Below, one piece after another: positions 1 to 44,828 of a stretch of 44,828 nt of DNA. Source of the stretch: Paraglaciecola sp. (GTDB lineage Bacteria; Pseudomonadota; Gammaproteobacteria; Enterobacterales; Alteromonadaceae); assembly GCF_030730205.1 (NCBI RefSeq), contig NZ_JANQVQ010000166.1, forward strand, positions 1-44,828, written 5' to 3'. Position 1 is the stretch's first letter; the number at the start of each line of letters is the position of its first letter. Under the pieces are notes generated by a model. That model had not been told where the DNA came from. It searched no databases and saw nothing but the letters and a program-made list of their open reading frames with translations. The translations under genes and the position numbers were made by a program.

Positions 1-1
1 C

Positions 2-176
2 CTATTGTTGGAAGATGTTTGGTTTGAATGTGAAGAATTAGGAAAGAAAATTTGAAACATCACTTTTGGGTGCTTTTGAAAAATATGATGAGGCGGAACA
101 TATTGTGAAAGCTTTTATTCCTATTAGCGAAACGCTAGTTGACTTGATCGAGCCTGAAAATGAAGTGTTAGCTTAA
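2..176 (+). pseudogene. 3' end of an unrecognised gene with an apparent +1 frameshift
   Basis: Two coding-like stretches lie end to end in different frames. The first runs from base 2 and reads LLLEDVWFECEELGKK before a TGA at 53-55. The second is open from 42 to a TAA at 174-176, reads ETSLLGAFEKYDEAEH and ends IEPENEVLA, but has no plausible start codon. Skipping one A in the run at 47-50 joins them into one acidic C-terminus. The simplest readings are a one-base insertion in a decaying gene or a sequencing error. I do not recognise the family, and the gene's start lies outside the window. The alternative is that the real gene ends at 55 and the rest is chance. Confidence 0.35.
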
Positions 177-303
177 TCTGAATCGATGCTTTCACATCTA
201 AATACATCAATATACGAAGACAAACAGTGTATGTAATTGTGCGACATATGAGAGGTTTTTAAAGGTATCGTTAGTGTGTACTTCGGCTAAAAGCCTTTAG
301 AAT

Positions 304-380
304 TGGTACAACCGAGTGGACTCGAACCACCGACCCCTACCATGTCAAGGTAGTGCTCTAACCAACTGAGCTACGGTTGT
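304..380 (-). tRNA. tRNA-Val (GAC anticodon)
   Basis: Read on the minus strand this folds as a 77-nt tRNA with a 7-bp acceptor stem (ACAACCG with CGGTTGT), discriminator A and an encoded CCA at 306-304. The anticodon arm is CTACC-TTGACAT-GGTAG, so the anticodon is GAC, reading GUC/GUU valine codons. The D-arm and T-arm sequences match the enterobacterial tRNA-Val(GAC) closely. It converges on the broken gene at 2-176. No strong intrinsic terminator is visible just downstream, only a 4-bp stem near 284-294. Confidence 0.95.
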
Positions 381-424
381 ATTTTGCATTTGCTTGTCGG
401 TCTGTTCCCCTCTAAGCGGCGCGT

Positions 425-453
425 ATAATAACGATGCACTTTAGTCTCTGCAA
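425..453 (-). promoter_or_regulatory. sigma-70 promoter for tRNA-Val
   Basis: On the minus strand TTGCAG (453-448) is followed by a 17-bp spacer and TATTAT (430-425). A GC-rich stretch follows directly after the -10 (ACGCGCCGC), the discriminator type typical of stringently controlled stable-RNA promoters. Its distance and direction fit the tRNA-Val gene. Confidence 0.6.
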
Positions 454-556
454 GTTCTTTTTACACTAAACTAGATTAGTTGCTGGACAATTAAACGATT
501 TACTAATTTTCGCGTGTTAATAATGGATGACGAACGCGATTTAAGTCTGCGTTAAC

Positions 557-1600
557 TCATTTTCCTGGTTTGAGATGACACGAACGGTACAGTGTTTGCC
601 AATATTCAATATGTTTTTTCATTGCTATTTGATAGTGGCCGAAGTGTTGATGGTGTTGTAGTGCAATATAGTGAGTGAATGACTTGGATAGGTGTGGATT
701 TTGTATCAGTCGGTCAAGGACAGGATTAAGCTGATAGTGGTAATAGTTGACCTGACTTGCTACTACTTGAATTTTTTCTATAAAGAATAACTGAAACACG
801 TTATTTAAGTAGGAGATTTTTTGTTTATTGTGTGACGATTCCGTGGTGCACATCTCTCCAACTGCCTGTTGTTCGAGCCACTTGGTGGTATTTTCAATAT
901 TGTTGGCAAGTAAGGTTTGACTGCGCCACAATTTAGCCAACAATGAAAGTTGAGCGAACTTTTTAAGATGGCTTTCTAATTCAGCTGAGCTGAGATCAGT
1001 GCTTTCAATACTTTGTTCAAAAAAAGTCAAAGCCGCGATGGTGTCACTTAAACCATCATTTTCATCTCCCTCAATAAAACCATTATTGGCACTCATTCCT
1101 TGTTTTATTTCTGAGCTGGTCTGCAGCATGTCAGTCCAAGCATGTCTGACACTTTGTTGTTTGCGGTTTAACCAGATGTTCAGTTTTGCTTTTAACTCTG
1201 TATCTCGTGTTTCTAAAATGCAGGCTTCCAGAGCTTTAGTAACTGTTTTCTCGTAGATAAATCGTGTAGAAGGCAGTTGTACTTTACCCAGAGTGGTGTT
1301 GCGCACCGCTATGACACTGGAAAGCTGACAATGTTTTAATTCGTAAAACTCAGTGAGTTTTATAGAGGTGTTTTGGGTCTGTTGACGCAGCTCTGTTAAG
1401 GCAGGATATGGCGGTAAAAGGACGTCATTGAAGTTGGCTTCAGTTTGTTCAAGTACTGAGGCCATTCTCTGCTGATAGCTTTGTATATTATTAGCTAATT
1501 GATGCTGTGAATTGCAGGCTACCAATATACTGGCTGATAACCATAAAAGAATGTATTTAATGTGTGATTGGTGTGTCGCTTTAATATAATTGCTCGTCAT
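557..1600 (-). CDS. DUF3080-like lipoprotein
   Basis: A 347-residue predicted lipoprotein. The N-terminus has a hydrophobic segment ending in the lipobox ILVAC, with the lipidated cysteine near residue 29, so the product should be anchored in the cell envelope. The rest is a helical, Gln/Leu-rich soluble domain resembling the DUF3080 family, as recalled from Alteromonadales; no function is established. I chose the ATG at 1600, where GTGAG lies a few bases upstream; an in-frame GTG at 1606 is the alternative. The start overlaps the last 20 bases of the CPXCG gene, so the two are probably translationally coupled as the end of a folM-like > CPXCG > DUF3080 operon. Confidence 0.65.
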   Translation of the reverse strand: MTSNYIKATHQSHIKYILLWLSASILVACNSQHQLANNIQSYQQRMASVLEQTEANFNDVLLPPYPALTELRQQTQNTSIKLTEFYELKHCQLSSVIAVRNTTLGKVQLPSTRFIYEKTVTKALEACILETRDTELKAKLNIWLNRKQQSVRHAWTDMLQTSSEIKQGMSANNGFIEGDENDGLSDTIAALTFFEQSIESTDLSSAELESHLKKFAQLSLLAKLWRSQTLLANNIENTTKWLEQQAVGEMCTTESSHNKQKISYLNNVFQLFFIEKIQVVASQVNYYHYQLNPVLDRLIQNPHLSKSFTHYIALQHHQHFGHYQIAMKKHIEYWQTLYRSCHLKPGK

Positions 1601-1781
1601 CTGCACTCACGGCTAGTTCTAATTTCTTAGACAAGTCATTTATATGCATATTGAGGTGAATTGGACTAAAGCAATTTGCGCAATCTTCAAAATAGTCTTG
1701 GTCTCCTTCACAAAAATCAAGATCTAGATGCACTGGGTGGCCACAGTGAGGGCAACTAATAATGGTGTGTTTCATATTCAT
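1581..1781 (-). CDS. small CPXCG-motif cysteine-rich protein
   Basis: A 66-residue protein with a CPHCG motif near its N-terminus and a CANC motif around residues 34-37, together forming a likely four-cysteine zinc ribbon; the C-terminal third is acidic and helical. This matches the small CPXCG family (PF14255 type), common beside unrelated genes in marine gammaproteobacteria and of unknown role. The ATG at 1781 is preceded by AGAGG at a good distance; a second ATG two codons later is possible. It begins 15 bases after the upstream reductase and overlaps the downstream lipoprotein gene, which places it inside one transcription unit. Confidence 0.75.
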   Translation of the reverse strand: MNMKHTIISCPHCGHPVHLDLDFCEGDQDYFEDCANCFSPIHLNMHINDLSKKLELAVSADDEQLY

Positions 1782-1796
1782 GTTATTTACCTCTGC

Positions 1797-2540
1797 TTAT
1801 GCTTTTTCATTAGAAGCGATGCTTCGACCTCCGTCTATGGTTAAGATTTGGCCGGTGACATAACTTGCATTGACCAAATACTCGATCCCTTTAGCAATGT
1901 CGATCATTGACCCTAATTTTTGTAGGGGGATCTGTTTGAGTATTTTTTCTTTTTCCTCATCCAGTAAGGAGGATTCTGGCCACAAAATTGCGCCAGGGGC
2001 AATACCATTGACTCTTACCTTTGGGGCCAGCTCTTGCGCTAAGGATTGGGTCATAGTGATTAAAGCCGATTTCGCCATGCAATAAAGAGTATGGCTTCTT
2101 AGTGGATGACTTGCATGGATATCGACCATGTTTATTATTGCCCCATTATTTTGCTGTAAACTGGGTGTGCAGTATTGCGCTAAAAACAAAGGGGCTTGCA
2201 TATTACTGCCCACTAGATTTAGCCAATCATTTTCAGTGATTGAACCGATGGGGGTGGGATAAAAGGCTGAAGCATTATTAACTAGCGCATCTAATTTACC
2301 GTAGGCATTTATTGCCTGAGCAGCCACCGCTTCGGTGTCAACAATAGTGGATAACGAGCCTTGTACGACTTTGACTGAATTGGCTCTCCCTGCGTTTAAC
2401 TCTTCACTTAGGGCGAGGGCTTGTTCTTTAGAATGATTGAAATGTAAGACGATATTCCAACCTAATTGGTGGAAATATTGGACGGTAGTGGCGCCGATTC
2501 GTTTTGCACCACCGGTAACTAACATCACTTTAGGACTCAT
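1797..2540 (-). CDS. pteridine reductase-like short-chain dehydrogenase (FolM type)
   Basis: A 247-residue Rossmann-fold oxidoreductase. Visible motifs are the cofactor loop TGGAKRIG (residues 9-16), NNAS (88-91), a YxxxK pair at Y153/K157, and an aspartate at D140. The usual SDR catalytic serine is replaced by Asp 13 residues before Tyr, the arrangement of pteridine reductase PTR1. The Arg in the TGxxxRxG loop suggests NADPH. The family reduces pterins such as dihydromonapterin or dihydrofolate in the cytoplasm. It lies 67 bases downstream of the fructosamine-kinase-like gene and 15 bases upstream of the CPXCG gene. No clear Shine-Dalgarno precedes the ATG at 2540; ATG at codon 6 is a weaker alternative. 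The precise substrate is inferred. Confidence 0.75.
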   Translation of the reverse strand: MSPKVMLVTGGAKRIGATTVQYFHQLGWNIVLHFNHSKEQALALSEELNAGRANSVKVVQGSLSTIVDTEAVAAQAINAYGKLDALVNNASAFYPTPIGSITENDWLNLVGSNMQAPLFLAQYCTPSLQQNNGAIINMVDIHASHPLRSHTLYCMAKSALITMTQSLAQELAPKVRVNGIAPGAILWPESSLLDEEKEKILKQIPLQKLGSMIDIAKGIEYLVNASYVTGQILTIDGGRSIASNEKA

Positions 2541-2607
2541 TAATTTGGCTATATTTGGTTAATATAACGCTAGGATAACGTGACATCCTTTTAAGAATAA
2601 AGTCATT

Positions 2608-3468
2608 TTATTGCTCCATATTTTTTAAGATAGCTTGGGCTGACTGAATATAGTGCTCACCAAAAATTAGCGCATGGTTGAGCACGTGGTATAGCTGATA
2701 CACAGGTTTACGATATTCGTAACCCGGATCCAAAGGCCATGTTGCTTGGTAACCCTCATAAAAAGCGGTGGGTAAGCGCGCAAATAGTTCACTCATGGCA
2801 ATATCGGTTTCACGATCACCGTAGTACAAAGCGGGATCAAAAAGGGTGGGAAGACCTTTATGAAATCCACTGTTACCTGACCAAAAATCACCGTGTAACA
2901 TACTGGCAACAGGCACATGTCCGGCAAGTAATTTGAAAACTGCGGCGACTATCTTATCGATATTAGCCAAGTTTTTGCCTTTTTCTGCCAATAACTGCAG
3001 CATAAAACCGATGCGTTGCTCAGCAAAAAACTGACACCACTTTTTATTCCACTTATTGGGCTGCGGGCTTAAACCGATATAATTATCTTCTTGCCAACCG
3101 TACATATTTTGCGTTTGCGTTTGGTGTTGTTGTGCGAGTAGTTGACCGAATTGGAACCAGTCTTCTGTAGTACCTTCGCTTAGGGTCAAAAACTCTAAGA
3201 CCAGAAAGGCTTTATCAGCAACAACACCTGAGCAAATTATTTTGGGTAGCCTAAATAGCTGGGCTTTGGAAAGATGCGTTAAACCATCTATTTCAGATTC
3301 AAAATGGGGCAAATAGGATTTTTGATTCGTTTTCACAAAGTATCGAGATCTACCATCTGTGATTTTGAATGCCTTGTGTGAATGACCAGAGCTGATTTCT
3401 CTGATGTCGTCACAAATAAAATCTTTGTTGATACTTTTAGATATTTCTTCGCTAATAAAATGCCACAT
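2608..3468 (-). CDS. fructosamine kinase family protein (YniA-like)
   Basis: A 286-residue aminoglycoside-phosphotransferase-fold kinase. The Brenner-type motif HGDFWSGN is at residues 192-199, followed by the metal-binding segment DPALYYGDRETD (211-222); FFAEQRIG and PVYQLY blocks also match E. coli YniA. The family phosphorylates ketoamines (fructosamines) on glycated proteins or amino acids, starting their repair; YniA itself is poorly characterised. The ATG at 3468 is chosen because GGAG precedes it at good spacing and it begins MWHF where YniA begins MWQA; an upstream TTG at 3483 is unlikely. The START-domain gene ends 91 bases upstream on the same strand, so a shared transcript is plausible. 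Confidence 0.85.
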   Translation of the reverse strand: MWHFISEEISKSINKDFICDDIREISSGHSHKAFKITDGRSRYFVKTNQKSYLPHFESEIDGLTHLSKAQLFRLPKIICSGVVADKAFLVLEFLTLSEGTTEDWFQFGQLLAQQHQTQTQNMYGWQEDNYIGLSPQPNKWNKKWCQFFAEQRIGFMLQLLAEKGKNLANIDKIVAAVFKLLAGHVPVASMLHGDFWSGNSGFHKGLPTLFDPALYYGDRETDIAMSELFARLPTAFYEGYQATWPLDPGYEYRKPVYQLYHVLNHALIFGEHYIQSAQAILKNMEQ

Positions 3469-3559
3469 AATTTGCTCCAGCAATAAGCGTTTTGCCTAAT
3501 TATGGTCGAGCTTTAATTTTTGTATGTTCGATTACGCTATTTCAAGGTAGTTCATTAGA

Positions 3560-4216
3560 TTAAGGAGTAATTAGGCCTCTCTGATAGCTCTGCTCGGTAA
3601 TGATCTTGTTTAATCGCAAAAATGTCGAAAACGTTGAATCAACTAATACTTTATTGGCAAGCCAGGTTGGCACTTTGCCAGAAGCATTACCTGAACCTTG
3701 ATACGATATTCTGACTAGCTCTTGGGATAATTGCGTCACAGTCCACAAGCCGCGAATATGAGTCATACGCACAGTGTTATTTTGTTCAGGGTACTGCTGA
3801 CCTGCATCTGTTACTTCTATGAAAATAGAGTCCGCATTAACCTTGGTCACTGATTGAATAACCATATCCCGGTTTTGTAGTGGCCACGGCGCAGCAAAAG
3901 TACTTCTTACTATTTTAGTATTTGAAGTAGCTCCCGCTAGTACTTTTACCTCTAAGCAGTTGTCTATCCATTCAGGGGCGTTGGCTGTGTCATCTAACAA
4001 TGCCAGTAAAGAAGCGCTTGACGCTTTGACTACCGTTGTTGCTTTCACTTCTTTTTCGGCTTGCTTCTCGCTGTTTTCGACCAATTGACGACTTGAAATC
4101 TGGGTTTGTCCAGAAGATTTTTCTATTTGCCACTCTTGACTATGGGCGCTCATAACGAGACTAAAATACAACAGCAAAATCGCTATCTTACTGCTAAACG
4201 TGATTGTGCGTTGCAT
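3560..4216 (-). CDS. periplasmic START-domain (SRPBCC) protein
   Basis: A 218-residue protein with an N-terminal signal peptide (hydrophobic core to about residue 22, likely cut after AHS) followed by a START-like helix-grip domain. Recognisable family features are the WxxN-type segment around APEWIDNC, AAPWPLQNRDMV and the final long helix. START proteins bind lipids or other hydrophobic ligands; the exported bacterial forms have no settled function. The ATG at 4216 has AAGAGAG upstream; an earlier start at 4243 would extend past the signal peptide and lacks support. Its promoter region overlaps that of thrS on the other strand. Probably the first gene of the leftward group. Confidence 0.75.
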   Translation of the reverse strand: MQRTITFSSKIAILLLYFSLVMSAHSQEWQIEKSSGQTQISSRQLVENSEKQAEKEVKATTVVKASSASLLALLDDTANAPEWIDNCLEVKVLAGATSNTKIVRSTFAAPWPLQNRDMVIQSVTKVNADSIFIEVTDAGQQYPEQNNTVRMTHIRGLWTVTQLSQELVRISYQGSGNASGKVPTWLANKVLVDSTFSTFLRLNKIITEQSYQRGLITP

Positions 4217-4240
4217 CGGGTACTCTCTTATTTGTATAAT
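4211..4240 (+). promoter_or_regulatory. thrS promoter
   Basis: A perfect -10 TATAAT (4235-4240) with TTGCAT (4211-4216) 18 bp upstream. Transcription would begin near 4247, two bases before the first leader hairpin at 4249, which supports this placement. The same A/T-rich patch read on the minus strand offers a -10 for the divergent START-domain gene. Confidence 0.55.
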
Positions 4241-4248
4241 CACATTTT

Positions 4249-4267
4249 GCTCTGATGGTAACAGAGC
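4249..4267 (+). promoter_or_regulatory. tRNA-Thr anticodon-arm mimic 1 in the thrS leader
   Basis: Perfect 6-bp stem GCTCTG/CAGAGC closing a 7-nt loop ATGGTAA. Laid on a tRNA anticodon loop this gives U33, anticodon GGU and A37, as in tRNA-Thr(GGU), whose loop is TTGGTAA in E. coli. It lies about 120-140 nt before the thrS start codon at the predicted 5' end of the mRNA. The E. coli thrS operator is known to use two anticodon-like arms bound by the ThrRS dimer; this is a candidate for the distal arm. Confidence 0.6.
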
Positions 4268-4282
4268 GTGTTATCTTAACAC
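4268..4282 (+). promoter_or_regulatory. candidate antiterminator hairpin
   Basis: GTGTTA (4268-4273), loop TCT, TAACAC (4277-4282) form a perfect 6-bp hairpin directly abutting mimic 1. Its right arm uses the same AACAC bases that form the left arm of the terminator at 4278-4301, so the two folds exclude each other. A role in attenuation is inference. Confidence 0.4.
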
Positions 4283-4301
4283 CCTAAAAGGGTGTTTTTT
4301 T
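4278..4301 (+). terminator. intrinsic terminator inside the thrS leader (candidate attenuator)
   Basis: AACACCC (4278-4284), loop TAAAA, GGGTGTT (4290-4296), with a run of seven T at 4295-4301. The T run is on the plus strand only and no plus-strand gene lies upstream that needs a terminator, so it should act on thrS leader transcripts starting near 4247. Confidence 0.7.
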
Positions 4302-4347
4302 ATGAATAGCAATAAGAGTTGAGCTCTCGATGCTTTCCCATTTGCAC

Positions 4348-4368
4348 GTGGCGCTTGGTAGGTGTCAC
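4348..4368 (+). promoter_or_regulatory. tRNA-Thr anticodon-arm mimic 2, translational operator of thrS
   Basis: A 7-bp stem GTGGCGC/GTGTCAC (two G-U pairs) closes the loop TTGGTAG, again U33, GGU, A37 in anticodon-loop register. The GGU is about 30 nt before the AUG and the stem ends about 8 nt before the Shine-Dalgarno TAAGGA. This is the position of the anticodon-like domain 2 of the E. coli thrS operator, where bound ThrRS blocks the ribosome. Confidence 0.65.
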
Positions 4369-4387
4369 CACTGCGTAAGGAATTTAT

Positions 4388-6304
4388 ATGCCCATAATTA
4401 CACTTCCCGACGGTAGTAAACGTCAATTCGATAAGTCTGTATCTACTTTAGATGTTGCCCTTGATATTGGTCCAGGTCTAGCTAAAGCCACCGTTGCTGG
4501 CAAAGTAAATGGTAATTTAGTCGATGCCTGTGACTTGATAGAGCAAGATGCGACCTTGCAAATCATTACCGCTAAAGACCAAGAAGGGATCGAAATCATT
4601 CGACATTCTTGTGCTCACTTAATTGGCCATGCAATCAAGCAACTTTATCCAGATGTTAAAATGGCAATAGGTCCAGTTATCGATAACGGCTTTTATTATG
4701 ATGTTGACTTAGAAACACCGTTAAATGAAGCGGATTTAATCAAGATCGAAAAACGCATGCTTGAATTGGCAAAGACAAATTACGACGTTGTTAAAAATGC
4801 CGTGAGTTGGCAGGAAGCACGCGATACCTTCGAGCAGCGCGGTGAGATGTATAAGATGCAAATCTTGGATGAAAATATACCAAAAGACAGCTCACCCGCT
4901 TTGTATCATCATGAAGAATACACTGATATGTGTCGTGGTCCTCACGTGCCTAATATGCGTTTCTGCCAACACTTTAAATTGATGAAAGTAGCCGGTGCTT
5001 ATTGGCGTGGAAATAGCGACAATAAAATGTTGCAACGAATTTATGGCACAGCGTGGGCAGATAAAAAACAACTAGCGGCATATTTACAACGTTTAGAAGA
5101 AGCTGAAAAGCGTGACCACAGAAAAATTGGTAAGGCTTTAGACTTATTCCATTGGCAAGAAGAAGCACCCGGTATGGTGTTTTGGCATAACGATGGTTGG
5201 ACTATTTACACTCAGCTCGAAAAATTCGTGCGGGAGAAACTAGGTAACTACGATTACGACGAAGTTAAAGGTCCGTTAATGATGGATCGGTCGTTGTGGG
5301 AACGCTCAGGTCACTGGGAAAAATATGCTGATGCGATGTTTACCACCACATCAGAAAAACGTGAATACGCTATTAAACCCATGAACTGCCCAGGTCATGT
5401 GCAAATCTTTAACCAAGGTTTGAAGTCTTATCGTGATTTACCGTTGCGTATGGCTGAGTTTGGCTGTTGTCACCGTAACGAACCCTCTGGGGCCTTGCAT
5501 GGTTTAATGCGAGTCCGTGGTTTTACCCAAGATGACGCACATATATTCTGTACCGAAGAACAAGTGTTGGCAGAAGTCGGCGGTTGTATTGATATGATCT
5601 ACGATACGTACAAGACCTTTGGTTTTGAAGAAATCGTAGTGAAATTGTCTACTCGTCCAGAAAAGCGTGTCGGTAGCGAAGAAATGTGGGACAAGGCAGA
5701 GCTCGCTTTAGCTGACGCATTGAAGAGCAAAAACATTGAATTTAGCTATTTACCGGGCGAAGGTGCTTTTTATGGACCTAAAATAGAATTTACTTTGCAT
5801 GATTGTTTAGATCGCGCTTGGCAATGTGGTACAGTACAGCTCGATTTTTCCATGCCAGGTCGTTTAGGGTCAACTTATGTGGCTGAAAATGGTGAAAGAA
5901 AAGTTCCAGTAATGATCCACAGAGCAATACTGGGCTCGATTGAACGTTTCATTGGGATTTTAACTGAAGAGTATGCGGGTCTGTTTCCTTTATGGTTGGC
6001 TCCTACTCAAGCAGTCGTAATGAATATTACCGACAATCAAGCTGAATATTGTCAAAATGTGGTAAAAAAACTGAAAGAAAGTGGATTTAGAGCAAAGTCT
6101 GACTTGAGAAATGAGAAGATTGGCTTTAAAATCCGCGAGCATACGCTCAAGCGTGTCCCGTATTTGTTAGTAGTTGGTGATAAAGAAATGGAAACCGGCG
6201 AAATTGCAGTGCGTTCACGCAAGGGTGATGACCTTGGAAAGATGTCTATAGAGGCATTTATACAGCACGCAGGTGCTGAGGTCGCAAACAAACAAATCCG
6301 ATAA
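4388..6304 (+). CDS. thrS: threonine--tRNA ligase
   Basis: Class II aminoacyl-tRNA synthetase charging tRNA-Thr, 638 residues (E. coli 642). The order is TGS domain (about 1-62), editing domain with H73, H77, C182 and H186, catalytic core, then the anticodon-binding domain (about 540-638). Zinc ligands C334 (MNCPGH) and H385, and motif-2 Arg R363 (CHRNEPSG), are in E. coli register, so both synthesis and Ser-tRNA-Thr editing should work. The ATG at 4388 follows TAAGGA. It heads the conserved cluster thrS-infC-rpmI-rplT; infC starts 20 bases after the stop. The leader contains anticodon-like hairpins and a terminator, so the enzyme probably controls its own synthesis. Confidence 0.98.
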
Positions 6305-6324
6305 ATTTCGTGGAGGAATGACAT

Positions 6325-6867
6325 ATTAAAGGCGCTAACATTAAGGCTAAAGATCCGAATAAAGCTCGGATTAACGATGAAATAACGGCAAAAGAAGTCC
6401 GTTTGGTTGGTAAAGATGGTGAGCAAATTGGCGTAGTGTCGATTCGTGAAGCGATTGAAACTGCTGAGCAATCAAGTTTAGACTTGGTTGAGATTAGCCC
6501 TAATGCAGAGCCGCCCGTATGTAAAGTAATGGATTACGGGAAATTCATCTTCGAAAAAAGCAAGTCTCTTAAAGAGCAAAAGAAAAAACAGAAGCAAATT
6601 CAGGTCAAGGAGATTAAATTTCGCCCTGGCACTGATGAAGGCGATTACCAGGTAAAACTGCGCAACCTGCGTCGCTTTCTAGAAGGGGGTGATAAGGCTA
6701 AAGTAACGATTCGTTTTCGCGGACGTGAAATGGCTCACCAAGAGATCGGCATTAATCAATTAACTCGAGTTAAAACCGACTTAGCTGATATTGCAAACTG
6801 CGAATCTTTCCCAAACAGGGTAGAGGGTCGTCAGATGATCATGGTGCTCGCCCCAATTAAGAAGTAG
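6325..6867 (+). CDS. infC: translation initiation factor IF-3
   Basis: 180 residues, the same length as E. coli IF-3, with the N-terminal domain ([14 protein letters not shown]), a lysine-rich linker around residues 75-95 and the C-terminal 30S-binding domain ([11 protein letters not shown]). It dissociates ribosomal subunits and checks start codons. The start is the rare AUU at 6325: GGAGG at 6312-6316 is correctly spaced, the next codons read [16 protein letters not shown] as expected for the family, and the ATG at 6319 runs into a stop after two codons. AUU is the known basis of IF-3 autoregulation, since IF-3 rejects its own start codon. It lies 20 bases after thrS and upstream of the L35 and L20 genes. 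Confidence 0.97.
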
Positions 6868-6915
6868 TTAAGGTCTACAAGTAATCAGGATTCTGCCCCC
6901 TGACTCACCTTACTA

Positions 6916-6968
6916 CATTGTAATCACAAGACTTATCGTTTCTGCAAAACTTTAAGTCATTAACAATG
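6916..6968 (+). promoter_or_regulatory. long stem upstream of rpmI, candidate L20 operator
   Basis: CATTGT (6916-6921) pairs with ACAATG (6963-6968), AAT with ATT (6922-6924/6959-6961), and GACTT (6930-6934) with AAGTC (6954-6958), giving an irregular long stem that ends at the rpmI Shine-Dalgarno GCGGAG. A smaller hairpin TCAGG/CCTGA lies just upstream. In E. coli, L20 represses rpmI-rplT by binding such structures in the infC-rpmI region. The fold was found by eye. Confidence 0.4.
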
Positions 6969-6981
6969 CGGAGTTTTAGCA

Positions 6982-7179
6982 ATGCCTAAAATGAAATCAA
7001 ACCGTGGAGCAGCCAAGCGTTTTAGAAAAACCGCTTCAGGCCGTTTCAAAAGCAAGCAGTCTCATTTGCGTCACATTTTGACAAAAAAGAGCTCTAAACG
7101 TAAACGTCACTTACGTGGCAAAAAATTAGTTCATACGTCGGATACAGCACTTATCCAACGCATGTTACCGTACGTTTAA
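6982..7179 (+). CDS. rpmI: 50S ribosomal protein L35 (bL35)
   Basis: 65 residues, identical in length to E. coli L35, very basic, beginning [13 protein letters not shown] and containing the family block [15 protein letters not shown]. It binds 23S rRNA in the large subunit. GCGGAG precedes the ATG. It sits 114 bases after infC and 14 bases before rplT, the standard order, and is probably co-translated with L20. The intergenic stem at 6916-6968 would place both genes under L20 control. Confidence 0.98.
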
Positions 7180-7193
7180 GAGGAGACTGAACA

Positions 7194-7550
7194 ATGGCAA
7201 GAGTAAAACGTGGTGTTGTAGCACGTGCCCGTCACAAAAAGGTACTGAAGCAAGCCAAAGGTTATTACGGAGCTCGTAGTCGAGTTTATCGTGTTGCTGT
7301 CCAAGCAGTAACTAAAGCAGGTCAATATGCATATCGCGACCGTCGTCAGAAAAAACGTCAATTCCGTCAATTGTGGATTGCACGTATTAACGCTGCCGCT
7401 CGTCAAAACGGTTTGTCTTATAGCCGATTCATCAATGGTTTGAAAAAAGCCTCTGTTGAAATCGATCGTAAGATTTTGGCCGATATCGCGGTTCATGACA
7501 AAAATGCATTTAGCGCATTAGTAAATGCTGCTAAAGGTGCATTAGCTTAA
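7194..7550 (+). CDS. rplT: 50S ribosomal protein L20 (bL20)
   Basis: 118 residues, equal to E. coli L20. The N-terminal extension is strongly basic ([26 protein letters not shown]) and threads through 23S rRNA; the C-terminal globular half ([18 protein letters not shown]) is the part that binds the mRNA operator in E. coli. It is needed early in 50S assembly. AGGAG precedes the ATG. It is the last gene of the thrS-infC-rpmI-rplT unit and is followed by a strong terminator. Confidence 0.98.
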
Positions 7551-7580
7551 TATTAAACATTAAGTTTAAGTTCTTTCGGA

Positions 7581-7609
7581 AAACGGCGAGCATGATGCTC
7601 GCCGTTTTT
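7581..7609 (+). terminator. intrinsic terminator after rplT
   Basis: A 12-bp stem, AAACGGCGAGCA (7581-7592) with TGCTCGCCGTTT (7596-7607), closes a TGA loop and runs into a T tract. It separates the ribosomal-protein unit from pheST, so pheS needs its own promoter within 7610-7771. That stretch holds a TAGAAT at 7705-7710 and a 6-bp hairpin GTATCT/AGATAC at 7727-7743, but no convincing -35. Confidence 0.9.
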
Positions 7610-7726
7610 CGTTTTGGAACTGGAAAAAGTACAAATTGCTGTTAGAGCGTTAATTTATCAAGACTTTTTATTTTTAGCGGTGGCGAGCTCACATCGTGAT
7701 CGTGTAGAATTGCCGGTCATTTTTAA

Positions 7727-8752
<1,026 letters not shown>

Positions 8753-8766
8753 GTCGAGTTGAGCAT

Positions 8767-11151
8767 ATGAAATTTAGTGAAAAGTGGTTAAGGGAATGGG
8801 TCAACCCAAATATTAGCAGTGAGCAGTTGTCAGACCAACTCAGTATGGCCGGTTTAGAAGTCGATGGTATGGATGCTGTCGCTGGTGAATTTAGTGGTGT
8901 GGTGGTTGGTGAGGTTGTTGAGTGTGGCCAACATCCTGATGCAGATAAACTGCGTGTGACTAAAATCAACGTTGGTGAAAACGAACTGATTGATATTGTT
9001 TGTGGTGCGCCTAATTGCCGTCAAGGCCTAAAAGTAGCTGTTGCCAGAGTAGGGGCAATTTTACCGGGTGATTTTAAAATCAAAAAAGCCAAATTACGCG
9101 GTCAGCCTTCAATGGGAATGTTGTGCAGTTTTTCTGAATTAGGTATTTCAGATGATCACAATGGCATTATTGAATTGCCCCTCGATGCACCAATTGGCGT
9201 TGATATTCGCGATTATTTGCAATTAGACGATATTTCCATTGAAGTGGATTTAACACCCAACCGAGCTGATTGTCTTGGAATTAAGGGCTTAGCTCGTGAA
9301 GTTGGTGTACTTAATAGCTCAGAGGTATGTTCACCTTCAGTAGACGCTGCTACCGTCACTATTGAAGAGACTCGTAATATTATCCTAGATGCGCCAGAAG
9401 CCTGTCCACGTTATCTAGGGCGCGTCATTAAGAATATTAACGTAGATGCAATTACTCCCTTATGGATGGTTGAAAAATTACGTCGTTCAGGCGTAAGAAG
9501 TATCGACCCGGTAGTTGACGTGACTAATTTTGTCTTATTAGAGTTAGGTCATCCTATGCACGCTTTTGACAATGATAAGCTGCAAGGTGATGTGGTTGTC
9601 AGGTACGCTGAGCAAGATGAGAAGCTTACCTTGTTAGACGAAAGTGAAGTGACATTAAAACCTGAAACCCTTGTTATTGCAGATGAAAAACAAGCTTTAG
9701 CTATGGCGGGCATTTTTGGCGGGCTGAACTCCGGGGTCACCGAAGCGACTCGAAACATCTTTTTAGAAAGTGCTTTTTTTGCACCTGACTTAATCCGTGG
9801 CAAGGCAAGACTGTATGGATTGCATACCGATGCCTCTCATCGTTACGAGCGTGGGATTGATCCACAATTGCAGCGCACTGCAATGGAAAGAGCGACCACT
9901 TTGTTACTTAGTATAGTGGGCGGTCAGGCAGGACCTATTGTTGAAGCTGTGAGTGAAGAGAACGTCCCGCAAGAAAAGCAGGTCAGTTTACGCCAATCAC
10001 GTTTAACAAAAGTATTAGGCCTGGAAATTGCTCAAACAAAGGTGACTGAGATTTTAAGCCGACTTGGTTTTGCGGTTACATTTAAAGATGCAACATGGAC
10101 TGCAATCGTTCCTGCTTATCGTTTCGATATAAGTATAGAAGAAGATTTGATTGAAGAAATTGCTCGGGTATATGGCTACAACCAAATACCTAACATTGCA
10201 CCAGTTGCCAGTTTACAGATGTCTAAACATCAGGAACAAGCGATTCAAATAAATCAGTTAAAACAAAGTTTAGTGGATAACGACTATCAAGAAGCGATTA
10301 CCTATTCGTTTGTTGATCCCAAAATTCAAGGTTTATTGTTTCCTGAATTGTCAGGCCTAACTTTGCCTCACCCCATTTCAGTAGAAATGTCTTGCATGCG
10401 CGTAAGTCTATGGACGGGTTTGTTGCAAGCTGTGTCTTACAATCAAAAACGCCAACAAGGCAGAGTTAGACTGTTCGAAGCGGGCTTGCGTTTTATCCCT
10501 GACTCGTCTGAAAAAACCGGTGTCGTGCAACAAGCTGTAATTGGTGGTGTGGTAAGTGGGCTAGTTAGCGACGAACACTGGGATAAAACGACTCGGCCGG
10601 TGGATTTTTTCGACCTCAAAGCAGATGTTGAACGTTTACTCGCTGTTACCGGTCGCAAGGATTTCAGATTTGAAGCATGTAAACACAGCGCTTTGCATCC
10701 AGGTCAATCTGCTGCCATATTTAGTGGCGACTTATGCCTTGGGTACATGGGCGCTATTCATCCTCAATTTGAGAAAAAATTGGGTATTAATGGCCGAACT
10801 TTTGTTTTTGAATTAGAAATTGCTCAGCTAGGGTTAAAAAAGCTACCTCAAGCGAAAGAAATTTCAAAATTTCCAGCAAATCGACGTGACATTGCAATCG
10901 TAGTAGACGATGATAAAGTTATTGGCGAAATATTGACTTGTATTGAAAAATTTGGCGCAAATCAATTAGTTGGCCTAAACTTGTTCGATGTGTACAGAGG
11001 TAAGGGAATTGCTCCGGGCTTTAAGAGCTTAGCAATATCTTTAATATTACAAGATAAAACCAGAACACTTGAAGAACAAGAAATTCAAACATTTGTTGAT
11101 GGTATTCTGACGGAATTGTCAGAGAAATTTGGGGCATCTTTGAGGGATTGA
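8767..11151 (+). CDS. pheT: phenylalanine--tRNA ligase beta subunit
   Basis: 794 residues (E. coli 795). Domains in order: N-terminal part with an inserted EMAP/OB tRNA-binding fold (about 40-150, [19 protein letters not shown]), the B3/B4 editing domain (about 200-400, with [13 protein letters not shown] before it), B5 DNA-binding-like domain, a catalytically inactive synthetase core, and the C-terminal ferredoxin-fold anticodon-binding domain ([15 protein letters not shown] onward). It binds tRNA-Phe and removes misactivated tyrosine. A GAG Shine-Dalgarno lies in the 14-base gap after pheS. ihfA starts four bases after the stop, the conserved pheS-pheT-ihfA arrangement. Confidence 0.98.
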
Positions 11152-11155
11152 CGAT

Positions 11156-11452
11156 ATGGCGTTAACCAAAGCCGAAATGGCTGAACACTTATTTGAAAAG
11201 TTGGGTATTAATAAACGAGATGCAAAAGATCTTGTAGAAACTTTTTTCGAAGAGGTGCGTGAAGCTTTAGAATCTGGAGAGCAAGTTAAATTATCAGGCT
11301 TTGGTAATTTTGATTTGCGCCAGAAAAATGAAAGACCTGGACGTAACCCAAAAACAGGGGAAGACATTCCGATTAAAGCACGTAGGGTAGTGACATTTAG
11401 ACCAGGGCAAAAGCTCAAAAGTCGTGTGGAAAATACTAAACCAGTTGAATAA
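11156..11452 (+). CDS. ihfA: integration host factor subunit alpha
   Basis: 98 residues (E. coli 99). HU/IHF fold with the N-terminal helical dimer body and a beta arm carrying [14 protein letters not shown], where the proline intercalates and bends DNA by about 160 degrees. It works as a heterodimer with IhfB (encoded at 31097-31378 in this window) in nucleoid organisation, recombination and sigma-54 transcription. The IhfA assignment rests on its position after pheT and on the start [16 protein letters not shown]. It starts four bases after pheT, so translation is probably coupled. Confidence 0.97.
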
Positions 11453-11466
11453 TAAAATCTTGTAAT

Positions 11467-11496
11467 AAAAAACCGGCTCATCATGGCCGGTTTTTT
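11467..11496. terminator. bidirectional terminator between ihfA and aspC
   Basis: AACCGGC (11471-11477) pairs with GCCGGTT (11486-11492), flanked by six A on the left and six T on the right. Each strand therefore shows a stem plus U tract, serving ihfA (plus) and the converging aminotransferase gene (minus). Confidence 0.9.
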
Positions 11497-11514
11497 AATG
11501 CTCAAATGTTAATT

Positions 11515-12705
11515 TTATAACACTGAAACCAGTGATTTGGCCAAGCTGTCTACATTTTTTAAGCTGATGCCGGCGATATTGACTCGACTAGACTCAACAA
11601 AATAAACGCTGTGCTTATCACGCATCGCTCTTACTTGCTCTGGGGTAATACATAAATAAGAGAACATGCCTTTTTGACGATTAACAAAATCAAAATCACG
11701 TTTAGCACCATATTCTTTCAACTTGCTGACTAAAAGTGCTCTCAAATCCTGCATACGGTTACGCATCATATCCACTTCGCTGATCCACTCGGCACGCAAC
11801 TCAGCATTGTTTAATACGATATCAACTAAAGCACCACCGTACGAAGGGGGCATGGAGTATATTGCTCGTGCAATTGATTGGATCTGTGTTTGAATCGCGT
11901 TTCGTGTCGTACTATTTTGCGTGACCATCAACGCTAAACCCACTCGCTCGCGGTACAAACCAAAGTTTTTAGAACATGAAGCGGCAATAATAACTTCAGG
12001 AAGGTTGTTTACTAACAAGCGAGTACCGTAAGCATCATCTTCTAAGCTATCACCAAACCCTAAATAGGCCACGTCGATAAAAGGGATAAACCCGGTTTTC
12101 TGGGCTAATTTTAGAACCACCTGCCATTGCTCTTTGGTTAAATCAGCTCCCGTTGGGTTGTGGCAGCACCCGTGTAAAAGTACGACATCACCTGATTTTA
12201 CATTTTCAAGAGATTCAACCATGGCATCAAAACGTATGCTGGCTTGGTCTTTATCGAAATAAGGGTAGGTTTCAATTTTTAAACCCGCATTACCGATCAA
12301 TGGAATATGATTAGCCCATGTTGGATCGCTCACCCACACTGTCGTCTCTGCATTACAGCGCTTGATTAACTCAGATAAAATACGCAGCGCTCCACAACCG
12401 CCAGGAGCTTGTACCGCAGCGACGCGGTTTTCTAGTACGGCTGGATTTGCTTTACCAAGTAACAATTCAGTTAAGCCGTCAATGTAACCTTGTACGCCCT
12501 GTGCAGGTATATAAGTTTTAGATGTTTCGGTCTCGAGCAAAATCTTTTGTGCTTTAGCGATGGCAGTGACAATCGGGGTTTGGCCATTTTCATCTTTATA
12601 AACACCTACACCTAAATCAATCTTTAGGGGGTTGGGATCAGCCTTGAATGCAGCTGATAGGCCCAATATAGGATCGGCGGGAAGTTGTGGTAGTACTTCA
12701 AACAT
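11515..12705 (-). CDS. aspC: aspartate/aromatic aminotransferase, class I PLP enzyme
   Basis: 396 residues, exactly the length of E. coli AspC, and collinear with it from MFE..PADPILGL to the last residue. Visible cofactor and substrate residues are W130, N183 (HNPTG), D211, Y214, the PLP lysine K246 (SCSKNFGLY), R254 and the alpha-carboxylate arginine R374. It interconverts aspartate/2-oxoglutarate and oxaloacetate/glutamate and may accept aromatic amino acids, so a TyrB-like role cannot be excluded. The ATG at 12705 is chosen over an upstream TTG because GAGGA sits at the right distance. It converges with ihfA on a shared terminator. Confidence 0.9.
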   Translation of the reverse strand: MFEVLPQLPADPILGLSAAFKADPNPLKIDLGVGVYKDENGQTPIVTAIAKAQKILLETETSKTYIPAQGVQGYIDGLTELLLGKANPAVLENRVAAVQAPGGCGALRILSELIKRCNAETTVWVSDPTWANHIPLIGNAGLKIETYPYFDKDQASIRFDAMVESLENVKSGDVVLLHGCCHNPTGADLTKEQWQVVLKLAQKTGFIPFIDVAYLGFGDSLEDDAYGTRLLVNNLPEVIIAASCSKNFGLYRERVGLALMVTQNSTTRNAIQTQIQSIARAIYSMPPSYGGALVDIVLNNAELRAEWISEVDMMRNRMQDLRALLVSKLKEYGAKRDFDFVNRQKGMFSYLCITPEQVRAMRDKHSVYFVESSRVNIAGISLKNVDSLAKSLVSVL

Positions 12706-12789
12706 AGGGTTCCTCAAAAACTCAAGATGATAGGCAGGTTAGGGCGGTCATTATGCCATCGACATTAAAAATTTCGAGAGAAATAGTAA

Positions 12790-13563
12790 CTAATTTATAT
12801 CAAATTGGTAGTTTTGTTCAGAAATACACACAGCGCCGCTGTTGTAGGTATGCTCGCACCAGCTTACTTTCTGATTTGTATCAATTTTTAATACTGTCGA
12901 GGCGCGAGTCCCGTAATGATCGGCCTGAATAAATATCGATGAGAGTTTGCGCTCCCATTCCATCGGGATACCTGTCCTAGGTAACTCATTTTCATTGGCT
13001 TTGTTGGGGTCTCGTAAAAGTTCAAATAGTTGCTTATCAATAATATGCTCTGGATCTTGGGATGTATTCTCACAGTAGGTTTTTAAGCGAGCGAGCCCCT
13101 TTACTATTTTAGGCCAAGGGCTGTTTAAACTGGCGTTTGATAAACCGTAAAAACCCTTTTTTAAGTGAGTAAGATGATTGAGATGGTTATTATAAACGTA
13201 AAGATTCTTCCAGTGTCCGAAGAGTAAGTTGTAGCCGTTGAAGTCTTGCCGTGATTGTTCCAAGGCTTGCTGATAATTAGTAGTAGGCTGTTGAAGATAG
13301 TGACTTACCAATTCGCCACGACTTTTGACATGTGGCTTGAGTGTCTGTGGTGCTCTAATATTGGTTAAGGCAGCCAAATAACCCGCTTTATTTACGCCCA
13401 TCCATGTACCGCCAGCTTCTTGATCAATGCCTGACACTATATTACGAGACGGTCCCCAAACATGGGATGGGAGAGTGGGGCGATTAAAAAACTCATCCCT
13501 ATTAGCCGCAATAATGAGCGGATAACGTGGATGCTGTTCAATCGCCACAAAAACGATACACAT
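12790..13563 (-). CDS. NRDE family (TANGO2-like) protein
   Basis: 257 residues. The N-terminus MCIVFVAIE, with Cys2 available as an N-terminal nucleophile, and the defining NRDE motif at residues 21-24 place it in the NRDE/TANGO2 family. GGTWMGVNKAGYLAALTN, GPSRNIVSG and the late YGTRASTVL block also fit; the last resembles Ntn-hydrolase folds. Eukaryotic TANGO2 is linked to heme and lipid metabolism; the bacterial role is not settled. No signal peptide, so cytoplasmic. It follows the FHA gene by 13 bases on the same strand and may be the last gene of that unit. Confidence 0.85.
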   Translation of the reverse strand: MCIVFVAIEQHPRYPLIIAANRDEFFNRPTLPSHVWGPSRNIVSGIDQEAGGTWMGVNKAGYLAALTNIRAPQTLKPHVKSRGELVSHYLQQPTTNYQQALEQSRQDFNGYNLLFGHWKNLYVYNNHLNHLTHLKKGFYGLSNASLNSPWPKIVKGLARLKTYCENTSQDPEHIIDKQLFELLRDPNKANENELPRTGIPMEWERKLSSIFIQADHYGTRASTVLKIDTNQKVSWCEHTYNSGAVCISEQNYQFDIN

Positions 13564-13576
13564 AAATGATCGCTGG

Positions 13577-14533
13577 CTATAACTCTTTTTGTTTGTCTAC
13601 ACGGCTAAATAACGATTCGCTGCTTTCTATGAAAGCGCTTGTTTCAACAGAGCCCGTAATATTGTATGCGGGTGGCAGCAGCGTTAAATCGTAATCAGGG
13701 CGGCTACTGAAGTCTTCTTCATTGAAAAAGCCAAAAAGGACTAAGGGAGCAAGTATTAAAGTGGACATAAACAAAGTAATGGCATTGCGCTTAGCTGTGG
13801 GTTGATGGAAGGCCACAAACAAGCTAAGCCAAATAAAAGCCATCATAATTAAGGCCACGATGAGCAATTCTACCCACGCAAACCAACTTCCCGGATTGAC
13901 GTTAAACATGAAAAATGACTGCAACAAATTCAGCACAAAAAACACTAGGGTGACAATCAAAGTCAAATTTATTTGGTTTATTAAGTGACTCTCTTTTTTC
14001 ACTACTTTAGCCAATACTGCAAAGGTCAAAGGCCATAAGCTAATGACAGCCAGTTGGCCTAACTCACTGGGTAAGGCGGCAAGTAATTTAAACTCGGCCA
14101 CGGTGTTGATGTATTTAGAGAATAATAAATAGCCTAAACACGCGATACTTAAACTCATCGCTAGAGTGGCTTTGTTCAACCAACTTAAGTTTTCTTCCAA
14201 CTCACTCAGTGGCATTGCCTTGGGTAATTGCGCCTTAGTATCAATGATTCTGAGGCGTGTGCGGCCAATCTTAATTATATCGTTAGGTTTAAGTGTTGAT
14301 TGATTCACAAACTTATTATTGATTTTAATGCCATTGGTAGATTGGCAATCATTAACCATTAACAAGCCTGATTCTGGATCAACAGCAACCAGCATGTGAC
14401 TGGGACAAACATAAGGATCATCAAGTCTTAGGTCATTGTTAAAATCCCGACCTACGCACACATAGTCTTGCTCAAATTTGTAATGCTTAAGGGGAATGTT
14501 TTTGCGTGATAAAAGCTCTAATACTATTGCCAT
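13577..14533 (-). CDS. FHA-domain protein with about five membrane segments
   Basis: 318 residues. The N-terminal forkhead-associated domain (about 5-98) shows the core motifs GRD (28-30), SH (45-46) and STNG (65-68), which recognise phosphothreonine. A linker leads into about five hydrophobic segments (roughly 121-138, 158-177, 189-209, 219-242, 251-269) and a polar tail of about 45 residues. With a cytoplasmic FHA domain the tail would be periplasmic. The ATG at 14533 overlaps the last ten bases of the protease gene, so the pair is translationally coupled. I know no assigned function. No Ser/Thr kinase is encoded in the window. Confidence 0.75.
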   Translation of the reverse strand: MAIVLELLSRKNIPLKHYKFEQDYVCVGRDFNNDLRLDDPYVCPSHMLVAVDPESGLLMVNDCQSTNGIKINNKFVNQSTLKPNDIIKIGRTRLRIIDTKAQLPKAMPLSELEENLSWLNKATLAMSLSIACLGYLLFSKYINTVAEFKLLAALPSELGQLAVISLWPLTFAVLAKVVKKESHLINQINLTLIVTLVFFVLNLLQSFFMFNVNPGSWFAWVELLIVALIMMAFIWLSLFVAFHQPTAKRNAITLFMSTLILAPLVLFGFFNEEDFSSRPDYDLTLLPPAYNITGSVETSAFIESSESLFSRVDKQKEL

Positions 14534-15786
14534 TCGACAGCATCCATAAATTGTTTGATGAAACGTAACGCAGAGTCTTTGGCAACACCAGCTAAGGTAA
14601 AATGACTAATCAGTCCCTGTTCTTTATGATCTAAGGTTGCTCCAACAAACAAGACATCATAAAGCCCATCAAATTCTTTGTACGCTCTGATACATAATAC
14701 TGTTTTACTCGTGACATTATGTTTGTTGGTCACTTTATTATTTTTACACTGGTAGTTTGTTACATCGGTTTTGGTCGCTGCATTACCTGCGCCCGCGCCG
14801 ATAACACTGCTGTTATACAAGGAGTAAAAACGGTTTTCACCGAGCTTTTGGCCGTTTAGCCACTCAAATTCCAACTCAATCCCACCACTGCGTAAACCGC
14901 TATGTAAAAATATTTGCTCATCTAAACGGCAGCGGTTTTCAACGGATAAAAACAAAGCGTCTTCGTCGTTGGTATTAGAATCACCCCAGCACGATAAAAA
15001 TTCTCCTACTTTAGCTGGAATACTGGCTCGGCCTAACGGGGCCATTTGCCATGCTGCATTTTGTAATTTACTAAACAACTCGGTTTGGTTAGCCAAAAGT
15101 TGTTGCGCTATTGCAGTTTTAAATCCATCAATAGGTAGAGGTGCATCAGCGTGTTTGGCGGCAAGATGTTCAATTTTGCTCAGAGGGATCAAAAAACCTA
15201 TTTGGTTCCCGGCCGTTGCTACATTTACGCCCATCACCTGGCCATTTTCGTTCACTACTGGCCCCCCGCTCATGCCTGGGTTGATGGCGCCGGTAAAATG
15301 GATGCGTTGATAAAAGCTATTTTTCTTAATGCCATTAAAGGTGCCAGGCACCACAATCATACCTAAATCATGCGGATTACCCAGTGAATATATGGTGGTA
15401 CCTTGATCGGGCAGCGTAGTCGCCAATGGAAAAATATCTTCTGTTTCTCCAAGTTCGGTTTTTCTAACAAGGGCCAAATCGTTAACAACATCAAAATTAA
15501 TCAGTTCGAGAGGGCCGCTGTTACCGTTTATGGTTAGATATTCAATCCGATATTTATCAGGGTTATAAACGTACTCAGATACCACATGGTAATTAGTGAC
15601 CATGTTGCCTTGAGCATCAATTTGAAAACCAGAGCCAATCGATGATTTGTTACCCGACTCTAATTCTATTATTCGAATTTGATAGAGAGCCGACTGATAT
15701 TGACTAAATAGATTTTGGGCGGTTTGTTGACTGTGGGCAAATGCACTAAAAATAAACAATAAAATTAAAAAACGTCTCAATATCAT
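14524..15786 (-). CDS. exported trypsin-like serine protease (S1C/DegP-type core, no PDZ)
   Basis: 420 residues with a signal peptide (hydrophobic to about residue 17, cut near AHS-QQ). The chymotrypsin-fold domain covers about 25-215, with a complete triad H67 (NYHVV), D103 (NDLALV) and S173 (GMSGGP). Unlike DegP/DegQ there is no recognisable PDZ domain; the 200-residue C-terminal region is unfamiliar, has scattered cysteines and ends with the family-like RFIKQFMDAVEW. It should act in the periplasm or at the inner membrane. AGGAAG lies directly before the ATG. Its stop is inside the start of the FHA membrane protein gene, which suggests the two products work together. Confidence 0.8.
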   Translation of the reverse strand: MILRRFLILLFIFSAFAHSQQTAQNLFSQYQSALYQIRIIELESGNKSSIGSGFQIDAQGNMVTNYHVVSEYVYNPDKYRIEYLTINGNSGPLELINFDVVNDLALVRKTELGETEDIFPLATTLPDQGTTIYSLGNPHDLGMIVVPGTFNGIKKNSFYQRIHFTGAINPGMSGGPVVNENGQVMGVNVATAGNQIGFLIPLSKIEHLAAKHADAPLPIDGFKTAIAQQLLANQTELFSKLQNAAWQMAPLGRASIPAKVGEFLSCWGDSNTNDEDALFLSVENRCRLDEQIFLHSGLRSGGIELEFEWLNGQKLGENRFYSLYNSSVIGAGAGNAATKTDVTNYQCKNNKVTNKHNVTSKTVLCIRAYKEFDGLYDVLFVGATLDHKEQGLISHFTLAGVAKDSALRFIKQFMDAVEWQ

Positions 15787-15913
15787 CTTCCTGTAAATTA
15801 AATAACGTCAATTACCTACGACTTGCTTAGCAATAAGACGGGGCTGCGGCTCGACAAAATGTATTAGTTAAGCGAACATTGTCCTAGTTTAAATTGCACA
15901 AGCAAAGAATTAA

Positions 15914-16546
15914 ATGGGCAAACCATTAAATATCCCTGTCCTAGCAGAAGAAATTCCTAGGATAGGCAATAAATTTAGTTGTTGGTTGGGCCAACGAGTC
16001 CTAAACGTAATGGGGTGGAGTTTTTCAGGGGAATTTCCTCGACATCCTAAAATGATCATTGCCGTTGCACCTCATACATCAAACTGGGATTTTGTTATTG
16101 GTATAGCCGTGGCGTTTTCATTGCGCTTGAAAATCACTTTTTTTGGAAAACACAATTTATTTGTTCCCCCCTTTGGTTATTTTATGCGGCGTTGGGGCGG
16201 GGTGCCCGTAGAGCGTTCAAAATCCCATGGCGTAGTCGAACAAATGGCTGATGCAATGCGCAAGGCTGATAAAATGGTTTTGTGTTTAGCGCCAGAGGGC
16301 ACTCGAAGTCGTGTCGAGCGTTGGAAAACAGGATTTTTACACATTGCCTATAAAGCTCAAGTGCCTGTTTTTTTAGTGGCATTTGATTATAAGAAAAAAC
16401 AGATTGAATTTGGTCCTTCGCTGATTATCGGTGATGATATTCAATATGAGCTAAATCGCATTTATACATATTTTAATGATGTTGAGGCCAAGTTTCCTGA
16501 CAAAGTGGCCACCATCGTTGTACCTCAAATTGGAGATAAAGATTGA
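15914..16546 (+). CDS. lysophospholipid/1-acylglycerol-phosphate acyltransferase family protein
   Basis: 210 residues. PlsC-type acyltransferase domain with the catalytic HTSNWD box (H54, D59) and the phosphate-binding EGTRSR block near residue 127, followed by WKTGFLHIAYKAQVPV. The family transfers acyl chains from acyl-ACP or acyl-CoA to glycerophospholipids; the acceptor here is unknown. The ATG at 15914 has only a weak AAAGAA upstream. It is divergent from the protease gene, with 127 bases between. Its TGA shares bases with the TTG start of the next gene, an unexpected link between lipid and sulfur amino acid metabolism. Confidence 0.8.
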   Translation: MGKPLNIPVLAEEIPRIGNKFSCWLGQRVLNVMGWSFSGEFPRHPKMIIAVAPHTSNWDFVIGIAVAFSLRLKITFFGKHNLFVPPFGYFMRRWGGVPVERSKSHGVVEQMADAMRKADKMVLCLAPEGTRSRVERWKTGFLHIAYKAQVPVFLVAFDYKKKQIEFGPSLIIGDDIQYELNRIYTYFNDVEAKFPDKVATIVVPQIGDKD

Positions 16547-17781
16547 ATAACAAAGGCTTCACCACTCGCCTGATCCACGCAGACCGTTTAATAAATCAAC
16601 CTGAAAGTGGCGCTGTTCATCAAGCGACAAATAATTCAGTACTATTTGAATTTAAACGTGCTCAAGAGTTGGTTGATGTATTTCAAGGAAAACAAACTGG
16701 ACATGTTTATTCTCGTTCATCATCGTCTTCAACAGTGGCACTACAAAATATTCTCAATAATTTAGAAGGTGGTGCAGGGGCGGTTACGTTTGCAACCGGC
16801 ATGGCCGCTATTACCGCGACTATGCTGAGTCTTTTCAAAGCTGGCGATCATCTCATTCTAAGTCGGTTTTTATTTGGCAATACCCGCAGTTTAACCGAAA
16901 CCATGGAAAGCTTAGGGATATCACTTAGTTTTGTAGATGTGACTGATTTAACAAAAGTTGAAAAGGCCCTACAAGTCAATACTAAAGCGGTGTTTCTAGA
17001 AACTATCGCTAACCCTGTTACGCAGGTTGCAGATTTGACTGCTATTGGACGGTGGTGCACAGCGAATCAACTGTTGTTTATTATTGATACCACGATGACA
17101 CCACCCAATTTATTTGATGCAAAATCAGTATTGGCTTCGCTGACTATCAGTTCTTTGACTAAGTATATCGCTGGACATGGCAATGTTTTAGGTGGTGCAG
17201 TCGTAGATTGTGGGACGTTTGATTGGTCAAAATTCGACAATATACTCGACATTTATCGAGGAGCCGCTGTGGCGCAATGGGGATTAACCCAAATTCGCAA
17301 AAGAGGCTTACGAGATATGGGCGGGACGCTTGCCCCTGACTCTGCTCATGCTATTTCGGTAGGTTTAGAAACGTTAGTACTCAGAACACAAAGGATTTGT
17401 GATAACGCTTTGCGTTTAGCAAGGTATTTACAGTCACATCCTAAAATAGCCAAGGTGTATTATCCTGGGTTAGCTGACCATCCCCAGCACGCTCGTGCTA
17501 AAGAGCTGTTTAAAGGCTTTGGTGGTATTCTGAGTTTAGATTTAGCCGATGGAATCGATCCGATTGCGTTTTTAGATCAATTAAAATTAGTTATCTGCGC
17601 AACTCACTTAGGCGATACCCGCACCTTAGCTTTACCGGTTGCATCTACCATTTATTTTGAGAGCAGTGCAGAGCAGAGAAAGCAAATGGGGGTTAACGAC
17701 AACATGATCCGCATGTCTATTGGTATTGAAGACTTTGAGGATTTGGTCAGTGACTTTGACCAGGCCTTTAGTCATTTTTAA
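16543..17781 (+). CDS. cystathionine gamma-synthase family PLP enzyme
   Basis: 412 residues, a Cys/Met-metabolism PLP enzyme. Visible features are SSSSSTVALQ near the N-terminus, the cofactor aspartate D182 (IIDTT), the PLP lysine K207 (SSLTKYIAGHG) and the late ESSAEQR and MIRMSIGIED blocks. The family includes cystathionine gamma-synthase, beta/gamma-lyases and O-acetylhomoserine sulfhydrylases, and sequence reading alone does not settle which. The start is TTG at 16543: GGAG precedes it, it overlaps the acyltransferase stop as TTGA, and the next in-frame Met comes about 90 residues later. No MetJ box array is seen upstream. Confidence 0.8.
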   Translation: MNNKGFTTRLIHADRLINQPESGAVHQATNNSVLFEFKRAQELVDVFQGKQTGHVYSRSSSSSTVALQNILNNLEGGAGAVTFATGMAAITATMLSLFKAGDHLILSRFLFGNTRSLTETMESLGISLSFVDVTDLTKVEKALQVNTKAVFLETIANPVTQVADLTAIGRWCTANQLLFIIDTTMTPPNLFDAKSVLASLTISSLTKYIAGHGNVLGGAVVDCGTFDWSKFDNILDIYRGAAVAQWGLTQIRKRGLRDMGGTLAPDSAHAISVGLETLVLRTQRICDNALRLARYLQSHPKIAKVYYPGLADHPQHARAKELFKGFGGILSLDLADGIDPIAFLDQLKLVICATHLGDTRTLALPVASTIYFESSAEQRKQMGVNDNMIRMSIGIEDFEDLVSDFDQAFSHF

Positions 17782-17861
17782 AAAAAAGGCCATTTGTGTT
17801 GCGTTGGACGTTTTTGATGTGGTCTCATCAGACCTGCAAACGTCCACCTTACCTAAATGGC
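17781..17861 (-). terminator. three-tier hairpin terminator after yfaE
   Basis: Three nested inverted repeats share one axis: GCCATTT/AAATGGC (17789-17795/17855-17861), GGACGTTT/AAACGTCC (17806-17813/17838-17845) and GGTCT/AGACC (17821-17825/17830-17834). On the minus strand the outer stem is followed by C and eight T (17788-17781), so it terminates the nrdA-nrdB-yfaE transcript. The plus strand has no T tract after it. Confidence 0.65.
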
Positions 17862-17902
17862 ATATAAACCGCTGTGAAATGAAGGGTAAAGATCATCAGG
17901 CC

Positions 17903-18172
17903 CTAGGCGAGTTCTATTTCAATATCTGTCGTTGGATAGCAGCAGCAAGGTAGAATTTCATCGTCGTCAATGTAGGCGAGTGGAAAGTTAGGATACTCAA
18001 CTTTTCCGCTTAATAATTTTGTACGACAAGCCCCGCAGTAACCCTCTCGACAATGAAAGTGCACATCAATTTGGTGCACTTCAATACTTTCTAATAAGGT
18101 ACGCTGGGGCTGATGCAGAACAGTTTTATGTTGCTTAATATTGACCTGCAAACTGTCCTTGTTGTTACTCAT
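17903..18172 (-). CDS. yfaE: 2Fe-2S ferredoxin YfaE, diferric-tyrosyl cofactor maintenance
   Basis: 89 residues (E. coli 84). Plant-type [2Fe-2S] ferredoxin with the cluster cysteines C41, C46 and C49 (CREGYCGAC) and a final cysteine within the CCC at 76-78; the flanking LLSGKVEYP and PCCCYPTTDIEIEL match the family. In E. coli YfaE supplies electrons to rebuild the diferric-tyrosyl radical of NrdB. It follows nrdB by six bases, the standard nrdA-nrdB-yfaE order, and is followed by the hairpin terminator at 17781-17861. Confidence 0.93.
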   Translation of the reverse strand: MSNNKDSLQVNIKQHKTVLHQPQRTLLESIEVHQIDVHFHCREGYCGACRTKLLSGKVEYPNFPLAYIDDDEILPCCCYPTTDIEIELA

Positions 18173-18178
18173 AATTAA

Positions 18179-19309
18179 TTAAAGATCAAAATCACCAAAG
18201 TCGTCAGCATTAACTTCAGAGTCGATTTGACCCACTAAGTAAGAGCTAATTTCAGATTCTTGTGGAGCGACTTGCACGTTGTCTGAATTCAAATAATTGT
18301 TCATCCATGGTAAAGGGTTGCTCTTTATATCAAAAGGTTGGCCCAAACCAATGGCTGACATGCGATGATTGGCAATAAATTCAACATACTGGCACAAAAT
18401 TTCTTTATTCAAACCAATCATTGAGCCTTGTTGGAACAAATAAGCAGCCCATTCTTTTTCTTGTTGCACAGCATTCAAAAAGATTTGGGTGGCTTCTTCC
18501 TTACACTCTTCAGCAATTTCGGCCATTTCTGGATCGTCTTTGCCTTTAGCCCACAAATTAATGATATGTTGGGTTGAAGTCAGATGTAGATTTTCATCAC
18601 GAGCGATGAGACGAATAATTTTAGAATTACCTTCCATCAACTCACGCTCTGCGAAGGCAAAAGTACAAGCGAATGATACGTAAAAACGGATAGCTTCTAA
18701 AGCGTTGACTGAGTTCATACACAAATACAATTTTTTCTTCAGTTCACGCATTGAAATAATGTGAGTCACACCATTTATAGTGTGTGAGCCTTCGCCCAAG
18801 GTTTGCCATAATTGGGTCGCAAATATAAGGTCGTCATAATATTTTGAGATATCTGAGGCACGTTTTTTTATCTCTTGATTTTCAACGATATCGTTGAAAA
18901 TACTGCTAGGATCGCCAAACAAATTTCTTAAAATATGCGTGTATGAGCGTGAATGTATGGTTTCAAAAAATGACCATGTTTCTACCCACGTTTCTAACTC
19001 AGGAATCGAAATAATCGGTAAAAAAGCAATATTAGGGCTTCGGCCTTGAATAGAATCAAGCAGGGTTTGATATTTTAAGTTTGAAATAAAAATGTGTTTT
19101 TCAGATTCACTTAACTTTTGAAAGTCAACTCGGTCTTTACTGACGTCAACTTCTTCAGGACGCCAAAAGAAACTAATCTGTTTCTCAATCAATTTTTCAA
19201 AAATTTGGTGTTTTTGTTGGTCGTAACGTGCCACATTGACAGGATTACCAAAAAACATTGGCTCAGTCAGAGGATTGTTATTAATTTGATTAAAGGTTGT
19301 ATATTTCAT
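18179..19309 (-). CDS. nrdB: ribonucleoside-diphosphate reductase 1 subunit beta
   Basis: 376 residues, identical in length to E. coli NrdB. The ferritin-like di-iron site is intact: D85, E116 (WSFFETIHS) and H119 with the radical tyrosine Y123 (SRSYTHIL), each one residue off E. coli D84/E115/H118/Y122; the later ligands lie in the [14 protein letters not shown] and [11 protein letters not shown] helices. It makes the stable tyrosyl radical passed to NrdA. The gene follows nrdA after 77 bases that contain an 11-bp hairpin. Class Ia enzyme, oxygen dependent, so the organism lives aerobically at least part of the time. Confidence 0.98.
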
Positions 19310-19346
19310 AGTAGATTGATTCGGCCATCTCAGATTAAAACCAAGT

Positions 19347-19374
19347 CCACTCTGAAGAGGTCACTTCAGAGTGG
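19347..19374 (-). other. intercistronic hairpin between nrdA and nrdB
   Basis: CCACTCTGAAG (19347-19357) and CTTCAGAGTGG (19364-19374) form a perfect 11-bp stem with a 6-nt loop. Neither strand has a T tract after it, so it is not a typical terminator. In the nrdAB mRNA it would lie between the nrdA stop and the nrdB start. It may protect or cut the transcript or set the A:B ratio; function is inference. Confidence 0.6.
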
Positions 19375-19386
19375 TGCTGTTAGTTG

Positions 19387-21702
19387 TTAAATTTTACAAG
19401 CGCCACCTGCGCAGTCATCATCTTCTTCAACAACCACTTCTTGAGCTACTGATCTATTGGCTGGTAAGGCTTGCTGTGATGCATCAGTCGCACCGTCACG
19501 GGTGTTGTGATAATACAAGGTCTTAATGCCCAATTTATAGGTAGTAAGTAGGTCTTGAAGTAATAACTTCATAGGTACTTTACCGCCTTCATACTTGTTA
19601 GGATCATAACTGGTGTTAGCGGAAATAGTCTGGTCAACAAATTTCTGCATAATACCGGTTAGCTGCAAATATCCTTCGTTAGAGGGCAGATCCCATAACA
19701 ATTCATATTGGTCTTTTAGGCGCTCGTATTCAGGTACAACTTGTTTTAATACGCCGTCTTTACTTGATTTAACACTGATATGGCCACGTGGTGGTTCAAT
19801 ACCATTTGTTGCATTAGATATTTGTGATGAGGTTTCAGACGGCATTAATGCCGACAAGGTACTGTTACGTAAACCATATTGTTTTATATCTGCGCGAAGG
19901 CCTTCCCAGTCACAATGTAAAGGCTCACTACAAATTTTATCTAACTCTTTTTTGTAGGTATCGATTGGCATTAAACCTTGGTAATAAGTGGTTTCGTCAA
20001 ACTTAGGACATGCCCCTTTTTCCTTCGCCAAATTACACGATGCCCGCATTAAATGGTATTGCATGGCTTCAAATGTTCTGTGAACTAAGCCATTTGCACT
20101 ACCGTCAGAGTATTTCACGCCATTTTTAGCAAGATAATAAGCAAAGTTAATCACACCTATTCCGAGAGTTCGGCGACCCATAGTGGCGTTAAATGCGGCA
20201 GGTACCGGATAGTCTTGGTAGTCCAGTAAGCTATCTAAAGCTCTTACCGATAAATCTGCCATTTCGGCGAATTCGTCAAGGCTCTCAATTGCTCCTAAAT
20301 TAAAGGCAGATAAGGTACAAAGCGCAATTTCACCGTTTTCATCATTAACGTGCTGTAAAGGTTTAGTGGGCAGAGCAATTTCTAAACACAAGTTGCTTTG
20401 ACGCACAGGCGCTAATTTAGGGTTAAACGGACTGTGGGTATTACAGTGGTCAACGTTTTGTAAGTAAATACGACCCGTACTCGCACGTTCTTGCATAAAC
20501 AAACTAAAAAGCTCAATCGCTTTGATTTGTTTTTTGCGGATGCTTGGGTCTTGTTCGTATTTTACATACAGTTTTTCAAATTCATCTTGATCAGCAAAAA
20601 ATGCGTCGTACAGTCCAGGCACATCAGACGGGCTGAACAAGGTAATGTACTGATCTTTAATTAAGCGTGTGTACATCAGTTTGTTAAACTGAACACCATA
20701 ATCGAGATGACGAACTCGATTTTCTTCTACGCCGCGATTATTTTTAAGCACCAAAAGCGACTCAACTTCTAAGTGCCACAAAGGGTAAAACAATGTAGCA
20801 GCACCGCCTCTTACGCCACCTTGTGAGCAACTCTTAACGGCTGTTTGAAAGTACTTATAAAAAGGAATACAACCTGTATGGTATGCTTCGCCTCCACGGA
20901 TAGAGCTACCTAGGGCTCTAATACGACCAGCATTTACACCAATTCCGGCACGTTGGCTTACATATTTAACGATGGCACTCGCCGTTGCATTAATGGAATC
21001 TAAGCTGTCTCCAGCTTCAATTAAAACACATGAGCTAAATTGACGAGTGGGTGTTCTTACCCCAGACATAATCGGAGTAGGTAAGGAAATTTTAAATTTA
21101 GAGGTGGCATCATAAAAACGCTTGATGTAGTCCATCCGCGTTTCTTTTTCATAGTTAGCAAATAAACAGGCTGCCACTAAAATATAAAGGAACTGTGCGC
21201 TCTCATAGATCTCACCCGTCACACGGTTTTGTACTAAATATTTGCCTTCTAGCTGCTTCACGGCCGCGTAGCTAAAATCCATATCACGCCAATGATCGAT
21301 ATGTTTATCCATTTCGGCAAATTCAGCTTCACTGTAGTCTTTGAGTAAATGTTCATCATATTTACCTTTTTCGACCATGCTTTTAACTTGCTCAAATAAG
21401 GTGGGGGGTTCAAATTTTCCGTAGGCTTTTTTACGTAGATGGAAAATTGCCAAACGTGCGGCCATGTATTGATAATCTGGTGTTTCTGTCGAAATTAAAT
21501 CAGCGGCTGAACGAATCAACGTTTCATGAATATCTGCGGTTTTAATGCCGTCATAAAACTGAATATGTGCTTTTATTTCGACTTGTGAAACCGAAACATT
21601 GTTCAAACCTTTTGCAGCCCACTCAAGTACTTGGTGGATTTTGTCTAAATCGATAAGTTCACGTTCGCCGTTTCGTTTAGTGACGTAGAGATCATTAGTC
21701 AT
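19387..21702 (-). CDS. nrdA: ribonucleoside-diphosphate reductase 1 subunit alpha
   Basis: 771 residues (E. coli 761). It has an N-terminal ATP-cone for allosteric activity control (about 5-95) and the ten-stranded barrel with active-site C225, C439, E441 and C462 at E. coli numbering. The C-terminal tail ends CAGGACKI with the two redox cysteines re-reduced by thioredoxin or glutaredoxin. It reduces all four NDPs to dNDPs with NrdB. It lies upstream of nrdB-yfaE and downstream of ubiG, as in E. coli. A long 559-bp upstream region contains two pairs of NrdR boxes and a DnaA box, so transcription is probably tied to dNTP/ATP levels and replication. Confidence 0.98.
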   Translation of the reverse strand: MTNDLYVTKRNGERELIDLDKIHQVLEWAAKGLNNVSVSQVEIKAHIQFYDGIKTADIHETLIRSAADLISTETPDYQYMAARLAIFHLRKKAYGKFEPPTLFEQVKSMVEKGKYDEHLLKDYSEAEFAEMDKHIDHWRDMDFSYAAVKQLEGKYLVQNRVTGEIYESAQFLYILVAACLFANYEKETRMDYIKRFYDATSKFKISLPTPIMSGVRTPTRQFSSCVLIEAGDSLDSINATASAIVKYVSQRAGIGVNAGRIRALGSSIRGGEAYHTGCIPFYKYFQTAVKSCSQGGVRGGAATLFYPLWHLEVESLLVLKNNRGVEENRVRHLDYGVQFNKLMYTRLIKDQYITLFSPSDVPGLYDAFFADQDEFEKLYVKYEQDPSIRKKQIKAIELFSLFMQERASTGRIYLQNVDHCNTHSPFNPKLAPVRQSNLCLEIALPTKPLQHVNDENGEIALCTLSAFNLGAIESLDEFAEMADLSVRALDSLLDYQDYPVPAAFNATMGRRTLGIGVINFAYYLAKNGVKYSDGSANGLVHRTFEAMQYHLMRASCNLAKEKGACPKFDETTYYQGLMPIDTYKKELDKICSEPLHCDWEGLRADIKQYGLRNSTLSALMPSETSSQISNATNGIEPPRGHISVKSSKDGVLKQVVPEYERLKDQYELLWDLPSNEGYLQLTGIMQKFVDQTISANTSYDPNKYEGGKVPMKLLLQDLLTTYKLGIKTLYYHNTRDGATDASQQALPANRSVAQEVVVEEDDDCAGGACKI

Positions 21703-21852
21703 GTTTTTGCCGTTTTTGTTTTAGTTTAGCGTGAAAATGGAGAGGATTTTGTGCATCCAAGCCCGTGATTTTTAGTGTTGTTGTTCGATCCGTTTTATTA
21801 ACGACTATGCCAATATTGGCCGTTTTTTGTTCTAAGTGTATTTAACAACGGA

Positions 21853-21900
21853 ACACAAGATAGTGAGGTTTTGACTCGAATGCAACCCAATATATAGTGT
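21853..21900 (-). promoter_or_regulatory. NrdR box pair 1 (promoter proximal)
   Basis: Two 16-bp boxes at 21853-21868 and 21885-21900, 32 bp start to start (about three helical turns). The outer one, ending TATATAGTGT, matches the consensus acaCwAtATaTwGtgt at 15 of 16 positions by my count; the inner one matches 12. NrdR is the ATP-cone repressor of nrd genes and binds such phased pairs. Confidence 0.8.
21857..21885 (-). promoter_or_regulatory. likely nrdA promoter
   Basis: On the minus strand TTGCAT (21885-21880), a 17-bp spacer and TATCTT (21862-21857). One NrdR box abuts the -35 and the other covers the -10, the usual repressing geometry. The leader to the nrdA ATG would be about 150 nt. 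A perfect TTGACA at 21928-21923 has no matching -10. Confidence 0.5.
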
Positions 21901-22052
21901 TCGAGCGCCCACATTTAGTGCATGTCAATTTAGGTTAGTATTGACTCACCTAAAAAAGCGTTTCTTAGAGCGACTAAGGTAATTGCAAGTAAAATTTTAA
22001 ACTAATTTTAGGCTTAAAATATTTTAGATCTAAAAAATCTGGTTTTATGAAT

Positions 22053-22100
22053 TAACGATATATAGTGTTTTAAGCAAGACGAAACCACTATATATCGTAT
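22053..22100 (-). promoter_or_regulatory. NrdR box pair 2 (distal)
   Basis: Boxes at 22053-22068 (ends TATATAGTGT) and 22085-22100 (CCACTATATATCGTAT), again exactly 32 bp start to start, each matching 13 of 16 consensus positions by my count. The pair lies 200 bp upstream of pair 1. A TATATC at 22062-22057 could be a minus-strand -10, but no good -35 goes with it. Confidence 0.75.
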
Positions 22101-22171
22101 TTTGATGATTGAACGCCTTTTAAACACTTACGAATTTAAGGCGTTTAATTCTTGCTCGAATCGAGATCTTT

Positions 22172-22180
22172 TTATTCACA
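22172..22180 (+). promoter_or_regulatory. DnaA box
   Basis: TTATTCACA, a full match to TTATNCACA. DnaA boxes control nrdA in E. coli, although there they lie closer to the promoter. A single 9-mer can occur by chance; its placement 72 bp beyond NrdR pair 2 makes it worth noting. Confidence 0.4.
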
Positions 22181-22261
22181 AGTGCAGGCTACTTACAACA
22201 AGTCGGCCTTACTCAAACTGAAGAGTGCGTTGCTATTACCTGCTGGTCCTTTGTTCAAATC

Positions 22262-22975
22262 CTAAAGACTATTTTGGCAGTGTATAATGTAATTCACGTC
22301 CACATTTTGAGCAGATAAATAATACTCTCTGGTCATGGGATTAAGATGAAGTCCTGTTATGTGCTTTATTAAAAGAGGAGTGTTATCGATCCACTTCATC
22401 AATTCACTTGGCTTAATAAATTTATCATGCTGGTGAGTACCTTTAGGAACGAGACCAAGTAGATATTCCGCTGCGACGATTGCCATTAAATAGGACTTTA
22501 TATTGCGATTAAGTGTTGAGAAAAACACATGACCACCTGGTTTCACTAATTTATAACACGCCGCGACGACCGAAGCGGGGTCGGGTACATGTTCTAACAT
22601 CTCCATACATGTCACTACGTCAAATTGTGCAGCACGCTGTTCGGAGAATTCTTCGGCAGTTGTTTGCTGGTAGTCAACGTTAACGCCAGTTTCTAAACCA
22701 TGTAGGCGGGCTATTTCAAGAGGCGCTTCACCCATATCGATGCCGCTTACATTAGCACCTTGTTTCGCCATACTTTCTGCAAGGATCCCCCCGCCACAGC
22801 CTACATCGACAACCGTTTTACCCGTTAAGCCCCCGGTGTGTTGCACAATGAAATCGGTGCGCAATGGGTTAATCTGATGCAAAGGTTTAAATTCCCCAGT
22901 TAAGTCCCACCAACGATTGGCAAGTTCAGAAAATTTTTGAATTTCAAGCGGGTCAACGTTTTGCTGATTAGTCAT
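22262..22975 (-). CDS. ubiG: ubiquinone biosynthesis O-methyltransferase UbiG
   Basis: 237 residues. SAM-dependent methyltransferase with motif [10 protein letters not shown] (about 55-63), the acidic loop after GIDMG, the [11 protein letters not shown] block and SLNRN-like [11 protein letters not shown]. It catalyses both O-methylation steps of ubiquinone synthesis at the inner membrane. AGGAT precedes the ATG at 22975. It is divergent from gyrA and upstream of nrdAB, the same neighbourhood as in E. coli. No strong terminator follows; the hairpin at 22112-22145 is the only candidate before the NrdR boxes. Confidence 0.96.
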
Positions 22976-23072
22976 TTATATATCCTGTTTCAAACTGGCA
23001 CCATTATAGCCAGCTAGTGATTTCAGTATCCACTATAAAAAGCGCTACTAGCTAACTGACTGCGCACTATAT

Positions 23073-23120
23073 GAGCGATCTCTGACTGTTTATTTTTCTC
23101 AGTCAATGCTAGAATCGCTC
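23073..23120 (+). promoter_or_regulatory. gyrA promoter within a nested inverted repeat
   Basis: An extended -10, TG-C-TAGAAT (23107-23115), has no good -35. It sits inside two nested inverted repeats: GAGCGAT/ATCGCTC (23073-23079/23114-23120) and TGACTG/CAGTCA (23083-23088/23100-23105). Transcription would start near 23122, giving a leader of about 120 nt. The palindrome may bind a regulator or extrude under supercoiling; that is inference. Confidence 0.45.
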
Positions 23121-23243
23121 GGATGTTTAACGAAGTATTTTAGCTAACATGTTTATATCTTTTCAAAATCCTAGCTTAGTAGATATAACGCGAAAACTTC
23201 TCAATTAATACTCCAATAATAATGACTAGGGACAAGGCTGTAT

Positions 23244-25931
23244 ATGACTGATAACGCCCAAGAAATTCTTCCAGTAAATATCGAAGAAGAACTAAAAAAC
23301 TCTTATCTTGATTATGCGATGAGCGTTATTGTAGGCAGGGCGCTGCCTGACGTGCGAGATGGGTTGAAACCGGTACATCGCCGCGTTTTATTTGCCATGA
23401 ATGAGCTCAAAAATGATTTCAATAAACCTTACAAAAAATCTGCCCGTGTGGTGGGTGATGTTATAGGTAAATACCACCCACATGGTGACTCAGCGGTTTA
23501 CGATACAATTGTTCGTATGGCGCAGCCGTTCTCTTTAAGGTACATGTTGGTTGATGGTCAAGGAAACTTCGGCTCGGTCGATGGTGACTCCGCGGCAGCA
23601 ATGCGTTATACCGAAATCCGTATGGCCAAAATCGCCCATGAATTGCTGGCTGATCTAGACAAAGAAACGGTTAACTTTGTGCCCAACTATGACGGTCAGG
23701 AAATGATCCCTGAGGTCCTTCCTACCAGAGTGCCGAATCTGCTTGTCAATGGTTCGTCGGGTATAGCTGTAGGTATGGCCACCAATATTCCGCCTCACAA
23801 CTTAACTGAAGTGGTTAATGGTTGCATCGCGCTTGTTGATAACCCTGAATTAACAATTGATGAGTTGATGACCTATATCCCAGGTCCAGATTTTCCAACC
23901 GCAGCTATTATCAGCGGTAGAAAAGGAATCGATGATGCCTACAGAACAGGGCGTGGCAAGATATACATGCGCGCTCGAGCGGAAATTGAAACCGAAGCCA
24001 ATGGCAAAGAAACCATCATCGTTCATGAAATTCCGTATCAGGTTAATAAAGCACGTTTAATTGAAAAAATAGCCGAGCTTGTTAAAGAGAAAAAAATTGA
24101 AGGCATTTCTGCGCTACGTGACGAATCTGACAAAGATGGTATGCGTATAGTAGTTGAAGTACGTCGTAACGAGTCTGCTGAAGTATTACTTAACCATTTA
24201 TACACACAAACACAAATGCAAACTGTGTTTGGTATCAATATGGTGGCATTAGACAAAACTCAGCCTAAAGTTATGAACCTGATGGACATTTTGAAGGCGT
24301 TTATTTTACATCGCCGAGAAGTGGTCACCAGACGAACGGTTTACGAGCTTAAAAAAGCACGTGAACGGGCTCATATATTAGAAGGCTTGGCGATAGCCTT
24401 AGTCAATATTGATCCTATCATTGCGTTAATTAAAGCATCCAAGAGCCCCGCAGAGGCTAAAATAGGCTTAACCGCACAAGGTTGGTCATTAGGTGATGTC
24501 GCTGAAATGCTTGAAAGAGCGGGCGATAATGCCGCTCGTCCTGATTGGTTAGAACCGCAATTCGGCATTCGTGAAGGTTTGTATTACCTAACTGAGCAAC
24601 AAGCTCAAGCGATTTTGGATTTACGTTTAAATAAATTAACGGGTTTAGAACACGATAAGATTCTCGATGAATACAAAGAATTACTAAATATCATTGCTGA
24701 ATTGTTGCACATTCTTGCGAGTCCTGAGCGTTTAATGGAAGTCATTCGTGAAGAATTAGAGAAAGTTCGTGACGAATATGGCGATGCTCGTCGTACCGAA
24801 ATAACCTCTGCATCTCACGATATTGATATCGAAGATTTGATCGAGCAAGAAGAAGTGGTCGTGACCTTGTCTCGCGAAGGTTATGTTAAGTATCAAAAAC
24901 TCAACGATTATGAATCTCAGCGTCGTGGCGGTCGTGGTAAATCAGCCACTAAGATGAAAGACGAAGATTTCATCGAGAAGTTATTAGTCGCCAATACCCA
25001 TGATCATATATTGTGTTTCTCAACACGTGGCCGCTTGTATTGGTTGAAAGTCTATCAACTACCACTGGCTAGTCGAAACGCGCGTGGTCGTCCTATCATC
25101 AACATATTACCTTTGGAAGAAAACGAGCGCATCACTGCTATTTTACCAATCAAAGAGTTTGAAGAAGGTAAATATGTATTGATGGCAACTGCCAACGGAA
25201 CGGTGAAGAAAACTCCATTAGTGGAATACTCCCGTCCTCGTTCAAACGGTATTATTGCGGTTAATTTAAATGACGGTGATGAACTTATTGGCGTCGATAT
25301 TACTAATGGTACCAATGACATCATGTTGTTCTCTGACGCGGGTAAAGTTGTTAGATTTAATGAGAAACAACGTGACGCTGAAACCGGTGAAGTCAAACTC
25401 GATCCAGAAACTGGCGAAGAATTATTAGCCTTACGCCCAATGGGTAGAACCGCTACTGGTGTTCGTGGTATCAGATTGCAAGATGGTCAGCGAGTTGTAT
25501 CGTTGATCGTACCAAACGGTGAAGGTGCGATATTAACCGCAACAGAAAACGGTTTTGGTAAACGTACTCCGGTGCAAGATTACCCAGCTAAGAGTCGCGC
25601 GACCCAAGGTGTCGTTTCAATCAAAGTATCTGAGCGAAATGGTAAAGTAGTTGGCGCGGTTCAGGTTAACGAAAGCGACGAAATCATGTTGATCAGTGAC
25701 CAAGGTACGTTAGTGAGAACACGCGTGAGTGAAGTGTCTACTGTTGGCCGTAATACTCAAGGTGTTCGCTTAATTCGTACCATTGAGGGTGAACATGTTG
25801 TCGGTTTACAACGTATTGATGAAATAGAAGAAGCTGAATTAGGCGACTTTGAAGATGTTGATAATGAAGTAGAGACCTCTGACGCTGACAGTATCGCGCC
25901 AGACACCGAAGAAGGAAGCGACGCTGAATAA
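23244..25931 (+). CDS. gyrA: DNA gyrase subunit A
   Basis: 895 residues (E. coli 875). N-terminal breakage-reunion domain with the catalytic tyrosine Y122 (MRYTEIR) and quinolone-resistance region [12 protein letters not shown], where S83 and D87 are the susceptible-type residues. The C-terminal six-bladed wrapping domain carries the GyrA box QRRGGRGK near residue 560. The tail is strongly acidic ([16 protein letters not shown]), as in other gammaproteobacteria, and slightly longer than in E. coli. With GyrB (not in this window) it introduces negative supercoils. AAGG precedes the ATG. A terminator separates it from serC. Confidence 0.99.
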
Positions 25932-26002
25932 GACAGCGTTAATTCTTCTATAAAAACACTGTCAAATCGAATATTAAACTTTAATAATCGAATTCCAGAG
26001 TA

Positions 26003-26035
26003 AAAACGAGTGGCTTGTGCCACTCGTTTTGTTTG
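26003..26035 (+). terminator. intrinsic terminator after gyrA
   Basis: A 12-bp stem AAAACGAGTGGC/GCCACTCGTTTT (26003-26014/26019-26030) with a TTGT loop, followed by GTTTG. It lies 24 bases before the serC ATG, so serC needs either readthrough or a promoter overlapping this element. Confidence 0.85.
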
Positions 26036-26058
26036 TATTAGGGCTAAATAGGAAGCAA

Positions 26059-27144
26059 ATGTCAGATATATTTAATTTTTGTGCAGGTCCCGCGATGTTG
26101 CCAACAGAGGTTATGCAACAGGCACAAGCTGAGTTCATTAATTGGCAGGGATTAGGTTGTTCAGTGATGGAAATTAGCCATCGTAGTAAAGAATTTATCG
26201 CGCTTGCAGAACAGTCAGAGCAGGATCTTCGGGACTTACTTAACGTGCCTAAAGATTATGCAGTGCTTTTTGCTCACGGTGGCGGTCGCGGTCAATTTTC
26301 GGCGGTACCACAAAACTTAGCACATGCAGATCAATCAGCAGCGTATTTAATCAATGGCTCATGGTCAGAAGGAGCTCACAAAGAAGGCAGTAAATATCTT
26401 AACGCCCAAGTTATAGGGCGCTCAGTGATTGAACAAGGTTTAGCCTTAGTGCCTGAAATTAACGCTGCGGATATTGATCAGAGTCTTGCCTATTATCATT
26501 ATTGTCCAAATGAAACCGTAGAAGGTATGGAGATCAACTGGTTGCCAGATAGCGGCAATGTACCATTAGTCGCTGATATGTCTTCGTGTATTTTATCAAA
26601 AGAAATTGACGTGTCTAAATTTGGTGTAATTTATGCCGGTGCGCAAAAGAATATTGGTCCCTCAGGCTTGTCTGTTGTGTTAGTTCGCAATGAATTATTG
26701 GATCAAGCGCGAGATACTACCCCGTCTTTCATGCATTACAAGACCATGGCTAATTTTCAGTCAATGTATAATACGCCACCTACTTATGCGTGGTACTTAG
26801 CAGGACTGGTATTTAAATGGTTAAAAGCGAAAGGTGGAGTAGCAGCAATAGAAAAAATAAATAACCAAAAAGCTGCGCATTTGTATGACTGCATTGATGG
26901 CTCAGATTTTTATCTAAATCATGTGCATGCAGATTATCGCTCAAGAATGAATGTAGTCTTTCATTTAGCCGATCCTACACTTGATGCTCTTTTTTTAAGT
27001 GAAGCAGAAAAAGCGGGTTTACGAGCTTTAAAAGGACATCGAATAGTGGGCGGTATGCGAGCGAGTATATATAACGCAATGCCACTAGAAGGGGTTAAGG
27101 TGTTAACAGAATTTATGCGCGAATTTGCTAGGAGTCATGGTTAA
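26059..27144 (+). CDS. serC: phosphoserine aminotransferase
   Basis: 361 residues (E. coli 362). Class V PLP aminotransferase making 3-phosphoserine for serine synthesis and the matching step of PLP synthesis. The N-terminus [30 protein letters not shown] and the PLP lysine K197 ([12 protein letters not shown]) are all family marks. The ATG at 26059 is chosen, with AGGAAG upstream; a longer reading from 26017 would begin inside the terminator. aroA starts on the last base of its stop codon (TAATG), so the two are translationally coupled, as serC-aroA is in many gammaproteobacteria. Confidence 0.97.
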
Positions 27145-28427
27145 TGGAACAATTGCTATTAGAGCCGATAAAACATGTATCAGGTACTGTAAATGTACCG
27201 GGTTCCAAGAGTCTATCGAACCGAGCTTTATTACTTGCTGCACTTGCTAAAGGCGAGACGCATTTAACGAATTTATTAGACAGTGAAGATATACACCACA
27301 TGCTTACTGCCTTGACTGCATTAGGTATTCAATATCGCTTATCATCTGATAAGACAGAATGTTGGGTAACAGGCAATGAAGGCGTATTTAACACAGGCCA
27401 AGAGCTAAGTTTATTTTTAGGCAATGCGGGTACAGCAATGCGTCCTTTATGTGCCGCACTTGCATGTAGTCACGGTCGGTTTGAATTAACTGGTGAACCC
27501 AGAATGGAAGAGCGCCCTATTGGTGCCCTTGTTGATTCATTAGAGCAAGCAGGAGCACAAATTACCTACTTGAAAAGTAAGGGCTATCCACCTCTAAGTA
27601 TTCAAGGAATACCGCTAAAAGGCGGTGATATCAGTGTAGATGGCAGTGTTTCAAGTCAGTTTTTGACTGCCTTATTAATGGCTGCTCCTTTATTTATTGG
27701 TGACTCACGTATTCAAATCAAAGGGGAGTTGGTTTCTAAACCCTATATCGATATTACCCTTGATACTATGGCAAAGTTTGGTATTGAAGTTGAAAATGAA
27801 AACTATCAAGCATTTAACGTTAAAGGTAATCAGCAATATCAATCGCCAGGCAAATTTTTAGTTGAAGGGGATGCCTCATCTGCGTCGTATTTTCTTGCGG
27901 CGGGCGCAATTAAAGGTGGTAAGGTCAAAGTGACTGGGGTTGGCAAAACCAGTATTCAAGGCGATGTGAGATTTGCTGATGTACTTGAAAAAATGGGCGC
28001 TCATATTTCATGGGGAGATGATTATATTGAAGTTGAAGGTGCACCTTTGCACGGTGTGGATTTAGACTTAAATCACATTCCAGATGCTGCGATGACTATC
28101 GCTACCACCGCATTATTCGCTACCGGTCCAACGACAATCCGAAATATTTATAATTGGCGGGTCAAAGAAACTGACCGCCTAGCTGCAATGAGTTGTGAAT
28201 TACGAAAAGTGGGAGCGACAGTAGAAGAAGGAGATGACTATATTTTTATAACGCCTCCGGTCAAACTGACTCATGCCGCAATTGATACCTATAACGATCA
28301 TCGAGTAGCAATGTGTTTTTCCTTAGTTGCACTTAGTGATACTGCGGTGACTATTAATGATCCTGGCTGTACCGCGAAAACATTTCCAGACTACTTTAGT
28401 CGGTTTGCCACCATATGCAGTGATTAA
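27144..28427 (+). CDS. aroA: 3-phosphoshikimate 1-carboxyvinyltransferase (EPSP synthase)
   Basis: 427 residues, equal to E. coli AroA. It joins shikimate-3-phosphate and PEP in the chorismate pathway. The phosphate and PEP contacts K22, S23 and R27 lie in [20 protein letters not shown] (the glyphosate-site loop) and the closing [10 protein letters not shown] are intact. The GNAGTAMRP loop with Gly and Pro in the usual places suggests an ordinary class I, glyphosate-sensitive enzyme. It overlaps serC by one base. No terminator is visible before the cmk promoter. Confidence 0.98.
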
Positions 28428-28474
28428 TTAATGTTCAAGCACGGCTAATAATTTTTTCTGCAGCATTAGTGTCA

Positions 28475-28502
28475 TTGCTTATAACTGGGCAATGCGTATA
28501 AT
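28475..28502 (+). promoter_or_regulatory. cmk promoter
   Basis: TTGCTT (28475-28480), 16-bp spacer, perfect TATAAT (28497-28502). The predicted start near 28509 lies before the cmk Shine-Dalgarno AGGAG. This supports the ATG at 28534 over an earlier in-frame ATG at 28492, which would lie in the promoter. Confidence 0.55.
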
Positions 28503-28533
28503 TGCGCCCGATTTTCACCACTCAGGAGAGGGC

Positions 28534-29232
28534 ATGTATTCTGAACCCATAATAACTGTGGATGGACCCAGTGGTGCTGGTAAAGGAACTATTAGTGTCT
28601 TACTAGCCAAAAAGCTTGGTTGGCATTTTTTAGATAGCGGCGCAATTTATCGGGTATTAGCCATTGCTTCTATTCATCATCAAATTCCAGCTGATGACGA
28701 AGCAGGCTTGTTACCTTTGGCAACCAGTCTTGATGTTAATTTTGAAACCTCGGAATTTGGCACCAGAATTATGTTAGAGGGAGAAGATGTCTCTGACGCA
28801 ATTCGGACCGAGGAAGTGGGTGCTGTTGCATCTCAAATTGCATCATTACCAGCAGTAAGAGAAGCCTTGTTACGACGTCAGCGGGCATTTAAACAATCAC
28901 CAGGCCTTGTTGCCGATGGTAGAGACATGGGCACAGTGGTTTTCCCAAACGCCCAGGTAAAAATATTCTTAACTGCGAGTGCTGAAGAAAGGGCCTCTAG
29001 GCGCTTTAATCAGTTGAAAGATGCTGGTCACGGTGTTAGCATATCGCGCCTTTTGGAAGACATCAAGGCTCGTGATGAACGAGACGCCAACAGAAGTGTT
29101 GCTCCTCTTGTGGCTGCCGATGACGCATTAATTATTGATTCTACGGACTTGTCTGTAAATCAAGTAATTGAAAAGATTGAGGAATTTATTGATTTGAAGT
29201 TAACTGAAACTTCTGTTCATAAAACTCTGTAA
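28534..29232 (+). CDS. cmk: cytidylate kinase
   Basis: 232 residues (E. coli 227). P-loop kinase phosphorylating CMP and dCMP, with GPSGAGKGT at residues 11-19, the [11 protein letters not shown] substrate block, [13 protein letters not shown] and the lid segment RDERDANR. It recycles CMP from RNA turnover and feeds NrdAB with CDP. AGGAG lies just upstream of the chosen ATG. It comes before rpsA in the conserved cmk-rpsA-ihfB order, with 101 bases between it and rpsA. Confidence 0.97.
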
Positions 29233-29333
29233 ACCGTAAATTTGCCGACGTCAGGATGACATTGGCTATGAATAACAACCCCGCGTTAACTGGATTGTAA
29301 TGTGGCTGTCAATTAAAGAAACTATTGAAAACT

Positions 29334-31004
29334 ATGATTGAAAATTTTGCTCAACTATTCGAAGAGAGTTTGAAAGAACTCGAAACCCGTCCTGGTTCTA
29401 TCGTTAAAGGTACTATCGTCTCTATTGATAAAGACATCGTATTGGTAGACGCCGGTTTGAAATCTGAAAGTGCTATTCCTGTTGAGCAGTTCAGAAATGC
29501 AGACGGCAGTTTAGATATCGCTGTTGGTGATAAAATTGATGTTGCACTAGACGCTATTGAAGATGGCTTCGGTGAAACAATTCTATCTCGCGAAAAAGCT
29601 AAACGTCATGAAGCGTGGGTTGAATTAGAAGAAGCGTATACTCAAAAGAAAACCATCATAGGTATTATTAACGGTAAAGTTAAAGGTGGTTTTACAGTAG
29701 AAGTGAACACAGTGCGTGCATTCTTACCTGGTTCATTAGTAGATGTTCGTCCAGTACGTGATACTGCGCATCTAGAAGGCAAAGAATTAGAATTTAAAGT
29801 TATTAAACTTGATGCAAAACGTAACAACGTTGTTGTTTCTCGTCGTGCTGTAATCGAAGCAGAAAGCAGTGCAGAACGTGATTCATTACTTGCTAACCTT
29901 GAAGAAGGTCATGAAGTTAAAGGTATCGTTAAGAACCTTACTGACTACGGCGCATTCGTAGATTTAGGCGGTGTTGATGGTCTACTTCACATTACCGACA
30001 TGGCTTGGAAACGTGTTAAACATCCAAGTGAAGTTGTAAATGTTGGTGATGAAATCAATGTTAAAGTATTGAAATTTGACAAAGATAAGTCTCGCGTATC
30101 TCTTGGTATGAAGCAAATGGGCAACGATCCGTGGCAAGAAATTGCTAACCGTTACCCTGAAGGTGCTAAATTAAGCGGTGCTGTCACTAACCTAACTGAT
30201 TACGGCTGCTTCGTAGAAATCGAAGACGGTGTTGAAGGTTTAGTACACGTTTCTGAAATGGATTGGACCAACAAAAACATTCACCCATCTAAAGTGGTTA
30301 ACTTAGGTGATGTGGTTGAAGTTATGGTTCTTGAAATTGATGAAGAGCGTCGTCGTATTTCTCTTGGTCTTAAGCAATGTATTCCTAACCCATGGGAAGA
30401 ATTCGCTAAGGCTCAAAGCAAGGGCGATAAAGTTTCGGGCAAAATCAAATCTATCACTGACTTCGGTATATTCATCGGTCTTGATGGCGGCATAGATGGT
30501 TTGGTGCATTTGTCTGATATTTCTTGGAATAAAACAGGTGAAGAAGCTGTTCGTGACTACAAAAAAGGTGACGAAATCTCAGCTGTTGTATTACAAGTTG
30601 ACCCTGAGCGCGAGCGTATCTCTTTAGGCGTTAAGCAAATCGAGGAAGACCCATTCAATCAATATTTGACTGACACCAAAAAAGGCACAATCGTTACTGG
30701 TACAGTAACTGCAGTTGATGCTAAAGGTGTATCTGTTAAATTGGCAGATGAAGTAGAAGGCTATATTCGTGCAGCTGACCTAGCACGCGAAAGAGTTGAA
30801 GATGCTTCTGAAGTAGTAAGCGTTGGTTCTGAAATCGAAGCTAAGTTTATGGGTGTTGATCGTAAGAACCGCATCGTAAACCTTTCTGTTAAAGCGAAAG
30901 ATCAAGCTGATGAGAAAGATGCAATTGATAAAGTGAACCAGCAAGAAGAAGTGACTTTCACTAACGCTTTTGCTGACGCTTTCAAAGCAGCTAAAAACGA
31001 CTAA
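29334..31004 (+). CDS. rpsA: 30S ribosomal protein S1
   Basis: 556 residues (E. coli 557) with six S1/OB repeats: two ribosome-binding N-terminal repeats, then four RNA-binding ones, recognisable from repeated [18 protein letters not shown] and TDFGIFIGL strands. It unfolds mRNA and brings it to the 30S subunit. The ATG at 29334 is chosen because it gives [13 protein letters not shown], matching E. coli [13 protein letters not shown]. No real Shine-Dalgarno precedes it; E. coli rpsA also lacks one and is autoregulated through leader structure, so the same may hold. ihfB follows after 92 bases containing a long hairpin. Confidence 0.98.
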
Positions 31005-31014
31005 TATAAGTGTG

Positions 31015-31052
31015 AGTGCGTACAATTAGTTTTACATTAGTTGCTGCGCACT
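31015..31052 (+). other. hairpin between rpsA and ihfB
   Basis: AGTGCG (31015-31020) pairs with CGCACT (31047-31052), and inside it CAATTAG (31023-31029) pairs with TTAGTTG using two G-U pairs. Only a short TTTAA follows, so it is at best a leaky terminator. It could lower ihfB expression relative to the very strong rpsA, or be a processing site. Confidence 0.4.
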
Positions 31053-31096
31053 TTAATATCGGAAATAACAGTTTTTTTGATTAACGGAGAGGTTAT

Positions 31097-31378
31097 ATGA
31101 CCAAATCAGAACTTATCGAAAGACTCGCCGATAAAGCACGTCATATTCCGGCCAAAGATGTTGAATTGGCTATAAAGGAAATACTCGAACAAATGGCACA
31201 AACCTTACAAAAAGGTGAGCGCATTGAAATACGTGGCTTTGGCAGTTTTTCTTTGCATTTCCGTGCTCCACGAGTTGGCCGTAATCCTAAAACAGGTGAG
31301 ACTGTGAAGTTGGACGGTAAATACGTTCCTCATTTCAAACCAGGTAAAGAGTTACGCGAACGAGTAAATGAATTTTAG
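31097..31378 (+). CDS. ihfB: integration host factor subunit beta
   Basis: 93 residues (E. coli 94). HU/IHF fold starting [13 protein letters not shown], with [23 protein letters not shown] forming the DNA-bending arm and its intercalating proline, and ending [12 protein letters not shown]. It pairs with IhfA, whose gene is about 20 kb away in this window. GGAGAGG precedes the ATG. Position after rpsA is the standard one and supports the beta assignment. A strong terminator follows. Confidence 0.97.
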
Positions 31379-31406
31379 TAGTAACAGTTTTTATTGAATT
31401 CTTATT

Positions 31407-31436
31407 AAACGGCACTCCAATTTGGGTGCCGTTTTT
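31407..31436 (+). terminator. intrinsic terminator after ihfB
   Basis: AAACGGCAC (31407-31415) pairs with GTGCCGTTT, continued inward by CCAA with TTGG, and is followed by TTTTT ending at 31436. Confidence 0.9.
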
Positions 31437-31538
31437 GTTACAGTAGAAAACAATTCATTATTCTTTAAAGCATTATCGTTTAGCCGGTTATTAATCCCGC
31501 AGATTTAACAATGTTTTACTCAATTCTTATAGGTAACA

Positions 31539-31811
31539 ATGAAAGTTAAAGGCTTATTAATACTTATTGCTATACTGATCCTGCTTGTTATAGCCAGTTT
31601 TATTGGCTCTTACAATGGTCATCTTGTATCACTTCACTATTTGATTGCTAAATCTGAGATCAAGTTATCCTATGTTTTAGCCGCATCATTTTTGTTAGGG
31701 GTATTTGTTTGCTTGTTGAGTATTTTGCCTTACATCTTACGGTTGAAATGGAAAATGGCCTTAGTGAATCGTCAAAACAAGAAACTGCAACAAAGGAATA
31801 CTGATTCCTAA
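31539..31811 (+). CDS. lapA: lipopolysaccharide assembly protein A (LapA/YciS)
   Basis: 90 residues with two hydrophobic helices (about 4-24 and 43-66) and a basic cytoplasmic tail. The conserved NGHLVSLHYL segment lies between the helices, as in the DUF1049/LapA family. LapA is an inner-membrane partner of LapB in controlling LpxC turnover and LPS assembly. Its TAA overlaps the lapB ATG by one base (TAATG), so translation is coupled. The 100 bases before it lie beyond the ihfB terminator, so a promoter should be there, but I see no convincing one. Confidence 0.9.
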   Translation: MKVKGLLILIAILILLVIASFIGSYNGHLVSLHYLIAKSEIKLSYVLAASFLLGVFVCLLSILPYILRLKWKMALVNRQNKKLQQRNTDS

Positions 31812-32980
31812 TGCTAGAACTGTTATTTTTGTTATTACCTGTTGCCGCCGGGTATGGTTGGGTAATGGGCAGAAATAGTGTACGCCAAGCGCAGCGTAAA
31901 CAATCCAGTATTTTATCCAAACACTATTACCGTGGTCTCAATTTTCTTTTATCTGACGAGCCAGACAAAGCCGTAGATACGCTAATCAAGATGATTGATT
32001 TGGATAGTGACACAGTTGAAACCCATATTGCCATGGGAAAATTTTTCAGACATCGCGGTGAATTAGATCGTGCTATTCGTGTTCATCAAAATCTTGTTAG
32101 CAAAGATGAAATATCCGCCAGTCAAAGAGAGTCAGCGTTAAAAGAATTAGGTAGAGACTATGTATTGGCAGGTTTTTTAGAGCGTGCTGAAAATGCTTTT
32201 TTACAATTACTCAACAGTGAAAAACATTTTGTCGAAGCACAAACTCAGCTGTTTAACATTTATCAAACCACCAAAGAATGGGGTAGGGCAATTGAGTTAG
32301 CCGAAAACATGATAAACGCCGGAGGCGACAGTGATGAGTTGTGCGCACGGGTTGCACATTTTTATTGTGAACAGGCTCTTATCGAATGGCGTAAAGACAA
32401 TTTGAGTGCAGCGGAAGACTATTTAAAACAAGCCATTAAAGTTGATGAAAAAACCGTTAGACCTTGGTTAATGTTGGGCGAGTTAGCGATTCAAAAAGAG
32501 CAGTATGAATTAGCAATCGAACACCTATCGCAGGTACCCATGCGTGACATTACTTGGCTTTCTGAGGCAATCCCATTAATAGAGAAATGCAGTGAGAAAC
32601 TGGGTGACGAACGCAAGCTGAGCGGCATTCTTGATTTGTATTGGGAGCAATGTGCTACAGCTTATTTGGCTAAAGTTAAGTTGGTCGCCAAGGATGAATC
32701 ATCTGTTAAAGCTGCAGAATTGTTACTTGGCCAGCTTAGAACGCATCCCACCATGAAAGGCTTCAAGACGCTGATGGGTTTGTATATCGAGCAACAAGAA
32801 GATGAAAATTCTACAAATAGTCTTCGACTGTTAAAAGAATTAGTTGAAGAACAAATCAAGTTAAGACCCAAATATCGTTGTCATAGCTGTGGTTTTTCTG
32901 GCAGTCAATTACACTGGTTATGCCCATCTTGTAAAAAGTGGGGAGTGGTAAAGCCCATTAAAGGTTTAGATGGTGAATAG
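31811..32980 (+). CDS. lapB: lipopolysaccharide assembly protein B (LapB/YciM)
   Basis: 389 residues, exactly the length of E. coli LapB. An N-terminal membrane anchor (about 1-20) leads into a series of TPR repeats (about 35-340), then a rubredoxin-like metal-binding domain with C357, C360, C371 and C374 at E. coli positions. LapB recruits FtsH to degrade LpxC and so balances LPS with phospholipid. It overlaps lapA by one base, and pyrF begins at or just after its stop, the conserved lapA-lapB-pyrF order. Confidence 0.96.
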
Positions 32981-32981
32981 T

Positions 32982-33680
32982 ATGGTAGAACCGAAAATTG
33001 TCGTTGCATTAGATTTTGACGATGTTAAAAAGGCCTATAACTTTATCGACAAAGTTGAGCCAAGTTTGTGTAAATTGAAGGTTGGCAAGGAAATGTTTAC
33101 GCATTTCGGACCTGATTTTGTCACATATTTAATAAAAAAAGACTTTAACGTATTCTTAGATCTTAAGTTCCATGATATCCCCAATACCGTCGCTAAAGCC
33201 TGTGTTGCCGCGGCCGATCTTGGTGTATGGATGGTGAATGTTCATGCTTCTGGCGGTCCACTTATGCTGGAGCAGGCTGCAAAAGGCTTGGAGCAGTTTG
33301 GCAACGAAAGACCACTGTTGATTGCAGTAACAGTCTTAACCAGTATGGATCAAGCGCAGTTGAATGCGATCGGCATTACTGTTTCACCAACTCAGCAAGT
33401 GATGAATTTAGCAAAATTAACTAAATCGAGTGGCTTAGACGGAGTTGTATGCTCCGCCCAAGAAGCGAGCATGTTAAAACAAGAACTCGGTCAGGACTTT
33501 GTTTTAGTCACTCCAGGAATCAGACCAGCAGGGAGTGAAAAAGGCGATCAAATGAGAATTATGACGCCAAGAGAAGCGGTGATAGCCGGTTCTGATTATT
33601 TGGTTGTTGGTCGTCCAATTACTCAAGCCCTCGATCCCTTAGCGACATTAATTGAGATCAATAACACCCTTGTGGATTAG
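32982..33680 (+). CDS. pyrF: orotidine 5'-phosphate decarboxylase
   Basis: 232 residues with this start. TIM-barrel enzyme converting OMP to UMP, the last step of pyrimidine synthesis. The catalytic D60-x-K62-x-x-D65 array sits in [24 protein letters not shown] and the phosphate-binding VVGRPITQA are also intact. The ATG at 32982 gives [11 protein letters not shown], like Vibrio PyrF; an ATG at 32970, which overlaps the lapB end by 11 bases and adds four residues, is a real alternative with AAAGG upstream. Either way translation is probably coupled to lapB. A bidirectional terminator follows. Confidence 0.95.
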
Positions 33681-33708
33681 TATGGTGTATCACCTCAATA
33701 GAAAACGA

Positions 33709-33739
33709 AAAGGCCGCTTACAAAGCGGCCTTCATTTTT
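33709..33739. terminator. bidirectional terminator between pyrF and ald
   Basis: A 10-bp stem AAGGCCGCTT/AAGCGGCCTT (33710-33719/33723-33732) with T-rich sequence on both strands: CATTTTTAA on plus and TTCGTTTTC on minus. It serves the converging pyrF and ald genes. Confidence 0.85.
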
Positions 33740-33771
33740 AACTTTATGGATATCGGTTATACCTATTGTTA

Positions 33772-34905
33772 TTACAGAGTCTCTAGCGCTGTTTTTGCAT
33801 CCATGTATTCCAAGTTTAACGTTTTGCCTAAGGCATCGGTCACTGCTTTGTAGGTCACCCTTCCTTGATAAACATTTAAGCCATTAAGTAGATGCGGGTT
33901 GTCTAACATGGCTTGTTTGGGTCCTTTATTAGCCAAGGCTAAACCAAATGGCAATGTGGCATTGTTCAACGCCATTGTTGAGGTCCTAGCAACGCCACCA
34001 GGCATATTAGCAACACAATAATGAACTACGCCGTCAACGGTATAAACGGGATCTTGGTGAGTCGTTGCTTTTGATGTTTCGAAACATCCACCTTGGTCAA
34101 TGGCCACGTCTACAACGACAGATCCTTCTTTCATATTTTTAATATGTTCATGGCTTAAGAGTTTTGGCGCGGCAGCGCCAGGAATTAAAACGGCACCAAT
34201 CACTAGATCCGCTTTACTAGAGTAATACTCTATTGCGTCTACAGTAGAAAATACGGTTTTAAGACGACCATCAAAAATATCATCTAACTCTCGTAAACGG
34301 GGAAGTGATCGATCAAGAATCGTCACATCAGCACCGAGACCTAAAGCCATTTTAGCAGAATTAGTTCCTACCACTCCACCACCTATAATCAATACTTTGC
34401 CAGGGGCAACGCCAGGTACGCCACCGAGTAAAGTACCGCTGCCGCCATGGGCTTTTTCTAAGTAGTGTGCACCCGCCTGGACAGCCATACGGCCGGCTAC
34501 TTCACTCATAGGAGCAAGTAAAGGTAAGCCATTTTTGATATCGGTTACGGTCTCATAAGCGATACACGTGGCACCTGATTCTACTAACAATTTAGTCTGT
34601 TTAGGGTCTGGCGCTAAGTGCAAATATGTATAAAGAGTCTGGCCTTTACGTAACATAAGGCATTCATTTTCCTGTGGCTCTTTTACTTTTACAATCATGT
34701 CTGCACTTGCAAAAATAGTTGGCGCGTCGGCAATTATCTTCGCTCCGGCGGCAATGTATTCTTCGTCAGTAAAGCCAATGGCGCTACCAGCATTAGTTTC
34801 TACCCAAACTTCATGAGAGAAGGTCACGAATTCTTTAACGGCGGCCGGGGTTAAGCCAACACGATATTCATGGTTTTTTATTTCTTTTGGTACACCAATT
34901 AACAT
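33772..34905 (-). CDS. ald: alanine dehydrogenase
   Basis: 377 residues. NAD-dependent enzyme converting L-alanine to pyruvate and ammonia. Substrate residues R15, K75 (KVKEP) and H96 (YTYLHLAPD) are in the positions of characterised enzymes, and the NAD-binding fold shows [22 protein letters not shown] near 170-195. It allows growth on alanine and can link to cell-wall and amino acid balance. It is divergent from an Lrp gene 139 bases away; Lrp-type proteins often control a divergent ald, so this one is a good candidate regulator. No Lrp site could be assigned by eye. Confidence 0.96.
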
Positions 34906-35005
34906 AGTTTCGCCTTTTCAGTTGGATAGAGTTTGGGTTTAATTTTGCAGCGGCAGTATAGGCGAACTTTGTTAGAAATTTATCCTGTAATTAAATAGCA
35001 ATAAG

Positions 35006-35011
35006 TATAAT
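35006..35011 (+). promoter_or_regulatory. -10 element of the lrp promoter
   Basis: Perfect TATAAT 34 bases before the lrp ATG at 35045, in the ald-lrp divergent region. I see no good -35 at 16-18 bp, which would fit a regulated or autoregulated promoter. The A/T-rich sequence makes chance matches likely. Confidence 0.35.
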
Positions 35012-35044
35012 ATATTGATAAATAGTGATTTTGCAGAATTTAAT

Positions 35045-35530
35045 ATGCTCATCAAAACGCCTAAACACCTAGATAGGATCGATAGAAACATCCTAATCGA
35101 ATTACAAAAGAATGGAAAAATATCTAATACTGACTTAGCGACTAAAGTAGGGCTTAGTGCAAGTCCTTGTTTAGAAAGAGTAAAACGCTTAGAGCAGCAA
35201 GGTTACATCAAGGGCTATCATGCCAGAGTCGACCCAACAAAACTGGGCGCGTCTATGCTGGTCTTTGTTGAAATAACCTTAGTAAAAACTTCAGTCGATA
35301 TTTTCGAAGACTTTTCTGCTGCGGTGAGAACCCAAGAAGATATTCAAGAATGTCACCTAGTTTCAGGCAATTTTGATTTTTTGCTAAAGGCTCGAGTGGC
35401 TGATATGTCGAGTTATCGTAAATTATTAGGCGACACCTTGCTCAGATTACCCGGTGTGAGTGAATCTCGAACTTACGTGGTGATGGAAGAAATTAAAGAA
35501 TCAATGCAGGTAAAAATTAGTCTCAAATAG
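35045..35530 (+). CDS. lrp: leucine-responsive regulatory protein
   Basis: 161 residues (E. coli 164). The N-terminal helix-turn-helix (TDLATKVGLSASPCLERVKRLEQQGYI) joins the C-terminal RAM/AsnC ligand-binding domain with QECHLVSGNFDFLLK and LGDTLLRLPGVSESRTYVVMEE, both near-identical to E. coli Lrp. It is the global regulator rather than a minor AsnC paralogue, also supported by its place before ftsK. The ATG at 35045 is chosen because KHLDRIDRNIL then aligns with E. coli; an upstream TTG at 35015 is unlikely. The Shine-Dalgarno is weak. Confidence 0.94.
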   Translation: MLIKTPKHLDRIDRNILIELQKNGKISNTDLATKVGLSASPCLERVKRLEQQGYIKGYHARVDPTKLGASMLVFVEITLVKTSVDIFEDFSAAVRTQEDIQECHLVSGNFDFLLKARVADMSSYRKLLGDTLLRLPGVSESRTYVVMEEIKESMQVKISLK

Positions 35531-35655
35531 CCATGATTTATGAAATTTGGTGAAATAACCAGCGAAAGCATTGGCTTAGCTAGGATTTTGAAGTTTGCAC
35601 TGGTATCTTAGCTTTCTTAAATTTGTAGATGTACATATAAACGATAATTGGAACT

Positions 35656-38067
35656 ATGGCGCGACTAACTGGTATTCAAAGGATAATGGAAGTAGGCATG
35701 ATGCTGAGCTGTGCATTTGCCTTTTTCATTTTATTGGCCTTATCCTCATTTCATCCAGCCGATCCTGGTTGGAGCCAAGCCGGTTTGCAAAGTGATGTGC
35801 ATAATTGGGTAGGTCCTATTGGCGCGTGGTTTGCCGACATATTATTTTTTACACTTGGCGCTTTCGCTTATGGTTTACCTTTTTGCGCGGCTTTCTTGGG
35901 GTGGTTTTTATTTCAACAAACTAAAAGTATCTTAGAAATTGATTACCTTACTATTGGGCTAAGAATTATAGGTGTGTTGTTGTTGGTATTGGGTGCTACG
36001 GGTCTACTAAGCATGAATATTGACGATATATACAGTTATTCTGCTGGCGGTTTGGTGGGGGACGTCATGAGTACCGCCCTTGTTCCTTATTTTAGTGTGG
36101 TGGGTACCACTTTATTGTTGCTATGCTTTTTTTGTACAGGCTTTACCTTAGTCAGCGGTATTTCCTGGTTAAGCATTGTGGATAAGCTAGGTGCAATTAC
36201 CATTGCGGCTGGCAAGCTGATTTATCGCACGCCCAGTAAAATCAAACAATCTACCGTACCTTTACTCAATTTTACTAGTAAAGAAGCAAACGAAGATGAT
36301 TCTGCAGAAAAGTTTGTAGCGACAAAACCTGTTATTAGTTCACCTTTTACTAAGTCTAAAGTGGAAGCTAAAAACGAGCTAAACACACGCAGTGAACCCA
36401 AGATTTTTATTCCTGACGATGTATTTGATGATCCACAAGAGTCTGAGCCCCATATTCAATCAGCGAACGAAATTCGCGCCAAGGTTAATGAGGCGCGCAA
36501 AACTAAAGTTGTCACTGCGCCTGTAAGCCAAATTGATGATAGTGAAGAAACTACGGATGAAACAGATCTCTCACAACCTTTACCCTCTTTTGATTTATTG
36601 CAGCGCGCTGATAAGATTAAAAATCCTATTACTCCTGAAGAACTCGAAATTGTTTCACGCTTGTTGGAAGAGAAATTAGCGGATTTTAATATTGAGGCCA
36701 ACGTGGTTGGAGTGTATCCAGGACCGGTTATTACCCGTTTTGAAATGGAATTAGCGCCCGGTGTGAAAGTCAGCAAGATATCCACTTTGTCTAAAGATTT
36801 AGCGCGCGCGATGTCTGCTATGTCGGTGCGCGTGGTGGAGGTGATACCAGGTAAATCTGTTATTGGTCTAGAATTGCCAAATAAAAATCGCGACATGGTT
36901 CGATTAAGCGAAGTGATAAGTTGTGATGTGTTTCAGTCAGCCGATTCTGCACTGACTATGGTATTAGGCGCAGATATTTCGGGTGAACCCGTTGTGGTTG
37001 ATTTGGCTAAAATGCCTCATTTACTCGTGGCTGGTACAACTGGCTCGGGTAAGTCTGTGGGCGTCAATGTCATGATCCTTAGTTTGCTTTACAAATCAAC
37101 GCCCGAAGATGTGCGTATGATCATGATTGACCCCAAAATGTTAGAACTTTCTGTTTATGAAGGGATTCCGCATTTATTGGCGGAAGTTGTCACTGATATG
37201 AAAGAAGCTGCGAATGCTCTGCGCTGGTGTGTCGGTGAAATGGAGCGGCGCTACAAGTTAATGTCAGCACTTGGAGTGCGTAACTTAAAGGGTTACAACC
37301 AAAAAGTGAAACAAGCAATTGCCGATGGTGAGCCTATTCGAGACCCTTTGTGGCGATTTGAAGAAAGTATGCTCACCGAAGCCCCATTTTTGGAAAAGCT
37401 CCCTGCTATTGTTGTAGTGGTAGATGAATTTGCTGACATGATGATGATAGTCGGTAAAAAAGTGGAAGAACTCATTGCTCGTATCGCACAGAAGGCGAGG
37501 GCGGCTGGTATTCACTTAATTCTTGCCACCCAACGTCCCTCTGTTGATGTTATTACTGGGCTTATAAAGGCTAATATTCCTACCCGTATCGCTTTTCAAG
37601 TATCATCAAAAATTGATTCAAGAACTATCCTCGATCAGCAAGGTGCTGAAGCTTTATTAGGTATGGGGGATATGCTGTATTTACCGCCAGGCACAGGTGT
37701 ACCTACTCGAGTGCATGGTGCGTTTGTTGATGATCATGAAGTACATGCGGTGGTCGCTGACTGGAAAAAACGTGGAGCACCGCAATATATTGATGAAATA
37801 CTCAATGGTGATGCAAACGCTGAAATATTATTACCCGGCGAACAAGCTGAAGGCGAAGATCAAGAATTTGATGCATTTTATGACGAGGCAGTGGCCTTTG
37901 TGACTGAATCACGCCGAGCGTCAGTGTCTAGCGTGCAGCGAAAATTTAGAATTGGTTACAATAGAGCGGCGCGTTTAGTTGAACAAATGGAACAAAGTGG
38001 CGTCGTAACACCACCAGGTCACAATGGCAGTCGTGAAGTACTCGCGGCCGCACCACCACGAGATTAA
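35656..38067 (+). CDS. ftsK: DNA translocase FtsK
   Basis: 803 residues, clearly shorter than E. coli FtsK (1329), because the Pro/Gln-rich linker is reduced to about 130 acidic residues. Order: four membrane helices (about 15-35, 60-82, 99-120, 143-170), linker, alpha/beta motor with Walker A GTTGSGKS (about 457) and Walker [12 protein letters not shown] (about 585), then the winged-helix gamma domain in the last 65 residues ([22 protein letters not shown]) that reads KOPS and activates XerD. It acts at the septum in chromosome segregation. lolA starts six bases after the stop. Confidence 0.97.
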
Positions 38068-38073
38068 TAATAC

Positions 38074-38706
38074 ATGTTTAAATCTAGCAAAGTGATACGC
38101 ATCGCAGTTTGTATGATCACAGTTATCAGCACGCAGGTTTTTGCTGGTTCAGTAGATGCTTCGCTACTATTGAAACAAAGGCTTACGCAATTACACACCT
38201 TTGAGGCACAATTTAATCAACGAGTGACTGATGCTCAAAACACCGTGTTACAAGAAGCGACAGGGCGCATTGCGCTGCAGTACCCAAATAAGCTTTATTG
38301 GCAGCTATATGCTCCCAATGAAAGTGAGTTAATTGCTGATGGTCAAACACTGTGGCAAATCGACCCTTTTATGGAGCAAGTAGTTGCTGTTAATCAAAAT
38401 GCTGCCATTGATAATAATCCGCTAATTTTGCTGACCAATCCTAATGGCGCTGCTTGGGATGATTTTAACGTTAGTGAAGATAATAATGAATTTAGTATTA
38501 CACCTAAGCAAGACCAAGCTAATGTGGTTGAATTGATTTTAACTTTTAATGAAGCCGCATTGGTCGCCATGAAAATTGTCGACGGTCAGCAGCAAATTAG
38601 TGCATTGACGTTTAACGACATAAAGCAAAATAAAAAATTGAATGAGTCATTATTTATCTTCAAAAACAACAGTAACTTTGAACTAGACGACCAACGTACT
38701 CAATGA
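38074..38706 (+). CDS. lolA: outer-membrane lipoprotein carrier protein LolA
   Basis: 210 residues with a signal peptide (cut after VFA, near residue 24). The mature part starts [12 protein letters not shown] and shows LolA marks such as [24 protein letters not shown] and [13 protein letters not shown]. It shuttles lipoproteins across the periplasm from LolCDE to LolB. It lies between ftsK and rarA as in E. coli; its TGA overlaps the rarA ATG (ATGA), so the two are coupled. It would also carry the lipoprotein encoded at 557-1600. Confidence 0.96.
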
Positions 38707-40052
38707 ATAGCGAGTTTAACTTTAATCAGAGCGTAAACTCTTCTGCATTTTTACCTTTAGCCGCAAAGATGCGGCCAAACACTGTTGAAGAGTATTTTGG
38801 TCAACAACATATCATTGGCCCTAATACTCCTTTGCGTCATGCCTTATTACGTAAACAATGCCACTCGATGATCTTGTGGGGGCCGCCCGGTACAGGTAAA
38901 ACAACTTTAGCGGAATTAGTTGCCTTACATTGTGATGCGCACATTGAACGTTTGTCAGCGGTCAGTGCTGGCGTTAAAGATATCCGTCAAGCCATCGATT
39001 CTGCTAAGCGTTATCAAGAACAAGGTCAACGTACGATATTATTTGTTGACGAAGTACACCGCTTTAATAAAAGCCAGCAAGATGCTTTTTTACCCTATAT
39101 CGAAGATGGGACTGTCACGTTTATTGGTGCAACTACTGAAAACCCTTCATTTGAGTTAAACCGCGCTTTACTCTCTCGTGCACGGGTGTATGTATTAAAA
39201 AGCCTTTCAGAGGCGGAGTTAAATGCGGTACTAATCCGCGCTTTAAACGACAAAAAATGGGGTTTAGGTGAGCTTAATATGCAAATTGAGCCAGCGGCTA
39301 AAAGCCTACTAATAGACCTAAGTGGTGGCGATGCTAGGCGGCTGCTTAATTACCTTGAGTTAAGTGCTGATTTTTTACCCGCAGATCTCGAGCACAAAGT
39401 ACTTAATGTTGAGCTAGTTAAAAAGGCCGTCGGTGAAAAAGTCGCTCAGTATGATAAACAAGGTGATCAATTCTACGACCTGATTTCAGCCTTTCATAAA
39501 TCGGTTCGCGGCTCTTCACCTGATGGTGCTTTATACTGGTATGCCCGCATGTTGGTTGCAGGTTGCGACCCTTTGTACATTGCAAGACGACTCCTAGCTA
39601 TTGCTACCGAAGACATTGGCAATGCAGACCCTAGGGCGATGCAAGTGTGTTTAAATGCTTGGGATATATTTCAGCGTGTTGGCCCTGCAGAAGGAGAGCG
39701 GGCTATCGCTCAAGCGACCATATATTGCGCCAGTGCTCCCAAAAGTAACGCCGTTTATGTTGCATTTAAACAAGCACTTAGAGATGCGAAGGAACAAGCG
39801 GACTACCCGGTACCTGAACATTTACGTAACGCGCCTACTAGTTTAATGAAAGACTTAGGGTATGGCGCAGAATATCGTTATGCCCATGATGAGGCCCATG
39901 CTTTCGCAGCTGGAGAAAGTTATTTTCCTGAACAGCTTAAACAAACCCAATACTACCAGCCCAATGAAAGGGGGCTAGAAATCAAATTAAAAGCGAAATT
40001 GGCATTTCTAAATCAATTGAATAATCAGAGCCCAATTAAAAGGTATGAATAA
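38703..40052 (+). CDS. rarA: replication-associated recombination protein A
   Basis: 449 residues (E. coli 447). AAA+ ATPase of the RarA/MgsA/WRNIP1 family with Walker A GPPGTGKT (60-67), Walker [11 protein letters not shown], sensor [12 protein letters not shown] and the C-terminal tetramerisation region ([12 protein letters not shown]). It acts at stalled forks on single-stranded DNA ends. It overlaps lolA by four bases and is followed without gap by crcB. Confidence 0.96.
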
Positions 40053-40445
40053 ATGCAAGGTGCAATGATATACCTTTACATTGCAGTAGGCGGTGCGAGC
40101 GGAGCTTGTATGCGCTATTTTCTATCACAATTGATCTTTCAATGGTTTGGCAAAGGCTTTCCCTTTGGTACACTAGTGGTCAATGTATTAGGTTCGTTCA
40201 GCTTGGGTTTGCTATATTCGTTAATCGAACACGGGCAAATGGAAGCTACTTTGTGGCGTGCTACTGTCGGTATTGGCTTTTTAGGCGCATTTACCACCTT
40301 CTCTACATTTTCTGTTGATACCTTGTATTTGCTTCAACAAGGCCTCTGGGTAAAGGGAATACTAAATATGTTCCTGAATATGCTGGGGTGTTTATTGGCA
40401 GCTTGGTTAGGTACTATTTTTGTTACTTTTTTTGTTAAAGGCTAA
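40053..40445 (+). CDS. crcB: fluoride ion channel CrcB (Fluc)
   Basis: 130 residues with four membrane helices. Diagnostic segments are GGASGACMRYF, PFGTLVVNVLGSF with the pore asparagine, and FTTFSTFSVD lining the fluoride path. It forms dual-topology dimers exporting fluoride. The ATG at 40053 follows the rarA TAA directly; ATG at 40065 (MIYLYIAVGG) has a slightly better placed AAGG and is possible. Unlike many crcB genes it has no room for a fluoride riboswitch, so it appears to be expressed constitutively within the ftsK-serS string. Confidence 0.93.
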   Translation: MQGAMIYLYIAVGGASGACMRYFLSQLIFQWFGKGFPFGTLVVNVLGSFSLGLLYSLIEHGQMEATLWRATVGIGFLGAFTTFSTFSVDTLYLLQQGLWVKGILNMFLNMLGCLLAAWLGTIFVTFFVKG

Positions 40446-40449
40446 TTAA

Positions 40450-41748
<1,299 letters not shown>

Positions 41749-41773
41749 TATTAGCTAGAGTTTGAATTTTCAA

Positions 41774-41803
41774 AAAAACGACACGATTTAAGTGTCGTTT
41801 TTG
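41774..41803 (+). terminator. intrinsic terminator after serS
   Basis: An 11-bp stem AAAAACGACAC/GTGTCGTTTTT (41774-41784/41792-41802) with a 7-nt loop, then GTTTG. The minus strand also shows a T run, but tusE ends about 270 bases away. Confidence 0.9.
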
Positions 41804-42069
41804 TTTGTCTCATTCATTGTGTTTATCGTTCGTGCTGTGAGTGTGGTCATCTGACAAGTTATCGACTATGCAGCAAGGACGTTCCCCTTAAAGTGACGAT
41901 AATGTCGTATAAAAACCAAACTCGCTACCCTTTGGCTCCATGTAAGAATAATCGACCTTTGTCGCTCAAACTTTTCATGTAACAACGATGCTATATCTCT
42001 GGAGTAATGATTTAATCGCTCTTAGATTGAACAAATCCTAACTTTGAAAGATAAAAAACGTCTCTGTCC
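41804..42069. other. spacer between serS and tusE, nothing recognised
   Basis: With the terminator this is part of a 321-bp stretch without genes. No reading frame, tRNA, convincing promoter or long inverted repeat is apparent. The minus strand next to tusE has a T run (42053-42058) but no stem before it, so tusE termination is unexplained. Confidence 0.5.
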
Positions 42070-42408
42070 TTAAAGGCATTTTGCTGGTTTTGGTAAACCT
42101 GCAATTTTAGTCGCTTGTTTGGCAGGACCTTTGGGGAACAATCGAAATAAATAGCGGCTATTTCCTTTCTCTGAGCCCAGTGTTAGAGCCATGGCTTTGA
42201 CTAAAGCACGCATTGCAGGGCTTGTTTCAAATTCGAGATAAAAATTACGTACAAAGTTGACTACTTCCCAATGAGCTTCACTGAGCTCTATGTCTTCTTG
42301 CTTGGCTAACTCTGGTGCCAAGGCAGGTTGCCAATCAGCCACACGCAGCAAATACCCCGCTTTATCGGTCTCGATCTGTTGGCCATTAAATTCTAAATAA
42401 TAATCCAT
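42070..42408 (-). CDS. tusE: sulfur relay protein TusE (DsrC family)
   Basis: 112 residues with the chosen ATG (E. coli TusE 109). The C-terminal half [29 protein letters not shown] is nearly the same as in E. coli, and the penultimate residue is the sulfur-carrying cysteine (KCL). TusE takes sulfur from TusBCD and passes it to MnmA for 2-thiolation of wobble uridine. An in-frame GTG at 42420 would add four residues; neither start has a clear Shine-Dalgarno. It follows tusB by 23 bases, so all four relay genes form one unit here, whereas in E. coli tusE lies elsewhere beside yccA. Confidence 0.93.
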
Positions 42409-42431
42409 CTTATTTTGCACTCATATTCAAT

Positions 42432-42719
42432 TTATGACCAAGTGACTACTTTGTGGTATTGCAAACATAAAGCCAACCACTGCCCGTCATTTACTACTGT
42501 AATATTGGTAGTCTGCAGAGTTAGGCCGCGAGCTGCCAGATCTTTTTGTGAGACATAGACGCTCAGTCCTCGAGCAATTGCGTGTTTTATAAGGCTGTGC
42601 AGATGCCCATAAACCCCTTCCTGCATCAATAGTATGCCGTCTTCATCGCCACAGATGTCGAGGCATTGTTGCAAATGTGACTCAGTGCTAGGGTTAGTGA
42701 AAATTTGATGTAATATCAT
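42432..42719 (-). CDS. tusB: sulfurtransferase complex subunit TusB
   Basis: 95 residues, matching TusB in length and in the start MILHQIF and middle ILLMQEGVYG block; this is the smallest DsrEFH-like subunit of the TusBCD hexamer. It carries no catalytic cysteine of the TusD type and is structural. The ATG at 42719 shares a base with the tusC stop (TAATG), so its translation is coupled to tusC. Confidence 0.9.
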   Translation of the reverse strand: MILHQIFTNPSTESHLQQCLDICGDEDGILLMQEGVYGHLHSLIKHAIARGLSVYVSQKDLAARGLTLQTTNITVVNDGQWLALCLQYHKVVTWS

Positions 42720-43087
42720 TAAAAACGGATCACCTGTTTGTGGTTCTGCAATAAACCTGAAATCTCATCTTTGCTCAGGGCTTGTGCTTCCATCATCAGA
42801 TCGTCAGGCGTTAGCCCGCGCTCAAGTAGACTATTAGCGCAGACATAGATATTTTCAATATCATAGAAGTGCAGGGCGGCAAAGCCTTTGGTAAAGTGTT
42901 TACGACCTATGATGCTCGGATTTTGATTAGTTAAAAGCTGATACACCCCATCCTCAATAAAGAACACACTTACTTCTTGGCCAAAGTTCGACATGGCCAT
43001 AACCAGCTCAAGGCTTTCTTGAGCGCTGTTTCCAGCATACGGACCGCAGCGATTAAGCACCGCTAATTGATTTGAAGATTCTTTCAT
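42719..43087 (-). CDS. tusC: sulfurtransferase complex subunit TusC
   Basis: 122 residues. DsrF-like fold with LNRCGPYAGNSAQESLELVMAM at the start and FFIEDGVYQLL, both typical of TusC. It forms the TusBCD complex that relays persulfide sulfur from IscS towards TusE. It lies 20 bases after tusD and overlaps tusB by one base. Confidence 0.92.
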   Translation of the reverse strand: MKESSNQLAVLNRCGPYAGNSAQESLELVMAMSNFGQEVSVFFIEDGVYQLLTNQNPSIIGRKHFTKGFAALHFYDIENIYVCANSLLERGLTPDDLMMEAQALSKDEISGLLQNHKQVIRF

Positions 43088-43107
43088 AGAAATTTACGCT
43101 GTAATGT

Positions 43108-43497
43108 TCAAAATTGGATTAAGCGATCACTTGAATGAATAAGCTCTGATAGCTCACCTAATCCTACCGATTGAAAAGGTGCCTCAAGGGTAGTGTGATT
43201 CAAATCATTCTCCTTGGCATCTTTTATAGATAAGATGCCGCGTTTTGTGGCCGCGGTCACACAAACCAACAAGGGGCAGCCATGTTGTAGCGCTAACTCA
43301 CACCAAGCTGCGTATAAGCGGTGCTCATCACTGGGTGTTAATTGCAGACCATTAGCATTGTGCACACCCTCAGAGTAAAAAAAGACACCTTGTAAGGTAT
43401 GCTCGGACTGAACAACTGTTTGCGCAAAGCGTAATGCAGAGTGAGCACTTTGCGACATTAAGGGGGCCGATGTGATTAATAAACTGATCGTTGCCAT
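43108..43497 (-). CDS. tusD: sulfurtransferase complex subunit TusD
   Basis: 129 residues (E. coli 128). DsrE-like fold; the sulfur-accepting cysteine is C79 in LLVCVTAATKRG, corresponding to C78 in E. coli. It receives sulfur from TusA and hands it to TusE. It is the first gene of tusD-tusC-tusB-tusE. Only 71 bases separate it from the YccA-family gene, and they contain that gene's terminator, so the tus promoter must lie close to it. Confidence 0.93.
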   Translation of the reverse strand: MATISLLITSAPLMSQSAHSALRFAQTVVQSEHTLQGVFFYSEGVHNANGLQLTPSDEHRLYAAWCELALQHGCPLLVCVTAATKRGILSIKDAKENDLNHTTLEAPFQSVGLGELSELIHSSDRLIQF

Positions 43498-43514
43498 ATA
43501 TAGTCTGTTCCACT

Positions 43515-43544
43515 AAAAAAAACACCCCAGCAAGCTGAGGTGTT
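43515..43544 (-). terminator. intrinsic terminator after the YccA-family gene
   Basis: On the minus strand AACACCTCAGC (43544-43534) pairs with GCTGGGGTGTT (43531-43521), with one G-T mismatch and a minimal loop, and continues into eight T (43522-43515). Confidence 0.85.
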
Positions 43545-43568
43545 CTTCGGATAATTTACCCTAGTTTA

Positions 43569-44237
43569 TTAGTCGTCGCTACCGAAAACGCCCAACAAAT
43601 GTAGGATGGAAGTAAACAAGTTATAGATGTTTAAGTACATAGAGACAGTCGCTCTAATGTAGTTAGTTTCACCGCCATTAATAATACGGCTAGTATCAAA
43701 CAGGATGAAACCAGACATGATAAATACGATGGCAGCGCTTACGGCCAAGCTTAACGCTGGAATCTGGAAAAAGATGTTTGCTAAAGAAGCCACTACCGCT
43801 ACGATTAGTCCAACGATCAAAAAACCACCCATGAAGGAAAAGTCTTTCTTGGTTGTTAATACGTAACCAGACAAGCCAAAGAAAACCAATGCAGTTGCAC
43901 CAAAGGCTTGCATAATTAATTCTGAGCCGCCTTGAAAACCAGCATAGTAATTCAAGGTATAACCCAAAGAGCCACCTAGTAATCCAGTAAAAGCAAATAC
44001 GAACAAAATGCCTGCTGAACTTTGTGAGGCTTTATTTAAAAAGAAAATCATCACCAAAGCTGCTAGGTTCATGCCTAAAGCCATACCTGGAGAGATATTC
44101 ATTGCTGCGGTTATTCCAGCACAAATTGCGCTGAACGTTAGGGTCATTGCGAGCAACATGTAGGTATTACGCAATACCTTATTGGTTTGCAAAACCGACG
44201 CTTGACTGCCACTGGTATAAACTGAACGTTGTTCCAT
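43569..44237 (-). CDS. yccA: Bax inhibitor-1/YccA family membrane protein
   Basis: 222 residues with seven predicted membrane helices between about residue 25 and 215, and the family end INGGETNYIRATVSMYLNIYNLF. E. coli YccA interacts with FtsH and can inhibit its degradation of membrane proteins; the wider BI-1 family includes pH-gated calcium leak channels. The ATG at 44237 is chosen because TTGGAG lies upstream; a TTG at 44249 would precede the Shine-Dalgarno's own use. The neighbours, tus genes and tRNA-Ser(UGA), match the E. coli yccA-tusE-serT neighbourhood. LapB, encoded at 31811-32980, also acts through FtsH. Confidence 0.9.
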   Translation of the reverse strand: MEQRSVYTSGSQASVLQTNKVLRNTYMLLAMTLTFSAICAGITAAMNISPGMALGMNLAALVMIFFLNKASQSSAGILFVFAFTGLLGGSLGYTLNYYAGFQGGSELIMQAFGATALVFFGLSGYVLTTKKDFSFMGGFLIVGLIVAVVASLANIFFQIPALSLAVSAAIVFIMSGFILFDTSRIINGGETNYIRATVSMYLNIYNLFTSILHLLGVFGSDD

Positions 44238-44414
44238 TTGAAACTCCAAGATTGAAATAAACTATACTTTACCATTAATAGTGTATTTGTATGGCTTTTG
44301 GTTCAAATTTTCAAGCATTAAAGACCTAATAAACTGTTACAAAGCGCAACACGCTGTAAAAATAGTCACCTTGGGCAAACATTAAGCAAACAAACCTTTT
44401 TATTAAATTAAGGC

Positions 44415-44443
44415 TTTACAAGGCAAAAAAACGTCATTAATAT
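44415..44443 (+). promoter_or_regulatory. promoter of tRNA-Ser
   Basis: TTTACA (44415-44420), 17-bp spacer, TAATAT (44438-44443), then the GC-rich discriminator GCGCTCC. The start would be near 44450, about 50 bases before the mature tRNA 5' end. Layout fits a stringently controlled stable-RNA promoter. Confidence 0.6.
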
Positions 44444-44498
44444 GCGCTCCACAGTTTGAGGAGCAGCTAAGGCAGCTAAACAAACTAAAAAAGTTTAA

Positions 44499-44590
44499 GG
44501 AGAGCTGGCAGAGCTTGGTTTAATGCACCTGACTTGAAATCAGACGTAGGGTCAAACCTACCGGGGGTTCGAATCCCTCGCTCTCCGCCA
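44499..44590 (+). tRNA. tRNA-Ser (TGA anticodon)
   Basis: A 92-nt class II tRNA. Acceptor GGAGAGC pairs with GCTCTCC, discriminator G, encoded CCA. The anticodon loop CTTGAAA gives UGA, reading UCN serine codons. A long variable arm (GTAGG/CCTAC) identifies it as a serine tRNA, and the T-loop TTCGAAT is canonical. Corresponds to E. coli serT, also next to yccA. Confidence 0.96.
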
Positions 44591-44601
44591 TATAATAAAT
44601 G

Positions 44602-44626
44602 ACCCGCACATGTTGCGGGTTTTTTA
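44602..44626 (+). terminator. intrinsic terminator after tRNA-Ser
   Basis: ACCCGCA (44602-44608) pairs with TGCGGGT (44614-44620), followed by five more T. Confidence 0.9.
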
Positions 44627-44736
44627 TTGCCCTAAGAATATGCCTAGACTGTAGCTCTGGTAAACGCTACCTGAGGTAATCCATCATATTGATCATATAT
44701 CCTGTCTACTATCATAGTCGATAACAAGACTTTAAT

Positions 44737-44828
44737 TTACTCACTCTCAAATCTAATTTTCTGCCTATCCAGTAATTGACTGATTTTAATGGGTTTTCCA
44801 GTAATATCTAATTCAACTAAGCCAATTC
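44737..44828 (-). CDS. C-terminal end of an unrecognised protein
   Basis: The minus strand is open from the window edge to a TAA at 44739-44737, giving 29 residues that begin IGLVELDITGKPIKIS and end RQKIRFESE. The composition looks coding, but I do not recognise a family and the stretch is short enough to be chance. It converges on tRNA-Ser. The 110 bases between the tRNA terminator and this stop show nothing else. Confidence 0.35.
   Translation of the reverse strand, partial: IGLVELDITGKPIKISQLLDRQKIRFESE

Follow-up and report, generated by a model that had tools for sequence, protein, structure and literature searches.

The gene for threonyl-tRNA synthetase (ThrRS), thrS, is a classic example of feedback on translation through tRNA mimicry, and the thrS operator of Escherichia coli presents two anticodon-like arms that are bound by the ThrRS dimer. 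The thrS leader on a contig of Paraglaciecola sp. (NZ_JANQVQ010000166.1; positions 1 to 44,828 were analyzed and are here called the window) also carries two such arms, mimic 1 and mimic 2, with an intrinsic terminator between them, which raises the question of what a terminator does at this place. A sequence-only reading had proposed that it competes with an alternative hairpin, and that ThrRS at mimic 1, or its absence, may bias the choice between the two folds.

Layout of the thrS leader in the window

Residues N575, R583, E600, and R609, which we take to be those that bind the anticodon, are kept in the ThrRS encoded here. The enzyme is of the E. coli kind, as judged by its alignment with 1qf6 over positions 1-636. 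Along the leader, TATAAT, mimic 1, the terminator, mimic 2, and AAGGA precede thrS in this order (Table 1). As in an E. coli-type operator, an anticodon-like arm with an NGU loop lies just 5' of the Shine-Dalgarno sequence (mimic 2, also present in relatives), and mimic 1 supplies the second, more upstream arm.

Table 1. Features of the thrS leader and its surroundings (positions in the window)
Feature	Position	Strand	Basis or remark
Divergent neighbour ORF, 227 aa from GTG	3560-4243	-	ORF list
Possible -35 element, TTGCAT	4211-4216	+	Read from sequence; 18 nt 5' of the -10 element
-10 element, TATAAT, likely thrS promoter	4235-4240	+	Sequence and conservation
Mimic 1, GCTCTG-ATGGTAA-CAGAGC, -8.9 kcal/mol	4249-4267	+	7-nt loop with the shape of the tRNA-Thr anticodon loop
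Alternative hairpin, GTGTTA-TCT-TAACAC, 6 bp, -3.9 kcal/mol	4268-4282	+	Judged not functional
Intrinsic terminator, stem AACACCC/GGGTGTT and T-run	4278-4301	+	Stem core CACCC/GGGTG
Mimic 2, GTGGCGC-TTGGTAG-GTGTCAC	4348-4368	+	Operator arm 5' of the Shine-Dalgarno sequence, with TTGGTAG as its loop
Shine-Dalgarno-like AAGGA	4377-4381	+	Sequence
thrS, threonyl-tRNA synthetase, 638 aa	4388-6304	+	ORF and alignment

Transcription of thrS would start near positions 4246 to 4248. A strict consensus promoter scan reported no promoter in the stretch upstream of thrS, so the promoter is called from the TATAAT, which is conserved; this element lies 41-52 nt 5' of the CACC core of the terminator in all 21 terminator-bearing congeners. 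That no plus-strand gene upstream would need a terminator, as had been pointed out from the letters, holds: the neighbour is the minus-strand ORF, which likely starts at an inner ATG instead of the GTG. The nearest upstream ORF was likewise divergent in 28 of the 29 Alteromonadaceae thrS leaders checked; the remaining leader, that of G036, has a plus-strand ORF of 116 aa overlapping a minus-strand ORF of 302 aa. Because the TATAAT lies upstream of the terminator and the upstream ORF is divergent, we take the terminator to be part of the thrS transcript.

The terminator itself (AACACCCTAAAAGGGTGTT followed by TTTTT, 4278-4301) can be drawn with an 8-bp stem and a 3-nt loop or with a 7-bp stem and a 5-nt loop, at -10.2 kcal/mol. 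The strong intrinsic terminator that had been described is real, and it lies 3' of a conserved TATAAT and of mimic 1. The leader thus holds a GC-rich stem with a T-run 3' of the likely promoter, as in attenuators that work by an intrinsic terminator, and transcription would be expected to terminate at this site in the cell. Elsewhere in the window, between rplT and pheS (7584-7609), a strong hairpin (CGGCGAGCATGATGCTCGCCG) followed by TTTTT was seen by eye at a place where the simple scan made no report, a hint that pheST is transcribed from a separate start or is attenuated.

Conservation of the terminator and of mimic 1

We read the thrS leaders of 127 Alteromonadaceae genomes from 49 genera (7 of the 117 matching family genomes were left out of the leader set). 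By pattern matching, a CACC/GGTG stem with a T-run was found in 41 leaders from 11 genera, and in all of these the T-run followed the GC-rich stem directly or within 3 nt. One additional terminator, in G132, was missed by the CACC...GGTG pattern because its loop is longer. A detector for short hairpins flagged 42 of the 127 leaders between -200 and -50, compared to 6 of 381 dinucleotide shuffles, and again 42 between -230 and -50, compared to 10 of 1270 shuffles. Long hairpins showed little enrichment in the family (9/127 leaders versus 13/381 shuffled). In the genus of the window the terminator was present in 21 of 22 genomes; in the remaining one, G020, the main leader is of a different kind, but the terminator is present before a second thrS fragment. 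In the 16 leaders measured in genus g1, 80-94 nt separate the end of the hairpin from the ATG, and the hairpin lies away from mimic 2. The linker between mimic 1 and the terminator ranges from 5 to 54 nt across leaders, which argues against a single fixed switch geometry. In Colwellia and relatives (L068, L179, and L189) the likely promoter is closely followed by short GAGC...GCTC hairpins that have T-runs; an anticodon-like arm was not evident in these three leaders.

A strict search found the pair of mimic 1 and terminator in 31 genomes of 8 genera, and near forms of the pair occur in g15 and g30. Across these 31 genomes the mimic 1 stem covaries (a score of 0.427 versus 0.165 shuffled, an alignment of 24 distinct rows), and none of 500 shuffles reached the observed value. 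Base 34 of the loop is free (G in 19, C in 6, A in 4, and T in 2 of the 31), as it is among tRNA-Thr isoacceptors; because the selection itself demanded GTA at 35-37, these three bases are not evidence on their own. Five of the 21 terminator-bearing congeners (G001, G007, G015, G016, and G021) have a decayed or altered mimic 1 that fails the strict search and have nevertheless kept the terminator, which counts against strict coupling of the two. One alignment, A2, aligned the 5' arm of the terminator poorly and was left out of the counts. Among 394 genomes of the order, the combined pattern of mimic 1 and terminator matched only the window itself, under limits (gaps of 6-36 nt and an intact mimic 1) by which carriers such as G029, with a longer gap, and G016, with its decayed mimic 1, were missed.

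Two variants of mimic 1 were seen within this material. The loop in L003 (from G007) is ATGATAA, giving the anticodon GAU of tRNA-Ile, whose stem is also CACCC/GGGTG; most likely this is a single change that arose by chance. One subgroup of the congeners (L015, L017-L021, and L023) has a T-run after mimic 1, which could there act as a weak first terminator, and the detector flagged mimic 1 with a T-run in 6 of 22 congeners, including G008.

In a FastTree phylogeny of 137 ThrRS sequences, from which g30, g35, and g45 are absent, the placeable genera with mimic 1 and terminator (g1, g5, g9, g15, g16, g48, and, via Bowmanella L062, g14) form one clade (0.95), so these seven genera are not independent cases. 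Genus g11 falls outside that clade; its place beside Alteromonas-like genera is weakly supported, and a CACCC terminator is also present in L064 of that group. From this placement, the hairpin may be older than the present form of mimic 1.

In the Pasteurellaceae, for which 30 of the 45 matching genomes were read, terminators of unrelated sequence occupy the same stretch of the leader. Short ones were found in 17 of 30 leaders versus 2 of 300 shuffled and long-hairpin ones in 8 of 30 versus 6 of 300, against a family background that lies above what shuffles show, since paired uptake signals often form terminators there according to PMC1852404; some of the stems do include uptake-signal sequences. 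Of these 30 genomes, 13 have a divergent ORF nearest upstream and 17 one that points the way of thrS, and a terminator is present in 10 of the 13 divergent cases. Mimic-1-like arms were detected in 23 of 30 leaders versus 63 of 600 mono-shuffled, several of the 23 looking spurious. The leaders L318-L347 often hold a terminator 5' of mimic 2, and some of them, L331 for example, have a long uptake-signal stem that is capped by a mimic-like arm and leads directly into a T-run.

Likeness of the terminator stem to tRNA-Thr

The stem core of the Alteromonadaceae terminator, CACCC/GGGTG, is identical to the anticodon stem of tRNA-Thr(GGU). It is also that of tRNA-Ile(GAU), and of no other among the 35 distinct tRNA arms of G014. 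The pattern CACCCN{3,8}GGGTGTTTTTT occurs 16 times in the 22 congener genomes and 13 of these occurrences are at thrS, so the stem is not a general terminator stem in these genomes and is special to thrS. Of 108 family genomes, 94 contain the tRNA-Thr(GGU) anticodon arm, CACCCTTGGTAAGGGTG, and the genome of the window is one of them. ARAGORN called tRNA-Thr(GGT) at all eight tRNA loci checked, and the remaining two loci in the set were thrS leaders themselves.

In three of the four genomes of genus g11 the likeness extends to the loop, and the terminator hairpin of thrS carries an anticodon-like loop of its own. The hairpin of G106 (L156 and L223), CACCC-ATCGTAA-GGGTG, matches the tRNA-Thr(GGU) arm at 15 of 17 bases and that of G031 (L048) at 14 of 17, while the fused hairpin of G132 (L045) has an 8-nt loop. 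The fourth genome, G076, has kept the terminator without an anticodon loop. A pattern for the fused form matched 15 of 395 family genomes; by tblastn, thrS adjoins 3 of the 15 loci, all in g11, and the other 12 had no thrS alongside.

Proposed premature termination and its possible control by ThrRS

We propose that in the thrS leader the known translational operator is joined by a premature-termination checkpoint, which ThrRS probably tunes by acting at the 5' arm, and we give this reading a probability of roughly 0.4. The order of promoter, mimic 1, terminator, and mimic 2, their conservation, the tRNA-like stem, and the fused form are read directly from the DNA; the start site, termination in the cell, the binding of ThrRS to mimic 1, and whether it favours or hinders termination are inferred. 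Transcription would start just 5' of mimic 1, and RNA polymerase would reach the intrinsic terminator within about 55 nt. ThrRS free of tRNA-Thr would then, most likely, bind the emerging 5' anticodon-like arm and promote termination, and in the fused form of g11 the arm to be bound would be the terminator hairpin itself. Only the fraction that reads through would yield mRNA, whose translation would then be controlled at mimic 2. That the hairpin and T-run serve premature termination is likely on this evidence, and involvement of ThrRS would be the most likely purpose of the terminator. Control by ThrRS is supported by a stem that copies the anticodon stem of tRNA-Thr(GGU) and by the anticodon-arm mimic in g11; the congeners with a decayed mimic 1, the anticodon-free terminator of G076, and the sharing of the stem with tRNA-Ile(GAU) speak against it.

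The main rival of a checkpoint tuned by ThrRS is a constitutive attenuator, in which the terminator would cut thrS transcription by a fixed factor regardless of ThrRS and regulation would stay translational at mimics 1 and 2; the short RNA released may be inert, or a decoy that holds some ThrRS. The terminators kept beside a decayed or altered mimic 1, the variable linker with no conserved alternative fold, and the terminators lacking an anticodon loop in G076 and the Colwellia-like G120 all fit this explanation, but it leaves the identity with the tRNA-Thr anticodon stem and the anticodon loop of the g11 terminator unexplained, and we consider it somewhat unlikely. The hairpin and U-tract could instead serve translation, as a U-rich docking site for the ribosome (S1) that is held by the hairpin in the linker between the operator arms. 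This was suggested by PMC3858243 and would resemble E. coli thrS, whose bipartite ribosome-binding site has a U-rich half; the U-tract does lie near mimic 2 in g14 and g48. However, the close spacing of stem and T-run in the 41 leaders is what terminators require, the hairpin of g1 ends away from mimic 2, and unrelated stems precede the T-runs in Pasteurellaceae, all of which make a docking site a distinctly unlikely role. The terminator could also be an ordinary one, closing a transcript from upstream at its 3' end or insulating thrS from readthrough, a role that would draw on the commonness of intrinsic terminators and on the same-direction upstream ORFs in 17 of 30 Pasteurellaceae; set against the divergent neighbours in Alteromonadaceae, the conserved TATAAT 5' of the terminator, and the terminators kept in the divergent Pasteurellaceae cases, it is scarcely plausible.

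Two further mechanisms would place the control in the leader RNA or in a peptide. In the switch of the sequence-only reading, ThrRS at mimic 1 would shift the choice between the terminator and a GTGTTA/TAACAC antiterminator. This hairpin does exist as letters and abuts mimic 1, it takes five bases of the terminator 5' arm, and it could form before the 3' arm is made. However, mimic 1 with the terminator folds at -19.1 kcal/mol and mimic 1 with the alternative hairpin at -12.8 kcal/mol, 6.3 kcal/mol weaker. In an antiterminator test (linker plus terminator 5' arm versus linker-shuffled, p <= 0.05), which assigned one pair of the GTGTTA/TAACAC hairpin to mimic 1, 11 of 41 leaders gave no score (10 lacked a canonical mimic 1, and in 1 mimic 1 overlaps the terminator), and the window, with p = 0.02, was the sole positive among the 30 testable leaders; nor was the antiterminator observed in L003 or L033, the window's nearest relatives. 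The switch as drawn, being specific to the window, weaker in its fold, and at odds with the variable linkers, was therefore rejected and appears very improbable. Without a conserved mutually exclusive antiterminator among the 30 testable leaders, any effect of ThrRS on termination would need to be direct. Leader-peptide attenuation would have the ATG of mimic 1 open a short peptide with Thr codons, and the window does offer a 10-codon frame with two ACA codons (ATGGTAACAGAGCGTGTTATCTTAACACCCTAA); yet that ATG is missing in 13 of 31 mimic 1 loops and no Shine-Dalgarno sequence is evident before it. A short frame with Thr codons is thus not conserved, and we rejected this mechanism as hardly credible.

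Several known systems share parts of this arrangement. Like the E. coli thrS operator, the leader belongs to an E. coli-type ThrRS, and of its two anticodon-like arms one immediately precedes the Shine-Dalgarno sequence and the other lies further 5'; unlike it, a terminator lies between the arms, and the detector found none in the Escherichia leader L116. Examples of transcription attenuation by a protein at a terminator or next to it are PyrR and ribosomal protein L4 (in the S10 leader). Here too the gene product binds RNA and a leader terminator lies beside the likely binding arm, but no competing structure was conserved among the 30 testable leaders, and the arm is a tRNA imitation that in g11 coincides with the terminator. 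The T-box leaders of Firmicutes also link attenuation of synthetase-gene transcription to tRNA, whereas the thrS leader imitates the tRNA rather than binding it. Rfam gave no match at the gathering score in the thrS leader and no T-box among the weak matches, and a T-box was accordingly rejected on the covariance model. One weak match, AaHKsRNA82, scored 23.9 bits against a gathering score of 51.4 (E 0.15); when this lead was followed in Pasteurellaceae, 8 loci had no Rfam match, and the word thrS is absent from the main texts of two Actinobacillus sRNA papers. A model in which RNA-binding proteins regulate themselves at a terminator palindrome is presented in PMC2965389 (Figure 10a), and the fused g11 hairpin is the form that this general model would take for ThrRS. 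The main text of that paper has no occurrence of thrS, while E. coli threonyl-tRNA synthetase is named in it once as a self-regulating protein. A search of titles and abstracts of open-licence papers found no thrS attenuator of such design.

It is possible, though less likely than not, that ThrRS, by tRNA mimicry at the terminator hairpin or the adjoining arm, both terminates its own transcription and blocks its own translation, and that this arose in the Alteromonas/Paraglaciecola lineage and perhaps again, with other terminator sequences, in Pasteurellaceae. If true, the tRNA mimicry of thrS would be extended from translation to transcription, with neither a leader peptide nor a T-box, and the leader would offer a compact system (about 60 nt and one protein) suited to the direct study of protein-dependent intrinsic termination.
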